Positions 1 to 64,000 of a stretch of 64,000 nt of DNA are shown piece by piece (position 1 is the stretch's first letter; each line of letters starts with the position of its first letter). The DNA is taken from the NCBI RefSeq assembly GCF_009796805.1, contig NZ_CP047029.1:3486001-3550000 (forward strand), given 5' to 3'. The stretch is from Algibacter sp. L1A34 (GTDB lineage: Bacteria; Bacteroidota; Bacteroidia; Flavobacteriales; Flavobacteriaceae). The notes under the pieces are model-generated. The model ran no database searches. It was not told where the DNA came from and worked only from the letters and a program-made list of their open reading frames with translations. The translations under genes were made by a program, and so were the position numbers.

Positions 1-160
1 CAATTTGGTTTATACTACATTACATTTAGGGCAATTATCTGGAACATTACGGATTCCTTTAGGTTACATTTATGCTATTTTACCAATAAGTGGCCTTTTT
101 ATTATGTGTTTTTCCGTGTATCATTTAGGAAAAATTAATGCTAACGAAATAACCGAATAA
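1..160 (+). CDS. TRAP transporter small permease (DctQ family), C-terminal fragment
   Basis: The window opens inside a reading frame (codons from base 2) that ends with TAA at 158-160. The visible 52 residues include a hydrophobic segment running through YIYAILPISGLFIMCF and a short polar tail. This matches the last membrane helix of DctQ-type small subunits, which in TRAP transporters form the membrane complex with DctM. The large subunit starts 2 bases after this stop, the usual tightly coupled dctQ-dctM order. The N-terminus and the substrate-binding DctP lie outside the window. The identity rests mainly on the neighbour and on the membrane-helix character of the tail. Confidence 0.75.
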   Translation, partial: NLVYTTLHLGQLSGTLRIPLGYIYAILPISGLFIMCFSVYHLGKINANEITE

Positions 161-162
161 TT

Positions 163-1467
163 ATGAGTATTGAAGTAATAAGTATTATCGTATTATTTGT
201 CAGTTTTTTTACACTATTAATGTTGAGAGTCCCAGTCGCTTATAGTATTGGTATTTCTACAACAATAAGTTTATTATTGAATATAGATAAATTACCAGGG
301 TTAACAACCATTGCACAACGTATGACGACTGGTATTGATAGTTTTGCACTTTTAGCCATTCCGTTTTTTGTATTGGCAGGAGAAATTATGAAACAAGGCG
401 GTATAGCCAACAGATTAATAAATTTTGCAAAATCTTTAGTAGCAAGTTTACCCGGAGGTTTAGCTTATGTTAATGTATTAGCGTCGATGTTATTTGGAGC
501 TATTTCTGGGTCTGCCATTGCGGCAACTTCGGCCATTGGTAGTATTATGACCGATAGAATGGAAGAAGAAGGTTACCCAAGAGAATTTAGTGCATCGGTA
601 AATATTACCTCGGCAACTACAGGATTGTTAATTCCGCCAAGTAATATTTTAATTGTTTACGCTTTAGCAAGTGGTGGTACAGCATCTGTGGCGGCACTAT
701 TTATTGCAGGTTATCTACCTGGAATTTTATTAGGTGTTGCAATTATGGCTTACATTGCTTTTGTAGCTATTACACGAAAATTTGCTAAAGGACATCGTGC
801 ACCATTGTCCTTAATATGGACGTATTTTAGAAAAGCTTTTTTTAGTTTATTACTATTAGTGATTGTTGTTGGTGGTATTGTAGCTGGTATTTTTACAGCA
901 ACCGAAGCCTCTGCTATTGCTGTTCTATATGCTGGTGTTTTAGCATTGATTTATGGTGATGTAAAAGCTAAAGATTTTCCTTCTATTTTATTAACTAGCG
1001 CAAAAACCACAGCGGTTGTAATGTTTTTAATTTGTACATCTATGGCGATGTCTTGGTTGTTTTCTTTTGAAGGTATTCCGGAACTTATAAGTAGTTTTTT
1101 ATTGGAGCAATTCAGTAATAAAATCGTTATATTTTTAGTGATTAATTTAGTGCTTTTAATTATTGGAACTTTTATGGATATGACGCCAGCAGTTTTAATA
1201 TTTACACCAATATTTTTACCAGTAGTGGTTGCATTAGGCATGGATCCTGTACATTTCGGTATTGTATTAGTACTTAACTTATGTATTGGGTTGTGTACGC
1301 CGCCCGTTGGAACTATTCTCTTTGTAGGTAGTGGAGTTGCTAATGTATCAGTCTCGCAAGTTATAAAACCATTAATTCCATTTTTGATTATAATGGTAGT
1401 TGTTTTACTTTTAATTACTTATATCCCTGCAATTTCAATGTTTTTACCGCAACTTTTAGGGTTGTAA
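163..1467 (+). CDS. dctM: TRAP transporter large permease subunit, DctM family
   Basis: Predicted 434-residue inner-membrane protein, the usual length for DctM. It forms the Na+-coupled transport channel of a tripartite ATP-independent periplasmic transporter, taking substrate from a DctP binding protein. It is almost wholly hydrophobic with about 12 helices. Family hallmarks are visible: IPFFVLAGEIM near residue 67, the glycine- and alanine-rich FGAISGSAIAATSAIGSIM stretch around 110-130, LIPPSNILIVYA near 156, and GLCTPPVGTILF near 380. ATG start 2 bases after the dctQ stop. The substrate (C4-dicarboxylate, sialic acid, 2-oxo acid) cannot be told from this subunit. A long hairpin follows the gene at 1493-1551. 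Confidence 0.93.
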   Translation: MSIEVISIIVLFVSFFTLLMLRVPVAYSIGISTTISLLLNIDKLPGLTTIAQRMTTGIDSFALLAIPFFVLAGEIMKQGGIANRLINFAKSLVASLPGGLAYVNVLASMLFGAISGSAIAATSAIGSIMTDRMEEEGYPREFSASVNITSATTGLLIPPSNILIVYALASGGTASVAALFIAGYLPGILLGVAIMAYIAFVAITRKFAKGHRAPLSLIWTYFRKAFFSLLLLVIVVGGIVAGIFTATEASAIAVLYAGVLALIYGDVKAKDFPSILLTSAKTTAVVMFLICTSMAMSWLFSFEGIPELISSFLLEQFSNKIVIFLVINLVLLIIGTFMDMTPAVLIFTPIFLPVVVALGMDPVHFGIVLVLNLCIGLCTPPVGTILFVGSGVANVSVSQVIKPLIPFLIIMVVVLLLITYIPAISMFLPQLLGL

Positions 1468-1492
1468 GTATAAATATACTTAATCTAAATAT

Positions 1493-1551
1493 TAAGGTTG
1501 AATTTCTAAAAACGCTCATTTTTTTATGGTGTTTCTAGAAATTCAACCTTA
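1493..1551 (+). terminator. Long imperfect hairpin after dctM
   Basis: Bases 1493-1508 pair with 1536-1551 without mismatch. After one mismatch (A1509/C1535), 1510-1515 pair with 1529-1534 with one G-U. The stem is therefore about 22 pairs with a loop of about 13 bases rich in T. It sits 25 bases after the dctM stop and before the convergent gene ending at 1662. There is only a weak T run after the stem, so this may be a transcript 3'-end stabiliser or a shared terminator rather than a textbook one. Confidence 0.6.
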
Positions 1552-1661
1552 TTTGTTTAAAAAATAAACTGTATAGCACGAGATTGGGGTGTTTTTCATG
1601 CTGAGAAAGGAGTGATTTTTTTGAAAAAATTCTCGATATATCTATTTTTTTTTAGGTAACC

Positions 1662-2720
1662 TTAATATTGCTTGTTAGAAACAGGGTTTTCTCTAACATA
1701 GGTTTTTCCTTTAAAAGAAATATGGTAATCACTTTCAAAAAAACGGCTAGGTAAGTAATAATCGGTAGTAATTATTTGTGCGCCAGATTTTTTTGCATCT
1801 TCGAAATGCGTATAATCGTTAGCTCTTGCTTCTTTAGTTCCAGCATCGGCACGTGTTCTAATAATATAGCCTTTAGAAACGAGGTTTGATATAGTAGAAT
1901 CTTCTGGGTTATTTCTTATTAAAGCTGCGGCTTCTGGTGTTCCAGGTTCAGCATTTACAAATAATACACGGTTTTTTAAAGAAGGATGATTTTTTATATA
2001 TAAAGCACGCTTAGCTTTTGCATCATCTAAAATAAAAAGAAACTTTCCGCGCGAAGCTTTTAAAGTTGGCCAGTTATTATTTAAAATAGCTTCTTCTAAG
2101 GTAACATGTGTACCTCTAACATCGTCTGGAGTTATAAGTTTATCTCTGCCAAGACCTGCAATTAAAGCATCATCTAAATTTTTAAAAGCGGCTTCAGTAA
2201 AGGCTTCAGGCGTTGTTCCAAATCTATTAGTCTCCCCATCTTTAGCTTCCAAAGTAATAAATACAGGTTCATGCGTTGGGTGTGCATCCGACCACGTTTT
2301 TATGGCTAGTAAACACGCTTCTAAAGTGTTGTAGTGTGTTCTAAAATCAATATCAGGTATGTGTAAAACTTTAAAACCTGGTTTTATCATGTCTTTGTTC
2401 ATGTCAAAACCTTCTTGTGGCTCAGCAAGCTGTAACCCTTTAGGATTTGCAAATTTCCCACCTTCCGTGTCAACGTAAACATCTATTTCTAAATTTCGTA
2501 AACCTAAATCTAACTGTTCTGGTATCGTGATGTGATCGTATTGTATTGACTTCATTTTATCACTTTGCGATTCTAAAAAGGTATACAATTTATCTTCTAT
2601 AGCCTTTTTATAACTGTTGTGAGAGCCAATAACTTGTATTTGGTTAATGTGTAAAGTATCGTGCTGTGCAAACATGTTAAAACTAAAAAACAGAAGGAGT
2701 AAAGTGCTGTAACGTTTCAT
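1662..2720 (-). CDS. Secreted PI-PLC-like phosphodiesterase (Ca2+-dependent phosphoinositide phospholipase C family)
   Basis: Predicted 352-residue exported protein. The ATG at 2720 gives a clean signal peptide, MKRYSTLLLLFFSFNMFAQ. The TTG start at 2747, 27 bases upstream, is rejected because it lies inside a -7 promoter box. The mature part has the PLC-like phosphodiesterase pattern: IGSHNSYK near residue 30 with the catalytic-type His, GLRNLEIDVY near 77, and EPVFITLEAKDG in the TIM barrel. It resembles the bacterial/fungal 'PI-PLC SaPLC1-like' group, which hydrolyses phosphodiester bonds of inositol lipids or related glycerophosphodiesters. It is a single gene on the minus strand, divergent from the SusC/SusD pair and about 5 kb from a PAP2 phosphatase; a joint role in phospholipid use is inference. 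Substrate unknown. Confidence 0.82.
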   Translation of the reverse strand: MKRYSTLLLLFFSFNMFAQHDTLHINQIQVIGSHNSYKKAIEDKLYTFLESQSDKMKSIQYDHITIPEQLDLGLRNLEIDVYVDTEGGKFANPKGLQLAEPQEGFDMNKDMIKPGFKVLHIPDIDFRTHYNTLEACLLAIKTWSDAHPTHEPVFITLEAKDGETNRFGTTPEAFTEAAFKNLDDALIAGLGRDKLITPDDVRGTHVTLEEAILNNNWPTLKASRGKFLFILDDAKAKRALYIKNHPSLKNRVLFVNAEPGTPEAAALIRNNPEDSTISNLVSKGYIIRTRADAGTKEARANDYTHFEDAKKSGAQIITTDYYLPSRFFESDYHISFKGKTYVRENPVSNKQY

Positions 2721-2744
2721 AAAATAAGATTGAATTAAGGTCAA

Positions 2745-2752
2745 CAAAAGTA
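2745..2752 (-). promoter_or_regulatory. -7 box TACTTTTG of the PI-PLC gene
   Basis: Read on the minus strand the bases are TACTTTTG, an exact match to the Bacteroidota -7 consensus TAnnTTTG. It predicts transcription starting near 2741, about 20 bases before the ATG at 2720. No convincing -33 TTTG lies at the usual 17-21 base spacing. The box contains the alternative TTG start codon at 2747, arguing against that start. Confidence 0.5.
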
Positions 2753-3099
2753 GAACGTCAAGTTTAATGTTGTGTTAATAAATTGAAAACAAAATATAAA
2801 GATTTTCTTTCAGATTAATCAATTAAAAATTATTTAACGTATTGTTTTTTAGTGTTTTAATGTTTTTTTGTTGGGATTGTGAGTTATGCTTTATTTAATA
2901 ATGAGATAACAATAAGGTAAAATAAAACGGCTTAATATTTTATTTTTTTGCAGTCTCTAAGATCACAAATTAATGTTAAATATTTAAACTCTCAACTTTA
3001 TGTAACAATTAAAAGGAACCCTTATTTACAAATTAAAACCGTAGCTGCTGGAACAACTACGGCTAAATCATTAAGCATTGTAAAACCAATCACTTAAAA
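2753..3099 (+). promoter_or_regulatory. Divergent regulatory region upstream of susC, with leader hairpin 3039-3062
   Basis: This 347-base gene-free stretch separates the PI-PLC gene (minus) from susC (plus). It is very AT-rich up to about 2955. No exact TAnnTTTG box is visible for susC; TATTTTTTTG near 2942-2951 has two extra T. The last 140 bases are less AT-rich and contain an inverted repeat, CCGTAG at 3039-3044 and CTACGG at 3057-3062 with a 12-base loop, about 38 bases before the start codon. This places a small hairpin in the likely 5' leader of the uptake operon. No regulator gene (ECF sigma, anti-sigma or hybrid sensor) is adjacent. Confidence 0.4.
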
Positions 3100-6000
3100 A
3101 TGTACACTAAAAATAATTTTTTTACACTAAAAAACATAGCTTTTTTAGTTTTATCTATACTATTATACCAAAGCGGGTATTCACATAGTGTCTCAACAAG
3201 GTCTATAAATTTTTCAAAACAAGCTGTTCAAAAAACAGTTAATGGTGTTGTTGTAGACGAATCTGGAGTGCCATTGCCAGGTGCTACTATTGTTTTAAAA
3301 GGAACTTCTACAGGAGCTTCTACCGATTTTGATGGTCTATTTTCTATACAAGCAGCCATTGGGCAAACCTTGCAGATTTCTTTTGTAGGTTACGAAAGTA
3401 AGGATGTTGTTATTGCATCTACAGAGTTAAAAGTTTCTCTAAAGCCATTAAATGCCATGTTAGACGAGGTTCTAATTGTTGGTTATGGACAACAAACAAA
3501 AAAGGATTTAACAGGAGCTGTTACCCAGCTTTCTGCAGGCGATTTTAAAAAGGGAGTAAACCTATCTCCAGATAATTTATTACAAGGTAAAGTTGCTGGT
3601 GTTCGTGTGGTACAATCTAGTGGAGAACCAGGCGCTGGTGTTAATGTATCTATTCGTGGTGTGGGATCTATTCGTAGTGGTAGTTCCCCATTATTTGTTG
3701 TAGATGGAGTACCGTTAAGTAATAATAATGTTAGTGCGGCGAGCCCTAACGTTGGCTTAGGTAGCTCTAGTGCTAAAAACCCGTTAAACTTTTTAAACAC
3801 AAGCGATATTGCTTCTATTACGGTTTTAAAAGATGCTTCGGCAGCAGCTATTTATGGAGCTAGAGGTTCTAACGGTGTTGTAATTATTACAACCAAAAAA
3901 GGAAAAACTGGCGATGCTACCATAACAGTAGATTCTTATTTAAGCGTTGCTTCTGTTATTAAAAAAACAGATGTTTTATCGGCTAGTGAATACAGAAATG
4001 CTATTACTGAGCCGGCTTACGATCACGGCGGAAATACAGATTGGCAAGACGAGTTGTTACGCAGTGCAGTTACACAAAACAATAATTTTTCGTTTGCAAA
4101 GAAAACGGAAACCGGAAATTACTACACCTCTCTATCTTTTATGGATCAAGAAGGGATTGTTGAAACTAGCGGATTTAAAAGAACTACAGCACGTTTAAAT
4201 GCAGAAGAATCTTTTCTAGATAACAAACGATTAAAGGTTAAAGTGAATTTAACAGCGAGTCAAATTAACGAAACAGGAGTTCCTAATGGAGCTAATGCAG
4301 GTTCTGACGGACAGTTAATTATTCATGCTCTAATGGCCAACCCAACACAACCTGTTTTTACTGAAGATGGCGGTTTTACCAATTTCAACTTAAACCAGAA
4401 TTACAACCCCATGTATTTGTTGGATATTTACGACGATCATACGCAAACGTTACGTGTTCTTGGTAACATAGAGACCTCGTTTAGAATTATTGATGGTTTA
4501 GAATATAAATTTAATTATGGTATAGACCGTTCGGTTTCCGAAAGAAATTCTACTATTTATCCAAACGCGACCGATAGAACTCCGGATGGTGCTTATGTTC
4601 AGAATAATTTAGATTCACAAAGTACTTTAATGGAGCATTATTTAACCTACCGTTTTGATTTAAATAAAAGCAAATTTGAAGTTTTAGGAGGGTTTTCTTA
4701 TCAAGAATTCGATTTCTCAGGAACAAACTTTTCTTTAACAGGAATAGATGAGCAGGATACAGGTGTTGCACCAGAATACGATCCTGGTTATTCTGGAGAG
4801 CAATCTGGCGTTGGCGGATATGCACAAGTAAACGAGTTACAGTCTTACTTTGGAAGATTAAACTACAATTTTGACGATAAATATTTATTAACAGCATCTT
4901 TAAGAGCCGATGGTTCTACACGTTTTGGTGAGAATAATAAATATGGTTATTTCCCTTCTTTTGCATTAGGTTGGAATTTGGATAACGAAAACTTTATTGG
5001 AGAAGCAGAAAATATCGATCAATTAAAATTAAGAATGAGTTGGGGACAAACCGGTAACCAGGAAGTTCAAAATAAAATTACCCAAGCGAGTTACTCGCAA
5101 TCGGCTTCTGGTGGATATTATTTGTATGATGATTATAACTTAATTAATGGTATTGTAGTAAACCGTACGGCTAATCCGGATTTAAAATGGGAAGTTGTAA
5201 CGCAGCTTAACGTTGGTGTGGATTTTAGTTTATGGAACAATAAACTATACGGGTCTTTAGATTATTACAACAAAACAACAACCGATGCTATTTTAAATAT
5301 ACCATCCGAGCCATTGAGTCCAACTACAACAGTTTGGAAAAATATAGATGGAAAAATTGTAAACAAAGGATTCGAGTTTTCTTTAGGTACAAACCTTATA
5401 ACAACCGACGATTTTTCATGGAACGTAGATGTTAATGGAGCAACATTAAACAATGAAATTCAAAATTTACCAGTATCAGAACTTTATTCTGGAGATGTTG
5501 CAGGCCCTGGTTTATCTGGTGTTTATGCTAATATTTACAAGAGTGGTTACGAGGCAGGTTCATTCTTTATGTTAAAGCATTTAGGTTTTGATGCCGACGG
5601 AAAGGATATTTTTGAAGATTTTAATAATGATAGCGTTATTAATACGGAAGATCGCCAAATATTCGAAGGTGCACTTCCAAACTTCACTTTTGGTTTAAAT
5701 ACAAATTTAAGTTACAAACGTTGGGATTTAAGCTTAGCATTTATTGGTCAAACAGGTGGTTTATTGGTTAACAATACCAACTTAGCATTAAACATTAATA
5801 ATATTGTTTCGGATAGAAATGTATTATCAGAGTTTTATAACGATGGTGCAAGTTTCACTAACCAACCTCAATTATCTACGCTGTATTTAGAAAAATCTGA
5901 TTTTATTCGCTTAAACAATGCAAGACTTGGATATTCTATAGATACCGATGCACTTAATATTACTTGGTTGCAAGGTCTAAATCTTTATGTAAGCGGACAA

Positions 6001-6147
6001 AACATTTTTACAATCACCAATTATTCAGGCTTCGATCCATTAGTAAACAGCCCTCGTGCTGCTGGAGGAAATCAATCTATTGGTATAGATTATACCACGT
6101 ATCCTTCTTCAAGATCATTTTTACTTGGTGCAACTTTAAAACTATAA
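3100..6147 (+). CDS. SusC/RagA family TonB-linked outer-membrane transporter
   Basis: 1015 residues, normal for SusC. Order: signal sequence (residues 1 to about 28), a carboxypeptidase-D-regulatory-like domain (about 45-125, with GVPLPGATIVLKGTSTG), the plug (about 130-270, beginning VGYGQQTKKDLTGAV and including the SusC signature IRGVGSIRSGSSPLFVVDG and KDASAAAIYGARGSNGVV), then a 22-strand-type barrel ending SRSFLLGATLKL. No N-terminal FecR-interacting secretin domain is present, so signalling to an anti-sigma factor is not expected. It pairs with the SusD lipoprotein 3 bases downstream and imports an oligomeric substrate, energised by TonB. No glycoside hydrolase, sulfatase or peptidase is adjacent, so the substrate is unclear; the nearest degradative enzyme is the divergent PI-PLC. 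Confidence 0.95.
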   Translation: MYTKNNFFTLKNIAFLVLSILLYQSGYSHSVSTRSINFSKQAVQKTVNGVVVDESGVPLPGATIVLKGTSTGASTDFDGLFSIQAAIGQTLQISFVGYESKDVVIASTELKVSLKPLNAMLDEVLIVGYGQQTKKDLTGAVTQLSAGDFKKGVNLSPDNLLQGKVAGVRVVQSSGEPGAGVNVSIRGVGSIRSGSSPLFVVDGVPLSNNNVSAASPNVGLGSSSAKNPLNFLNTSDIASITVLKDASAAAIYGARGSNGVVIITTKKGKTGDATITVDSYLSVASVIKKTDVLSASEYRNAITEPAYDHGGNTDWQDELLRSAVTQNNNFSFAKKTETGNYYTSLSFMDQEGIVETSGFKRTTARLNAEESFLDNKRLKVKVNLTASQINETGVPNGANAGSDGQLIIHALMANPTQPVFTEDGGFTNFNLNQNYNPMYLLDIYDDHTQTLRVLGNIETSFRIIDGLEYKFNYGIDRSVSERNSTIYPNATDRTPDGAYVQNNLDSQSTLMEHYLTYRFDLNKSKFEVLGGFSYQEFDFSGTNFSLTGIDEQDTGVAPEYDPGYSGEQSGVGGYAQVNELQSYFGRLNYNFDDKYLLTASLRADGSTRFGENNKYGYFPSFALGWNLDNENFIGEAENIDQLKLRMSWGQTGNQEVQNKITQASYSQSASGGYYLYDDYNLINGIVVNRTANPDLKWEVVTQLNVGVDFSLWNNKLYGSLDYYNKTTTDAILNIPSEPLSPTTTVWKNIDGKIVNKGFEFSLGTNLITTDDFSWNVDVNGATLNNEIQNLPVSELYSGDVAGPGLSGVYANIYKSGYEAGSFFMLKHLGFDADGKDIFEDFNNDSVINTEDRQIFEGALPNFTFGLNTNLSYKRWDLSLAFIGQTGGLLVNNTNLALNINNIVSDRNVLSEFYNDGASFTNQPQLSTLYLEKSDFIRLNNARLGYSIDTDALNITWLQGLNLYVSGQNIFTITNYSGFDPLVNSPRAAGGNQSIGIDYTTYPSSRSFLLGATLKL

Positions 6148-6150
6148 TTT

Positions 6151-7920
6151 ATGAAAATTTCAAACATAATATCAAAAACAGCTTCTGTTTTTATGCTTAG
6201 TACACTTGTTTTTAGTTGTACAGATTTAAATGAAGAAGTGATAGATGAAGTGATTGGAGGCGCAAGCTCTAATCCGGAAAGTGCTATGGCAGCTGCTTAT
6301 GGGCAATTAGCAAATAGAACATTTACAGATCACGGAAACGTATTTGGTTTACAAGAATACCCTACCGATGAGTGTATGTTACCAACTCGAGGAAGTGATT
6401 GGGGCGATGGTGGAAAATGGCGTGCATTAACCGAGTTTACTTGGGGAACTAATAATGCGGCGGTTTCAGGAACTTGGAATAACTTAACAAGCGGTATTAC
6501 AAAAACCTTAACAGCCATTGAGTCTTTAGAGGAAAATCCAGATTATGCCAATTACGATTTGTTTTTAGCAGAAGCGCGTGGTTTATTAGCACTTTATGTA
6601 TACAATACCTTAGATTTATTCAACCAAGCACCATACAGAGATCCTTTTGCAGTAGGTGCTCCATTAGAAATTCTACAAGGAGAAACAGAAATGGACAACT
6701 TAATTTCCGATGTAGAAGCTATTATTCCTAGCCTTGTAAATTTAGGCGAAAACCAAACTTACAATGGTCGTTTTACTAAGCAAGCTGCTTATGCGTTATT
6801 GGCCGATATGTATTTGAATAGAGCCGTTTTTAAAGACCGTTATAATGCAAGTTCTAGTTTTAATTTTACTGAAACTGCGGTTGATAATGATGGAAATGAT
6901 ATGGATAAAGTAATTTATTACACATCACTTTTAATTAATGGAGGTTTTAGTTTAGAAAGTAATTATTTCGATAATTTTGCTATTGATAACACAAATGGGT
7001 TAGAAATTATTTTTGCTGTAGCTCAAGAAAATGACAATATTAGAACTAGCGATAACGATTTTGCATACATGTCTACTGGTCGTGCGCAAAAACAAACACC
7101 AGATAACCGCGGTACAAACGGATCTTGTGTAGAGCCTGAGTTTTACTATACATGGGATGGTAATCACGACGATCCTCGTTTTCATCGTTACTATCAATAT
7201 AGTGATGGGACTTGGTTTATGAACGATGGCACAACAGAATCTGTACCTGCTGAAGATACAAGAACCGACACTGGAAAATTACGAGTACATTTTAACCGTG
7301 GTTTACAAGAAGGGCAACAGTATGGGCCAATATTAGATGGTGAAGGTGGTTTTAATATGACGACCGATGGGCGTATTGCTATCAGCATGTTATACATGGA
7401 AAAAAACACAAGTACGCCTATGGATTACACACCAGATTTAGATTTTAGCAATCCAGTAGAAGCCGTGTTTTCTCAAGATGAAATTAATCGTGGTGTACGT
7501 AATTTTAAATGGGAATTCGATCCAAATTATGGCAATGGAAACTCTGCAGTAGATGTGCCATTGTATCGATTAGGAGGTATGTATTGTATGCGTGCCGAAG
7601 CTTATTTCCGTAACGGAGAAACAGCTTTAGCGCTTGCTGATATCAATATGTTAAGAACCAGTAGAACGCGTGAAGCACTCTTCGGAAATGCGCCAGGTGT
7701 TGCTATTACTTCTTTAGATGAAACAACCCTATATAATGAGATTGGTTTCGAGATGTATTGGGAAATGTACCGAAGAAAACAAATGATACGTTTTGGAACT
7801 TTTGATGATGCCTACACTGCAAAATCTGCTACGGAACCGTATTTAAGAGTTTATGCTATTCCGCAGGCTACTATTGATGTAACCGATGAAATTAGTCAAA
7901 ATTTCGGGTATATTAACTAA
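6151..7920 (+). CDS. SusD/RagB family nutrient-binding outer-membrane lipoprotein
   Basis: 589 residues. The lipoprotein signal is MLSTLVFSC with the acylated Cys at about residue 24, followed by TDLNEE, an acidic surface-export-like stretch. SusD hallmarks are visible: ASSNPESAMAAAYGQLANRT near the N-terminus, LFLAEARGLLALYVYNTLDLFNQAPYRD (TPR-like helices, about 128-160), and a C-terminal SusD domain with LYRLGGMYCMRAEAYFRNGE (about 475) and GFEMYWEMYRRKQMIRFGTF. It forms the lid of the SusC barrel and binds the incoming substrate at the cell surface. The start is 3 bases after the susC stop, so the two are co-transcribed and probably translationally coupled. A strong terminator follows. 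Confidence 0.95.
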   Translation: MKISNIISKTASVFMLSTLVFSCTDLNEEVIDEVIGGASSNPESAMAAAYGQLANRTFTDHGNVFGLQEYPTDECMLPTRGSDWGDGGKWRALTEFTWGTNNAAVSGTWNNLTSGITKTLTAIESLEENPDYANYDLFLAEARGLLALYVYNTLDLFNQAPYRDPFAVGAPLEILQGETEMDNLISDVEAIIPSLVNLGENQTYNGRFTKQAAYALLADMYLNRAVFKDRYNASSSFNFTETAVDNDGNDMDKVIYYTSLLINGGFSLESNYFDNFAIDNTNGLEIIFAVAQENDNIRTSDNDFAYMSTGRAQKQTPDNRGTNGSCVEPEFYYTWDGNHDDPRFHRYYQYSDGTWFMNDGTTESVPAEDTRTDTGKLRVHFNRGLQEGQQYGPILDGEGGFNMTTDGRIAISMLYMEKNTSTPMDYTPDLDFSNPVEAVFSQDEINRGVRNFKWEFDPNYGNGNSAVDVPLYRLGGMYCMRAEAYFRNGETALALADINMLRTSRTREALFGNAPGVAITSLDETTLYNEIGFEMYWEMYRRKQMIRFGTFDDAYTAKSATEPYLRVYAIPQATIDVTDEISQNFGYIN

Positions 7921-7924
7921 GCGT

Positions 7925-7982
7925 CAGTTTATTTAAACTGGTAATATTAAAAATCTCAGACTTTTGGTTTGGGATTTTTTTT
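7925..7982 (+). terminator. Bidirectional terminator after susD
   Basis: Two structures follow the susD stop. First, a 16-base palindrome at 7925-7940 (CAGTTTA/TAAACTG). Second, a true terminator: 7951-7961 pairs with 7967-7977 (11 pairs, two of them G-U), loop 7962-7966, followed by a T run to 7982. On the minus strand the stem is followed by T5, so it can also serve the convergent PAP2 gene ending at 8027. Confidence 0.85.
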
Positions 7983-8026
7983 GTTTGTAAATGGATGAAA
8001 ATTTGAGTTTTCAGAAAAATTATTAC

Positions 8027-8869
8027 TTAGTTAAAATTCAATTTAACACCAATTTGTCCTGGAGCAAATGTTAAATCCCAATGTACCTTTTTATTATTTT
8101 CATTATATTTCTGCTCATATCTGGAATCTAAATATTTATCAATAGATTCTACTATTAAGATACTCATTACGGTTCCAAATACAACATCAGAAAACCAATG
8201 TTTACTAATAATTATTCTTGTAAAACCTGGAATCATTCCTACTGTATAAATACCAGCTTTTACCCAAGGATTATTAAACTGTTTACCAATAGCATAAGCA
8301 TTAGCAAAAGATAAAACGGTATGTCCAGAGAAAAAGGAGTTGTAACGTTCAGATTTCTCAAAAAACTTTAAATCAAAGTTATTTGCAGATTCTCCCGTTA
8401 AAGGTCTCGCTCTATTTAATATACGTATGCTAAGTTGTTGTAAAATACCTCCAGTAATGGTAGAGGCAATCATTAAAACTCCTGTTCGGCGTAGTTTTTC
8501 ATTTTTTATAAATAAACCTGTAAAGTAAACAGCACTAGATAGTCCGTAATTACCTTCTGGTCGAGCATAATGGCCACCAAATTCTAGAAGATCGTTTGGT
8601 ATATCATTTCGAATGCCATCAGTCCAATTATCAATTTCATCATCAGACAAAGTTAATATGGCGGTTCCAGTAGCAATTCCAGCAAAGTTAAGCCATTCTT
8701 TACCTTTCCAATGTGCTGGCCTGCTAAAAGCATGGCCAATACCACCTCCAATACTTCCTATATCATATTTGAAGTTTTGCCATGTTGTTTGGTTTTTTAA
8801 TGATTCTATTGTTTGTCCACTAATATAACATGAGCACAAAAGTAAAAATAGAAAAAATATGTTTTTCAT
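8027..8869 (-). CDS. PAP2-family phosphatase (membrane-associated phospholipid phosphatase)
   Basis: 280 residues with an N-terminal signal or anchor (FFLFLLLCSCYISGQ; the Cys is not in a typical lipobox). The three PAP2 motifs are present in order: NRARPLTG (motif 1, Arg-Pro), FFSGHT (motif 2, catalytic-type His) and TRIIISKHWFSDVVFG (motif 3, Arg ... His ... Asp). These are the acid-phosphatase / lipid-phosphate-phosphatase catalytic residues. The family removes phosphate from phosphatidate, PGP, undecaprenyl diphosphate or similar lipids on the periplasmic face; a specific substrate cannot be assigned. Convergent with susD. Together with the PI-PLC on the other side of the Sus pair it gives a possible lipid-phosphate theme, which is inference only. 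Confidence 0.88.
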   Translation of the reverse strand: MKNIFFLFLLLCSCYISGQTIESLKNQTTWQNFKYDIGSIGGGIGHAFSRPAHWKGKEWLNFAGIATGTAILTLSDDEIDNWTDGIRNDIPNDLLEFGGHYARPEGNYGLSSAVYFTGLFIKNEKLRRTGVLMIASTITGGILQQLSIRILNRARPLTGESANNFDLKFFEKSERYNSFFSGHTVLSFANAYAIGKQFNNPWVKAGIYTVGMIPGFTRIIISKHWFSDVVFGTVMSILIVESIDKYLDSRYEQKYNENNKKVHWDLTFAPGQIGVKLNFN

Positions 8870-8920
8870 AAGTTAAATATAAGTAGGCAGTCTAAGGATG
8901 GCGTTTATAAAAAATTGTTG

Positions 8921-8928
8921 CAAATATA
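8921..8928 (-). promoter_or_regulatory. -7 box TATATTTG for the PAP2 gene
   Basis: Minus-strand sequence TATATTTG followed by C, an exact TAnnTTTG match. It implies a start near 8916 and a leader of about 45 bases before the ATG at 8869. No clear -33 element at 17-21 bases. The rest of the gap between 8870 and 9030 shows no gene. Confidence 0.4.
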
Positions 8929-9030
8929 AATCATTATTTGGGGTACAGCTACATATTTTATAGTTGTATTGATGGTATAGTAATTTTGTCGAGTAGCCAC
9001 TATTAAGAATGTAATAATTCTAATTTGGAA

Positions 9031-10212
9031 CTATAATACTTTCTTGGCAACTAAAACTACCTTATTGTTCTCCATATTTGTTGTGAAGAATAGGTAGACT
9101 TCACCACCATCTTTAATATTAAGTTTTTTTCTGATATTTTGCACCGTTTCCGGGAAGTTTCTTGTGGTAATATTAGCTTTAATAAAACCTGCTTTTTTTA
9201 TTGCTTTTTTGTTATAGGGGAGTATAGTTTCAATTTTAAAAGCCCTTCCGGGGAAAGTTCTAAGATTATCACTTGTATATAAATGCGAATGTTTATGAAG
9301 TTTAGAAACTATTAATTGTTTAGATATAGAATGGAAAGCGCCCGATTTTAAAATGGCAGCATTAGGCTCATATAAATAGGTGAGTGGCTTGCTATAACTT
9401 GAATCTGTTATTTTTTCTTCATTTAAAATAAAATTAAACGATTCAATATTATCTTTTTTTAAGTTAGAAGTTTCAATACTTATCTCTCCATTAAAATCGG
9501 ATTCTAAAATCCAAAGCAATTCTTTTACTTCGTTATTTACAGCAATAACATGTATAGTTTTTACATGTTTTAATTCACCAATACCAACCGAAAAATCGAG
9601 TAGTGGTGATGTTTTTATCATGATGTTTTTACTGCGTTTAAAGAGTAAATCTAAATGCTCAGGAACATTTGGCAAACAGTCGTTTAAAAAAAAAACTTTG
9701 CCTTTGCTGTCGTGTCTCCTAGAAGGATCGATATAAATCCAATCGAAACTAGACGTGCTGCTTTTTAAATACTCTACGCCATCTGTACATGGCGTTTCAA
9801 TATTTTCAATGCCAAGTTGTTTGTAGTTGTGTTTTACTATTTGCGAGAGTTGTGGGTTTATTTCGCAATGTGTTACGCTTTTAAAGCGTTTAGAAAAGTA
9901 TAAGCAATCTACGCCAAAACCGCCAGTTAAGTCTATTACAGTTTCGCCTTGCATTAAATTGGCTTTGTGTTGCGCTGTAATTTCCGAAGAAGTTTGCTCA
10001 ATATTTAGCTTATTAGGAAAATAGATATTTTGAGTATTAAACCAAGTAGGTAATTTTTTTTCACTTCGTTTTTTTGCTTCAATTTGTTCTATAATAGCAC
10101 TAGTTTCAATATCAGGAAAGTTGGTGCCTTTTAATAAAACAGATGTAATATCTGCATGTAAATTGGCATCAATAAATTTTTGAGTTTCCGTATTTAAAAT
10201 AGAGGTATTCAA
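9031..10212 (-). CDS. SAM-dependent methyltransferase with THUMP-like / PG_1098 ferredoxin-like domains
   Basis: 393 residues. The central class I methyltransferase fold is clear: VIDLTGGFGVDCLYFSKRF (motif I, about residues 93-111, SAM-binding glycines), HCEINPQL (motif II acidic), and DWIYIDPSRR (about 160, in place of the NPPY-type motif). The N-terminal part (TSSEITAQHKANL) and C-terminal part match the Bacteroidota-specific architecture named after PG_1098, with a C-terminal THUMP-like domain, implying an RNA substrate. The start is a TTG at 10212, since no suitable ATG exists and the N-terminus LNTETQKFIDANL reads like its relatives. It follows the AI-2E gene by 7 bases on the same strand, so they are probably co-transcribed. 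Target nucleotide not assignable. Confidence 0.82.
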   Translation of the reverse strand: MNTSILNTETQKFIDANLHADITSVLLKGTNFPDIETSAIIEQIEAKKRSEKKLPTWFNTQNIYFPNKLNIEQTSSEITAQHKANLMQGETVIDLTGGFGVDCLYFSKRFKSVTHCEINPQLSQIVKHNYKQLGIENIETPCTDGVEYLKSSTSSFDWIYIDPSRRHDSKGKVFFLNDCLPNVPEHLDLLFKRSKNIMIKTSPLLDFSVGIGELKHVKTIHVIAVNNEVKELLWILESDFNGEISIETSNLKKDNIESFNFILNEEKITDSSYSKPLTYLYEPNAAILKSGAFHSISKQLIVSKLHKHSHLYTSDNLRTFPGRAFKIETILPYNKKAIKKAGFIKANITTRNFPETVQNIRKKLNIKDGGEVYLFFTTNMENNKVVLVAKKVL

Positions 10213-10219
10213 ACTAGAA

Positions 10220-11308
10220 TTATAATCCTTTAGTTAGTTTTTTTACAATTTTGTTTTCTGCCAAAAACTCTTTTAAAATCACTTTTATAACGGTGTAAGC
10301 AGGCACTGCTATAATTAAACCAATAATACCGAAAAGGATTCCCGTTATTAAAATAATCAAGAATATTTCTAAAGGATGTGATTTTACACTTTTAGAAAAT
10401 ATAATGGGTTGACTTCCAAAATTATCAATTAATTGCCCAATCATGAATACAATAAATACCCAAAAGGTTTTTGGTAAAATAACATTACTAAAGCTTTCGT
10501 CTAAATTGCTTGTCATGGTTAGGATAAGCATCAAAGCAGCTCCAATTAGTGGGCCAACGTAAGGAATAAGGTTTAACAAAGCGCATAAAAATGCAATAAC
10601 AATAGCATTTTCTACACCAATAATTAGTAAACCAATGGTATAAATAATGAATAAAATTAATATTTGAAAAATAAGACCTACGAAATAACGTGATAATAAA
10701 TCCTTAATTTTAGTTGAAGAGTTTTTCCAGCGAGACTCTTTGTTTTCTGGTATAAAAGTGAGTAAGCCATTTTCGAACAAACGGCTATCTTTTAAAAAGA
10801 AAAAAGAAATAAACAACACAGAAAAGAAGCCTATACTAAAACTACCAAGTCCACTTAAAACCGAGTTTAAAAAATCGGGAATCATGGCGAAATTAACTTT
10901 TGATAGTAGATTAGAATCTTTTAAAGATTGCTCAACATCAATTTCATGCAAATCGAAATAAGTCATAAATTGGACATATAAATTCTCGATATTGCCTTGT
11001 AATGCGTCAATATCTAAAAGTGATAAATTTTGTCCTTGTTTAATAATTAAAGGAATAAACAAACCTACCAAACCGATAAATAAACTAAGTAAAATGAGCA
11101 TAGTTACAATTACAGCAATGGTATTTTTAAATTTTAATTTACGCTCTAAGAACAAGACTATTGGACGTCCAATTAACGAAATTACTGCTGCTATAGCCAC
11201 GTAACCAATCACCGATTGTATTTGGTATAGAAAATATAAAGTAAGCGCTACGCCTAGAACTATGGCAATGGCTTTGAGTATACCGTTTGAAATAGTGTTT
11301 GAATTCAT
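10220..11308 (-). CDS. AI-2E family transporter (PerM-like permease)
   Basis: 362 residues with about eight hydrophobic helices, the family length. N-terminal pair of helices (LKAIAIVLGVALTLYFLYQI, then YVAIAAVISLIGRPIVLFLE), a soluble segment around 85-140, and the family's conserved C-terminal region with NLIPYVGPLIGAALM (about 245) and PLEIFLIILITGILFGIIGLIIAVPAY. The family includes AI-2 exporter TqsA and Na+/H+ antiporter-type members; a substrate cannot be read from the sequence. ATG at 11308. The minus-strand sequence TATATTTA just upstream is one base off the -7 consensus, so this is likely the first gene of the pair with the methyltransferase. Confidence 0.88.
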   Translation of the reverse strand: MNSNTISNGILKAIAIVLGVALTLYFLYQIQSVIGYVAIAAVISLIGRPIVLFLERKLKFKNTIAVIVTMLILLSLFIGLVGLFIPLIIKQGQNLSLLDIDALQGNIENLYVQFMTYFDLHEIDVEQSLKDSNLLSKVNFAMIPDFLNSVLSGLGSFSIGFFSVLFISFFFLKDSRLFENGLLTFIPENKESRWKNSSTKIKDLLSRYFVGLIFQILILFIIYTIGLLIIGVENAIVIAFLCALLNLIPYVGPLIGAALMLILTMTSNLDESFSNVILPKTFWVFIVFMIGQLIDNFGSQPIIFSKSVKSHPLEIFLIILITGILFGIIGLIIAVPAYTVIKVILKEFLAENKIVKKLTKGL

Positions 11309-11449
11309 GTTGTAAATATAATATTATTTAGGGCTAAATTTTTAAGACTTGTAGAGTTTTTGAAACTTGATTTACTTTTAGAAGATTTCAACGAGCTCAG
11401 TCTAACAATAATATTTAAATAGACATCATAAACGGTAGACGGTTTAGTT

Positions 11450-11950
11450 TTAAAAAAGTTGCTTAGTTATCTCGTAAACTGCAATATTTGTAGCTTGTAC
11501 AACATTCATGCTACTGTTCTGACCAAACATATCAATATGAATTACATTATCGGAAAGATTTAAAATAACTTCGGATACTCCGAAGTTTTCATCGCCAATA
11601 ACTAAAACTATTGGTTTTTCAGTTGAAAACTTAGCGGTATGGATAGGTTGACTTTTATCCGTTATTTCTAAAGAAATGATTTGATGATTATTATTTTTAA
11701 ATTCTTTAACAACTTCTATAGCCGATTCATAAATTTCATAATTAACTACTTTTTCTGTTGCTCGAGATGTTTTTGATACTTTACGCCCCAACTGAATATT
11801 TTCACCGCAAAGCACTAGTTTTTCAACACCAAAAGCATCGGCCATTCTAAACAAACTACCAATATTTGGTGCATTAGTTACATTGTCGCAAACCAATGTT
11901 ATTGGGAATGTGCGTTTCTTGAAGTTGGAAGTGTAGTGGGTGAGTTGCAA
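11450..11950 (-). CDS. TrmH-family (SpoU) RNA 2'-O-methyltransferase, probable TTG start
   Basis: About 166 residues from a TTG at 11950. The SPOUT hallmarks are all there: CDNVTNAPNIGSLFRMADAFG (motif 1, Asn and Arg), IVLVIGDENFGVSE (motif 2), and SMNVVQATNIAVYEI (motif 3, SAM-binding knot). It methylates a ribose 2'-OH in tRNA or rRNA. The frame stays open upstream to 12040, but that stretch is low-similarity sequence overlapping a separate small gene (11982-12194), and the family normally begins a few residues before the FPITLVCDN strand. The TTG at 11950 gives LTHYTSNFKKRTFPI and a 31-base gap to the upstream gene, so I prefer it. It is last in a minus-strand run from ppiC. Confidence 0.85.
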   Translation of the reverse strand: MQLTHYTSNFKKRTFPITLVCDNVTNAPNIGSLFRMADAFGVEKLVLCGENIQLGRKVSKTSRATEKVVNYEIYESAIEVVKEFKNNNHQIISLEITDKSQPIHTAKFSTEKPIVLVIGDENFGVSEVILNLSDNVIHIDMFGQNSSMNVVQATNIAVYEITKQLF

Positions 11951-11981
11951 TTTTGTTCTGTTATTAGTTGTGTTTTTTTTA

Positions 11982-12194
11982 TTAATTAAGGTGAAAAGCC
12001 TTTCCGCAAATATAGCTAGAATGACTGGTTCTATATCCAAAGCAACATGTTATGCCATCAGGACATTCATCATAATGAAAATTAGAAAAACCAGTTGAAT
12101 AGGTATTATTATTTATGTTATTTAAAGGTTGAAAGATTAACAATGTAATAATGATAAATGCTATACTTTTTAGATGAAAGGATGATTTTTTCAT
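11982..12194 (-). CDS. Small secreted or membrane-anchored Cys-containing protein, unknown
   Basis: 70 residues from an ATG at 12194, 11 bases after the DUF4159 stop on the same strand. It starts MKKSSFHLKS, then one hydrophobic helix (IAFIIITLLIFQPL), then a short polar domain with four Cys in the last 28 residues (ECPDGITCCFGYRTSHSSYIC). The composition (basic start, helix, Cys-rich tail) looks like a real signal-peptide protein rather than chance, and its position between two co-directional genes supports this. I do not recognise the family. It overlaps only the doubtful upstream extension of the TrmH-type gene. Confidence 0.5.
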   Translation of the reverse strand: MKKSSFHLKSIAFIIITLLIFQPLNNINNNTYSTGFSNFHYDECPDGITCCFGYRTSHSSYICGKAFHLN

Positions 12195-12205
12195 ACGTTT
12201 AATCT

Positions 12206-12847
12206 CTAATTCTCAAAAACATATTTTATAATATTAGCTCCCATTTTCAAGGCTTTTTCTCTAACATTGGCAGGATCATTATGTACTTCTGGATCTTCCC
12301 AACCATCTCCTAAATCACTTTCATAAGTAAATAATAGAATCAATCTGTCCTTTTCAAAAAGGCCAAATGCTTGTGGGCGTTTACCATCATGTTCATGTAT
12401 TTTCGGTAAGCCTTTTGGAAAGTTAAAAACCGAACTAAAAATAGGGTGGTTTGCAGGCAGTTCAATTAAATCTTTATTCGGAAATACTTTTTTGAGTTCT
12501 TTAGTAATGTAAGGCTGCATCCCGTAATTATCATCGATATGTAAAAATCCTCCTGAAATTAAATAGTTTCTCAGATTTTCGATATCTGTTTCGCTAAAAA
12601 ACACATTGCCATGTCCTGTCATGTGTAAAAAAGGATATTGAAAAATATCGGGACTGCTAACTTCTACATTTTCTACTTTCGGGTTTATTTTGGTGTCAAT
12701 ATTTTCATTACAAAACCTTATTAAATTTGGTAATGCTGTTGGGTTACCATACCAATCGCCACCGCCTTGATACTTCAGGATAGCCAAATCTTGCGGAAAG
12801 CAAGCTATCGAAAATAGACAAAATAAAATGAGCGAAATGAATTTCAT
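12206..12847 (-). CDS. DUF4159 domain exported protein
   Basis: 213 residues with a signal peptide (ISLILFCLFSIACFPQ). It matches the DUF4159 family: LAILKYQGGGDWYGNPTALPN at the mature N-terminus, then a ThuA/GATase1-like alpha/beta fold with FLHMTGHGNVFF, LRNYLISGGFLHIDDNYG, and a C-terminal LLFTYESDLGDGWEDPEVHNDP. In DUF4159 the latter half resembles a glutamine-amidotransferase-like fold, but no catalytic triad can be claimed here. It is found in Bacteroidota next to RsmE and TrmH-type genes, as here (13 bases from rsmE). Function unknown. Confidence 0.85.
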   Translation of the reverse strand: MKFISLILFCLFSIACFPQDLAILKYQGGGDWYGNPTALPNLIRFCNENIDTKINPKVENVEVSSPDIFQYPFLHMTGHGNVFFSETDIENLRNYLISGGFLHIDDNYGMQPYITKELKKVFPNKDLIELPANHPIFSSVFNFPKGLPKIHEHDGKRPQAFGLFEKDRLILLFTYESDLGDGWEDPEVHNDPANVREKALKMGANIIKYVFEN

Positions 12848-12860
12848 GTTTTAAGCTTTG

Positions 12861-13568
12861 TTACATTTCATTAATAAACGCTACGGAATGGCAGGCAACA
12901 ATAGCTGCTGTTTCTGTACGTAAACGTGTTTCTCCCAAAGTTACAGGAATAAAATCATTTTGAAGTGCTAGTTCTATTTCTTTAATCGAAAAATCGCCTT
13001 CGGGACCAATTAAAATGGTGATATCTTGTTTAGGCTTAAGCTCATTTTTTAGTGATTTTTTATCAGTTTCCTCACAATGCGCTATAAATAAATCACCAAG
13101 AAAATCTTGTTTTATAAAATTTTTAAAAGAAACAGCCTCATTTAATTTTGGTAAATAACAGCTTAGAGATTGTTTTGCGGCCGATTGTATAATGCGCTCA
13201 AAACGTTCTGCTTTAATAATTTTGCGTTCGCTATGATCGCATATAATAGGCGTAATGCTATCGATTCCAATTTCGGTAGCTTTTTCTAAAAACCACTCGT
13301 AGCGGTCGTTCATTTTGGTAGGAGCAACCGCTAGGTGTAGATTATATTTTTGTTTGGGCTGTAATGTTTTAGATGTAATTTCTGCGGTACATTTATTAAT
13401 GTTTGGTATAGAAATTTTTGCAGAGAATAACCAGCCTTTCCCGTTAGTTATGTGTAAAGTATCGCCAACTTGTTTACGCAACACTTTTACAATATGTCTG
13501 CTTTCTTCTTTTTCGAAAGAGAATTGCGTGGTGTTTTCGTTTATGTTGGGATTATAAAATAATTGCAT
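12861..13568 (-). CDS. rsmE: 16S rRNA (uracil-1498-N3)-methyltransferase RsmE
   Basis: 235 residues, typical RsmE length. N-terminal PUA-like domain (residues 1 to about 70, HIVKVLRKQVGDTLHITNGKG) and a C-terminal SPOUT knot with KMNDRYEWFLEKATEIGIDSITPI, IIQSAAKQS, ITILIGPEGDFS and LGETRLRTETAAIVA. These are the RsmE signatures for SAM binding and U1498 methylation of 16S rRNA in the decoding centre. Its ATG overlaps the upstream parvulin stop by one base (TAATG at 13566-13570), so the two are translationally coupled. Confidence 0.95.
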   Translation of the reverse strand: MQLFYNPNINENTTQFSFEKEESRHIVKVLRKQVGDTLHITNGKGWLFSAKISIPNINKCTAEITSKTLQPKQKYNLHLAVAPTKMNDRYEWFLEKATEIGIDSITPIICDHSERKIIKAERFERIIQSAAKQSLSCYLPKLNEAVSFKNFIKQDFLGDLFIAHCEETDKKSLKNELKPKQDITILIGPEGDFSIKEIELALQNDFIPVTLGETRLRTETAAIVACHSVAFINEM

Positions 13569-14206
13569 TAATTTTTGGCTTCAACAATTTTCAAAACTTC
13601 AATTTCCGCAATGTCTTTTGGTTCATGAGTTTTCAATACCACATAATACCAATTTTTTTCGGGAATATCAATAGTGAAAATATCATTTAATTGGTGACCT
13701 CCGTTAGCAATCTCGTTGTCAAAATCGGGATGTACATCAGTCGATAAAAACCAACCTAGATCTCCTCCTTTATTTGCGTTATCATCCATGGAGTATTGTT
13801 TCGATAAAAAGTCGAATGGTGCACCATTATTAAATTTTGCTATAATTTTATCACGTAAGTTGTTTATTTCTTCTAGGCTATATTTTGTGCCATCTAGATA
13901 AATATAAGAAACTCTATTGTATGTTTTTTTATTTTTTTCAACGACTTTATAAGCGGTTTTTTCAAATTCGTTTTCATAAACCTTAGTGCCTCCAAGGCGT
14001 AGGTCGAAAAGATCTGTTGTTAAACTTGTTTTGTGCTTTTCCTCGTTAAAGGTAATTAGCTTATTTTTTTTCGAGTGCTTGGATTCTAAAAATTGCTCGA
14101 TTTGCTCCGGAGTTTCAACAAGTTCTAATTGTTTTTCTATTGATTTTTGAGCGTTTAAAATGGAAGAAAAGCCTATGAAGGCTAGAATAAATATAGGTTT
14201 TATCAT
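13568..14206 (-). CDS. Periplasmic parvulin-type peptidyl-prolyl isomerase (PpiC-like)
   Basis: 212 residues from the ATG at 14206, which gives the signal peptide MIKPIFILAFIGFSSILNAQ. An upstream TTG at 14233 is rejected since it lies in the -7 box. The middle of the protein carries the rotamase domain: LRDKIIAKFNNGAPFDFLSKQYSMD, then GGDLGWFLSTDVHPDFDNEI, then FTIDIPEKNWYYVVLKTHEPKDI. This is the PpiC/SurA pattern for a folding helper of exported proteins. The N-terminal 100 residues are family-variable. First gene of the ppiC-rsmE-DUF4159 run, overlapping rsmE by one base. Confidence 0.85.
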   Translation of the reverse strand: MIKPIFILAFIGFSSILNAQKSIEKQLELVETPEQIEQFLESKHSKKNKLITFNEEKHKTSLTTDLFDLRLGGTKVYENEFEKTAYKVVEKNKKTYNRVSYIYLDGTKYSLEEINNLRDKIIAKFNNGAPFDFLSKQYSMDDNANKGGDLGWFLSTDVHPDFDNEIANGGHQLNDIFTIDIPEKNWYYVVLKTHEPKDIAEIEVLKIVEAKN

Positions 14207-14230
14207 AATATATGGGGTATATTTTAACGC

Positions 14231-14261
14231 CAAATTTAGAGTTAATGTTTGTGATATGAAA
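14231..14261 (-). promoter_or_regulatory. Promoter of the ppiC-rsmE-DUF4159 operon
   Basis: Minus strand: TTTC at 14261-14258, 19-base spacer, TAAATTTG at 14238-14231. This is a good Bacteroidota match (-33 TTTG with one mismatch, exact -7 TAnnTTTG). Transcription would start near 14226, giving a leader of about 20 bases before the ATG at 14206. Confidence 0.55.
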
Positions 14262-14538
14262 GAAGAAATATTAAGTTATTAACAATTTATTGTTGATAAC
14301 TTCAAAATCAGGCAATTAAATTAGTCTTTTTTTTAATTTTGAATAGAAGAAGAAAAGTAAACTTAAAACAAATAAAATTTCTGTTATTATAATGAAAACA
14401 GGTTATAATAAATTTTGTTTCAGATACATTTAACACAGCAACAGCGACAGAATTGAACAAACATGCACTGATGATACCTCATAAAAGAGCTAAGCTCTAA
14501 ATGTAAATTTGAGTTTTTTGTTTCTTCAGATTAAAAAA
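14262..14538 (-). other. Gene-free stretch with a 13-pair hairpin at 14273-14302
   Basis: No supportable gene here. At 14273-14285 and 14290-14302 there is a 13-pair inverted repeat (one G-U) with loop TTTA. There is no T tract, so it is not a standard terminator. It lies 12-40 bases upstream of the ppiC promoter and over 200 bases after the tsaD stop. A protein-binding palindrome is possible. The rest is AT-rich with short chance frames only. Confidence 0.4.
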
Positions 14539-15561
14539 TTATATTTTCAATCGAGCAGATGCTACAATATCTTGTTCTGCAAAATCACCTTCCAAGAATT
14601 TCAAATAACCCACAATAGCAATCATTGCAGCGTTATCTGTGGTAAATTCAAACTTAGGAATGTAAGTTGTCCATCCAAATTTTTGTTCACCATCTTTTAA
14701 GGCTTGCCGTATTCCTGAATTAGCCGATACGCCACCTCCAATAGCAATATGGGTTATGCCTGTTTCTTTTGTAGCGAGTTTCAATTTATCAATTAAAATT
14801 CCGATAATGGTATATTGAATTGAGGCGCAAATATCATTTAAGTTCTCGGCGATAAAATTTGGATTTGCTTTAACTTCTCTTTGAATAAAATATAAAACAG
14901 CTGTTTTGAAACCGGAAAAACTAAAATTTAACCCAGCAACTTTTGGTTTTGTAAACTTAAAGGCTTTTGGGTTTCCTAATTTGGCACGTTTATCAATTTC
15001 TGGACCAGCAGGATAGCCTAATCCTAAAATTTTTCCGCTTTTATCAAAGGCTTCTCCTACAGCATCATCGATGGTTTCTCCAATAACTGTCATTTCAAAA
15101 TAAGAATCTACTCGAACAATTTGTGTATGTCCGCCCGAAATAGTCATGGCTAAAAACGGAAAAGTTGGCTTATCAAAGCCTTCTTCATCTATAAAATGTG
15201 CCAAGATATGCCCCTGCATATGGTTTACATCTATCAACGGAATATTTAATCCATAGGCTAGCGATTTCGAAAAAGATGTGCCAACTAGTAAACTCCCCAT
15301 TAATCCGGGACCACGTGTAAAAGCTATAGCATTGAGCTGTTCTTTTGTAATATTAGCCTTTTTAAGAGCTTGGTAAACAACCGGAACTATGTTTTGTTGG
15401 TGGGCTCGCGAAGCTAGTTCTGGCACAACACCGCCGAATTCTTCGTGTATTTTTTGGGTCGCGACAACATTACTTAAAATTTTACCGTTGTGTATTACGG
15501 AAGCCGCTGTATCATCGCAAGATGACTCAATTCCGAGTATATAAATATTTTGTTCCTTCAT
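14539..15561 (-). CDS. tsaD: tRNA N6-adenosine threonylcarbamoyltransferase TsaD
   Basis: 340 residues, canonical length. N-terminal ASKHA fold with LGIESSCDDTAASVI, metal-binding HMQGHILAHF (two His), AMTISGGHTQIVRV, and GVSANSGIRQAL with the final TTDNAAMIA (Asp metal ligand). TsaD transfers threonylcarbamoyl from TC-AMP to A37 of ANN-decoding tRNAs with TsaB/TsaC/TsaE. ATG at 15561, divergent from the TamB-like gene. The order tsaD / tamB back to back is usual in Flavobacteriia. Confidence 0.97.
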   Translation of the reverse strand: MKEQNIYILGIESSCDDTAASVIHNGKILSNVVATQKIHEEFGGVVPELASRAHQQNIVPVVYQALKKANITKEQLNAIAFTRGPGLMGSLLVGTSFSKSLAYGLNIPLIDVNHMQGHILAHFIDEEGFDKPTFPFLAMTISGGHTQIVRVDSYFEMTVIGETIDDAVGEAFDKSGKILGLGYPAGPEIDKRAKLGNPKAFKFTKPKVAGLNFSFSGFKTAVLYFIQREVKANPNFIAENLNDICASIQYTIIGILIDKLKLATKETGITHIAIGGGVSANSGIRQALKDGEQKFGWTTYIPKFEFTTDNAAMIAIVGYLKFLEGDFAEQDIVASARLKI

Positions 15562-15638
15562 TAGTGAATTTTAGGCACAATAATTGTTAATTTTGAATCC
15601 GAATAAATGAATTAATAGATTCTATTTATTTCGAATTG

Positions 15639-15646
15639 CAAAAATA
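15639..15646 (-). promoter_or_regulatory. -7 box TATTTTTG for tsaD
   Basis: Minus-strand TATTTTTG followed by C, an exact TAnnTTTG match, predicting a start near 15634 and a 70-base leader. No good -33 at normal spacing. It lies in the 120-base space shared with the divergent tamB-like gene. Confidence 0.4.
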
Positions 15647-15721
15647 GTTTATTCTAAATAAAATTATAACGATAAGGGTATCAAAAAATTTCTAAAAATA
15701 CTATTAAAAATAGCAGGTATA

Positions 15722-18700
15722 TTGCTAATGCTATTCATCATTTTGGTGTTGATTCTTTCTATTCCTGCCATACAAACTGGGCTTGGAAATTATGTAACCA
15801 AGCGTATAAATAACGATTTTAAAACCAATATAAATGTTGATAAAGTAAGCTTGCAGTTTAATGGAGATGTTGAGCTTAAACAAATTTATATTCAAGATTA
15901 TAAACAAGATACACTTATAAGTATTGCTGAATTAAATACGTCTATTTTGGGTGTTAGAAACTTGGTGAATGGGCAGCTCGTATTTGGTGATATTGATATT
16001 GAGAACCTTAATTTTTATATTAAAACTTATAAAGGAGAATCTGATACCAATCTAGATGTTTTTGTTGCTCGATTTGATAGCGATAACCCAAGAACAGAAA
16101 AAAGCAGTTTTTTATTATCTTCCAGTGATGTTTCTATTTATAACAGTGTTTTTATGCTTTTAGATGAAAATAGAGAGACTACAAAAATACTTCATTTTGA
16201 AGATTTAAATATTAACGCTACCAATTTTTTAATTAATGGAAGTGATGTAAATGCCAGAATAAACACTCTAAATTTTAGGGATAGCCGAGGCGTTACGGTA
16301 AAGAATATGATGACTAATTTTAGTTACACCTTAACCGAAATGAATTTTGCTAACCTAGACATTAAAACCCCAAATTCTGAATTAAAAGGCGATTTGAAGT
16401 TCTCGTACGATAGAGCTGATTTTAAATACTTTACAGATAAGGTTTTGGTGTCTGCAAGTTTTAAAGATTCTAAAGTTCAGTTAGATGAATTGAATACTTT
16501 TTATAACGAGTTTGGTGTAAATCAAACCGCAACTTTTAGTACCGAAATATCTGGAACATTAAATAATCTACAAACCTATAATTTAAAATTAAATACCAAT
16601 AGAAAGACCCGAATTTACGGAGATATTAACTTTAAAAACTTGTTTAATAAGGAGGAAGGTAATTTTTATATGACGGGTAATTTTAGAAACCTATCATCTA
16701 CTTATAAAGATTTAAAAAGTTTGTTGCCAAATGTCTTGGGAGCTGCTATTCCGTCATCGTTTGATAGATTAGGCTATTTTACGGTTGTTGGCAATTCTCA
16801 AGTTACATCGTCTACTGTAGTTGCAGATATTCAGATAGATACCGAGTTGGGTTTTGTAGATTCAAACTTAGAAATAAACAAAATAAACGATATTGATAAT
16901 GCTGCTTACAAAGGTAATATTATTTTTACTGAGTTCGATTTCGGGACCTTTTTAAATGCGCCAGAAGTTGGTAGAGCGTCTTTAAATTTTGATGTAGATG
17001 GTAATGGTTTTGTCACTAAAACTATTAATACTAAGGTAAAAGGTGATGTTTTTGAAATTGAATATAACAACTATAAATATCAAGGTGTTAAAGTAGCTGG
17101 AAATGTAAAAAACAACATTTTTGATGGAAACCTTATTACCAACGATAAAAACTTAAAACTTAATTTTACTGGGCTTGTAGATTTTTCAGAAGCTATAAAT
17201 AAATACGATTTTGAAGCCAAGGTTGATTATGCCAATTTAAATGCATTAAACTTCATTAAAAAAGATAGTATTTCCATTTTTAGAAGTGTTGTAAAAATGA
17301 ATATGAACGCGAGTAATTATGATGATGCTCACGGTAAAATTTCATTTAGAAAAACGAAGTATAAAAATGAAAACGATACGTATTATTTTGATAAATTTGA
17401 TGTTTCTTCTCGTTTTAGCGAAGGTTTACGTTATATAGAAATTAATTCGCCAGATATTATTGAAGGCGAGCTTAAAGGGCGGTTTAAGTTTAAGGAGCTT
17501 AAAAAATTGTTCGAGAATTCTATTGGCTACATTTATACTAATTATATTCCAAATAAGATAGAAGACAATCAAAGTATCGATTTTAATTTCACAATTTATA
17601 ATAAAATTGTAGAAGTTATTTATCCGGAACTGGAATTGGCAAAAAACACTTTTATTCGTGGGCAAGTAGAAAGTGATGAAAGCCAATTTAAACTCACTTT
17701 TAAATCACCTAAAATTAAACTTTCAAATTATTTTGCAAACAACATCGAGTTGCAAGTAGATAATAGTAATCCAGTTTTTAATACGTTCGTAGAAATCGAT
17801 AGTTTAAATACCAAATATTACAATGTTTCTAATTTTAATTTAATTAATGTTACCGTTAATGATACGTTGTTTATGCGATCGGAATTTAAAGGCGGAAAGC
17901 GTAATAAAGATAATTACAACCTAAGTTTTTATCATACTATAAATGAAGCAAATGAATCTGTTATAGGTTTTAAACAATCGGATGTTACAATAAAGGATAA
18001 TAAATGGAACATCAATGAATTACAAGATAAGTTCCATAAAATATCTTTTGATAAAAAGTTTACAAAATTCAATATAGATAAGTTTAGAATTAATCATAAT
18101 AATGAAGAAATTAGACTTTCGGGTTTTCTTAGGGATTCAACAGAAAAAGATTTAAAGCTTAATTTTACAAATGTCGATTTAACTAAAATAACGCCAGATA
18201 TTGATAGTTTAACCCTATCAGGAAATGTAAATGGAAAGTTAGACTTATTGCAGCAAAATGGCAATTATTTACCGAATTCTAGTATTATAATTGACAATTT
18301 TAGGGTGAACGATTTTCTTCTTGGTTCTTTCGATGCTAATATTATTGGTAACGAATCGCTTACAAATTATAGCGTAGATGCTACAATAAAAAATGACGAT
18401 TCGGATTCCTTTACAGCAAAAGGAGATATTTATGTAGCCGGAAAACAATCTAAAATTGATGTCGATTTAATGTTCGATGGTTTCGATTTATATCCATTAA
18501 ATCCGTTATTAAGAGATGTTTTAAGTAATATTAGGGGTAAGGCCGAAGGAAAAGTAAAAGTAGTTGGAGATTTAGCTAAACCTAATTTTAATGGCGAGCT
18601 TTTATTAAAAAATGCCGGTTTGGGTATTCCTTTTTTAAATGTAGATTACGCTTTTGCGGAAAAGTCTTCCGTTTCCTTAAAAAATCAAAGTTTTATTTTT

Positions 18701-20101
18701 AATAATATCAATATAACCGATACTAAGTATAATACTAAAGGATTACTTAAAGGAGATTTAAGCCATGTTAATTTTGGTAAATGGAGTTTAGGCCTCGATC
18801 TATCAACTAAAAACTTATTGGTTTTGGACACTAAAGAAACCGAAGATGCCTTGTACTATGGTACGGGGTTTATTGGAGGAGAAGCTAGTATTTCTGGGCC
18901 AACCTCCGAGTTAAGAATAAATGTAATTGGCGAAACCAAAGCAGGTACAGTATTTAAAATACCGCTAAACGATGCCGAATCTTTTGGAGATAATACTTTT
19001 ATTCATTTTATTACAAAAGAAGAAAAAGAAGCGAGAAATAAAGGTATAGAGCTTGTTTTTGAGGAAATAAAAGGATTAGAACTCGATTTTGATTTGGATG
19101 TTACCGAAGATGCTGAAGTTGAAATTATTATTGATAAAAACTCTGGTCACTCTTTAAAAGGACGAGGACGTGGAGGCTTGTTGGTTGAAATTAATACTAA
19201 TGGTAAGTTTAATATGTGGGGGGATTTTGCGGTATTCGAAGGGGTTTATAATTTTGCCTATGGTGGCTTTGTTCAAAAACAATTTATAGTACAACCCGGT
19301 GGCACTTTAGCTTGGGAAGGCGACCCGCTTGATGCTTTAATTAATATGAAAGCTGTTTACAAAACACAAGCTAATCCATCGCCTTTGCTTGATACTCCTA
19401 TTAATAGAACCATTCCTGTTGAGTTAAATATTGCATTAACTGGAAATTTAGAGCAACCTATTCCAGATTTCAGCTTTGAGTTTCCTAATGTAAATTCTAC
19501 TATAAAATCTGAGTTAAATTATCGTTTAGAGTCGGAGAGTGATCGTCAGGATCAAGCCTTGTATTTAGTTTCAACAGGTTCCTTTTCAGGAGGTATAGAT
19601 GAGCTTAATTTCTCTGGTACTATTGCAGAAAGACTTAATGGCATCATTAATAGTGTGTTTTCTAATGGTGATGGCAAACTTAATTTAGGCTTAAATTATG
19701 AAGCTGGACAAAACACTCCCGATTATCAAACCGATGATAGAGTAGGTTTAACGCTTCAAACTCAAATTAGCGACCGTGTGCTTATTAATGGTAAAGTTGG
19801 TGTTCCTGTCGGTGGAGCTAGTGATACGGTTATTGCTGGCGATGTAGAAGTGTCTTTTCTTTTAAATGATGATGGAACTTTAACAGCTAAAGTCTTCAAT
19901 CGTGAAAACAGTATACGTAATTTTGGTGAAGATATTGGATATACCCAGGGTGTAGGACTTTCTTATAATGTGGATTTTGATACATTTAGAGAATTACTTC
20001 AAAAAATATTCAAAAAGAAATCCGAAACCGAAAATGAAGTCTTGGAGCAACCTAAGAAAGAAGCGGAAAGCGCCTTACCTGATTTTATTTCTGTAAAATA
20101 G
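15722..20101 (+). CDS. TamB-like translocation/assembly module protein (AsmA/DUF490 superfamily), uncertain start
   Basis: About 1460 residues, mostly repeating beta-strand sequence, ending in a DUF490/TamB C-terminal domain: FNMWGDFAVFEGVYNFAYGGF, VQPGGTLAWEGDPLDALINM, LALTG-like IALTGNLEQPIPDFSFEFP, and VSTGSFSGG. The N-terminus is a hydrophobic anchor (MLFIILVLILSIP) followed by LGNYVTKRINNDFKTNINVDKV. TamB-like proteins span the periplasm as a beta-taco and move phospholipid (and help outer-membrane protein assembly). The TTG at 15722 is the first normal start codon, but the frame continues upstream to 15662 as IKKFLKILLKIAGI, exactly the basic N-region expected for the anchor; there is no ATG, GTG or TTG there. 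An ATC at 15680 may be the true start, or a base error hides an ATG. Divergent from tsaD. Confidence 0.87.
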   Translation: MLMLFIILVLILSIPAIQTGLGNYVTKRINNDFKTNINVDKVSLQFNGDVELKQIYIQDYKQDTLISIAELNTSILGVRNLVNGQLVFGDIDIENLNFYIKTYKGESDTNLDVFVARFDSDNPRTEKSSFLLSSSDVSIYNSVFMLLDENRETTKILHFEDLNINATNFLINGSDVNARINTLNFRDSRGVTVKNMMTNFSYTLTEMNFANLDIKTPNSELKGDLKFSYDRADFKYFTDKVLVSASFKDSKVQLDELNTFYNEFGVNQTATFSTEISGTLNNLQTYNLKLNTNRKTRIYGDINFKNLFNKEEGNFYMTGNFRNLSSTYKDLKSLLPNVLGAAIPSSFDRLGYFTVVGNSQVTSSTVVADIQIDTELGFVDSNLEINKINDIDNAAYKGNIIFTEFDFGTFLNAPEVGRASLNFDVDGNGFVTKTINTKVKGDVFEIEYNNYKYQGVKVAGNVKNNIFDGNLITNDKNLKLNFTGLVDFSEAINKYDFEAKVDYANLNALNFIKKDSISIFRSVVKMNMNASNYDDAHGKISFRKTKYKNENDTYYFDKFDVSSRFSEGLRYIEINSPDIIEGELKGRFKFKELKKLFENSIGYIYTNYIPNKIEDNQSIDFNFTIYNKIVEVIYPELELAKNTFIRGQVESDESQFKLTFKSPKIKLSNYFANNIELQVDNSNPVFNTFVEIDSLNTKYYNVSNFNLINVTVNDTLFMRSEFKGGKRNKDNYNLSFYHTINEANESVIGFKQSDVTIKDNKWNINELQDKFHKISFDKKFTKFNIDKFRINHNNEEIRLSGFLRDSTEKDLKLNFTNVDLTKITPDIDSLTLSGNVNGKLDLLQQNGNYLPNSSIIIDNFRVNDFLLGSFDANIIGNESLTNYSVDATIKNDDSDSFTAKGDIYVAGKQSKIDVDLMFDGFDLYPLNPLLRDVLSNIRGKAEGKVKVVGDLAKPNFNGELLLKNAGLGIPFLNVDYAFAEKSSVSLKNQSFIFNNINITDTKYNTKGLLKGDLSHVNFGKWSLGLDLSTKNLLVLDTKETEDALYYGTGFIGGEASISGPTSELRINVIGETKAGTVFKIPLNDAESFGDNTFIHFITKEEKEARNKGIELVFEEIKGLELDFDLDVTEDAEVEIIIDKNSGHSLKGRGRGGLLVEINTNGKFNMWGDFAVFEGVYNFAYGGFVQKQFIVQPGGTLAWEGDPLDALINMKAVYKTQANPSPLLDTPINRTIPVELNIALTGNLEQPIPDFSFEFPNVNSTIKSELNYRLESESDRQDQALYLVSTGSFSGGIDELNFSGTIAERLNGIINSVFSNGDGKLNLGLNYEAGQNTPDYQTDDRVGLTLQTQISDRVLINGKVGVPVGGASDTVIAGDVEVSFLLNDDGTLTAKVFNRENSIRNFGEDIGYTQGVGLSYNVDFDTFRELLQKIFKKKSETENEVLEQPKKEAESALPDFISVK

Positions 20102-20304
20102 GCTTCAACAGACTAGAAGTTTTTTAAAAATTCTCATTTAAATTAACTCAAATTGGTTATTGTTTAATTTTTTGAGGTTAAAATAGCATGTTATTTATAA
20201 TTTATTACTAAAACGTTATAGTAAAAACAATGAATAAAACAGTACAAATAGTATGATTATATACTTTTTCTTTATTAAATTTACGTTTTAATTCAAAGAA
20301 ATAA

Positions 20305-22316
<2,012 letters not shown>

Positions 22317-22330
22317 ATTATCTATATATT

Positions 22331-22373
22331 TCCACAGTATTATTTTTTTTTGAATAATGCTGTGGATTTTTTT
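22331..22373 (+). terminator. Strong intrinsic terminator of pfkA-gap
   Basis: 22331-22344 pairs with 22353-22366 (TCCACAG.ATTATT / AATAAT.CTGTGGA, one T-G wobble; 14 pairs), loop of 8 bases mostly T, then seven T. It lies 15 bases after the gap stop and 13 bases before the next start codon. Confidence 0.92.
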
Positions 22374-22386
22374 ATTCTAAGAACTT

Positions 22387-23247
22387 ATGATTTTAATTGT
22401 AGATAGTGGTTCTACTAAGTCCGATTGGCTTGCTGTAGATAAAGATGGAAATAGATTAATGGATAAAATCCGTACTAAAGGATTAAATCCAGCCATTTTA
22501 AGTGAGAAAAAGCTTAATAAATTAATTAAAAAAAGTAAAGAATTAAAATCGAATGCAGAAAAAGTGACACACGTGTTTTTTTATGGCGCTGGTTGTGGTA
22601 CGGATAATGCAAAAGATTTATTAAATACCGTTTTAAAAGATATTTTTTCTAATGCGCATGTTGAAGTTAATGAGGATACCTTGGCTGCCGTTTACGCTAC
22701 TATTAACAATCCAAAAGAAGCTGCTGTAGTTTGTATTATGGGTACAGGTTCTAACTGTAGTTATTATGATGGCGAAATATTGCACCAACGTGTTATATCA
22801 CTTGGCTACACATTAATGGACGATGCTTCAGGAAATTATTATGGTAAGCAGTTAATTAGAGATTATTACTTTGGCCAAATGCCAGAAAATGTTAGAATAG
22901 CCTTTGGTGCTAAGTTTAATATGGAGGCCGATTTTATTAAATACAACTTATACAAGCAACCAAGTCCTAATGCTTATTTAGCAGGATTTGCTGAATTTAT
23001 GTTCTTACACAAAGATTCAGAATATACCATTAACTTAATTAAAGATGGTATTCGTTTGTTTGCAAAAAACATGATTTTTCAGTTTAAGGAAGAGTTAAAA
23101 ACAGTTCCCGTACATTTTGCTGGATCTATAGCCTTTTTTGCGCAAAAAGAAATTAAAGAAGTTGGTGAAGAAATGGGCTTTATAGTTGGAAATTTTGAAC
23201 GTAGACCTATTGATGGTCTAGTGCCTTTCCATACCAAAAATCTATAA
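22387..23247 (+). CDS. BadF/BadG/BcrA/BcrD-type ATPase, N-acetylglucosamine-kinase-like
   Basis: 286 residues. ASKHA sugar-kinase fold: phosphate 1 loop ILIVDSGSTKSDWLAVD at the very N-terminus, phosphate 2 VVCIMGTGSNCSYYDG (about 117), LGYTLMDDASGNYYGKQLIRDY (about 140, the GlcNAc-kinase 'DDGSG' region with A replacing G), and C-terminal VHFAGSIAFFAQKEI. In Flavobacteriia this protein is annotated as N-acetylglucosamine kinase; amino-sugar phosphorylation is likely but not proven. Independent of pfkA-gap by terminator; the ABC ATPase starts 17 bases after it. Confidence 0.82.
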   Translation: MILIVDSGSTKSDWLAVDKDGNRLMDKIRTKGLNPAILSEKKLNKLIKKSKELKSNAEKVTHVFFYGAGCGTDNAKDLLNTVLKDIFSNAHVEVNEDTLAAVYATINNPKEAAVVCIMGTGSNCSYYDGEILHQRVISLGYTLMDDASGNYYGKQLIRDYYFGQMPENVRIAFGAKFNMEADFIKYNLYKQPSPNAYLAGFAEFMFLHKDSEYTINLIKDGIRLFAKNMIFQFKEELKTVPVHFAGSIAFFAQKEIKEVGEEMGFIVGNFERRPIDGLVPFHTKNL

Positions 23248-23264
23248 TTTAAAGTAAAAGATAA

Positions 23265-24485
23265 TTGCAAAAACATTTAGCAATTTATATATCTAATAGT
23301 TTTGATAAGGAAAGCCTTATCAAAACTATTTTTTTAGGAGAACTTATCCCTAGTTTTTCTAGTTTAAACGGTGCACTTTTTTCTGAAATAGTTTTAAATA
23401 AATTCATAGATGAAGAAATCCGTCACGGTAAAATGAATGTCGCGACCGAAACAAAAAATAGTTTACTTCATTCTTCAGAAGGTGAACGAAAAAAAGCGCT
23501 TTTAGATCATATAATTTCCGGAAAACCAGATTATTTAGTCATCGATAATGTTTTTGGTAATTTAGATGTGGCTACCCAATCGCAAATCGAAAAGCAGCTT
23601 ACGGTTTTAAGTGAAACAACTTCAATTGTTCAAATAGCAAATCGAAAATTAGATATCCTTCCTTTTATAAAAAACATATATCAGATAAAAGACGATATAC
23701 TTGTTGAGTTTTCAAATACTGAAAGTAAAACAGAATCTTTTCATTTTATTGAAGCCTTACCGTCTGTAGAGTATCATGAACCAACTAAAATTTTAAACCC
23801 TTTAGTAAAGTTTAATAACGTATCTATTAATTATCGTGAGCGTGCCATTTTAAATTCCATTTCATGGGAAATTAAATCGGGAGAGTTTTGGCAATTAATG
23901 GGGCCAAACGGATCAGGTAAAAGCACCATGTTAAGCATGATTTTTGGTGATAATCCAAAAGCTTACGGTCAAGATATTACATTATTTGGAGTTAAAAAGG
24001 GGAGTGGAGAAAGTATTTGGGACATAAAACAAAAAATCGGATATTTTTCTTCGGAAATGCTTCGCGGTTTCACTCGTCGAGATACTATTGGAAACATGAT
24101 TGTATCAGGTTTTTTTGATACGGTTGGTTTGTATAAAACACCAACGAACGCGCAAATTAAAATTGCCCAACATTGGTTACGGGTTTTAAATATGTTTGAT
24201 ATTAGAAAGCAATGCTTTTTATCGCTTTCACGTGGTCATCAACGTTTGGTATTGATAGCGAGAGCCATGGTTAAGAATCCACCATTACTTATCTTAGACG
24301 AACCTACCAACGGTCTTGATGATAACGATGCCGCTTTATTTTGCGAATTAATAAATAAAATAGCTTTAGAAACAAATACAGCTATTTTATATGTTTCCCA
24401 TAGAAAAGAGGCTAATTTAAATCCTGAATTTGTTTATGAGTTAGTTCCAAACGAAAACGGTTCTATTGGAAGTATACTAACTTAG
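23265..24485 (+). CDS. Double-domain ABC ATPase (ModF/PhrA-like), degenerate first half, TTG start
   Basis: 406 residues. The C-terminal half (about 185-406) is a full ABC ATPase: Walker A GPNGSGKST, signature LSRGHQR (variant of LSGGQ), Walker B PLLILDEPTNGLDD, and switch His in LYVSHRKEA. The first half has only a Walker-B-like PDYLVIDNVFGNLDVAT with a signature-side ERKKALLDHII and no Walker A. This is the ModF/PhrA layout of two fused ATPase domains with one nucleotide site degenerate, without a membrane partner. Start is TTG at 23265, with no closer ATG. It ends 2 bases before the convergent transglutaminase gene. Role unknown; ModF-type proteins are poorly characterised. Confidence 0.78.
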   Translation: MQKHLAIYISNSFDKESLIKTIFLGELIPSFSSLNGALFSEIVLNKFIDEEIRHGKMNVATETKNSLLHSSEGERKKALLDHIISGKPDYLVIDNVFGNLDVATQSQIEKQLTVLSETTSIVQIANRKLDILPFIKNIYQIKDDILVEFSNTESKTESFHFIEALPSVEYHEPTKILNPLVKFNNVSINYRERAILNSISWEIKSGEFWQLMGPNGSGKSTMLSMIFGDNPKAYGQDITLFGVKKGSGESIWDIKQKIGYFSSEMLRGFTRRDTIGNMIVSGFFDTVGLYKTPTNAQIKIAQHWLRVLNMFDIRKQCFLSLSRGHQRLVLIARAMVKNPPLLILDEPTNGLDDNDAALFCELINKIALETNTAILYVSHRKEANLNPEFVYELVPNENGSIGSILT

Positions 24486-24487
24486 AA

Positions 24488-25378
24488 TTACACAGCAGGT
24501 CTAATATCTACTTCAACTTTCATTTTGTTTTCACCTGAACTATAAATAACTCCTTTTAAAGGAGGAACATCATAATAATCGCGTCCGTAAGCCACAATAA
24601 TGTGTTGGTTTTTTGGTATTTGATTATTAGTTGGATCAAAATCTACCCATCCAAATTTAGGAATATACACTGAAAACCATGCGTGAGAAGCATCTGTACC
24701 AATAAGTTTCTCTTTTCCAGGAGGTGGTAAAGTTTCTATATAACCACTTACATAGCGTGCAGACAAACCTATAGATCTAACGCAGGCAATAGCGATTTGA
24801 GCAAAATCTTGACACACTCCTTTTTTATTCTCCATAACTTCCTGAATTGGTGTTGCTACATTTGTAGCGGTTGCATCAAACTCGAAATCGATATAAATGC
24901 GTTGCATGAGCTCTAAAGCCGATTCAAAAATGGGGCGTTTCGGTTTGAAAGAAACCAAAGCATAATCTTTTATATTTTTTGTTATTTTAGCAATTAAAAT
25001 CGATTCAAGTAAAAATTGTTTTACTTCTAAAATTTCTGAGGAAATAGATTTCATCTCTTTTTTAGCTTCTTCGAGAGTTATCGCCATTCCAGCAGTCGAT
25101 TTGTAAATATCTGGTGCTAGACTAGAATCTCTTAACACCTTAGTTTTTGCGACAACTTTTAATTCTTCATGGTATTGCTGAATAGAAAAGCGAGTGATAG
25201 TATTTCCGAAGAAATCGATACGTTCTGAAATTTCAGTCGGTTTTGGGCTTATTTCCAATTCATAACTTAAAATGCTTTGTCCTAAAAAATCAAGGGGTTT
25301 TAGAGTCGCTATATTATGGCAAAATGTAACACCATTGCCATATTTGTATATTGTTGTATGTGATAATTGAAAAACCAT
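24488..25378 (-). CDS. Transglutaminase-like cysteine peptidase family protein
   Basis: 296 residues. N-terminal 'bacterial transglutaminase-like N' beta domain (about 1-85, FQLSHTTIYKYGNGVTFCHNIATLKP), then a transglutaminase-like core: catalytic Cys in KKGVCQDFAQIAIACVRSIG (about 192), RYVSGYIET, His in DASHAWFSVYIP (about 229), Asp in WVDFDPTNN. The Cys-His-Asp triad is intact, so the protein may hydrolyse or form isopeptide bonds. No signal peptide, so cytoplasmic. Its start overlaps the stop of the ATP-grasp gene at 25378 by one base. Third gene of the operon that starts with the DUF2126 protein. Confidence 0.9.
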   Translation of the reverse strand: MVFQLSHTTIYKYGNGVTFCHNIATLKPLDFLGQSILSYELEISPKPTEISERIDFFGNTITRFSIQQYHEELKVVAKTKVLRDSSLAPDIYKSTAGMAITLEEAKKEMKSISSEILEVKQFLLESILIAKITKNIKDYALVSFKPKRPIFESALELMQRIYIDFEFDATATNVATPIQEVMENKKGVCQDFAQIAIACVRSIGLSARYVSGYIETLPPPGKEKLIGTDASHAWFSVYIPKFGWVDFDPTNNQIPKNQHIIVAYGRDYYDVPPLKGVIYSSGENKMKVEVDIRPAV

Positions 25379-27936
25379 TATTGTAGCGGGAAGTTTTGAT
25401 TAACCAATTGAGTTTGTTGATAGGAATGATTAAAATATGTATCTGAAATAGATAAGGATGTTTGGTGTAATAATTCGCTTAGTTCGGATAATAAATCATC
25501 TAAATTACCTCTAATAGCACCATGTTCATCTAACTCCAAAAGCTGTTCTATTTTTGAATTTGAAATTAATTGGTTTGCTTCTTTTATTAGGTTATAGCAT
25601 TTCGAATTGTCTGTAATACCTTTTGGTAATGGTAATTTTCCAATATCTTTTAAAATACGACTTAGTTGATAGGTTAGTGAACGGCTGTATTTATCGTTAA
25701 GTAAAACTAATTTAATTACATTTTCGACACTTAGATACGATCGGTAGCTATAACGGTATATATTTAAACTTTCGTGACTAGATAGCAAGGCTTCAAGCAT
25801 TTCATATTCTAAATCTTCATCGTATTTTGCAACAATTAGCGAGCGGCATTTTTCAATAGTTAAACTTGCTTGTTCGGTTTGTAAACCAATAAAATAAAGC
25901 AATAATCCTTGATCTACTAAAATGCTTTCTTCAATTAAACCCATAAAAGCTATAAGTCTCGTTGTTGTACTATCTAGTAATTTTAGTAATGAAGAAACAG
26001 AATATTCTTTAGTTTTATCATACTTATTCCATAATTTTTTTATACCATCGAATACACGCCACATGTCTTTAGACCATAGGTTTCTTAGAGTGTAATAACT
26101 ATTGTTAAAACTACCTAAAGTTTGCGCTAAAGAGCCCATTTTAAAATTATCAAGAATAAGTGAGTTGAGTTCTTTTAAAGGATTTTTTAATACCTCTTCT
26201 TTCCCTTTCCCAACAAAACCTGGTAATGTAGATGTTATATTTGTTACGGCTTCAAAAATTATTTTTAAACTCTCTGATGGATCTTTACTTTTATCAAATT
26301 GCGAACTTTGCATTTTATTTAAACACATTCGCAGTAGGCGAGAGGTAATTAATGTACGACCAAGATATCTACCAGACCAAAATAAATTTTCGGCCGTATG
26401 GCTAGGTAAATCGTTCATGTCCGAAACCTGATTTCTAAACGTGTTATCCCACGCATAATTATGGAAGTGGTTTTGAACTTTATCTGTAACAATCCAAAAA
26501 TCTTTACTAACGCCGCCTCTTTGGTTGGATACTCTTAAATCTTCGCGTTCTGATGCTACACGAACCAAACCACCAGGCATAATACTATAGCTGTCTTTTT
26601 TAGCGATAGCAAAGGTTCTACACATAATTTTTCTTGGCTCTAATTTATCTTTTATGAAATCTGGAGCGGTAGAAAATTTTATTTTATCTTGAGCTACAAA
26701 TCGATATGGATTTGCTAATATTTCTTCTTTTAATTTGTTTAGTTCGGCTTCATCTAAAAATTCACAGAAATATATGCTTTCTCTATTGGATCGATCAATA
26801 CGTTTTACAACGTACTTTTCTATATTTTTGAATACATGATCTCGTTCTTTTTCCTGTCCACACCACCAAGAGGCAATTTGTGGAAGTAATAATTCTTCCT
26901 TTAAAAAATACTTAGAAATAGCATTCATAAAAGGAATAAGTCCTGAGTTCTCTAAAACACCGCTACCTATTGGGTTTACAATACTTACGTTTTTCTGTCT
27001 AATAACATCTAGAATTCCTGCAATTCCTAAATAAGAATCTTCACGAAGTTCTAAAGGATCCATATAAGCATCGTCTACACGTCTTAAAATAACATGAACT
27101 TGCTTTAATTCCTTTAAAGATTTCATCCAAACTTTTCCATTTCTAACCACTAAATCGTTCCCTTTCACTAGAGAATACCCTAGAAAAGACGACATGTAGG
27201 CATGTTCGAAATAGGTTTCATTATGGGGGCCAGATGTTAGTATAACAATGTTTGGATTCGCAACATTTTTAGGTGCTGCATCAATGAGCATTTGGTTATA
27301 ATCTTGAAAAAAACCACTTGGTTGTTTTACATTAATTCCGCTAAATAAATTAGGAGCCGCCTTATTAAGAGCAAACCTATTTTCTAAGGCATAACCTAAG
27401 CCAGAAGGTGCTTCTGTACGGTCGTTCACGACCCACATACGTCCGTCTGGACCACGTGCTAAATCGGTAGCATGAATTAATAAATTTTTAGAAGTATTGT
27501 ATTGTATTTGATCGCATTGACGTAAAAATCCACGATGGGCAAATAAAACTTCTTGAGGAACAATACCATTTTTTATAAGTTCACGTTTACCATAGATATC
27601 TTTTAAAATTAAATTAAGTAGCTCGGCACGTTGTATTAAACCTTTTTCAATGGTTTGCCATTCTTTATCATGAATTAAAAAGGGAATAACACTTAAATCC
27701 CAAGCGCGATGTAAGCCCTTGGGATCATTATAAACATTGTAAGTTACTCCATTCTCGTCCATTAACCAATTAATTTCCTTTTGTCTGGAAATTAATTCTT
27801 CAGGACCTGCTTTTGTTAAATTTGATAGTAAATTATCCCAATTAGGATTAATTTTATTATTAGATTTCAATACTTCATCATAATTTTTATGATCGGTAAA
27901 ATAATTCTGAAATAGTGTATTCGAATCTATGGTCAT
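25378..27936 (-). CDS. Circularly permuted ATP-grasp / alpha-E domain fusion protein
   Basis: 852 residues, fusion form of two proteins that are separate in many bacteria. Residues about 80-480 form the circularly permuted type 2 ATP-grasp (LARGPDGRMWVVNDRTEAPSG, ILTSGPHNETYFEHAY, HVILRRVDDAYMDPLELR, IVNPIGSGVLENSGLIPFM, MPGGLVRVAS), predicted to use ATP to join a carboxylate to an amine. Residues about 510-830 are the helical alpha-E domain (TAENLFWSGRYLGRTLITSRLLR at its start, partly basic). Predicted as a peptide ligase with partner proteins in the same operon; no substrate is known from sequence. Starts 12 bases after the DUF2126 gene stop and overlaps the next gene by one base. Confidence 0.92.
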   Translation of the reverse strand: MTIDSNTLFQNYFTDHKNYDEVLKSNNKINPNWDNLLSNLTKAGPEELISRQKEINWLMDENGVTYNVYNDPKGLHRAWDLSVIPFLIHDKEWQTIEKGLIQRAELLNLILKDIYGKRELIKNGIVPQEVLFAHRGFLRQCDQIQYNTSKNLLIHATDLARGPDGRMWVVNDRTEAPSGLGYALENRFALNKAAPNLFSGINVKQPSGFFQDYNQMLIDAAPKNVANPNIVILTSGPHNETYFEHAYMSSFLGYSLVKGNDLVVRNGKVWMKSLKELKQVHVILRRVDDAYMDPLELREDSYLGIAGILDVIRQKNVSIVNPIGSGVLENSGLIPFMNAISKYFLKEELLLPQIASWWCGQEKERDHVFKNIEKYVVKRIDRSNRESIYFCEFLDEAELNKLKEEILANPYRFVAQDKIKFSTAPDFIKDKLEPRKIMCRTFAIAKKDSYSIMPGGLVRVASEREDLRVSNQRGGVSKDFWIVTDKVQNHFHNYAWDNTFRNQVSDMNDLPSHTAENLFWSGRYLGRTLITSRLLRMCLNKMQSSQFDKSKDPSESLKIIFEAVTNITSTLPGFVGKGKEEVLKNPLKELNSLILDNFKMGSLAQTLGSFNNSYYTLRNLWSKDMWRVFDGIKKLWNKYDKTKEYSVSSLLKLLDSTTTRLIAFMGLIEESILVDQGLLLYFIGLQTEQASLTIEKCRSLIVAKYDEDLEYEMLEALLSSHESLNIYRYSYRSYLSVENVIKLVLLNDKYSRSLTYQLSRILKDIGKLPLPKGITDNSKCYNLIKEANQLISNSKIEQLLELDEHGAIRGNLDDLLSELSELLHQTSLSISDTYFNHSYQQTQLVNQNFPLQ

Positions 27937-27948
27937 TTAATATTTTAA

Positions 27949-30900
27949 TTACTTTTTTCTTAAATCTGTTGTGTTAGGAAACTCATAATTTATAGGTAAT
28001 TCCTTGTAATGAAACTTTTTGGAGCTACCTTTCTTTTGTACTGTTGTATTAGAAGAAGCATCATCGATTATCGTTTCTTGCACAGGATTAATTTCTCCTT
28101 GTGTATGTCCCGATTCCCAAAAACGACTAATTCGTCTAGATTCTGCTTCGTAACTGTTTACAGGGTACGTATCATAAGAACGTCCTCCAGGATGAGATAC
28201 AAAATAAGTACAACCACCAATAGAACGTTTGTTCCAAGTATCTACAATGTCGAAAACTAACGGTGTATCTACTCCAATTGTTGGGTGTAATGCGGAATAA
28301 GGATCCCATGCTTTGTAACGAATACCAGCAACAAGTTCCCCTTTTACAGCGGTAGCTTTTAAGTTTACTTTAACACCGTTGCAAGTTACAACATATCTTT
28401 CTTCTGTGAAGTTACAGACTTTAATTTGGATTCGTTCCAAAGAAGAATCGACATATCTAGCTGTTCCGCCACCTGTCATTTCTTCACCTAAAACATTCCA
28501 TGGTTCTATAGCTGCTCTAAGTTCAATATGAATATTATTAATGGTAACCATGCCATGTAAAGGAAATCTAAATTCAAAAAACGGATTAAACCATTCTTCT
28601 TTAAATCTATATCCAGCTCTGTTTAATGAAGTTACAATATCTTTAATGTCTTCCCTAACAAAATGTTCAATTAGAAATTTATCGTGCAATTCGGTTCCCC
28701 AACGTACTAAATCGTGCTCGTATGGTTTTTTCCAAAACCAAGCTACTAAGGTCCGCACTAATAAGTTTTGCATTAAACTCATTTGTGGATGTGGTGGCAT
28801 ATCGAAAGCACGAAGCTCTAAAATACCCAGACGTCCTGATGACGAATCTGGTGAATATAATTTATCGATACAAAACTCTGCACGATGTGTGTTTCCTGTT
28901 AAATCTGTTAATAAATGTCTGAACAATCTATCGGTTAACCAAAACGGAACTTCACCATCTTTCGGTATTTGACTAAAGGCTATTTCAAGTTCGTATAGGT
29001 TTTCCATACGTGCTTCGTCTATTCTTGGAGCTTGACTTGTTGCACCAATAAAAGAGCCTGAAAATAAGTAAGATAAACCCGGGTGATGTTGCCAAAACGT
29101 AAGTAAACTTCGTAATAAACTTGGTTTACGTAATAATGGACTGTCGGCAGGCGAAACACCTCCTAATGTTACGTGATTTCCCCCTCCTGTACCTGTGTGC
29201 TTACCGTCGAGCATAAACTTTTCGGTACCAAGACGAGATTTTTTAGCTTCTTCATATAATGTAAACGTATTTTTGGTAAGCTCGTCCCAGTTTTTAGCAG
29301 GATGTACATTAATTTCAATAACACCTGGATCTGGTGTTATTTTTAACGATTCTAATCGGTTGTCTTTTGGTGCTGCGTAACCTTCTAATATTACAGGAAT
29401 ATTTAATGTTCTCGCTGTAGCTTCAATAGAAGAAAGCAAATCCAAATAATATTCCGCACAATCTAGAGGTGGTAAAAATAAATAGAGTTTTTGGTCTCTA
29501 ACTTCAGCACAAAGTGCAGTTCTAATAAAATAATTGGTTGTTGGGCTCTCTATTTCTCCATTAACAAATGATGCATACCTGTTAGTTGCAACTTTTTTAT
29601 AACTCGGGAATCTACCACGTTTGGTAAATTGATCTGGTTCGAACTTTGGAAATTCTTCGTATTCTGATTTATGAATAAGTGATGATAATGGTAATCTTAA
29701 ACCAACAGGTGAATTACCCGGCGTTAAAAACAAATGGTTTCGTCTAAATTCCCAATCGCAGGTAAGCCAATTACCAAAGCTATTATTTAGCGGTAATAAG
29801 TAGCCAACTACTTTTGAGGTACCTTGCTCTAAAATTTCACCTAATTTCTTTTGAATTAATGAGCCATCTTTATCTGTTCTTGGATCAATATCTGTAGGTA
29901 AATTGCCTTCTTCCCAAAGAAAGTAAAAAGCATCTTCAAAAGCCGGCATAATAGTCTTATCTGTTATACCTAAATACTGAGTTAAAGTGTCTAAAAATAA
30001 TTTATCGGCATTTTCTGGAACAATTTTGTTGTCAGCAAATGTTGAAAGTAGTTTTTCGTTATGCCAGATAACACGGCCATCTTTTCTCCAACACATTTCG
30101 GTTCCCCAACGTGGTAATGGCTCACCTGGATACCATTTACCTTGTGCTCGATGTAAAAAACCTCCTTTTGCAAATTTGTTAAATAAACGTTTGGTAAGGT
30201 CGTCTGCTAGTTGTCTTTTGTGTGGTCCATCGGCATCTGTATTCCATTCTGGAGATTCCATATCGTCGATAGAAACAAAGGTAGGTTCTCCACCCATTGT
30301 TAAACGTACATCACCTTTTTCTAGTTCTTTTTCAACTTTAAATCCAAGTTTGTAAATGTCGTTCCATTGTTTATCTGTGTATGGCTTTGTAACTCGTGGC
30401 GATTCGAAAATACGTTTTACAGAGTTTTCAAACTCAAAAACAGTTTCACAAACATCCGTCATTCCAGAAACTGGTGCAGCACTTTCAAAAGAAGGTGTAC
30501 ACGCTAATGGAATATGCCCTTCACCAGCTAATAATCCCGATGTAGCATCGAAACCAATCCATCCAGCACCAGGTAAATAAACTTCAGCCCAAGCATGTAA
30601 ATCGGTAAAATCTTCTTCAGGTCCAGATGGTCCATCAAGCGATTTTTCATCAGACTTTAATTGTACTAAATATCCCGAAACAAACCGTGCACCAAAACCT
30701 AAATGTCTTAGAATTTGAACAAATAACCAAGCGTAATCACGGCAAGATCCATTTCTTTGCAGAAGTGATTCTTCACAAGATTGAACACCTGGGTCAAGCC
30801 TGATGTTGTAGCTTAGATATTCATATATTTTTTGATTGATATCAATTAAAAAATAGATTGTTTTTCTTGGCGTATAATCTATTGTTTTAATGAATTCGTG

Positions 30901-31281
30901 AATAAGTGGGCCATCATCTGTGATTTCTAAATAGGGTAGAAGTTCCTTTTTAATGGTGTCAGAATATGTAAAAGGATATTCTTCCGCAGATTCTTCAACA
31001 AAAAAGTCGAATGGATTTATAGTTTTTAAATCAGCAATAATTTCTACTTCAACAGATAATTCCGTTGTTTTATCAGGAAAAATTAATCTCGCTAAATAAT
31101 TTCCAAAGGCATCTTGTTGCCAGTTAAAAAACTGATTATCAGGTTTTATTTTTATTGAATAAGCCTCAATTGGAGTTCTACTGTGTGGAGCAGGACGTAA
31201 TCTAAAAATATGTGGTGATAGATTTACAGCTCTATCATATTTATACTTTGTTTTGTGTGAGATTACAATTTTTAACGCCAT
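27949..31281 (-). CDS. Transglutaminase family protein with DUF2126
   Basis: 1110 residues, usual size. N-terminal transglutaminase-like N domain (1 to about 85), transglutaminase core with Cys in RNGSCRDYAWLFVQILRHLGF (about 170), His in DLHAWAEVYLPGAGW and Asp in FDATSG: an intact triad. The remainder (about 300-1100) is DUF2126, with VRLTMGGEPTFVSIDD, GKHTGTGGGNHVTLGG, HPGLSYLFSGSFIGATSQAPR and HPGGRSYDTYPVNSYEAESRR. Proteins of this kind were proposed on comparative grounds to belong to an ATP-grasp-based peptide ligation and modification system. It is the first gene of the three-gene minus-strand operon; ATG at 31281, preceded by 229 bases without a gene and no clear promoter. No signal peptide. 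Confidence 0.93.
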   Translation of the reverse strand: MALKIVISHKTKYKYDRAVNLSPHIFRLRPAPHSRTPIEAYSIKIKPDNQFFNWQQDAFGNYLARLIFPDKTTELSVEVEIIADLKTINPFDFFVEESAEEYPFTYSDTIKKELLPYLEITDDGPLIHEFIKTIDYTPRKTIYFLIDINQKIYEYLSYNIRLDPGVQSCEESLLQRNGSCRDYAWLFVQILRHLGFGARFVSGYLVQLKSDEKSLDGPSGPEEDFTDLHAWAEVYLPGAGWIGFDATSGLLAGEGHIPLACTPSFESAAPVSGMTDVCETVFEFENSVKRIFESPRVTKPYTDKQWNDIYKLGFKVEKELEKGDVRLTMGGEPTFVSIDDMESPEWNTDADGPHKRQLADDLTKRLFNKFAKGGFLHRAQGKWYPGEPLPRWGTEMCWRKDGRVIWHNEKLLSTFADNKIVPENADKLFLDTLTQYLGITDKTIMPAFEDAFYFLWEEGNLPTDIDPRTDKDGSLIQKKLGEILEQGTSKVVGYLLPLNNSFGNWLTCDWEFRRNHLFLTPGNSPVGLRLPLSSLIHKSEYEEFPKFEPDQFTKRGRFPSYKKVATNRYASFVNGEIESPTTNYFIRTALCAEVRDQKLYLFLPPLDCAEYYLDLLSSIEATARTLNIPVILEGYAAPKDNRLESLKITPDPGVIEINVHPAKNWDELTKNTFTLYEEAKKSRLGTEKFMLDGKHTGTGGGNHVTLGGVSPADSPLLRKPSLLRSLLTFWQHHPGLSYLFSGSFIGATSQAPRIDEARMENLYELEIAFSQIPKDGEVPFWLTDRLFRHLLTDLTGNTHRAEFCIDKLYSPDSSSGRLGILELRAFDMPPHPQMSLMQNLLVRTLVAWFWKKPYEHDLVRWGTELHDKFLIEHFVREDIKDIVTSLNRAGYRFKEEWFNPFFEFRFPLHGMVTINNIHIELRAAIEPWNVLGEEMTGGGTARYVDSSLERIQIKVCNFTEERYVVTCNGVKVNLKATAVKGELVAGIRYKAWDPYSALHPTIGVDTPLVFDIVDTWNKRSIGGCTYFVSHPGGRSYDTYPVNSYEAESRRISRFWESGHTQGEINPVQETIIDDASSNTTVQKKGSSKKFHYKELPINYEFPNTTDLRKK

Positions 31282-31510
31282 AAATTTTGTGGTTTTATTT
31301 TAAATGAATTTAGTAGTAAAAAAGATTCTTATAAAAATACATTAATTTTCTCAGTAAAATAGAGTTTTAAATAAAACTAAACCGATTAGTTAAATTATTA
31401 AAACATTAAAAATTATAATGACGAAAATTGATGATATGACGAATTTAGGGATTGTTTACCTTTTTTTTGATAAACACTAAAAATCATAAATTATACAGAA
31501 AATTTATTTT

Positions 31511-32551
31511 TTACGAATTGTAAAATCTGTTTTCTTGTTCATTAACTCTAATAAATGTAGTCCGTTTTGTGAGTTCTTTTAATCTAGATGCCCCAACATA
31601 GGTGCACGTACTGCGTAACCCTCCTAAAATATCTTGTAAGGTGCTTTCTACAGGTCCTTTATATGGTATTTCTACTGTTTTTCCTTCACTAGCCCTGTAT
31701 TCGGCAACGCCACCAACATGTTTTTCCATAGCCGTAGAGGAACTCATACCATAGAATTTCTTGAATTGCTCACCATTTTTTTTAATAATTTCACCACCAC
31801 TTTCATCATGTCCAGCAAGCATGCCTCCAAGCATTACAAAATCTGCACCAGCTCCAAAAGCCTTAGCTATATCTCCGGGAGTTGTACAACCACCATCGCT
31901 AATAATTTGTCCTCCTAAACCATGGGCAGCATCGGCACATTCAATAATTGCTGATAATTGAGGATAGCCAACACCGGTTTTTATTCGTGTAGTGCATACC
32001 GATCCAGGACCAATACCAACTTTTACAATATCGGCACCAGAGAGAATAAGTTCTTCTACCATCTCGCCTGTAACCACATTTCCTGCAATAATAACTTTAT
32101 CAGGGTATTGTTTTCGGGTGCTTTTCACGAAATCTGCGAAATATTCAGAATAACCGTTTGCAACATCAATACAAATAAATTTTAATTCTGGTTTTAGTTT
32201 AAATATTTCGGCTAGTTTTTCGGAATCATGCTCACCAATACCAGTACTAACAGCAATATGATTTAAATCGTTTTTAGAAATAGAAGATAAAAATCTCGTC
32301 CATTCCGATAATGAATAATGCTTATGTATTGCAGAAAAAAGTCCTTTACTAGCAAGGGCTTTAGCCATTTCAAAAGTACCAACAGTATCCATGTTTGCGG
32401 CCATTATTGGAATGCCTTTCCAAACTGTCGAACTATGTAAAAATTTAAATTCTCGGTCTAGACTTACTTCCGATCTGCTTTTTAGAGTGGATCTTTTTGG
32501 GCGAAACATAACATCCTTAAATCCTAATTTTATTTCGTTTTCTATGCGCAT
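31511..32551 (-). CDS. guaC: GMP reductase
   Basis: 346 residues, matching GuaC of the Escherichia type. TIM-barrel markers: [21 protein letters not shown] at the N-terminus, catalytic loop [22 protein letters not shown] (Cys near 187), [38 protein letters not shown] and [15 protein letters not shown]. It deaminates GMP reductively to IMP with NADPH, and lacks the CBS domains of IMP dehydrogenase. ATG at 32551. Divergent from the histidine kinase at 32690. guaA is also in this window at 61453. Confidence 0.95.
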
Positions 32552-32689
32552 TATGATTATTTATCTTTTAAAATTAGTTATTTTAATAAAATTTAAAATT
32601 AAACAAAAAGAATATAAATAAGAGAGACTAATTAATTATATTAGTGTTTTAATGAACATATTTTATGTTTCCCTAACCAACCAAGATCA

Positions 32690-34087
32690 ATGAAATTTTT
32701 TCTGCAGTCAATAAAATATATAAAAATAAAAAAGAAATTATCTTTTTCTATTTTAATATCAATTGTGGCCATTTTAATTATTGGCTATTTTTTTGTTGAT
32801 GGCAAAATTTATGTTGAAGCAGCCGCTATATCTCTCTTTATTCTTGCTGTAGTCCAGGTTTTTCTTTTACAATTTTTTTTAAAAAATCTTTTAAAAAATG
32901 ATGTCGTTAAAGAAAATTTAATGACTAGAATAAAAGAATTAAAGATAGATTTAGAAAAGGCAGAGGATTTAGCCGAACATAAATCTATTTATTTAGCAAA
33001 CATGAGCTATGAGGTTCGCACTCCACTTAACACGGTTTTGGGTATGCTTAGTATGCTTAAGCAAACAAATTTAGATGAAGACCAGGTTGCTCAAGTTGAA
33101 ATTGCAGAGTTTTCATCGATGCATTTATTACAATTGGTAAAAATGGTTACGGATAATGCAGAAGTGGATACTAGTGATGTTAAATTGAATTTTATTGCCA
33201 TCGATTTAAGACAAGATTTAGTTCACTTATTTAAAGTATTTGAATACCAAGCTTGGGAAAAAGGTTTAGAATTCGATTTTAAATTTTTATTTGAAGAAAA
33301 GGATAAGTCTTTGGTTTATGGCGATTCTTCTAGAATTCAGCAAGTGTTGATTAACTTGATTAATAATGCTATTAAGTTTACTAATTCTGGAAAAGTATCG
33401 ATAATAATAGATCAGACGGTTGGTATTGATACTGAAAAAATAGTGACGTTTTATGTTAAAGATACTGGGGTAGGTATGCGTTCAGATGAAGTAAAACGCT
33501 TTTTTGATGGGGATAGTAATATTCCGGCTGCCATTATTAAAGATTATCGCGGTGCTGGTTTAGGATTGTCGATTTCGCGTAAATTGGTAAAATTGATGGG
33601 CGGAACTTTAAAACTAGAAAGTAAAGAGAATGAAGGCTCTACCTTTTATTTTAGTCTTCAATTAAAAAAGACGCTTAATGTTAATGTGGTTGAAGAGCCA
33701 TCGAAAACTTTGAATGCTAAATTTAATGTTTTGGTTGCTGAAGATAATAGAATGAACCAAAAAGTAATTAAGTTTTTATTAGAGAAACAAGGTGCCGATT
33801 GTACGTTTGCAAAAAATGGTTTGGAAGCTGTGGAGCTTTATAAAATTTTAGATTTCGATATGATTTTTATGGATATCTACATGCCAGATATGGATGGGTA
33901 TGAAGCTACGGAAGCTATTATAAAAACTAAAAAATACGCACAACATAAAACACCGATAATAGCAGTTTCGGCAAGTGCTTTTGAAGAAGATATCGAAAGC
34001 GCAAAACTAGCAGGAGCAAACGATTTTTTAGCAAAGCCAATAGAACTGCCAAAGCTAAAAAAGTTATTAAATAAGTATGCGCTTTAA
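32690..34087 (+). CDS. Hybrid histidine-kinase-like protein, phosphoacceptor His replaced by Tyr
   Basis: 465 residues: two N-terminal membrane helices (about 17-35 and 42-67), coiled linker, HisKA (about 95-160), HATPase (about 190-330) and a receiver domain (about 345-465). ATP-binding boxes are good: LINNAIKFT (N), DTGVGM (G1), GAGLGLSISRKLVKLMGG (G2). The receiver has VAEDNRMN, phosphoacceptor Asp395 in FMDIYMPDMDG, and Lys in LAKPIE. The H box reads NMSYEVRTPLN, where the family has SHE: His is Tyr107 (codon TAT at 33008-33010, one base from CAT). So autophosphorylation on the usual site is impossible unless another His is used. It may act as a pseudokinase, phosphatase or receiver-only protein. 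No separate response regulator is adjacent. Confidence 0.9.
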   Translation: MKFFLQSIKYIKIKKKLSFSILISIVAILIIGYFFVDGKIYVEAAAISLFILAVVQVFLLQFFLKNLLKNDVVKENLMTRIKELKIDLEKAEDLAEHKSIYLANMSYEVRTPLNTVLGMLSMLKQTNLDEDQVAQVEIAEFSSMHLLQLVKMVTDNAEVDTSDVKLNFIAIDLRQDLVHLFKVFEYQAWEKGLEFDFKFLFEEKDKSLVYGDSSRIQQVLINLINNAIKFTNSGKVSIIIDQTVGIDTEKIVTFYVKDTGVGMRSDEVKRFFDGDSNIPAAIIKDYRGAGLGLSISRKLVKLMGGTLKLESKENEGSTFYFSLQLKKTLNVNVVEEPSKTLNAKFNVLVAEDNRMNQKVIKFLLEKQGADCTFAKNGLEAVELYKILDFDMIFMDIYMPDMDGYEATEAIIKTKKYAQHKTPIIAVSASAFEEDIESAKLAGANDFLAKPIELPKLKKLLNKYAL

Positions 34088-34137
34088 GAGGCAATAATAT
34101 AATAGGACTAAATAAGGTAAGTTTTGAAAACCTTATA

Positions 34138-34600
34138 TTATAGGCTTTTACCTCTAGCTGCTGTTTTTATTTCTACAGGTATTTTCCAAATATCTATTTC
34201 TGTTTTCCAATCTGTTTTATATCCTTCCCCGTGGATTAAATTTTAATCGATATTTTATAAATTCGTTATTTTTAAATTTATTTAAGATCTTTTGTAGTAA
34301 ACTCCACACTGGTTTTTCATGATTTTCTATCTAATCTTAAGTATAATCAAAATAAAAATCAGGTATAGCTCTCCAAAAAATCAATAAAGCGATTCCTTTG
34401 TTACATTTTGGGCTATCAATAATCCAATTTAATATAGTTGTTCCATCGTCCCAATTGTAATGATCCGCGAGATAGGATTATTCGTCTAAATTTAGAGTTT
34501 TAAATTTATTGAAATCAGGAAGTTTTTCATCATCACATTCTCCAAAAGAAAATTGGATAAAATTTATTCTTAATAACCAATATCTTGTTTGGTTAGACTA
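34138..34600 (-). pseudogene. DUF4274-domain protein remnant
   Basis: Translating the minus strand gives clear protein-like sequence broken by stops. One frame reads FGECDDEKLPDFNKFKTLNLDE, stop (34478-34480), SYLADHYNWDDGTTILNWII, DSPKCNKGIALLIFWRAIPD, then stops at 34337-34339 and 34331-34333, then EKPVWSLLQKILNKFKNNEF. A frameshift near 34220-34228 moves on to GYKTDWKTEIDIWKIP and KTAARGK, stop at 34138. The YNWDDG ... P.C..G.ALLIFW core matches DUF4274. At least three stops plus one shift show it is dead. It sits directly downstream of ridA on the same strand. DUF4274 proteins occur around immunity and toxin-type loci, but I see no toxin here. Confidence 0.75.
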
Positions 34601-34615
34601 TCAGATTTATAAAGA

Positions 34616-34996
34616 TTACTTGACAGCAATAACGCTAATTTCGACATTTACATTTTTAGGTAATCGGGCAACTTGAACTGTTTCGCGTGCAGGAGCAGTG
34701 GCGTCGTTAAAATAACTTCCGTAAACTTCGTTAATACTAACAAAATCGTCCATGTTACTTATGAAAATTGATGATTTAATCACATTTTCGAAAGTCATAT
34801 CAGCCGCTTTTAAAACAGCTTTTAGATTATGCATAACTTGTGTAGTTTCTGTTTTAATGTCTTCTAAAACAAGCTCGCTGGTTTCTGGGTTAATAGCTAT
34901 TTGTCCAGATGTGTATAATGTGTTTCCTGTTAAAACGGCTTGATTATATGGTCCAATAGGAGCAGGAGCTTCAGTTGTTGTTATTATTTTTTTCAT
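34616..34996 (-). CDS. RidA family protein (YjgF/YER057c/UK114), enamine/imine deaminase
   Basis: 126 residues, the exact family length. Markers: TTEAPAPIGPYNQAV at the N-terminus, YTSGQIAINPETSEL, TTQVMHNLKAVLKAA, and the signature YFNDATAPARETVQVARLPKNVNVEISVIA with the catalytic-type Arg near position 105. RidA hydrolyses reactive 2-aminoacrylate-type enamines from PLP enzymes, protecting them. Cytoplasmic trimer. Minus strand, about 100 bases after the broken lptD gene, and followed by a dead DUF4274 gene. Confidence 0.93.
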   Translation of the reverse strand: MKKIITTTEAPAPIGPYNQAVLTGNTLYTSGQIAINPETSELVLEDIKTETTQVMHNLKAVLKAADMTFENVIKSSIFISNMDDFVSINEVYGSYFNDATAPARETVQVARLPKNVNVEISVIAVK

Positions 34997-35102
34997 CTAA
35001 AAAGTATTTTAATTTTTGTAAAGTTGAAAATCAACGAAATGTTTCTATAAAAATAATAAATTTACACTTTATTCAGTGCAAACAATATAGGAATAGTTAA
35101 TT

Positions 35103-37855
35103 TTAAAGTTGAGTATCTGCCGATTTACGTTTTTCATATTTAAGATCTTGTAAAAGGCTAGATTTTATACCAATGAAGAAATTCCATGAGGTATAAGTTC
35201 CAAAAGGTACCCAACTCATATTCATTCTCCAGCTTTCTAAATCACGTTCAAAGCGAAGTTGAGTAGAGGTGAAACCATTGTTTTTAACATCGTAACCAGA
35301 GGATGCTCCAATAGACCATTTATCAGATAATTGAATATCTCCAGAGAACATTAAGGAATGCGATGATATCTCGTTTTGCCTTGTAGAGTTGGAGTAATTT
35401 ACAGCGTAAGCTAAACGTAAACTCCAGGGGATTTTATAGCGATAAAAAGCATTTTTGGTGTCTTTATCTTTATCGTCTTTTTCAGGAATAGGTTTAGAGA
35501 AATCTTGAGATACACCGAACATATCATCGTCTCGACCACCACCTTGTAAATTTTCATCACGGTTTCTATCATCGTCTTTAGAATCCTTTTTTCCTTTTTT
35601 ATCACTAGATAACGACCAACTAGCTGTCATGTTGGCACTAGTTAGCCTAAATAGACTTCCGTTATTATCAATGTTAAAAGTATTTATTCTATTATTGTTA
35701 TTATCCAAAGCGTATGGGTCTAAAGTAGCTCCAAAATTCAAACTTAATTTATTATCAAACAGTTGTGTACCACCACTCATTCTTACCGGACTCCATTGTA
35801 AAGAGTCGCCTGCAAAATTATAAGATGTAGAAAAGTTTAAATTGTTTAATAGAACAACCTTTTTTGGTTCGGTTGCAGTACTATCTTTATCTCTAACTTT
35901 TGCTTCAAAATTGTTGGATAATGAAATCCCCATAGAACTAGAAAAAGTCTGTCCAGGAGTACCAAAAATACTTTCTTCAAACCGAGTAAATGAAACATCT
36001 TCAACCGTTTCTCCATCGGCACTAACAACCTCGTAAGTATCATAATATTTATCGAAAGCCGGATTTATATTATAACTAATAGACGGACGCATAACGTGCC
36101 TAATTTTTTGAATTTTTGGATCTTTACCTTCTTTTTCAAAATCGAACATACCATAAATAGTAGTTCCTAAACTCGTACTAAAATTATATGTTCTAAAAGA
36201 ATCGAAGCCATTAACTGTTTCAGTTACTGTTTCTCTAGTTGTATTATCAAAGCTTTTATCAATGGTTTTAAACGTCCAAACTTCATTAAAATTAGTACTT
36301 GTACTCATACTAAAATATTTGAATAATTTAAAGTTGGTTGTTAAAGGAATAGTGTGTTGAAATCCAGTTTTAGCATCGTCAAACATTTCCTTTTAAAGAA
36401 TAAAGAATCGGTAGTTGATATTCTATTTTCACCACGTAAATTATACTGTAAATTTATATTTTGAATAATCCCTTTTTTAGATCCTGTTTTAGGAGCAAAA
36501 GGATACATTCTACCAATACTACCGGTTAAGGTCGGCAAGGTCATATTAATAGTTTCTGTTTGCGTATTTTGCGAATGCGTAGCTGTTAAACTTAAACTAA
36601 CTTGCGGTTCGCCTTGAAATGTTTTAGAGTAAGAAACCGAAGATGATAACGTATTATTAAATCGGTTTGCTAGATTTACTTGGTTTAATGAGCCACTGTA
36701 ATAATTACTACTACCAAGGTTTACCGAGGCAGAAAAACGTGAGTTAGGGTTAGCTTTAGCATCTTGGCTATGCGACCAACGTAAATTGTATAACGTGTTT
36801 TTAGCATAATCGGAAAAGCCAAGTTCGCTGGTAATTAAGCTTTCATATCTAAAGGCTAAATTACCTCTGTATTTATAACGTTTTGCATAAGTGTTTTCTA
36901 CTCTTAACCCGTAACTTCCGTTAGTATAATAATCTCCTAAAACAGTTAAATCTATGTTGTCACTTACCGCAAAATAATATCCACCATTTTGTAAAAAGAA
37001 ACCTCGATCGTTTTGTTCTCCAAAACTTGGTAAAATTACACCCGATGTATGTGTTTCAGTTTGTGGAAAAAAAGCGAAGGGTAAACCTATTGGTGTAGGT
37101 ACATCATATATAAATAAATTGGCTAAGCCTGTTACAATCTTTTTTCCTGGAACGATTTTAGCTTTTCTAAGTTTTATGTAATAATCTGGATCTTCAAGGT
37201 TTTCAGCTGTAGTGTATTTTGCATTCTTTAAAAAGTAAACTGAATCGTTTTCCTTTTTTGTGATACTAGCAATTACAGTTCCTTCTCCTTGTTCGGTTTT
37301 AGAATTATAAATAAGTGCTTTTTTAGTTTTGCTATTAAAAATAATAGAATCAGGTTCTACAACACTACTTCCTTGGGTAAATACGGGTTTTTGGGTGTAT
37401 TCGCCAGTAGTATCAATAATACCTCGAGCACGAACGGTGTTTGTTGTATAATCTACAATAATACTTCCTGCAGAAATATTCATGTCACCATAATCAATTT
37501 TGGCTTGATTATATAGATATAGTTTATGTTTTATTTGATTGAAGGTGGTGTAATCTACCGCACTGTAAACCACTTTATTTTCTAAAAGGCCTTTTTTAGG
37601 TTTAATAGAATCGGTTTTAATGGAATCCTGAACTTTTTCATCAATTATTGGTACTAGTACACTATCGGTTTTTATAGTCACCCGATTTTCAACAGAAGGT
37701 ATAATAGAATCCGTCTTTTTTTTGATGTCTTGCCCAAAGCTTAGCATGTTAATAAACATGGTAAAACTTAGTGCAAAAAGTATATTAAAGTTGTTTGTCT
37801 GCAACGCTTTTAAATGTATTTTTGTAAAAGTATGGCTCGGTTTTTGAAAAGCCAA
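35103..37855 (-). pseudogene. lptD: Putative LPS-assembly outer-membrane protein LptD, split by one frameshift
   Basis: Two overlapping frames make one LptD. The upstream part (37855-36341, 504 residues) has a signal peptide ending FINMLSFGQ, an OstA-like periplasmic domain (VVYSAVDYTTFNQIKHKLYL, GSIIVDYTTNTVRARG, PVFTQGSSVVEPDSIIFN) and the beginning of the barrel (GLPFAFFPQTETHTSGVILP, GFFLQNGGYY). It then goes off frame after TTDSLFFKR. The downstream part (36386-35103, 427 residues) resumes with EMFDDAKTGFQHTIPLT, a barrel continuing to ESWRMNMSWVPFGTYTSW. Joining needs one extra A in the run at 36392-36395. LptD inserts LPS into the outer membrane and is usually essential, so a sequencing error must be considered. 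The N-terminal TTG at 37855 overlaps a -7 box (TAATTTTG, 37853-37860); a TTG at 37804 is an alternative but lacks the basic n-region. Confidence 0.85.
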
Positions 37856-38018
37856 AATTACATATATTTTTCTGTGAATGTTTTATATTCTAAGAAAAAT
37901 TTAAAATTAAACTAAACTGAGTATTTTAATCGTTATTATTTTAAAAAAGGCATACTTTTTATTTTAGAATAGCCACATTTTTCAATACACCGATTTAAAA
38001 CACAATCTTATTTATCTC

Positions 38019-39116
38019 ATGAAAACGAACACCTTATTACTTTTCGTATCTTTTATATTAGTATTAACATTTTCTTCATATGCAAATAATAGAAATAACG
38101 ACGCTGATAAATTTGTAGTTGTACTCGATGCAGGCCATGGCGGAAAAGATCCTGGGAATTTAGGAAATGGTTATAAAGAAAAAGATATTGCATTAAAAGT
38201 AGTTTTAGCTATTGGAAGTGCCTTAGAGAAAAACCCAAATATAAAAGTAATTTATACTCGTAAATCTGATAAATTTATAGATTTATTTGTACGCGGAAAG
38301 ATAGCAAACAAAGCTAAAGCCGATTTATTTGTATCTGTACATTGCGATTCGCACACATCACAAGCTTATGGAGCAGGAACTTTTGTTTTAGGTTTACACC
38401 GAAATAAAACTAATTTTGAGGTAGCTAAAAAGGAGAACTCAGTAATTTTATTGGAAGATAATTACCATCAAAATTATTCGGGTTACGACCCAAATTCACC
38501 AGAATCTGCAATTAGTATAATGATGGGAATGGAAGATTATTTAGATCAAAGTATTCAGTTAGCAAGTTTAATTCAAAAAAACTTTGTTGGAAAATTAAAA
38601 AGAAAAGACAGAAGTGTTAAACAAGCTGGTTTTATTGTTTTACACCAAACAGTAATGCCAAGTGTTTTGGTAGAATTAGGGTTTTTAACCAATAATAAAG
38701 AGGGTGCATTTTTAAATTCAAAAAAAGGCCAACAACAGATGGCTAAGGCTGTCACCGATGCTATTTTACAATATAAAGCATCCTTAGAACAAAATGTGGC
38801 GCATACTATTTTTGAAGAAGAAGAGATAGAAACATCTTCTACTAGCGATGAAATATATAAGGATATTACTTTTAAAATTCAAATAGCTGCAAGTTCAAAA
38901 TCTCTAGTAACTAAGCCATACAATTTTAAAGGTTTATCTAATATTTCTAAAGAAAAAACGGGTAGTTTATATAAGTATTATTATGGTTCTACATCAAATT
39001 ATACACAAACAAAGCAATTGGTAAGCGATGCAAAAAGCAAAGGCTATAAATCAAGCTTTGTTGTAGCTTTTAAAAATGGTAAAAAAATTAGTCTTAGCGA
39101 AGCTTTAAAAAGGTAA
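38019..39116 (+). CDS. N-acetylmuramoyl-L-alanine amidase (Amidase_3) with C-terminal SPOR-like domain
   Basis: 365 residues with signal peptide (LLLFVSFILVLTFSSYA). The catalytic domain (about 28-235) has the Amidase_3 zinc ligands: VVLDAGHGGKDPG (His), GYKEKDIALKV (Glu), FVSVHCDSH (His), and the catalytic Glu in VLVELGFLTNNKEG. A linker (about 245-285) leads to a C-terminal domain of SPOR-like character (FKIQIAASSKSL ... LVSDAKSKGYKSSFVVAFKNGKKISL) which would bind denuded septal peptidoglycan. It cleaves the amide between MurNAc and the stem peptide, typically at division. First gene of the plus-strand run to MlaD and the Fe-S proteins, divergent from lptD. Confidence 0.93.
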   Translation: MKTNTLLLFVSFILVLTFSSYANNRNNDADKFVVVLDAGHGGKDPGNLGNGYKEKDIALKVVLAIGSALEKNPNIKVIYTRKSDKFIDLFVRGKIANKAKADLFVSVHCDSHTSQAYGAGTFVLGLHRNKTNFEVAKKENSVILLEDNYHQNYSGYDPNSPESAISIMMGMEDYLDQSIQLASLIQKNFVGKLKRKDRSVKQAGFIVLHQTVMPSVLVELGFLTNNKEGAFLNSKKGQQQMAKAVTDAILQYKASLEQNVAHTIFEEEEIETSSTSDEIYKDITFKIQIAASSKSLVTKPYNFKGLSNISKEKTGSLYKYYYGSTSNYTQTKQLVSDAKSKGYKSSFVVAFKNGKKISLSEALKR

Positions 39117-39151
39117 TTAAGAAATTACAAGCATTCTTTTTAAAATTATCT

Positions 39152-39159
39152 TAAATTTG
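39152..39159 (+). promoter_or_regulatory. -7 box TAAATTTG upstream of the MlaD gene
   Basis: Exact TAnnTTTG match between the amidase stop (39116) and the MlaD start (39186). It implies a start near 39164 and a leader of about 20 bases. No -33 element is visible at 19 bases, so this may be a weak internal promoter. Confidence 0.35.
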
Positions 39160-39185
39160 TCTTTGTTATTTAAAGAATATACAAT

Positions 39186-40127
39186 TTGAAAATATCTAGA
39201 GAAGTAAAAACAGGCATATTAGTATTATTAGGAATTCTCCTTTTTATTTTTGGTTTTAATTACCTAAAAGGACAAAATTTATTAGATAGTTCTAAAACTT
39301 ATTATGCAGTTTACGATAATGTTGAAGGCTTGGTGCCATCTACACCTGTAACCATAAACGGACTAAACGTTGGAAAGGTAGTTAGTATTAAATTTAAGGA
39401 GGACGGCTCAGGGAAATTATTAGTAAAACTAATGGTAGATAATGACTTTGAATTCTCGAAAAATAGTACAGCACAATTATACGATACAGGATTAATAGGA
39501 GGAAAGGCTATTGCTATTCTACCAGCTTTTGATAAGGCAGGTAACGCCGAAAGTGAAAGTGTATTAAACGGAACGGTAAAAGTAGGATTAACAGACGCTC
39601 TTGCAAACCAATTAACACCATTACAAGGTAAAATCGAAAAAATGCTAACGAGTGCTGATGCATTAATTTCAAATTTAAATGATGTTTTAGATGAAAAGGG
39701 AAAAGCTAACTTAAAAACAAGTTTGGCTAGTTTAAGCGTAACTATGAAATCGTTTGAAGGCACATCAAAATCTTTGAATCAAATTATGCAAACTAATGAA
39801 TCTAAAATTACCACGGTTTTAACAAATGCAGAAATTGCAAGTAATGATTTAGCAAAAATGACGAGTTCACTTTCTAAATCTGATTTAGCTGCAACTATGA
39901 AAAATCTTGAAACTACTTTAGCTAGTTTCAATAATATAATGGCAAACCTAGAAAAGGGAGAAGGTTCTATGGGCAAACTGCTTAAAGACGATGCCTTATA
40001 CAATAATTTAGAAGGAGCAACCGAAGAATTAGAATCTCTTTTAAAAGATTTTAAATTACACCCAAACCGTTATACTAGAATTCTTTCTAAAAAAGAAATC
40101 CCGTATAAAGAACCTGAAACTAACTAA
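39186..40127 (+). CDS. MlaD/MCE-family lipid-binding protein, TTG start
   Basis: 313 residues. Single N-terminal membrane helix (VKTGILVLLGILLFIFGFNYL), MCE domain (about 37-115: YYAVYDNVEGLVPSTPVTINGLNVGKV, STAQLYDTGLIGGKAIAI), then an extended helical or coiled region (about 140-290) and a basic tail. MCE proteins form hexameric rings moving phospholipid between membranes to keep outer-membrane asymmetry. The TTG at 39186 begins KISREVKTGIL, the usual family N-terminus, so TTG is accepted. The Fe-S protein starts 6 bases after its stop. The partner permease and ATPase (MlaE/MlaF) are not in the window. Confidence 0.92.
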   Translation: MKISREVKTGILVLLGILLFIFGFNYLKGQNLLDSSKTYYAVYDNVEGLVPSTPVTINGLNVGKVVSIKFKEDGSGKLLVKLMVDNDFEFSKNSTAQLYDTGLIGGKAIAILPAFDKAGNAESESVLNGTVKVGLTDALANQLTPLQGKIEKMLTSADALISNLNDVLDEKGKANLKTSLASLSVTMKSFEGTSKSLNQIMQTNESKITTVLTNAEIASNDLAKMTSSLSKSDLAATMKNLETTLASFNNIMANLEKGEGSMGKLLKDDALYNNLEGATEELESLLKDFKLHPNRYTRILSKKEIPYKEPETN

Positions 40128-40133
40128 ATTTAA

Positions 40134-41447
40134 ATGACATATTTACCAAACATAGTATTCGCTATAATTTTAATTTGTGGCATTGGATATTTTGCAAATA
40201 ATGTAAAAAAGCTCTTCCGAAATATTAAACTCGGTCAAGATGTAGATGTTAATGATAATAAGCCTCAACGTTGGAAGAACATGGCCCGCATTGCCCTTGG
40301 GCAAAGTAAAATGGTGCGCCGCCCAATTTCTGGATTTCTGCACGTTGTTGTTTATGTAGGATTTGTTATTATAAATATAGAAGTACTTGAAATTATAATT
40401 GATGGGCTTTTTGGCACACATCGTATAGGCTTAAGTATATTACCAACATCTGTTTACGGTTTTTTAATTGGCACGTTCGAGGTGTTAGCAATTCTTGTTT
40501 TTATTGCTGTAATCATATTTTGGACCCGTAGAAATGTAATAAAAATTCAACGTTTTTGGAAAAGTGAAATGACGGGTTGGCCAAAAAATGATGGAAACTT
40601 CATTTTATATTTTGAAATGGTTTTAATGACCCTATTCTTGGTTATGAATGCTACCGATTTTCATTTTCAAGCCTTAAATTCAGGAAACGTTATCAGTCAA
40701 TTTATATCGCCGTTATTTTCAGGTTTACCGGAAACTACCTTGCATGTTATAGAGCGTAGTGCTTGGTGGATACATATTATTGGTATTTTAGTATTCCTAA
40801 ATTATCTTTATTTTTCGAAACATTTACATATATTATTAGCGTTTCCAAATACTTATTATGGTAAATTAACACCAAAAGGGCAATTCAATAATTTAGAGTC
40901 TGTTACCAATGAAGTAAAACTCATGATGGATCCAAATGCAGATCCATTTGCAGCACAACCGGAAAGCGAAACAGACGAAGCTCCTGCTAAATTTGGAGCT
41001 AGCGATGTGCAAGATTTAAGTTGGGTTAGTTTATTAAATGCTTATACTTGTACCGAGTGCGGACGCTGTACTAGCGAGTGTCCTGCAAACTTAACAGGTA
41101 AAAAATTATCACCTCGAAAAATAATGATGGACACACGTGACCGTCTCGAAGAGGTTGGTAAAAATATCGATGCCAACAATGGTGAATTTAAAGATGATGG
41201 TAAACAATTACTTGGAGATTACATCACAAATGAAGAACTTTGGGCATGTACCAGTTGTAATGCCTGTGTAGAAGCCTGCCCAGTAAGTATCGATCCATTA
41301 TCTATTATTATCGAAATGCGTCGTTATCTCGTTATGGAACAAAGTGCGGCACCAGCAGAACTTAATAACATGATGACCAATATTGAAAATAATGGAGCAC
41401 CATGGCCATATAATCAAATGGACCGTTTGAATTGGAAAGATGAATAA
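40134..41447 (+). CDS. Membrane-bound (Fe-S)-binding electron-transfer protein with two 4Fe-4S motifs
   Basis: 437 residues. Five or six N-terminal membrane helices (about 1-245) with His residues for possible haem b binding (FLHVVVYVG, HVIERSAWWIHIIG, FSKHLHILL), then a soluble 4Fe-4S dicluster domain: CTECGRCTSECP (about 305) and CTSCNACVEACPVSIDP (about 380). This resembles DsrMK / heterodisulfide-reductase-like membrane subunits. It works with the CCG-domain protein at 41849 to carry electrons across or along the membrane; donor and acceptor unknown. In Flavobacteriia this pair habitually follows MlaD. ATG at 40134, 6 bases after the MlaD stop. Confidence 0.9.
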   Translation: MTYLPNIVFAIILICGIGYFANNVKKLFRNIKLGQDVDVNDNKPQRWKNMARIALGQSKMVRRPISGFLHVVVYVGFVIINIEVLEIIIDGLFGTHRIGLSILPTSVYGFLIGTFEVLAILVFIAVIIFWTRRNVIKIQRFWKSEMTGWPKNDGNFILYFEMVLMTLFLVMNATDFHFQALNSGNVISQFISPLFSGLPETTLHVIERSAWWIHIIGILVFLNYLYFSKHLHILLAFPNTYYGKLTPKGQFNNLESVTNEVKLMMDPNADPFAAQPESETDEAPAKFGASDVQDLSWVSLLNAYTCTECGRCTSECPANLTGKKLSPRKIMMDTRDRLEEVGKNIDANNGEFKDDGKQLLGDYITNEELWACTSCNACVEACPVSIDPLSIIIEMRRYLVMEQSAAPAELNNMMTNIENNGAPWPYNQMDRLNWKDE

Positions 41448-41453
41448 TAATGA

Positions 41454-41816
41454 ATGAGATACTCTTTAATTATATTAACTATTACTTTATTTTGCTTTAA
41501 TCGGGTTCTATCTCAGGTTGGATATCAAAAAGATTCATTGCAAATAAAAGTTTATGCTGCTATTGATTATGTCGATACCCATCCAGTGGAGATTAAGGTT
41601 AAAAAGGTGTTTTGTGATTATTGTACAGAGTTTCAAATAGAAAAATTATCAGAAGAGGCATATCGAAGAACATTTTTAATTCGTAATGATAAAAATGTTA
41701 GACTTACAAACGGCACATTTAAACATGCTTTATATATTAGAGTTTCTAAAAAAGATTTAGCTGGTTTAAAAAGAGAAGATTTTGAAATAGAAGAAGATAT
41801 AAATCCAAATAATTAA
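41454..41816 (+). CDS. Small exported protein of unknown function
   Basis: 120 residues. Signal peptide (YSLIILTITLFCFNRVLSQ) followed by about 100 residues of alternating strand-like sequence with a Cys pair in KKVFCDYCTEFQIEKL and an acidic C-terminus (FEIEEDINPNN). I do not recognise the family. The start is the second ATG of an overlapping pair (41450 and 41454); 41454 is in frame with the signal peptide. It lies 6 bases after one Fe-S gene and 32 before the other, so it is co-transcribed with them. It interrupts a pair that is normally adjacent. Confidence 0.7.
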   Translation: MRYSLIILTITLFCFNRVLSQVGYQKDSLQIKVYAAIDYVDTHPVEIKVKKVFCDYCTEFQIEKLSEEAYRRTFLIRNDKNVRLTNGTFKHALYIRVSKKDLAGLKREDFEIEEDINPNN

Positions 41817-41848
41817 AATTATCCATTTTAATTTAGAAAAGAATAAAA

Positions 41849-42640
41849 ATGAGCGAACAACTAAACGTACCAACCATGGAAGAACTCATGGCACAAGGCA
41901 AACAGCCCGACATTTTATTTTGGGTAGGTTCTGCTGGAAGTTATGATGATAGAGCCAAGAAAATAACACGTGCTTTTGTTAAAATATTAAACAAAGCTAA
42001 CGTTAATTTTGCTGTTTTAGGAACTGAAGAAACATGTACTGGCGATGTTGCAAAACGTGCAGGAAATGAGTTTTTGTTTCAAATGCAAGCCATGATGAAC
42101 ATAGAAGTTCTAAATGCTTATGAAGTAAAACGCATTGTAACTTGCGATCCACATTCATTTAATTGCTTAAAAAATGAATATCCGGGTTTAGGCGGAAATT
42201 ACGAAGTTCTGCACCATACACAATTTATAAAAGAATTAATTGAAACTAAAAAACTAGATATAAAGGATGGTGTGTTTAATGGTAAGCGTATTACCTTTCA
42301 TGATCCCTGTTATTTAGGACGAGCAAATTCGGAATATGATGCACCTAGAGATGTTTTAGCTTCATTAAATGCTACCCTTCTAGAAATGAAACGTAGCAAG
42401 GCTACTGCATTATGCTGTGGAGCAGGAGGCGCGCAAATGTTTAAAGATGCCGAAAAAGGGGATAAGGAGATTAATGAACTTCGTACGGAAGATGCTCTTA
42501 AAACCAATCCAGAAATAATTGCAACGGCTTGCCCTTATTGTATGACTATGATGAGCGATGGCGTAAAATTAAAGGAAAAAGAAAATGAAATTACGGTTTT
42601 GGATATAGCAGAATTAATTGCACAATCTCAAGGTTTGTAA
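41849..42640 (+). CDS. CCG-domain (Fe-S)-binding protein, heterodisulfide-reductase subunit B-like
   Basis: 263 residues. Two CCG-type cysteine motifs: the first region with EETCTGDVAKRAG (about 65), and the second with HDPCYLGRANSEYD (about 150), ALCCGAGGAQMF (about 188) and ATACPYCMTMM (about 227). These coordinate a noncubane or linear Fe-S cluster in HdrB/LutA/GlpC-type subunits. It is the cytoplasmic partner of the membrane Fe-S protein at 40134. ATG at 41849. A small unknown secreted-protein gene sits between the two. Confidence 0.9.
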   Translation: MSEQLNVPTMEELMAQGKQPDILFWVGSAGSYDDRAKKITRAFVKILNKANVNFAVLGTEETCTGDVAKRAGNEFLFQMQAMMNIEVLNAYEVKRIVTCDPHSFNCLKNEYPGLGGNYEVLHHTQFIKELIETKKLDIKDGVFNGKRITFHDPCYLGRANSEYDAPRDVLASLNATLLEMKRSKATALCCGAGGAQMFKDAEKGDKEINELRTEDALKTNPEIIATACPYCMTMMSDGVKLKEKENEITVLDIAELIAQSQGL

Positions 42641-42669
42641 CTAAAGTTAATTAAATAGAAGCTATCAGT

Positions 42670-42684
42670 CTCAGCTTGTCGAAG
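42670..42684 (+). repeat. Single REP-like motif CTCAGCTTGTCGAAG
   Basis: Fifteen bases in an 83-base gap that differ from the AT-rich context. The motif resembles the short palindromic CTTCGACAAGCTCAG repeat scattered through many bacterial genomes. I find only this one copy in the window, on the reverse orientation. Confidence 0.35.
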
Positions 42685-42723
42685 ACAATCAATACCATCT
42701 TTTATAATTCGTAAAAAATAATA

Positions 42724-43209
42724 ATGTTAGTAGATTTCAATATATTACCCGAAGAATCACGTGTTTGGATATACCAAGCAAATCGTTCGTTTAACGAACA
42801 AGAGTTAGAAGAAATTCATGATAAACTCAATGTTTTTATAGAAAATTGGACAGCACATGGTAGTGATTTACAATCGGGCTATACCATAAAATATAAGCGT
42901 TTTATAATAATAGGAGTAAACCAAAGTATGAGCCAAGCATCTGGTTGTTCTATAGATGCTTCAGTACGTTTTATTCAGCAATTAGAAAAAGATTACAATG
43001 TCGATTTAATGGATAAAATGAATGTATCGTACAAACAAGGCGAATATGTAGCATATAAAACATTAATAGATTTTCGTAAAATGGCTAAAGACAAAGCCGT
43101 TTCTAAAAATACCATTGTGTTTAATAATTTAGTTGCGACAGTAGGTGAGTTTAAAGAAAATTGGGAAGTTCCTGCAAGCGAAAGCTGGCATAGCCGATTT
43201 GTAAAATAA
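42724..43209 (+). CDS. Conserved Flavobacteriia protein (often mislabelled 'ABC transporter ATPase')
   Basis: 161 residues, no signal peptide or membrane helix. Sequence reads ESRVWIYQANRSFNEQELEEI, NWTAHGSDLQSGYTIKYKR, GCSIDASVRFIQQLEKDY, and KNTIVFNNLVATVGEF, a strongly conserved family in Flavobacteriia. It carries no Walker A, B or signature motif, so the 'ABC ATPase' name in related genomes is wrong. It has a conserved ESW at the C-terminus (AsESWHSRF). Function unknown. Last of the Mla/Fe-S run, ending at a terminator. Confidence 0.8.
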   Translation: MLVDFNILPEESRVWIYQANRSFNEQELEEIHDKLNVFIENWTAHGSDLQSGYTIKYKRFIIIGVNQSMSQASGCSIDASVRFIQQLEKDYNVDLMDKMNVSYKQGEYVAYKTLIDFRKMAKDKAVSKNTIVFNNLVATVGEFKENWEVPASESWHSRFVK

Positions 43210-43214
43210 AATTG

Positions 43215-43255
43215 AAACACCCACAAATAATTAAAATTTTTGGGTGTTTTTTTTT
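43215..43255 (+). terminator. Intrinsic terminator
   Basis: 43215-43223 (AAACACCCA) pairs with 43241-43249 (TGGGTGTTT), 9 pairs, loop of 17 bases, followed by T6. It ends the amidase-MlaD-Fe-S run. Confidence 0.85.
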
Positions 43256-43380
43256 CGTTTGATTTAATGGTAGTGTGATATTTTACAAGAACGGTGCAAA
43301 GTGTTTTATTCTATAAAAAACTTTCATAATTCAAATAGAATAATGATTTTTACATCTTTGAAAAAAGTAAAAACTAAATT

Positions 43381-44604
43381 ATGGCTAAAGAGATTGTTTT
43401 ATTAAATATTTCAGGGCAGGATAAACCGGGCTTAACATCTAGTTTAACTGGTGTTTTGGCCGAGTATGGTGCAAAAGTTTTAGATATTGGTCAGGCCAAT
43501 ATTCACGATACATTGTCGCTTGGTATTTTGTTCGAAATAAAATCTAAAAAGAAATCGGCATCTGTTTTAAAAGATTTACTTTTTAAGGCATATGAACTTG
43601 GTATTTCGGCTAAGTTTACTCCAATTTCTTTAGATAAATATGAAGATTGGGTAACGCTTCAAGGAAAAGATCGTTATATCGTGACACTTTTAGGTGAAAA
43701 ATTAGCAGCCAAACAAATATCTGAAGTGACTAAAGTCATTTCAGATAAAAATTTAAATATTGATTCTATAACCCGATTGACAGGCCGGTTATCGCTTAAA
43801 AAAGAAGCCGAATATCCACGTGCATCTATTCAACTTTCCATTCGTGGTCAAATTGATAATAAAGCTGAAGTCACTGCAAAATTTATGCAAATTTCGAATG
43901 ATCTCGATGTTGATATAGCTTTCCAAGAAGATAATATTTATCGTAGAAACCGTCGTTTAGTTTGTTTCGATATGGATTCAACTTTAATTCAAGCTGAAGT
44001 TATAGATAAATTAGCAGAACTAGCAGGAGTAGGAGATGAAGTTAAAGCCATTACAGAATCTGCTATGCAAGGTGAAATTGATTTTAACGAAAGTTTTAAA
44101 CAAAGAATGAAACTTTTAAAAGGGTTAAGTGAAGATGTTTTGCATGATGTAGCTGTAAACTTGCCCATAACTAAAGGTGCCCGTCGCTTAATTGATACTT
44201 TAAAAAGCTACGGTTTTAAAACGGCTATTCTTTCGGGTGGTTTTACTTATTTTGGGGAATATCTAAAAAAAGAATTGGGCATGGATTATGTTTATGCCAA
44301 CCAATTAGAAATTATAGACGGTAAGTTAACAGGTGGTTATTTGGGAGATATTGTTGATGGAAACAAAAAAGCCGAATATCTAAAAGAAATAGCCAAAAGA
44401 GAAGGTATTGATATTAGCCAAACTATTGCTGTTGGTGATGGCGCAAACGATTTGCCAATGCTTAACCTTGCAGGTTTAGGTATTGCTTTTCATGCAAAGC
44501 CAAAAGTAAAAGATAATGCACAAAGTTCTATATCTAGCATTGGTTTGGATGGTGTTTTATACCTATTGGGTTATCATGACAGGCATATTGATTTAATTGA
44601 ATAA
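43381..44604 (+). CDS. serB: Phosphoserine phosphatase SerB with two ACT-type domains
   Basis: 407 residues: two ACT-like domains (about 1-80 and 90-175, EIVLLNISGQDKPGLTSSL) and a HAD phosphatase (about 195-400). HAD motifs: nucleophile CFDMDSTLIQAEVID, GARRLIDTLKSYGFKTAILSGGF, and VGDGANDLPMLNLAGLGIAF. It dephosphorylates phosphoserine, the last step of serine synthesis, with ACT domains possibly sensing serine. Isolated gene between two terminators, ATG at 43381. TACATCTTTG just upstream is near the promoter consensus but with a wider spacer. Confidence 0.95.
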   Translation: MAKEIVLLNISGQDKPGLTSSLTGVLAEYGAKVLDIGQANIHDTLSLGILFEIKSKKKSASVLKDLLFKAYELGISAKFTPISLDKYEDWVTLQGKDRYIVTLLGEKLAAKQISEVTKVISDKNLNIDSITRLTGRLSLKKEAEYPRASIQLSIRGQIDNKAEVTAKFMQISNDLDVDIAFQEDNIYRRNRRLVCFDMDSTLIQAEVIDKLAELAGVGDEVKAITESAMQGEIDFNESFKQRMKLLKGLSEDVLHDVAVNLPITKGARRLIDTLKSYGFKTAILSGGFTYFGEYLKKELGMDYVYANQLEIIDGKLTGGYLGDIVDGNKKAEYLKEIAKREGIDISQTIAVGDGANDLPMLNLAGLGIAFHAKPKVKDNAQSSISSIGLDGVLYLLGYHDRHIDLIE

Positions 44605-44635
44605 TAAGCATTATTTACTTTATATTTTATAACGG

Positions 44636-44666
44636 AAAAAGCTCTAAAATTATTTAGAGCTTTTTT
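44636..44666 (+). terminator. Intrinsic terminator of serB
   Basis: 44636-44648 (AAAAAGCTCTAAA) pairs with 44653-44665, loop ATTA, T tract running out of the stem. Textbook form. Confidence 0.9.
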
Positions 44667-44818
44667 GTTGTTATTAATCACAATAAGTAGCCATTATCTG
44701 GATGTCGAAGATATACTATAAATCTTCAGTTAAATTAAGAATAACAAGCGTTGATAGAAATTTTGTTTATGATTAATTAAGCAAACGATATCTATATTGT
44801 TGCTAATACATTATTTCT

Positions 44819-44995
44819 TTAAATGTTTCTAATAGAGGGGGAAATGGGGTCTAAGTCTTCCAAATCGAAATTAATGACGTGTAATTTTGAATTAAACTCT
44901 TTAGATTTTTCAATAACATCGACCAAAGGAAGAATTTTATCTTTTTTATTTTCGACTACAAAACAATATTTGGACTTTATTATATCTAGATACAT
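44819..44995 (-). CDS. Possible 58-residue protein or gene remnant, unknown
   Basis: On the minus strand the frame from an ATG at 44995 reads MYLDIIKSKYCFVVENKKDK then ILPLVDVIEKSKEFNSKLHV and ends ISPSIRNI at TAA 44819-44821. The frame is open upstream for ten more codons (INFKKYHQAS). Amphipathic helix and strand alternation and the codon mix look protein-like. The plus-strand frame over the same bases is poorer in composition. It may be an isolated fragment of a larger lost gene. It is the only candidate in the 44667-45020 stretch, where I see nothing else. Unknown family. Confidence 0.35.
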   Translation of the reverse strand: MYLDIIKSKYCFVVENKKDKILPLVDVIEKSKEFNSKLHVINFDLEDLDPISPSIRNI

Positions 44996-45024
44996 GCTTG
45001 CTTGATGATACTTTTTAAAATTTA

Positions 45025-45045
45025 TTTATATTTAATCTAAATAAA
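45025..45045 (+). promoter_or_regulatory. Operator-like site 1 of a tandem pair upstream of the imelysin operon
   Basis: A 21-base imperfect inverted repeat of form TTTAtatTTA..TCTAAATAAA. A second copy with 19 of 21 bases identical lies at 45085-45105, exactly 60 bases downstream. This copy abuts the -33 element of the promoter. Likely binding site of an iron-responsive repressor (Fur- or DtxR-type), inferred from the imelysin operon it precedes. Confidence 0.55.
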
Positions 45046-45046
45046 T

Positions 45047-45076
45047 TTTGTTTTCTCCAAAAAGAAAATATATTTG
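45047..45076 (+). promoter_or_regulatory. Promoter of the imelysin / di-haem operon
   Basis: TTTG at 45047-45050, an 18-base spacer, and TATATTTG at 45069-45076: exact matches to both Bacteroidota elements. Transcription would start near 45082, about 33 bases before the ATG at 45115. The promoter is placed between the two operator-like sites. Confidence 0.7.
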
Positions 45077-45084
45077 CATTTCTA

Positions 45085-45105
45085 TTTATATTAAGTCTAA
45101 ATAAA
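45085..45105 (+). promoter_or_regulatory. Operator-like site 2, overlapping the transcription start region
   Basis: Second copy of the 21-base site, differing from site 1 at two positions. It begins just after the predicted start point, where a bound repressor would block clearance. With site 1 it brackets the promoter. Confidence 0.55.
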
Positions 45106-45114
45106 AATAAAAAC

Positions 45115-46329
45115 ATGAAATTTAAATTAATTAACTTACTTTATTTATTAACTATCTCTCTATTCATTACTGCGTGTTCTAACGATGATGATGGAGGAGA
45201 GCCATCTGTAACTGTAGAGAGGTCTGCCGTTATAGAAAATTATTCAAACCTTGTTTACCAATCGTATTTAGATAGCTACAACGGGGCTGTATCTTTACAA
45301 ACCGCTATAGATGTTTTTATTGAAACACCTACCGATGCTAACTTTACAGCAGCAAAAACAGCTTGGTTAGCAGCTCGTGACTTTTATGGTCAAACTGAAG
45401 CTTTTAGAGAAGCTAACGGGCCAATAGACACCGAAAATGAATCTTGGAGTCTTGGCACAGAAGGGCAACTTAACGCTTGGCCTATTGATGAAAGTTATAT
45501 TGATTATGTGGCAACAGGCACAGAAACTTACGCGGGAAGTTTTACAAGTATTATTTCTGATACTAGCGTCACTATTGATGAAGCTACTTTAGCTTCTTTA
45601 AATGAAGAAACAACAGATAAATCAATAAGTACTGGATGGCATGCTATTGAGTTTTTACTTTGGGGGCAAGATAATACAACTCCAAGTGAAGATTTACCAG
45701 GGCAACGTGATTATACAGATTATACTATAGCAGATGATGCAGATCGTAGAGCTGAATATTTAGAAGCTGCTACAGATTTATTAGTTAGTGATTTAAACGC
45801 TTTAACAACCACTTGGGCTCCTAATGGAGATTACCGTACAGTTTTTGAGGCTTTAGATGAAGATGTAGCATTAAAACAATTTATTAATGGTGCCTTTTTT
45901 ATCGCTGGAGATGAGTTAAGTTCAGAACGTATTATTGCACCAGTAGATTCTACAGATGGTATAGATGGCCTAGGTCAAGAAGATGAGCACTCATGTTTTA
46001 GTGATAACACGCATCAAGATATTTGGGCAAATGCTCAAGGGGTTTATAATGTTGTTTTTGGCAGCTACGGAAGTATTTCTGGTGATTCTTTTTACGATTT
46101 AGTAAAAGCAAATGATGAAGAACAAGCTCAAAAATTAAAAGATGCTGCTGATGAAGCTATGGAAAAAGTTAACGCTATTGCTAATAATGCGGAACCTTTC
46201 GATTACTTAATTACTTTAGAGAGTTCTACAGACGCTAACTTTGGTGTTGTAATGCAAAGTGTTGTTGCTTTACAAGACTGGGCAGATGAGATAAGTGCAT
46301 CGGCTATTACAGTAGGAATTAGTTTATAA
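45115..46329 (+). CDS. Imelysin family lipoprotein (M75 / IrpA-EfeO-like)
   Basis: 404 residues. Lipoprotein signal LTISLFITAC with Cys near residue 21, then an acidic linker NDDDGGEPS suggesting surface export. The helical imelysin domain has VYQSYLDSYNGAVSLQTAI, AARDFYGQTEAFR, LNAWPIDESYIDYV, and the conserved GxHxxE motif in GWHAIEFLLWGQD (about 180). Imelysins bind metal, haem or iron-siderophore-like ligands at the cell surface or periplasm; many are iron-regulated. First gene of the operon with the di-haem oxidoreductase and a second imelysin. Preceded by a promoter between two near-identical 21-base sites. Confidence 0.93.
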   Translation: MKFKLINLLYLLTISLFITACSNDDDGGEPSVTVERSAVIENYSNLVYQSYLDSYNGAVSLQTAIDVFIETPTDANFTAAKTAWLAARDFYGQTEAFREANGPIDTENESWSLGTEGQLNAWPIDESYIDYVATGTETYAGSFTSIISDTSVTIDEATLASLNEETTDKSISTGWHAIEFLLWGQDNTTPSEDLPGQRDYTDYTIADDADRRAEYLEAATDLLVSDLNALTTTWAPNGDYRTVFEALDEDVALKQFINGAFFIAGDELSSERIIAPVDSTDGIDGLGQEDEHSCFSDNTHQDIWANAQGVYNVVFGSYGSISGDSFYDLVKANDEEQAQKLKDAADEAMEKVNAIANNAEPFDYLITLESSTDANFGVVMQSVVALQDWADEISASAITVGISL

Positions 46330-46353
46330 TTAACATAAATTATTTATTAGGTG

Positions 46354-46380
46354 AAATCTCGAATATTATATTCGAGATTT
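46354..46380 (+). promoter_or_regulatory. Intercistronic hairpin between imelysin 1 and the di-haem gene
   Basis: 46354-46365 pairs with 46369-46380 (AAATCTCGAATA / TATTCGAGATTT; 12 pairs with loop TTA). Only a short T run follows (TTTA), so read-through is likely. It may stabilise the first message's 3' end and give the first gene higher expression. Confidence 0.55.
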
Positions 46381-46404
46381 TACTATTTAAAAGAATAACT
46401 CAAA

Positions 46405-47802
46405 ATGACGCATAAAATTATATTATTCTTTGTTCTAACATTGAGCTTTTTTAATTGTTCTAATGATGATTATGAACCAATTGCTGAAGCAGAATATGAA
46501 GAAGGAGAGGAATTATTAACGGGTGCATTAGGCGTAAATTCTACGAGTAGTAATGCTTTTGGTTTTGAAATAAGCGGTTTATCGTTTGTGCAACAAGCGG
46601 AATTTGCATCTGGTAATTCGTTATTTAATCAAACCTGGGTGTCCTCTCCTGCATCAACAACTGCTCGTGATGGCTTAGGGCCAACATTTAATGCGAGAGC
46701 TTGTGCAACATGTCACTTTAAAGATGGTCGAGGTCAAGCTTTTATAAATGGCGAAGATTCTAGTGGGTTTTTAGTGCGGTTAAGTTCACCTGGTCAGGAT
46801 AGTAATGGCGATGCTTTACCTGTATTAGGCTATGGTACACAACTTCAAGATCGTGCTAATAATGGTATTGACTTTGAGGCTAAGATAGTTGCTACTTATG
46901 AAACAATAACAGGGACTTATGCAGATGGTACACCTTACGAGTTACTAAAACCAATTTATAGCTTTTCTCAAGAATCTTTTGGTTCTTTAGCGGGAGTTTT
47001 AATGTCTCCAAGAGTAGCACAGCAAACCATTGGTTTAGGCTTAATTAGTGCTTTACCAGATGATGAAATTACTAAGTTTGCAGATGAAGCTGATGCTGAT
47101 AATGATGGTATTTCTGGTCGTGCAAATTATGTTTATAATTATGATTTAAACGAGCAAGATTTAGGAAAGTATGGGTGGAAAGCTAATGCACCAACATTAA
47201 AGCAACAAGTTGCAGGAGCTTTACATGGAGATATGGGGTTAACAACATCTCTTTTCTCTGAAACAAATTGTCCGTCGCCACAACAAGATTGTGAAGATGC
47301 CATTAATGGTGGAGAACCAGAAGTTACCGATGAGCAATTGGATAAAATTCTTTTTTATCAAGCTCATTTAGCTGTCCCTAATAGACGGAATTATAAAGAA
47401 GAAAATGTATTAAAAGGAAAAGTTCTTTTTACGTCTTTAAATTGTATAGGGTGCCATGCTATTAATCAAAAAACAGGAACAGATGCGGCAAGTGAGTATC
47501 TAGAAAATATAACGATAAAACCATATTCTGATTTTTTATTACATGATATGGGAGAAGATTTAGCCGATAATAGGCCAGATTTTTTAGCAACAGGAACAGA
47601 ATGGAGAACACAACCTCTTTGGGGAATCGGACTTATTTCAACAGTAAATAGTCATACAAATTTGCTTCATGACGGTAGAGCTGCTAATATTGAAGAAGCT
47701 ATTTTATGGCATGGTGGTGAAGCTGAAACTATAAAAGAAAATTTCAAGAATTTATCGGCCGAAGATCGTGAAAACCTTATCAGTTTCGTTAATTCACTTT
47801 AA
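46405..47802 (+). CDS. Di-haem oxidoreductase family lipoprotein (DUF1111 / thiol oxidoreductase)
   Basis: 465 residues. Lipoprotein start IILFFVLTLSFFNC (Cys near 18), then acidic EAEYEEGEE. Two c-type haem sites: ACATCHFKDGRG (about 98) and CIGCHAINQ (about 350). Between them the DUF1111 signature motifs GLGPTFNARACATCH and GKYGWKANAPTLKQQVAGALHGDMG, and C-terminal LWGIGL, LLHDGRAANIEEAILWHGGEA. Annotated in relatives as di-haem or 'thiol oxidoreductase'; the iron-linked genomic context is the main functional clue. It is the middle gene of the imelysin operon; the second imelysin starts 38 bases after its stop. Confidence 0.92.
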   Translation: MTHKIILFFVLTLSFFNCSNDDYEPIAEAEYEEGEELLTGALGVNSTSSNAFGFEISGLSFVQQAEFASGNSLFNQTWVSSPASTTARDGLGPTFNARACATCHFKDGRGQAFINGEDSSGFLVRLSSPGQDSNGDALPVLGYGTQLQDRANNGIDFEAKIVATYETITGTYADGTPYELLKPIYSFSQESFGSLAGVLMSPRVAQQTIGLGLISALPDDEITKFADEADADNDGISGRANYVYNYDLNEQDLGKYGWKANAPTLKQQVAGALHGDMGLTTSLFSETNCPSPQQDCEDAINGGEPEVTDEQLDKILFYQAHLAVPNRRNYKEENVLKGKVLFTSLNCIGCHAINQKTGTDAASEYLENITIKPYSDFLLHDMGEDLADNRPDFLATGTEWRTQPLWGIGLISTVNSHTNLLHDGRAANIEEAILWHGGEAETIKENFKNLSAEDRENLISFVNSL

Positions 47803-47839
47803 TAAGATATCTATTATTCAGATTTATAAAAACAAGACC

Positions 47840-48925
47840 ATGAATACTATTAAAAATCTAACACTTTTATTTATTTCTCTTTTATTGTTTACTTGTAACT
47901 CATCAGATGATAGTAGTGAGCCTTCCTTTAAAGTTAATTTACTTGTAACTGATATTGTTAATCAAAATATTTTACCATCTGTAGATAATTTTGTTTCAGA
48001 AAGTATCAGTTTAAACACTGCTGTAGAGGCTTATTTAGAAACATTAACAGAAGTTGATTTAGAAATTCTGCGTGCACAATGGCAAGTTTCCGCGAAAGCG
48101 TACGGAAGTATTTACGCTTTTAATATTGGTGATGTACGTGGGCAGTTTATGCATCAGGCTTTGTTTAATTGGCCAACATTACCAACGGCAATTGAAAATA
48201 TATTAACTAATAATGATGAAATCACCGAGACTTTAATGTTAAGTTTAAGTCCTCAAATAAAAACCCTTTCAGGATTAGAATATTTACTTTTTGGAGACGA
48301 TTTAGCAGTTGTTAATGCTGGGTTTATTGCATCAGAAAAAAGAAGAGATTATTTAAAATACACAGCTTTAGAATTAAAATCGCAATCGGAAAGACTTCAA
48401 ATTATTTGGGGAACTTTAAATTCTGGGGCTTACGCCACTACTTTTATCAATAATGAAGAAGCGGGAATAAAAAGTTCATTCAACTTATTGTATAACGGCT
48501 TATTCAATTTAATTGATAATGCTAAAATAACTAAAATAGGAAAGCCTGCAGGTTTAGAAAATTCTGAAAACACAAATCCTGAAATTTCACAAGCATATTT
48601 CAGTCATACATCATTAAAAATTCTTGAAAATAATATTAAAAGTATTGAAGCGGTTTATTTTAACCCAAATGGTTTAGGTATTTCAGATTATGTTTATGCT
48701 ACGGTTGATAATGAAGATTTAAATAATGCGATAGAAACTAAAATTGCAGAGGTTTATGCGGCTATTGATGGAATACCAACAAATTTTTATACGGCTATTT
48801 CCAGTAATCCTATAGAGGTGAAAACTTTACATGAAAAACTTAATGAATTAGGGGTTTTATTTAGCGTTGATGTGCGCAGTATTTTGTCTATTATTATCAC
48901 AACTACCGATAATGATGGCGATTAA
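47840..48925 (+). CDS. Second imelysin-family lipoprotein, lacking the GxHxxE His
   Basis: 361 residues from the ATG at 47840. This gives the lipoprotein signal LTLLFISLLLFTC (Cys near 19); a longer frame to 47768 overlaps the upstream gene and is not used. The imelysin fold is visible (VSESISLNTAVEAYLETLTE, FNWPTLPTAIENILT, YLKYTALELKSQSERL). In the position of the GxHxxE motif it reads TLSGLEYLLFGDD: the Glu is kept, Gly and His are not. This suggests changed or lost metal binding, or a partner role to the first imelysin. C-terminus is IITTTDNDGD. Followed by a large stem-loop. Confidence 0.88.
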   Translation: MNTIKNLTLLFISLLLFTCNSSDDSSEPSFKVNLLVTDIVNQNILPSVDNFVSESISLNTAVEAYLETLTEVDLEILRAQWQVSAKAYGSIYAFNIGDVRGQFMHQALFNWPTLPTAIENILTNNDEITETLMLSLSPQIKTLSGLEYLLFGDDLAVVNAGFIASEKRRDYLKYTALELKSQSERLQIIWGTLNSGAYATTFINNEEAGIKSSFNLLYNGLFNLIDNAKITKIGKPAGLENSENTNPEISQAYFSHTSLKILENNIKSIEAVYFNPNGLGISDYVYATVDNEDLNNAIETKIAEVYAAIDGIPTNFYTAISSNPIEVKTLHEKLNELGVLFSVDVRSILSIIITTTDNDGD

Positions 48926-48936
48926 TTAGAGCGTTA

Positions 48937-48997
48937 TATAACAGGTTTTAGATTTATAGGAAATGTATTTCATTTACTAAATTTAAAATCTGTTATA
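48937..48997 (+). terminator. Large stem-loop at the end of the imelysin operon
   Basis: 48937-48956 pairs with 48978-48997 over 20 pairs (two G-U), with a 21-base loop that itself can form GAAA/TTTC. No T tract follows, so it is more a 3'-end structure than a classical terminator. The remaining gap to 49112 shows only AT-rich sequence, including a TTTTGGC-type partial promoter match. Confidence 0.5.
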
Positions 48998-49111
48998 AAC
49001 TTCTTTATAAATCTATCTTAAAGTCTTTCCATCTTCCTTTTAAAAGTATTATTTTGGCACGATTATTAGTACTATACTTAATTACTAATAGTTTCTTAAT
49101 TAATTCTTTTT

Positions 49112-52027
49112 ATGCGTCATATAAAATTTACGGTAGTTTGTCTGTTTTCGGTACTTTCTATTTATAGTCAAACCTCTAAAAACCCCTTAGAAATAGCAAA
49201 CCCAGAAGCACAGCACAAATGGGTTGATAGTGTTTATTCATCTTTATCTTTATCAGAAAAAATAGGGCAGTTGTACATGGTTCAAGTCATGTCTAGCCAA
49301 AGTGCTGCAACAAAAGTTAAGGTAGAAAACTTAGTAAAGAACAATCATATTGGTGGAGTTATTTATTCTAATGGCGGACCGTATAGGCAAGCTAAGCTTA
49401 ATAATCAATTACAAGCTTTATCAAAAATCCCACTTTTAGTAGGTATGGATGCCGAATGGGGATTAAGTATGCGTTTAGATTCTACTTATGCATTTCCTTG
49501 GAATATGACGCTTGGAGCCATAAAAGATGATAAATTGGTTGAAGAAGCTGGTCGACATATTGGAGAACATTGCAAACGTTTAGGTGTCCATTTTAATTTT
49601 GCGCCTGTAGTTGATATTAATACAAATCCTAAAAACCCAATTATAGGGAATCGTTCTTTTGGGGAAGATCGTGATAATGTAACTCGTAAAGCTTCTGCTT
49701 TTATGAAAGGGATGCAAAGTGCTGGCGTGTTGGCCAATGCAAAACATTTTCCTGGTCATGGAGATACCGATCAAGATTCGCATTTAACGTTACCAACTAT
49801 CAGTTTTGATGAAAAACGTATTGATTCTATTGAATTGTATCCGTATAAAAAGCTAATAACAGAAGGGCTTTCAAGCGTTATGGTTGCGCATTTAAACGTT
49901 CCTGGCTTAGATAATTCTGGTGTGCCATCTTCTTTATCAAAACACATTGTAACCGATATTTTAAAAAATAGATTAGGTTTTCAAGGGCTTATTTTTACAG
50001 ATGCATTAACGATGAAGGGTGCCGCAGATTTTGATGAAACCGGCGATATTGATTTGGCTGCTTTTAAAGCAGGGAATGATGTGATGTTAATGTCTGAAAA
50101 TGTAGGCATTGGTGTTTCTAAAATTAAAGAAGCTTATAATAGAGGTGAAATTACAGAAGCGCGATTAGAACTTTCGGTTAAAAAGATTTTAATGGCTAAG
50201 TACAAAGTTGGTTTACAGAATTATAAACCAATTAGTTTAAAAAACCTTGCTAAAGATTTAAATAGACCTGAAGATGATATTTTATATGAAGAACTTCTTG
50301 AAAACGCGATTACCGTTGTAAAAAACGAAAATAACTTAGTGCCAATTACACATTTGGAAATTAAAACATTGGCTTATGTAAATATGGGTGACGATTCTGG
50401 CAATGTATTCTTTAATGAGCTGAAAAAGTATGGAAAAGTGCATGCTGTTAAAGGAAATACTTTAGAAGAATTAATGGGGCAATTGGAACCCTATAATACT
50501 GTAATTATTGGTTTACATCGTTCCAACGCAAATCCTTGGAAAAGTTATAAATTTACTGAAGAAGAGATTGGTTGGTTACATGAAATTTCACGAACGCATA
50601 GTGTTATTCTCGATGTATTTGTTAAACCTTATGCGCTTGCCGATTTAAGAACAATGGCGAATATTGAGACCATAATAGTGAGTTACCAAAACAGTGCTAT
50701 CGCTCAGCAAAAATCTGCTCAGCTTATTTTTGGAGCCATTCCGGCAAAAGGGATATTACCAGTTTCTATAGGTCAGTTTTATAATGCTGGTGAAGGCATA
50801 GATAGTGATGCCATAAAACGATTAGGATACACAGTTCCTGAACGTGTAGGTATGAATTCTAAAAAATTAAATAGAATAGACTCTATTGCAAACTATGCTG
50901 TAAGTCATAAAATGACACCGGGAATTCAACTTTTAGTGGCTAGAAAAGGTAAAGTGATTTATAATAAGAATTTTGGAAAACACACATATGCTGGAAAAGA
51001 AAAAGTGGGTTTCGATGATATCTATGATGTTGCTTCATTAACAAAAATATTAGCAACTTTGCCTTTGTTAATGGAATTGGAAGAACAGAATATTGTTTCG
51101 CTCGATACTAAATTGGTTGAAATTTTATCAGAATACAAAGGCTCGAATAAAGAAAATATTACATTAAAACAGATGCTATCTCATTATGCGCAGTTACGCC
51201 CTTGGGAACCCTTTTATTATCATACTTTAGATACGGTTACTAAACGGCCAAGTGCAAAATATTACAGAAAAGTTAGGAGTCCGAAGTTTAATGTTGAAGT
51301 GGCTAAGAATTTGTTTTTAAGATCTGATTATCAAGATTCTATTCCGAAGATAATTAAAGATTCCGAATTGCTAGATCGTTTAAGATATCGCTATAGTGAC
51401 TTTCCTTATTATATTTTAAAGAAATTTATTGAAGAGTATTACGACAGAACTCTAGAACAATTAGTGCAAGGACATTTTTATGAGTCTTTAGGAGCAAATA
51501 ACACCATGTATAATCCGTATCATAAAATAAGTAGTAAAAAAATTGTGCCTACTGAAGAAGATAATTATTACCGTTTTCAAAGAGTACAAGGTTATGTACA
51601 TGATATGGGAGCAGCTATGCAAGATGGTATTGGTGGCCACGCAGGTGTTTTTAGTAATGCGAACGATGTTGCAAAAATTATGCAAATGTATTTGCAAAAA
51701 GGGTTTTATGGCGGAAAACGCTATTTAAAACCGGAAACTGTAGATAAGTTTAATACACGTTATTTTGAAGCTCAAAATAATAGAAGAGGAATTGGTTTTG
51801 ATAAACCTCAATTGGGAGAAGCGGGTCCAACATGTGGGTGTTTATCCATGAAAAGTTTTGGGCATTCTGGCTTTACAGGAACCTATGCATGGGCAGATCC
51901 TGATGAAGAAATAGTGTACATTTTTATGGCAAATAGAACGTACCCTAATGCAGGTAAAAATTTGCTGTTAAAAGCAAATATTAGAACAGAAATACAGCGC
52001 TTAATTTATGAAGCGATTGAAGATTAA
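49112..52027 (+). CDS. Glycoside hydrolase family 3 (NagZ-like) fused to a serine hydrolase (beta-lactamase-type)
   Basis: 971 residues, exported (VVCLFSVLSIYSQ). GH3 domain (about 30-370): GNRSFGEDRDNVTRKASAFMKG, KHFPGHGDTDQDSHLTLPT with the NagZ-specific His and Asp, and nucleophile LIFTDALTMKG. A GH3 C-terminal-like sandwich follows (about 375-570). The last part (about 590-970) is a class C / DD-peptidase-like serine hydrolase: DVASLTKILATLP (SxxK), YSDFPYYIL (YxN-like), FGHSGFTGTY (KTG-like HSG). NagZ cleaves GlcNAc-anhydroMurNAc; the second domain may act on D-Ala linked stems. Two cell-wall activities are thus fused. It is 26 bases upstream of bshA. Confidence 0.93.
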   Translation: MRHIKFTVVCLFSVLSIYSQTSKNPLEIANPEAQHKWVDSVYSSLSLSEKIGQLYMVQVMSSQSAATKVKVENLVKNNHIGGVIYSNGGPYRQAKLNNQLQALSKIPLLVGMDAEWGLSMRLDSTYAFPWNMTLGAIKDDKLVEEAGRHIGEHCKRLGVHFNFAPVVDINTNPKNPIIGNRSFGEDRDNVTRKASAFMKGMQSAGVLANAKHFPGHGDTDQDSHLTLPTISFDEKRIDSIELYPYKKLITEGLSSVMVAHLNVPGLDNSGVPSSLSKHIVTDILKNRLGFQGLIFTDALTMKGAADFDETGDIDLAAFKAGNDVMLMSENVGIGVSKIKEAYNRGEITEARLELSVKKILMAKYKVGLQNYKPISLKNLAKDLNRPEDDILYEELLENAITVVKNENNLVPITHLEIKTLAYVNMGDDSGNVFFNELKKYGKVHAVKGNTLEELMGQLEPYNTVIIGLHRSNANPWKSYKFTEEEIGWLHEISRTHSVILDVFVKPYALADLRTMANIETIIVSYQNSAIAQQKSAQLIFGAIPAKGILPVSIGQFYNAGEGIDSDAIKRLGYTVPERVGMNSKKLNRIDSIANYAVSHKMTPGIQLLVARKGKVIYNKNFGKHTYAGKEKVGFDDIYDVASLTKILATLPLLMELEEQNIVSLDTKLVEILSEYKGSNKENITLKQMLSHYAQLRPWEPFYYHTLDTVTKRPSAKYYRKVRSPKFNVEVAKNLFLRSDYQDSIPKIIKDSELLDRLRYRYSDFPYYILKKFIEEYYDRTLEQLVQGHFYESLGANNTMYNPYHKISSKKIVPTEEDNYYRFQRVQGYVHDMGAAMQDGIGGHAGVFSNANDVAKIMQMYLQKGFYGGKRYLKPETVDKFNTRYFEAQNNRRGIGFDKPQLGEAGPTCGCLSMKSFGHSGFTGTYAWADPDEEIVYIFMANRTYPNAGKNLLLKANIRTEIQRLIYEAIED

Positions 52028-52053
52028 AAGGTATAGTTTATAAAATTAAGAAA

Positions 52054-53193
52054 ATGAAAATAGGTATAGTTTGTTATCCAACATTTGGAGGTAGTGGAGT
52101 TGTAGCAACGGAGTTAGGAATAGAACTTTCTAAGCGTGGTCACGAAATTCATTTTATTACATATAACCAACCTGTGCGACTGGAATTGTTAGGAAACAAT
52201 GTTCATTATCACGAAGTAAATGTTCCTGAATACCCGTTGTTTCATTATCAACCTTATGAGTTGGCTCTATCTAGTAAATTGGTAGATATGGTGAAGCTTC
52301 ATAAAATAGAAATCCTTCATGTACATTATGCTATTCCACATGCTTACGCGGCTTATATGGCTAAAAAGATGTTAATTGAAGAAGATATTTACGTACCTAT
52401 TGTTACCACATTGCATGGTACCGATATTACGTTAGTTGGAAGTCATCCTTTTTATAAACCTGCCGTAACTTTTAGTATTAATAAATCTGATGCGGTAACA
52501 GCGGTCTCTGCAAGTTTAAAAGAAGATACCTTGCGTTTATTTGATATTAAAAATGAGATATCGGTTGTTCCTAATTTTATAGATTTAGAAAAATATAATC
52601 ATCATGGAATGACGGATTGCCAACGTGGCATGATGGCTAAAGAAGATGAAAGGATAATAACACATATAAGTAATTTACGTCCAGTTAAGCGTGTAGAGGA
52701 TGTGATAAAAGTATTTTATAACATTCAAAAAGAAATGCCTGCAAAACTTATGTTTATAGGTGAAGGACCAGAAAAGGAAAAGGTAGAAAATCATTGTGCA
52801 GAACTAGGTATTACGGATAAAGTTATTTTCTTCGGAAGAAGTAATGAAATTGATAAAATACTATGTTTTAGCGACCTATTTTTATTACCATCTCAAACGG
52901 AAAGTTTTGGTTTAGCGGCTTTAGAAGCTATGGCATCTGGAGTTCCTGTTATTTCTAGTAATACAGGTGGTATTCCAGAAGTTAACATTCATGGAGTTTC
53001 TGGATATTTAAGTGATGTAGGTGATGTTGAAGATATGAGTAAGAATGCTATATATATTTTAAGTGATGAAAAGCGATTAAAAACTTTTAAGGAAAATGCT
53101 CGAAAAGAAGCCTTAAAATTTGATTTACGCGAAATTGTTCCTCAATATGAAAAAATTTATGAGGAGACTTTAGCGAAGTGTTTAGTTTTATAA
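52054..53193 (+). CDS. bshA: N-acetyl-alpha-D-glucosaminyl L-malate synthase BshA
   Basis: 379 residues. GT4 glycosyltransferase: GIVCYPTFGGSGVVATELGI at the N-terminus, HVHYAIPHAYAAYMAK, LHGTDITLVGSH, NFIDLEKYNH, SNLRPVKRVEDVI and the C-terminal donor site SQTESFGLAALEAMASGVP then NTGGIPEVNIHG. It makes GlcNAc-malate from UDP-GlcNAc and L-malate, the first step of bacillithiol synthesis. Cytoplasmic, no signal. BshC, the last enzyme, is at 58407; BshB is not in this window. It is 26 bases after the NagZ-fusion gene and ends at a perfect bidirectional terminator. Confidence 0.95.
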   Translation: MKIGIVCYPTFGGSGVVATELGIELSKRGHEIHFITYNQPVRLELLGNNVHYHEVNVPEYPLFHYQPYELALSSKLVDMVKLHKIEILHVHYAIPHAYAAYMAKKMLIEEDIYVPIVTTLHGTDITLVGSHPFYKPAVTFSINKSDAVTAVSASLKEDTLRLFDIKNEISVVPNFIDLEKYNHHGMTDCQRGMMAKEDERIITHISNLRPVKRVEDVIKVFYNIQKEMPAKLMFIGEGPEKEKVENHCAELGITDKVIFFGRSNEIDKILCFSDLFLLPSQTESFGLAALEAMASGVPVISSNTGGIPEVNIHGVSGYLSDVGDVEDMSKNAIYILSDEKRLKTFKENARKEALKFDLREIVPQYEKIYEETLAKCLVL

Positions 53194-53250
53194 TTGGATA
53201 GTGAACAAATATTTTCATCGAGTTTAATAAAGAAAATAAGATTTCATATA

Positions 53251-53300
53251 ATAAATTAACCCCTTGTTTTTTTGTGAATTAAAACAAGGGGTTAATTTAT
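53251..53300. terminator. Perfect 20-pair bidirectional terminator between bshA and the convergent gene
   Basis: 53251-53270 pairs without mismatch with 53281-53300, loop of 10 bases. The stem ends in runs of T and A on both sides, so it works from either strand: bshA (stop 53193) from the left and the minus-strand gene ending at 53329 from the right. Confidence 0.9.
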
Positions 53301-53328
53301 TAAAGAGCTAATATTAGTGCATGCAAAA

Positions 53329-54585
53329 CTATGTGCGCTTCAACTGTTTTTGAATCTTTTTAATAGCCGATTCTATAGATTTTTCGGGCTCAATAATATT
53401 GTATTCACCCCAAAACCTAGGATCAGAAAACCCAGAAGCTTCATCGGCTAAAATAGTTGTAGGTCTAAGTGTTCTTTCTCTAGACTTTGCTATTTTGGTA
53501 TCGATTTCTTCCCAATCCGTAATAGCCATTTCACTGTTTAACGTATAAATGCTATTAAACAATTTACCTTTCCAATTTACTTTAAAAGTAAGTGAAATGT
53601 TGCTGTAAGCATAATGCCATTTTCCATTTTGTGTTCGGTAATTTACGCGATATGTAGCTTGGGTTGGATAAACATCTACTTTTCTAGGTTTTTTACGAAT
53701 GTACATTTTACTCGATAACTCTTTATTTTCGACATTTAAGCTATAAACGGCATTGGTAAGCGCTAATGTTTCGGAATCTATATAAAGTTTACCGTAATAA
53801 AGTGGTGTAATAATGTTTGGTTTTTGTTTGAAATTTACAACATAAATTTGTTGGTTGTTTACTTGGGTGTTGGTATCAAAACTAAATTCATAAAGCGGCA
53901 TATCTTCATCTGTAAAAATATATTCAGGATACTTTATAATATCTGTATATAAATTGGAAAAAGGTCCTCCTTGTAGTTTTAAGGCTAGCGTATCTAATTT
54001 TGTGTAATCTGTGCTTTTTCTTGCTTTTACAAGCTCTATAGCATCTCTTTTTAAACTGTTATACGGTTGTTTATGTATTTGCACAACAGCTTCTGATAAT
54101 GAGGCGTTTTTTCTTCGTTTTTTAATGGTTTCTCTATAAAAAGCGGTCATTAAAGTATTGCTGTTATTATAAAGTGTACTTTTTTTACTTAGAGTTGCTC
54201 TCACTAAAGCTTCGGGATTCGTATGTACGTTTATACTTATTTCGTTTAATGTTGTGATGGCAGGAATTAATTTAATTTTGGAGTTTTTATTTAATTCTGA
54301 AATGTTTATTTTTTTTGTTTCATACCCTAAACGAGATACTATAATTATATTATGGTTTGAAGTTTCTGGAATTTTTAAGACAAACTCACCATCGGAGTTT
54401 GAAACCGTACTAATGTTAGTGCCGCTGATTACAAAATTGGTAAATGTGAGAGGACTATTAGTTTTATAGTCTACAACGCGGCCTTTAATTTCTTTCGCAT
54501 TCTTTTCCGATTGCGCCATGAGCGTACTTGTAAATACAATAAGTACGCTTAAAACAATAATTTTAATAAGGCTTTGAGTTTTCAT
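53329..54585 (-). CDS. Exported carboxypeptidase-regulatory-like domain protein, unknown role
   Basis: 418 residues, signal peptide (IIVLSVLIVFTSTLMAQ). Residues about 30-110 are a CarboxypepD_reg-like fold (EIKGRVVDYKTNSPLTFTNF, VSNSDGEFVLKIPE, VSRLGYETKKI). The rest (about 130-418) is a beta-rich domain with STLYNNSNTLMTAFYRETI and RVNYRTQNGKWHYAYSNISL, as in many Bacteroidota surface or periplasmic proteins. I cannot assign a substrate. It lacks a TonB plug and barrel, so it is not a transporter. ATG at 54585. Separated by 120 bases from the peroxidase gene, so co-transcription is uncertain. Confidence 0.75.
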   Translation of the reverse strand: MKTQSLIKIIVLSVLIVFTSTLMAQSEKNAKEIKGRVVDYKTNSPLTFTNFVISGTNISTVSNSDGEFVLKIPETSNHNIIIVSRLGYETKKINISELNKNSKIKLIPAITTLNEISINVHTNPEALVRATLSKKSTLYNNSNTLMTAFYRETIKKRRKNASLSEAVVQIHKQPYNSLKRDAIELVKARKSTDYTKLDTLALKLQGGPFSNLYTDIIKYPEYIFTDEDMPLYEFSFDTNTQVNNQQIYVVNFKQKPNIITPLYYGKLYIDSETLALTNAVYSLNVENKELSSKMYIRKKPRKVDVYPTQATYRVNYRTQNGKWHYAYSNISLTFKVNWKGKLFNSIYTLNSEMAITDWEEIDTKIAKSRERTLRPTTILADEASGFSDPRFWGEYNIIEPEKSIESAIKKIQKQLKRT

Positions 54586-54705
54586 AACTTTCTGTATTTA
54601 AAAGGGTTTAGACCTGTTTTAAGATACAAAAAAGAAGTATGATTTCAAAATGTTTTAACAATTTGAGTTAAATATAGCTCTGGTAATTAGTTGTTTAGGT
54701 TAAAT

Positions 54706-56514
54706 TTAGACTTCATCTACTGTTTCTGTGAGGGTTTTCATAAAAGAAACTAAGGCATTTTGTTCTTCGGAAGTTAAATTTAGTTCATCGAAAGGCAAGG
54801 TTTGGTGTTCTAAATCGAAACCTAATCCGCCGCCACCTCCAAGGTTATAAAATTCAACCACTTGTTCCAAAGTGTTGTAGACACCATTGTGCATATAAGG
54901 CTCTGTTAACGCTACATTTCTAATACTTGGTGTTTTAAACATACCTTTGTGTAGCTCTTCTTTATAACTCCAATAGAAACCTAAATCGTCGTCTAATTGT
55001 TTGTTTTCTGCAGTTTCAGGGACTCCAATCACTTCTTTTTCAGTTTCTGTAAAAAATGGAGGCACTGTTCCATTTGTTAATGGTATAAAATGACAAGTGG
55101 CGCACAAGGCTTTTCCCATAAATAAATTATACCCTAGTTTTTCTTCATCTGAAAAATTATTTTCTTCACCTCTAATATTTTTATCAAATTTAGAATTGAA
55201 ACCATTTAGTGTAGAAATATAAGATGAAATTGCTTTTATTACATCGGTATTATTAGATGCTATTTTACCAAAGGCATCTTTAAAAAGTGATGTGTAAGTG
55301 GAATCTATTAAGATGGCATTAGAGAATTTATGAACATTAGAATTAAACTCTTTATCGTTTGTAAATACCGATGAAATTTGATCTAAAAGTGTATTCGATC
55401 TCCCGTCTAAAAAGAAACTTTGCTGAAAAGCGGTATTTATAAGTGTTGGTGTGTTGCGCTGTAAAGGTTTGCCCTTATTGTCTAGATTTAAAGCTACATT
55501 ATCTGCATAACCTTTATTTTGTAAATGACAAGTAACACAAGCCATTTTTCCATTTCCTGAAAGTTTAGGGTCTGAAAATAGTTTTTTACCTAAGGCTATT
55601 TGTTTGCTAGTTGGGTTCTTGTTTATAGTAGCTGTAAAGTAATTTAAATTGAAACTATTATTCTCAAAAAAGGTGGGTGCATCAAAATTAAACGGTGTAC
55701 TATCTATAGGTTCCCAAAGTGCGCTCGATTTTCTAATTTCAACCCAGTTCCGAGTAATCGGATTCATGTAATCTCTAGTAAATGTAAAACGATCGAAAGT
55801 ATCGAAATCTTTATTTTTATTGATGAATGCAATGGCGTTTTCTATGTTATTATTAAATTCTGAATCTAGTTTTTTATGCTTTTTTTGAATAACACTTTGT
55901 ATGGTTTGCTCGTAAACGGTTTGTAAACTTTCTAAAGAAATAATGGTTTCGTTAATTCCTAAATGACTCACTGGTGTATCAAAACCAGAAATGGCCAAAC
56001 TCACTATTCTTAAAAGTTGTTGATGTGTGGCAATAAAAAAACGTTGTGGGTTTAAATCGCGCTTTTCAATTCCTTTTTTCAAATTAGAAAGCATGCCTTT
56101 TTGCACATACAGTTCCTGTTTAAAATCGGCTTCGGATGTTTCATTATCAAAAACACTTTCTTCAATTTTTTGATAACCAACTGGTTTTATAATTTTCCCA
56201 GTGTCTTCCTTATAAATTGGTAGGGCAGGACCATTGGCTCTGTGCCCAACTTCGGGGTTTAAATACGATGCATAAGGTTCTGCTTTTTTGAATGCCACTC
56301 GTGATAATGCAAAATAAGCCTTCGCTTTTTCACCACGCATACCTTGAGCTTCTAAGCTGTCTAAATACAGTAAAGCCGTATCAATATTTTGAGCATAATA
56401 TTGTTGAGCAGATGCCCAGTTTATTACTGAAATAGTTTCTTTTTTATCTTGATTACAAGATGTTATTAGAATACAAGTTAATATAAAAAATAGGGATTTA
56501 AAATACTGAAACAT
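54706..56514 (-). CDS. Cytochrome-c peroxidase / MauG family lipoprotein with extra N-terminal domain
   Basis: 602 residues. Lipoprotein signal (LFFILTCILITSC). The C-terminal part (about 295-600) is a di-haem CCP/MauG peroxidase: IALGKKLFSDPKLSGNGKMA, CVTCHLQNKGYADN (haem 1, about 327), GRSNTLLDQ, CATCHFIPL (haem 2, about 475) and FKTPSIRNVALTEPYMHNG. The N-terminal 280 residues are helical, not part of MauG, with AYFALSRVAFKKAEPYASYL and VSLAISGFDTPVSHLGINE; they may be an imelysin-like helical bundle (inference). It probably reduces peroxide or oxidises a partner in the periplasm. Second gene behind the PhoX-like lipoprotein, with a hairpin between them. Confidence 0.88.
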   Translation of the reverse strand: MFQYFKSLFFILTCILITSCNQDKKETISVINWASAQQYYAQNIDTALLYLDSLEAQGMRGEKAKAYFALSRVAFKKAEPYASYLNPEVGHRANGPALPIYKEDTGKIIKPVGYQKIEESVFDNETSEADFKQELYVQKGMLSNLKKGIEKRDLNPQRFFIATHQQLLRIVSLAISGFDTPVSHLGINETIISLESLQTVYEQTIQSVIQKKHKKLDSEFNNNIENAIAFINKNKDFDTFDRFTFTRDYMNPITRNWVEIRKSSALWEPIDSTPFNFDAPTFFENNSFNLNYFTATINKNPTSKQIALGKKLFSDPKLSGNGKMACVTCHLQNKGYADNVALNLDNKGKPLQRNTPTLINTAFQQSFFLDGRSNTLLDQISSVFTNDKEFNSNVHKFSNAILIDSTYTSLFKDAFGKIASNNTDVIKAISSYISTLNGFNSKFDKNIRGEENNFSDEEKLGYNLFMGKALCATCHFIPLTNGTVPPFFTETEKEVIGVPETAENKQLDDDLGFYWSYKEELHKGMFKTPSIRNVALTEPYMHNGVYNTLEQVVEFYNLGGGGGLGFDLEHQTLPFDELNLTSEEQNALVSFMKTLTETVDEV

Positions 56515-56534
56515 GGTAAAAGTTATATAAATGA

Positions 56535-56565
56535 AAGAATCTTCATTATGAAAATGAAGATTCTT
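56535..56565 (-). promoter_or_regulatory. Intercistronic hairpin between the PhoX-like and peroxidase genes
   Basis: 56535-56546 (AAGAATCTTCAT) pairs with 56554-56565, 12 perfect pairs, loop of 7 bases. On the minus strand it lies 24 bases after the upstream gene's stop and 20 bases before the peroxidase ATG. No T tract. Similar placement to the hairpin at 46354-46380. Confidence 0.55.
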
Positions 56566-56589
56566 AATATTAGAAAAATTTAAGGTGTA

Positions 56590-58116
56590 CTATCTAGCTA
56601 AGCCTTTTAATAATACGATTTGACCACCTTGGTTATGTGGTAAGCTGCTGGATACAAAAGCATCGCTTTCCCAGTAATGTGGTTGTAAGTTTAATAGAAA
56701 AGTATCTGGAACACCTACTTTATCAGAGATATCGGTTAAAGCGCCAAACTCACCAGAAAACCCTGTAGATCCCGATGGGTCTAAGTTGTTTTCAATTTTT
56801 AATTCTAAAACTACTTTAGTGTTATTTCCATCTAAATCTGATTGGTAAATTTGAGCAGCATGATTTCTAGAAAAAGAGTTTGGATCTTCTTGCGTATAAA
56901 TATAGTTTTCTGTTACACAAATGTTATCTGGACTTTGTAATTCTGCAATATTACCATCTTTATTATTTGTATCGGTATTTCCGCTAATAATTTGAGTTAA
57001 TTTACCTTCTAATGGGTTGGTTTCATCAAGTTCAATCTTGTAAACAGTTCCCCAATCGTTATAAGTTCCTCTTCCAGGACCTCTTCCGGTTACGGCAAAA
57101 AACACTTCTCTTGCATTAGCATCGCTACCTTTTCTGTAATCTACATCTTCAACACGCATAAATTGGGAAGCAAATACATTTGTACAAGCTGTTTCCATTT
57201 CGTCTTTAGTTAAAGAAGCACCATCAACGATTTCAACAAATTCGATATCGTAAGAATTAGCGAAATCTAAACTACCTTCATTATAAACGGTATTTGCAGT
57301 AACATCCATTGCACCTCCAGCACCATCAGATACTTGTTTAAACCTTAAAACGTAAACTTTTCCGTTTTCTAAATCTGCATCGCTGTTTTCAGATAAATAC
57401 ATAATAACCTGACCTTCAGATCCACTAGAATCATCATCCCCACCAACAATAACTGTTTTACCAGAATAGGCGCCTTTTGGCAATGGTACTGCATTTTCCC
57501 ATGAAAATTCACCTAAAGCATCTAAACCAAAATCTGCAGTTGGAGTAGGTGTTTCAATCCAAGGATCGATACCTTTTACATCGTAAGCATAACTTTCTGA
57601 AGCAGATAAAAATATATCTTTATCACCACCATGTATCGCAGCTTCCCACATAGTTCCAGAACATTGTCTAGCATAATCGGCAACGCCACTATTTAATAAC
57701 CATTCACCTGTAATTGGGTTTAAGTTTTTATCAAAACGAATTCTAGAAACGGCATAATCATCTTCAGCATTAACAACGTATATGTACTCGTCTCCATCTT
57801 TTAAAAATCCAGCGCCATCTTGAGCACCCACTAAACGGAAACCATTAGAAAGCACATCTGTAGAGCTTATTAAAGAAAAGGCTTCCACTGTGCTAAAATC
57901 AGAATGTAATTTTACTAAAGGAGCTAAAGAAGATTTGTTTGTAAACATAGTTGTAGGAGGCGTAAAATCTTCTCCATTCTCACCGTCTTCACCATCTTTT
58001 CCGTCAACACCGTTAACACCGTCTTTTCCGTCTTCAATATCACAGCTAGTTAATACTGTACTTACAGAAGTTACTACAAAAAGGAATAAAAATAATTTAA
58101 TGTACTTGTTCATCAT
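56590..58116 (-). CDS. PhoX/DUF839-like lipoprotein with collagen-like linker
   Basis: 508 residues. Lipoprotein signal (LFLFVVTSVSTVLTSC). After it, collagen-like G-x-x repeats (about 29-48, GKDGVNGVDGKDGEDGENGE). The rest resembles a DUF839/PhoX beta-propeller: NGFRLVGAQDGAGFLKDGDE, GTMWEAAIHGGDKDIFLSAS, VAFFAVTGRGPGRGTYNDWG-like segment, and LQSPDNICVTENYIYTQEDP, the last typical of PhoX-type proteins. Family members are Ca/Fe-dependent alkaline phosphatases, but catalytic residues cannot be confirmed, so the activity is open. First gene of the pair with the MauG peroxidase. Confidence 0.7.
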   Translation of the reverse strand: MMNKYIKLFLFLFVVTSVSTVLTSCDIEDGKDGVNGVDGKDGEDGENGEDFTPPTTMFTNKSSLAPLVKLHSDFSTVEAFSLISSTDVLSNGFRLVGAQDGAGFLKDGDEYIYVVNAEDDYAVSRIRFDKNLNPITGEWLLNSGVADYARQCSGTMWEAAIHGGDKDIFLSASESYAYDVKGIDPWIETPTPTADFGLDALGEFSWENAVPLPKGAYSGKTVIVGGDDDSSGSEGQVIMYLSENSDADLENGKVYVLRFKQVSDGAGGAMDVTANTVYNEGSLDFANSYDIEFVEIVDGASLTKDEMETACTNVFASQFMRVEDVDYRKGSDANAREVFFAVTGRGPGRGTYNDWGTVYKIELDETNPLEGKLTQIISGNTDTNNKDGNIAELQSPDNICVTENYIYTQEDPNSFSRNHAAQIYQSDLDGNNTKVVLELKIENNLDPSGSTGFSGEFGALTDISDKVGVPDTFLLNLQPHYWESDAFVSSSLPHNQGGQIVLLKGLAR

Positions 58117-58143
58117 TATAAAAATTGGTTAATTAATTCGGTT

Positions 58144-58151
58144 CAAAATTA
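58144..58151 (-). promoter_or_regulatory. -7 box TAATTTTG for the PhoX-like gene
   Basis: Minus-strand TAATTTTG, exact TAnnTTTG, predicting a start near 58139 and a 22-base leader. No good -33 element at usual spacing. Confidence 0.4.
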
Positions 58152-58200
58152 TAATTTGAATCAAAGAATCATGTTAACTAACCACTGTGTTTAATTTAAT

Positions 58201-58235
58201 TTTAAGTAACCTTAATGTTAAAAACGTTACTTAAA
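58201..58235. repeat. Inverted repeat in the divergent intergenic region
   Basis: TTTAAGTAAC at 58201-58210 and its complement GTTACTTAAA at 58226-58235, 10 pairs with a 15-base spacer. It lies 50 bases upstream of the PhoX-like promoter and about 100 upstream of the bshC promoter. It could be a regulator site. Confidence 0.4.
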
Positions 58236-58331
58236 TATTAACCAATAGCTGAAATTTGGAATGAAATGTTAATTGAATATAAAATGAATGTTTCCTGAAT
58301 TTAATACGACTTATTAGGTGCTTCAATTTCC

Positions 58332-58362
58332 TTTGTATTTCTTAACGAAATTTTTAGAATTG
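58332..58362 (+). promoter_or_regulatory. Promoter of bshC
   Basis: TTTG at 58332-58335, 19-base spacer, TAGAATTG at 58355-58362 (one mismatch to TAnnTTTG). Start near 58366, leader of about 40 bases to the ATG at 58407. It makes a TTG start at 58368 implausible. Confidence 0.5.
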
Positions 58363-58406
58363 CAAAATTGAATAAGCTTATATTTACACTTTCTATCTAT
58401 TTTACT

Positions 58407-60008
58407 ATGCCAGCAGACTGTATTTCGTTTAAAAACACAGGATATTTTTCAAGTTTAATTTGTGAATATCTCAATGAAAATCAAGAGTTAAAGCCGTTCT
58501 ATAACCGTTTTCCAAATCTTGATAATTTTAAAAAACAAATTGATGAAAAGCAATCGAGTTTCACGCAAGAATCTCGGAATGTGTTATATTCTGTATTATC
58601 AAAACAATATAAAAAGGTTGATGCTTCAATATTAACACTTCAAAATATAGATTTATTAAAATTAGAAAACACCTTTACAATTACTACAGGACACCAATTA
58701 AATTTATTTACTGGGCCACTTTATTTTCTGTATAAAATTGTATCGGCAATAAATCTTTCAAAAGAATTAAAAGAAAAATATCCTAATCAGAATTTTGTTC
58801 CTATTTATTGGATGGCAACAGAAGATCATGATTTTGATGAAATAAATTATTTTAATTTCAAAGGAAAAAAAGTACAATGGAATAAAGAGGCGAGTGGTGC
58901 TGTTGGCGAATTATCAACCGATGGTTTAGCAGAAGTGTTTGAAGTATTTTCTAATGAAATAGGACACACCAAAAATGCAGAACATTTAAAAAATATTTTC
59001 AAAAATGCTTATTTAGAGCATGATAATTTAGCCGATGCCACGAGATACTTAGCAAATTCATTATTTAGTGAATATGGATTAGTAATTGTTGAAGCAAATG
59101 ATGCTGAATTAAAAAGAAGATTTATACCTTATATAGAAACAGAATTATTGAACGAAACAGCGTTTAAAGCAGTTTCTGAATCTATTGAAGAATTGAGTAA
59201 CTATTCTCGAAATTATAAAGCTCAAGTAAATCCTAGAGAAATTAATTTATTCTATTTAAATGAAAATTTAAGAGAACGTATTGTTTTTGAGCACGATGTT
59301 TATAAAGTTTTAAACACCAATCTTTCGTGGAGTAAAGAAGCTATTTTGGATGAAGTAAAAAATAATCCAGAACATTTTTCACCAAACGTGATTATGCGAC
59401 CTCTATATCAAGAAGTTATTTTACCAAACCTTTGCTACATTGGTGGAGGAGGAGAATTAGCGTATTGGTTTCAATTAAAAAAATATTTTAATACAGTTGA
59501 AGTGCCTTTTCCTGTATTGTTATTAAGGAACTCTGTTTTAATACAGACGGAAATTCAGAGTAAAAAGCTTCAGAAACTAAATATTTCAAAAGAAGATGTT
59601 TTCTTAAAACGAAATGCCTTTATTAATAAAAAAGTTAGAGAAATTTCTAATATTGATATCGATTTTTCGGAACAAAAAAAATATTTAGCACAACAGTTTG
59701 AAGGTATGTATAAACTTGCAGAAGAAACTGATAAATCGTTTTTAGGTGCAGTAAAGGCACAAGAAGTAAAGCAAATAAAAGGTTTAGAGCATCTTGAGAG
59801 CCGTTTGTTAAAGGCTCAAAAACGCAAGTTGAAAGATACGGTTTCTAGAATGACGGACTTGCAAACAGAACTTTTTCCGGGTGGTAGCTTACAAGAAAGA
59901 AATACCAATTTCTCAGAATTTTATCTAGAACATGGTACACAATTAATACCAGATTTAATTAAAAATTTAGAACCTTTAAAAGGCGAATTTTTAATATTAA
60001 CTTTATAA
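58407..60008 (+). CDS. bshC: Bacillithiol biosynthesis cysteine-adding enzyme BshC
   Basis: 533 residues from ATG 58407, giving the family start PADCISFKNTGYFSSLI. Markers: TITTGHQLNLFTGPLYFLYK (about 90), YWMATEDHDFDEINYF, NVIMRPLYQEVILPNLCYIG and GELAYWFQLKKYF, with a C-terminal coiled coil (about 440-500). It adds cysteine to GlcN-malate, completing bacillithiol. A TTG 39 bases upstream is not used, as the promoter lies just before it. The PLP decarboxylase starts 8 bases after its stop. bshA is 5 kb upstream on the same strand. Confidence 0.95.
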   Translation: MPADCISFKNTGYFSSLICEYLNENQELKPFYNRFPNLDNFKKQIDEKQSSFTQESRNVLYSVLSKQYKKVDASILTLQNIDLLKLENTFTITTGHQLNLFTGPLYFLYKIVSAINLSKELKEKYPNQNFVPIYWMATEDHDFDEINYFNFKGKKVQWNKEASGAVGELSTDGLAEVFEVFSNEIGHTKNAEHLKNIFKNAYLEHDNLADATRYLANSLFSEYGLVIVEANDAELKRRFIPYIETELLNETAFKAVSESIEELSNYSRNYKAQVNPREINLFYLNENLRERIVFEHDVYKVLNTNLSWSKEAILDEVKNNPEHFSPNVIMRPLYQEVILPNLCYIGGGGELAYWFQLKKYFNTVEVPFPVLLLRNSVLIQTEIQSKKLQKLNISKEDVFLKRNAFINKKVREISNIDIDFSEQKKYLAQQFEGMYKLAEETDKSFLGAVKAQEVKQIKGLEHLESRLLKAQKRKLKDTVSRMTDLQTELFPGGSLQERNTNFSEFYLEHGTQLIPDLIKNLEPLKGEFLILTL

Positions 60009-60015
60009 TTTAAGG

Positions 60016-61389
60016 ATGCATAAGATTGATATTGAATTGGTAGAAATGACTATGGATATTATGAAATATACCATAGATAGAATTTCATCTACAAAGCATA
60101 AAATAGGAAAACCTAAAACCTCAGAAGAACTAAAAAAATTGGTAGGTGAAACGGTTACAGAAAAAGGTGTTGGAGGTGAGCATGCTTTAAAGTTGTGGAA
60201 AAAACATTTGATGAAGGCTAATGTGCCTGTAGATCATCCACGAAATTTAGCCTTTGTGCCCGCAGCTCCTACAAGAGCAGCAGTTATGTTCGATTTGGTT
60301 GTATCTGCTTCTAGTATTCATGGTGCGTATTGGATGGAAGGTGCTGGTGGTATTTTTTGTGAAAACGAAGCTATGAAATGGATTGTATCTTTAACAGGTT
60401 TGCCAGAAGGAGCTTTTGGTGTTTTTACTAGTGGAGGTACTGCTGCAAATTTATCGGCAATTGTTACAGCAAGAGAATATTGGCGCAGCTTAGATGATGA
60501 TAATAAAACAAGAAAAGGGCTTATAATAACTTCAATAGGTGCACATTCTTCAGTTAAATCCATGGCTAAAGTTGTGGATGCAGATGTATTATTTGTAGAT
60601 ACTGAAGATAAAATGTATGCGGACGCCTTACAAAGTAAAATAGATGCTTTAACTATAGATGATCGTAAACGGTTATTTGCTGTTGTAGCCACAGGAGGGA
60701 CTACAAACGCTGGAATTATTGATGATTTATCGGGTATTGGAAGTATTTGTGAAAATGCACATCTTTGGTTTCACGTTGATGCTGCTTATGGTGGAGGCGC
60801 TTTAGCTGCCGATTCTGTAAGACATTTATTTAATGGTATTGAAAAAGCAGATAGTATAACCATAGATCCTCATAAATGGATGTTTTCTCCGTATGATTGT
60901 GGCGCAGTTATATATAGAAAACCAGAATTAGCAAAAAAAGCACATGCTCAAGAAGGATCTTATTTAGATATTTTTAAAGATGAAGGAGCTCATGGTTTTA
61001 ACCCTACAGATTATCAAATACAATTAACGCGCCGTGTTAGAGGTTTACCGTTATGGTTTTCTTTAGCCATGCACGGCACTGATAAATATAAGGAAGCGGT
61101 AGAACGTGGTTTAGAATTAGCTCAAATAGCAGGTAAATTAATAGAAGAAAAACCTTTTGTAGAGTTGGTTAGAGCTCCAAGTTTATCTTGTGTGTTATAC
61201 CGAAGAATTGGTTGGAGTCCAGAAGATTATACACATTGGACCTATGAGAATCATGGAAAAGGTTTTGCTTTAGTAACGCCCACAAAATGGAAAACAGGAG
61301 ATAGTTTTGAAACTGTTTCTCGCTTTTGTTTTATTAACCCAGATACTACTGAGGAAGATATAGATATGATTTTGGATTCTATGAAATAA
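60016..61389 (+). CDS. Group II PLP-dependent decarboxylase (aspartate/glutamate/aromatic or diaminobutyrate type)
   Basis: 457 residues. PLP fold type I: WMEGAGGIFCENEAMKWIV, VFTSGGTAANLSAIVTAREY (phosphate-binding), HVDAAYGGGALA (Asp to PLP pyridine), and ITIDPHKWMFSPYDCGAVIY with PLP Lys at residue 287. The C-terminal domain ends EEDIDMILDSMK. The family decarboxylates L-amino acids (aspartate, glutamate, DABA, aromatic). Substrate cannot be chosen from sequence; Bacteroidota members are often called aspartate- or glutamate-type. Eight bases after bshC and before a fresh promoter for guaA. Confidence 0.88.
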   Translation: MHKIDIELVEMTMDIMKYTIDRISSTKHKIGKPKTSEELKKLVGETVTEKGVGGEHALKLWKKHLMKANVPVDHPRNLAFVPAAPTRAAVMFDLVVSASSIHGAYWMEGAGGIFCENEAMKWIVSLTGLPEGAFGVFTSGGTAANLSAIVTAREYWRSLDDDNKTRKGLIITSIGAHSSVKSMAKVVDADVLFVDTEDKMYADALQSKIDALTIDDRKRLFAVVATGGTTNAGIIDDLSGIGSICENAHLWFHVDAAYGGGALAADSVRHLFNGIEKADSITIDPHKWMFSPYDCGAVIYRKPELAKKAHAQEGSYLDIFKDEGAHGFNPTDYQIQLTRRVRGLPLWFSLAMHGTDKYKEAVERGLELAQIAGKLIEEKPFVELVRAPSLSCVLYRRIGWSPEDYTHWTYENHGKGFALVTPTKWKTGDSFETVSRFCFINPDTTEEDIDMILDSMK

Positions 61390-61418
61390 AAATTAATCTA
61401 AAAATCTTGCGCCCTAAA

Positions 61419-61449
61419 TTCGTCATTATAAAATCAATTACTATTTTTG
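61419..61449 (+). promoter_or_regulatory. Promoter of guaA, implying a leaderless or near-leaderless message
   Basis: TTCG at 61419-61422 (one mismatch), 19-base spacer, TATTTTTG at 61442-61449. The -7 box ends 3 bases before the ATG at 61453, so transcription would begin at or within a few bases of the start codon. Confidence 0.55.
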
Positions 61450-61452
61450 CGC

Positions 61453-62988
61453 ATGCAACATGACAAGGTACTTATTTTAGACTTCGGATCGCAATACACA
61501 CAACTTATTGCTCGTCGAGTTAGAGAACTCAACATTTACTCCGAAATACATCCATTTAACAAAATCCCAAAGGATTTAGAAACTTTTAAAGCGGTTATTC
61601 TTTCGGGAAGTCCAAATTCTGTTAGAGGTGAAGATGCTTTGCATCCTGATTTATCAGAAATTAGAGGAAAAAAACCAATGCTAGCCGTATGTTATGGTGC
61701 GCAGTATTTAGCTCATTTTTCGGGAGGGGAAGTAGCCCCATCGAACACAAGAGAATATGGTAGAGCTAATTTATCATTCATAAAAAATGATGAAGCTTTT
61801 TTGAAAAATATAAGTGAAGGCAGCCAAGTTTGGATGAGCCATTCCGATACTATTAAGCAATTACCAACAAACGGTGTTTTACTAGCAAGTACAAACGATG
61901 TAGAAAATGCCGCTTATAGAATTGAAAACGAAAGTACATTTGCTATTCAGTTTCACCCAGAAGTTTATCATTCTAAAGATGGAAAACAACTTTTAGAAAA
62001 CTTTTTAGTTGAAATAGCTGGTTTAAAGCAAGATTGGACTCCAGATTCTTTTGTTGAAGAAACCGTTGCGGCAATTCAAGAAAAAGTAGGAAAAGACAAA
62101 GTGGTTTTAGGCCTTTCTGGTGGTGTAGACTCTACCGTAGCAGCTGTTTTACTTAATAAAGCGATAGGTGAAAATCTATATTGCATTTTTGTGAACAACG
62201 GTTTATTGCGTAAAGATGAATTTACTTCTGTTTTAAAACAATACGAAGGCATGGGACTTAACGTAAAAGGCGTTGATGCTTCCGAGCGTTTTTTAGAAGC
62301 TTTAAAAGGTCTAGAAGATCCTGAGAAAAAACGTAAAGCTATTGGTAATTCATTTATTGAAGTTTTTGATGATGAAGCTCACAAATTAACAGATGTGAAA
62401 TGGTTAGCGCAAGGAACAATTTATCCTGATGTTATCGAGAGTGTATCGGCAACTGGTGGTCCATCTGCAACTATTAAAAGTCACCATAACGTTGGTGGAT
62501 TACCAGATTTTATGAAACTTAAAATTGTAGAACCACTTCGTGCTATTTTTAAAGATGAAGTACGCCGCGTTGGTGCTACTTTAGGTATAGATCCAGAATT
62601 ATTAGGACGCCATCCTTTTCCTGGTCCAGGTTTAGGGATTCGTATTTTAGGCGATATTACTGCCGAAAAAGTAACTATGCTCCAAGAGGTTGATGCTATT
62701 TTTATCAACGGTTTAAAAGAATGGGGACTTTATGATAAAGTTTGGCAAGCAGGCGCTATGTTATTACCCGTTAATAGTGTTGGTGTAATGGGCGATGAGC
62801 GTACATACGAAAAATGTGTAGCACTTAGAGCCGTAGAAAGTACAGATGGTATGACGGCCGATTGGGTAAATTTACCTTATGAGTTTCTTCAAAAAACATC
62901 AAACGATATTATTAATAAAGTAAAAGGTGTAAACCGTGTGGTTTACGATATTAGTTCTAAACCGCCAGCTACCATTGAGTGGGAATAG
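61453..62988 (+). CDS. guaA: GMP synthase (glutamine-hydrolysing)
   Basis: 511 residues from ATG 61453 ([21 protein letters not shown]). GATase1 domain (1 to about 190) with the catalytic Cys in [12 protein letters not shown] and His in [13 protein letters not shown]-pyrophosphatase (about 200-390) with [14 protein letters not shown], and the GMP synthase C-terminal domain (about 385-511) ending [11 protein letters not shown]. It converts XMP to GMP using glutamine and ATP. A TTG at 61447 would lie inside the -7 box and is rejected. Preceded by its own promoter. Confidence 0.97.
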
Positions 62989-63112
62989 TGACGCGTAACG
63001 AATTTTTAACCCTTTGGGTTTTATATTCAACAGCAGAGAAAGCTTATCGATTTAAATTCGGGGTTTAGTGGTCTGTTTTGTAAAAACCCAACGTATATCA
63101 AAATAATGATAA

Positions 63113-63179
63113 TACCTAATTGATGTTTAAGTTTTGGCATGTTATGTGTTATATCTATTAAGAAAACATCAATTAGGTA
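63113..63179. terminator. 16-pair inverted repeat with long loop after guaA
   Basis: 63113-63128 (TACCTAATTGATGTTT) pairs exactly with 63164-63179; the loop is 35 bases. It ends with ATTTTAAAA, a short T run. The 208-base gap to the LysM gene holds no gene. It also has AACCC/GGGTT at 63008-63012 and 63016-63020 with T4 after, which may be a small first terminator. Confidence 0.55.
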
Positions 63180-63196
63180 ATTTTAAAAATAAATAA

Positions 63197-64000
63197 ATGA
63201 GTAAATTTTTTTCCATTCTTTTAATCGTTTTAGTGTGTGGTTTTGGCACATTAAATGCACAGAATTTCAGTACGCATCAAGTAAAAAAAGGAGAAACTAT
63301 TGAGAGTATTGCAAAGCGTTATTTTGTAACGCCTGCAGATATTTATACTTTAAATCCCGATGCGAAAAAGGAGTTTAAGGCAAATACTATTTTAATTATT
63401 CCTATTTCTAAAGCCAATAAACCAACGGTTACAACGGTAAAGGAATTAAAAGGTTTTAAAACCCATAAAACTAAACGTAAAGAGACCTTATATAGTTTAG
63501 GTAAAAAGTACGATATATCGGAAGATGATATTAAGAAATACAATAAATTTTTATACGCCAATACACTTCGTAAAGGCGATAAACTTCAAATTCCTATTTT
63601 TAAGGAAACAACGGTTGTTGAAGAAAATAATAACACAAAGCCTTACCTAGTAAAAGCTAAAGAAGGAAAATGGCGTATTGCTTATAAATTTGGAATTACT
63701 TTAGAAGAATTAGAAGCGCTTAATCCAAAAATGGGTGATGTCCTTAAAGAAGGTCAACAAATTAATGTGCCAAATCTAGAAAGGGAAGAGATTAAGCAAG
63801 TTGATGAAACTTATGGCTATTACAAAGTATTACCAAAAGAAGGTTTTTATCGTTTAAAATTAAAATTAGGTTTAACTCAAGAAGAATTAGAAGCTTTAAA
63901 TCCAGGGTTGAAAGAAACAGGATTAAAAGTTGGAATGATTTTAAAAACACCACAAGGAAACACTAATTTATCTGGTATTGTAGATGCAGAATATGGCGGA
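63197..64000 (+). CDS. LysM-domain exported protein, partial at window end
   Basis: 268 residues visible with no stop. Signal peptide (FFSILLIVLVCGFGTLNAQ), then successive LysM-type repeats: FSTHQVKKGETIESIAKRYF (about 24), KTHKTKRKETLYSLGKKYDI (about 94), LVKAKEGKWRIAYKFGITLE (about 152), and YYKVLPKEGFYRLKLKLGLT (about 211). Each has the (x)GETLxSIAxxYxx form and would bind peptidoglycan or GlcNAc-type glycan. In relatives the C-terminus is a periplasmic-binding-like domain after the LysM repeats, which cannot be seen here. ATG at 63197, 208 bases after guaA. Confidence 0.85.
   Translation, partial: MSKFFSILLIVLVCGFGTLNAQNFSTHQVKKGETIESIAKRYFVTPADIYTLNPDAKKEFKANTILIIPISKANKPTVTTVKELKGFKTHKTKRKETLYSLGKKYDISEDDIKKYNKFLYANTLRKGDKLQIPIFKETTVVEENNNTKPYLVKAKEGKWRIAYKFGITLEELEALNPKMGDVLKEGQQINVPNLEREEIKQVDETYGYYKVLPKEGFYRLKLKLGLTQEELEALNPGLKETGLKVGMILKTPQGNTNLSGIVDAEYGG

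Follow-up and report, generated by a model that had tools for sequence, protein, structure and literature searches.

A DUF2126 operon of predicted amide ligases and transglutaminase-like cysteine enzymes in Algibacter sp. L1A34, with a possible role in nitrogen economy

Introduction

Iyer and colleagues reportedly proposed in 2009 that amidoligases and transglutaminases form peptide-modification systems, which are said to combine a circularly permuted ATP-grasp, an alpha-E protein with an ER motif, transglutaminases with a Cys-His-Asp triad and a conserved gene linkage. The ER motif is the feature that names alpha-E. A comparable pairing is found in glutathionylspermidine synthetase/amidase, which joins an ATP-grasp to a cysteine amidase of the CHAP family. 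In another group of systems, inactive transglutaminases are fused to the membrane and have ATP-grasp partners. The available part of PMC12096838 places such an inactive transglutaminase on seven membrane helices and links it to amidoligases. DUF2126 proteins of the Rv2566 type consist of a transglutaminase-like region and a predicted ligase, have no Pup-like ORF nearby and were assigned to the carboxylate-amine ligase superfamily by Iyer, Burroughs and Aravind in 2008 (PMC2588565, accessible portion).

A further relative is the operon of the proteasome-like protein Anbu in Y. bercovieri and P. putida (PP_2685-2688), in which an ATP-grasp of type 2, an alpha-E protein and a transglutaminase are encoded, the first two by separate genes. 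As far as the accessible text of the Anbu literature goes, the ATP-grasp of the Y. bercovieri operon releases phosphate from ATP, no complex of Anbu with its operon partners was seen, and the authors of PMC5666114 consider a role of Anbu in peptide synthesis less likely. In the open-licence literature we found no established substrate for these families since the 2008-2009 proposal and no publication treating the locus described here.

Gene content of the operon

The window is the whole stretch of DNA analysed, 64,000 nucleotides of Algibacter sp. L1A34 (contig NZ_CP047029.1, positions 3,486,001 to 3,550,000). A preliminary description made from the sequence alone had claimed a three-gene operon in it, with a circularly permuted ATP-grasp fused to alpha-E. 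Both claims are borne out, the first by the ORF positions, the 12-base gap between genes 1 and 2, the one-base overlap of genes 2 and 3 and the Pfam domains, the second by the matches of gene 2 to PF14403 and PF04168. The features, all on the minus strand, are as follows.

27949..31281, minus strand: gene 1, 1110 aa, transglutaminase-like N-terminal region and DUF2126 (ORF and Pfam)
30544..31263, minus strand: transglutaminase-like region of gene 1, residues 7-246, with triad C180, H229 and D245 (Pfam)
27958..30456, minus strand: DUF2126, a predicted carboxylate-amine ligase, residues 276-1108 (Pfam PF09899)
27958..27984, minus strand: conserved C-terminal tail of gene 1, residues 1100-1108, EFPNTTDLR (motif in relatives and model)
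25378..27936, minus strand: gene 2, 852 aa, circularly permuted ATP-grasp fused to alpha-E (ORF, Pfam and model)
26554..27684, minus strand: circularly permuted ATP-grasp domain of gene 2, residues 85-461 (Pfam; glutathione-synthetase-like fold)
25432..26409, minus strand: alpha-E domain of gene 2, residues 510-835 (Pfam), in which ER reads GR at 26356-26361
24488..25378, minus strand: gene 3, 296 aa, transglutaminase-like cysteine enzyme with triad C189, H232 and D248 (ORF and Pfam)
31282..31510, minus strand: upstream intergenic stretch of the operon, alignable between five congeneric genomes

Gene 1 matched Bact_transglu_N, Transglut_core and DUF2126 (1256 bits, "Putative amidoligase enzyme"), gene 2 CP_ATPgrasp_2 (PF14403, 479 bits) and Alpha-E (PF04168, 176 bits), and gene 3 Bact_transglu_N and Transglut_core. 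The base composition of the operon is close to that of the remaining window, and its best named relative among the best 80 of at least 591 loci is that of Algibacter lectus (95% identity). Judged by hydropathy, no signal peptide or membrane segment was seen in the three proteins (highest 19-residue Kyte-Doolittle mean 1.45), in agreement with the preliminary description as to signal peptides. Neither the PADLOC defence-system and NCBIfam libraries nor phage records gave a match to the operon.

Since DUF2126 is itself a predicted carboxylate-amine ligase, according to its Pfam name and the available part of PMC2588565, we count two predicted ligases and two cysteine enzymes. The two kinds of predicted ligase, an ATP-grasp and the GS/GCS-like DUF2126, are unrelated. 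This changes the earlier picture in part. Gene 1 had been taken as a cysteine enzyme and does carry the triad, but most of the protein (residues 276-1108) is the predicted second ligase. Likewise, the suggested making and cutting of amides fits the comparative proposal but is incomplete, as it leaves DUF2126 out; that sets of amide ligases and transglutaminase-like peptidases had been proposed on comparative grounds was correctly stated.

The model of gene 2 (mean pLDDT 86.5) matched the structural-genomics ATP-grasp 3n6x with an E of 1.7e-32, eukaryotic-type glutathione synthetases (best E values about 1e-10 to 1e-9), and also Cp1B and glutathionylspermidine synthetase. By this model, the ATP-grasp has a glutathione-synthetase-like fold, as have glutathionylspermidine synthetase/amidase and trypanothione synthetase; these differ from the operon in each being one polypeptide with known substrates and an amidase of another family. 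No structural relative of alpha-E was obvious from the titles of the 50 matches listed of 278. The membrane-borne inactive transglutaminase of PMC12096838 (as far as available) has no counterpart here, where the triads are intact and membrane segments absent. Overall, the operon fits the amidoligase-transglutaminase systems of Iyer and colleagues, with an altered ER motif.

Conservation of the triads, the ER motif and the gene set

C180, H229 and D245 are invariant in 68/68 aligned DUF2126 rows (the window, 61 of the 80 named loci and 6 others), and C189, H232 and D248 in 42/42 rows of gene 3 (the window and 41 named loci). The triad motifs of the DUF2126 protein are present in 80/80 named loci, and 49 of the 57 transglutaminase ORFs in these loci match the triad motifs, with Cys, His and Asp visible by eye in the other 8. 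With the named loci taken as the best 80 of at least 591, the sample leans to close relatives. The two intact Cys-His-Asp triads of the preliminary description are thus confirmed.

The fused alpha-E of the window has Gly instead of the Glu of the ER motif (residue 526) and reads GR, whereas the Iyer-type alpha-E carries ER. In an alignment of 45 fused rows (the window and 44 named loci, out of 51 fused ORFs in named loci), 37 retain the Glu; six flavobacterial rows, the window's among them, have Gly in its place, a further flavobacterial row has Ser and one MAG has Asn. Among split alpha-E proteins 42/44 fit the ER pattern and the remaining two, whose ends are cut or extended, show it by eye. 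The split copy in the same genome also retains ER.

The operon was found in 5/5 congeneric genomes searched, dN/dS ranged from 0.03 to 0.09 in 12 comparisons (with dS of 0.8-1.7, near saturation), and the identical gene order also occurs in other phyla; the linkage is therefore more than chance. The flanking genes are conserved in congeneric genomes as well. In two compared genomes outside the genus, it is essentially the operon alone that is conserved, together with an ATP-grasp/alpha-E pair in one of them. At 61 of the 80 loci (best of at least 591) the flanks were long enough for linkage to be counted. The fused gene is found within 8 kb of DUF2126 in 44/61; in 35/61 it is the next gene downstream, on the same strand, and a transglutaminase gene follows it in 35/35. 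A split alpha-E is near DUF2126 in 34/61, both forms in 24/61 and neither in 7/61.

DUF2126 is rare in the phylum (12/296 genomes). Alpha-E occurs in 12/12 DUF2126 genomes and 107/284 others, and its long-frame (>800 aa), fused-type form in 9/12 and 1/284, respectively; the Fisher tests of these co-occurrences ignore shared ancestry. The protein families are represented in many phyla; the gene set is old and widespread in bacteria.

A second locus and plasmid-borne gene sets

The three-gene operon is only part of a larger set, as the same genome encodes another ATP-grasp, another alpha-E and a third transglutaminase at a distant site. This second trio at 203 kb (483, 306 and 322 aa, respectively) is separated from the operon by 3.3 Mb of the contig, a distance that would shrink to about 1.3 Mb on a circular contig. 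Each of 6/6 close relatives carrying the DUF2126 operon has two alpha-E copies, and in three flavobacterial relatives (L018-L020) an ATP-grasp/alpha-E pair directly adjoins the operon. A midpoint-rooted FastTree (support values not shown) places fused and split ATP-grasps in two deep clades. The split copy of the window's genome falls in the split clade, and row L030, although labelled split, is a fused gene truncated at the contig end.

Elsewhere the parts stand together. DUF2126 was matched in 26 of 72,556 plasmid records, and on an IncFII plasmid of Enterobacter roggenkampii the genes for ATP-grasp, alpha-E, DUF2126, fused ATP-grasp-alpha-E and transglutaminase form a five-gene cassette, with IS elements and an arsenate reductase gene in the same region. 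The ORFs in 27 kb around this cassette yielded no Anbu, the five ORFs downstream of it had no match in other loci, and by megablast its DNA was absent from 5,426 E. coli genomes and every other plasmid record. The mobility of the five-gene set suggests that its substrate is already present in the host. A plasmid of Acidithiobacillus caldus carries the DUF2126 gene in two ORFs about 1.4 kb apart, two Anbu ORFs, ntrC-glnL as near neighbours, and an exact sigma-54 consensus about 54 bases before the ATP-grasp gene.

Links to nitrogen regulation

Related gene sets are linked to nitrogen in B. cenocepacia and P. putida, as far as the accessible parts of three papers go. In B. cenocepacia, I35_5080-5083 (DUF404/407, DUF403, transglutaminase-like and large transglutaminase-like) are NtrC-regulated, with values of -8.2, -9.4, -9.4 and -6.0 in the ntrC-mutant table (PMC5491218). 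I35_5083 is probably the DUF2126 gene, given the order of genes in another B. cenocepacia strain: ATP-grasp, alpha-E, transglutaminase, DUF2126, fused ATP-grasp-alpha-E, transglutaminase. In P. putida, PP2685-2687 rise under nitrogen limitation (PMC3325844) and PP_2685 and PP_2688 on nitrate compared to ammonium (PMC8050072). The preliminary description had held that a conserved context with a known pathway would speak against it; Anbu-type operons and nitrogen-limitation regulons do provide a known context but no established reaction, which takes this objection half of the way.

We scanned for sigma-54-like -24/-12 sites with a five-base spacer, accepting matches to 9 or 10 of the 10 consensus bases; the upstream stretch was extended to +120 because many ORF starts are too early. 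Loci were divided by phylum from the record titles, with one MAG placed in Bacteroidota. Outside Bacteroidota, a site precedes 11/31 split ATP-grasp and 13/63 DUF2126 genes compared to 16/358 other genes, and it precedes 0/33 alpha-E, 0/42 fused, 4/48 transglutaminase and 0/11 Anbu genes. Counted by locus, 22/63 have a site before DUF2126 or the split ATP-grasp, with a control mean of 6.3 and a control maximum of 13 of 62 in 2000 draws; these 22 loci, some of them close Pseudomonas, hold 18 distinct site strings, and 41/63 have no site of 9 or more. NtrC-like palindromes are modestly enriched (7/31 vs 15/358). A site lies just before the ATP-grasp gene at the B. cenocepacia and A. caldus loci, and the nearest one-mismatch site at the Enterobacter locus is about 350 bases before that gene. 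Over their whole stretches, the B. cenocepacia, A. caldus, Enterobacter and window loci did not hold significantly more sites than expected by chance.

Other regulons depend on sigma-54 too. The pattern outside Bacteroidota is in line with the published NtrC control, and nitrogen starvation is the condition of interest there. In Bacteroidota, sites precede 0/8 split ATP-grasp and 0/15 DUF2126 genes (1/8 alpha-E and 1/96 other genes), and the upstream stretch of the window operon (31282..31510) has none within 2 mismatches. A nitrogen role of the window operon would therefore be carried over from other phyla. Unlike the contiguous cluster of B. cenocepacia with its sigma-54/NtrC control, the window's genome has two loci and no such site.

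We tentatively favor a nitrogen-responsive synthetase/amidase cycle, acting on an amide that would store nitrogen or set it free, a reading that we regard as quite possible. The operon would be the DUF2126 half of this cytoplasmic system. The ATP-grasp and DUF2126 ligases would use ATP to couple carboxylates to amines, and the transglutaminase-type cysteine enzymes would cut or transfer the resulting amides. Each ligase would be paired with a cysteine enzyme, DUF2126 within one chain and the ATP-grasp through the neighbouring gene, an arrangement that would work in the manner of glutathionylspermidine synthetase/amidase. The substrate would most likely be a metabolite or peptide common to many hosts, and the purpose would be nitrogen economy, given the sigma-54 promoter-like sites before these genes in many relatives outside Bacteroidota. 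Anbu would be an optional extra peptidase. Our analysis shows the gene content, the conservation of the catalytic residues, the co-occurrence of the genes, the sigma-54-like sites of relatives and the ATP-grasp fold of the model, and it detected neither Anbu nor a conserved small ORF; we infer the ligase identity of DUF2126, the direction of the chemistry, the class of substrate and the nitrogen role in this bacterium. A presumed mycobacterial homologue of gene 3 is reportedly located at the cell wall and called a serine protease, which counts against this cycle, as do the missing complex of Y. bercovieri Anbu with its operon partners and the doubt in PMC5666114 about peptide synthesis by Anbu.

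Anbu, the search for a substrate gene and alternative functions

Anbu was identified by an N-terminus resembling the Pa-Anbu peptide (PMC5666114, available in part) and by PF00227, and forms the largest cluster of extra DUF2126 neighbours (11/80 loci, the best 80 of at least 591). As a test for Anbu, PF00227 was discarded: two neighbour Anbu proteins matched it with E of 7.8e-5 and 2.3e-3, one above and one below the cut-off, and because of this insensitivity it was replaced by an Anbu alignment. Neither PF00227 nor the alignment gave a match in the window's genome. The alignment was also negative in eight relatives (four congeners and four other genomes of the same family) and positive in one genome of the family. 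In the phylum it matched 21/296 genomes, all 21 of which also have alpha-E, namely 6/12 DUF2126 genomes and 15/284 others. As Anbu was not detected in the window's genome, the operon needs no Anbu and is not classed as an Anbu operon. It shares the ATP-grasp type 2, alpha-E and transglutaminase families with the latter but has DUF2126 and no detected Anbu, and its ATP-grasp and alpha-E are fused and occur as separate genes only at the second locus.

Anbu bears on protein tagging, a function already suggested for the Anbu operon in the literature, including the available part of PMC5666114. Here the ligases would form isopeptide bonds between host proteins and a peptide or amino acids, and the cysteine enzymes, with Anbu where present, would remove the tag or degrade the protein. 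The 11 loci with Anbu genes (among the best 80 of at least 591) agree with this, whereas its absence, by our searches, from the window's genome, four congeners and 6/12 DUF2126 genomes of the phylum argues against it. So does the search for a substrate gene. Around the 80 loci (best of at least 591), 1120 small ORFs of 25-150 aa within 3 kb and without overlap with larger genes were compared, and any family that reached three loci was confined to four close Pseudomonas. When the window is set beside six close genomes, the small ORFs shared within 4 kb of the operon are, apart from those that overlap or abut it, a RidA-like gene (assigned by reading). The earlier claim that no obvious substrate gene lies beside the operon therefore holds for these seven genomes, the isopeptide-tag version loses weight because no small ORF is conserved around the 80 loci, and a dedicated small protein substrate is unlikely. 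The tag may instead be fused to a larger protein or encoded elsewhere. Taken together, we consider tagging improbable. Another short ORF lies about 7.5 kb from the operon in the window.

The same gene set could also serve the biosynthesis of a storage, osmolyte or signalling peptide, with cysteine enzymes that trim the product rather than recycle nitrogen. With two ligases, two different bonds could be made one after the other, and the modeled ATP-grasp fold matches makers of small peptides or pseudo-peptides such as Cp1B. On the other hand, the 15 neighbour clusters found in at least 4 loci contain, judged by reading, no obvious tailoring enzyme, carrier or exporter that crosses lineages, and a complement of two or three cysteine enzymes in each system suggests breakdown besides synthesis. 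We therefore think this reading unlikely.

For the system as a whole, the results indicate that Anbu is dispensable and that five genes can travel together. The operon of this marine bacterium, without detectable Anbu, would be a simpler system for deletion and assay.

DUF2126 and its C-terminal tail

The ligase identity of DUF2126 is predicted, and the structural support for a glutamine-synthetase fold is weak. In the AlphaFold2 model of the whole gene 1 protein (mean pLDDT 81.7), transglutaminase-like structures are the top Foldseek matches and glutamine synthetase 5dm3 ranks 50 of the 50 listed (451 in total; E 0.14, probability 0.85). Using shallow profiles, hhalign gave no match of DUF2126 to 13 GCS2 proteins, and a Pfam scan of 9 DUF2126 parts with E up to 10 found no ligase family besides DUF2126 itself, with only sub-cut-off matches to PF23560. 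A sequence-profile search of the PDB matched transglutaminase-like chains; two lincosamide-resistance chains were rejected as relatives, since an E of about 0.35 was taken as chance. Although the weakly matched ligase fold would suit a DUF2126 that is a substrate-binding or structural partner in a cysteine-peptidase scavenging system with the ATP-grasp as the one kind of ligase, this is quite unlikely in view of dozens of invariant charged and aromatic residues (68/68 rows), which are enzyme-like, and of the expert superfamily assignment in the available part of PMC2588565.

The motif [TLIV]xD[LMIV]R is present near the C-terminus of 79/80 DUF2126 proteins (best 80 of at least 591), the sole exception being a protein that runs off its contig. 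LysW is a carrier loaded by an ATP-grasp ligase, and the tail of gene 1 (E[YF]PxTxDxR) would resemble it if it were a built-in carrier or acceptor arm, here within a nitrogen-starvation system movable as a five-gene cassette. The ligases would load an amine on the acidic residue and the cysteine domains would release it, and the missing substrate gene would be fused to the enzyme; we regard this as very improbable. In the open-licence literature we did not meet this tail, the loss of the ER Glu, the Enterobacter cassette or the sigma-54 pattern across lineages. The tail sits behind a variable linker of 27-69 residues, and in the model of gene 1 the final 20 residues have a pLDDT of 84-87 and the linker before them is below 50.

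Upstream region of the operon

Two features precede the three-gene operon in the window:
31454-31475: inverted repeat GTTTA-N12-TAAAC
31511-32551 (-): 346-aa gene of the IMPDH/GMP reductase family, on the operon's strand

The repeat is a possible operator of the operon, and a similar TTTATC...TAAAC stretch is seen upstream of the operon in most of the five congeneric genomes. The IMPDH/GMP reductase family gene keeps its upstream place in the window and in three of the four congeners and is absent from that place in two relatives outside the genus.

Related loci and detection of Anbu

The same genome carries a second trio:
G000:C1 (the contig of the window's genome), about 202254-205635 (L016 8255-11636): ATP-grasp, alpha-E and transglutaminase, without the proteasome-like protein Anbu

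The transglutaminase of this trio ends in a glutamine run. Annotation can overlook Anbu, since PF00227 scored 22.8 and 18.0 bits on two Anbu proteins (L059:4381-5136 and L031:16471-17226, respectively), the first barely over the cut-off of 22.4 bits and the second under it.

Two loci of relatives lie on plasmids, and a small ORF adjoins gene 3 in Pseudomonas:
L140, NZ_CP116251.1 15034-24225: five-gene cassette, Enterobacter roggenkampii IncFII plasmid
L142, NZ_CP005987.1 4563-16435: DUF2126 and Anbu, Acidithiobacillus caldus plasmid
L087 14874-15056: lysine-rich ORF of about 60 aa

In a megablast search of plasmid records, the L140 cassette DNA matched NZ_CP116251.1 itself as the sole record. 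At L142, which also holds ATP-grasp and alpha-E as well as two Anbu ORFs, the DUF2126 gene consists of two ORFs, a transglutaminase part and a ligase part about 1.4 kb apart; ntrC-glnL, an APC permease and an amidase are close neighbours. The lysine-rich ORF has equivalents in position at L086, L088 and L090 and is limited to these four Pseudomonas loci.

Elsewhere in the window, 49112-52027 encodes a 971-aa protein in which, judged by its sequence, a putative glycoside hydrolase 3-like part precedes a putative beta-lactamase-like one.
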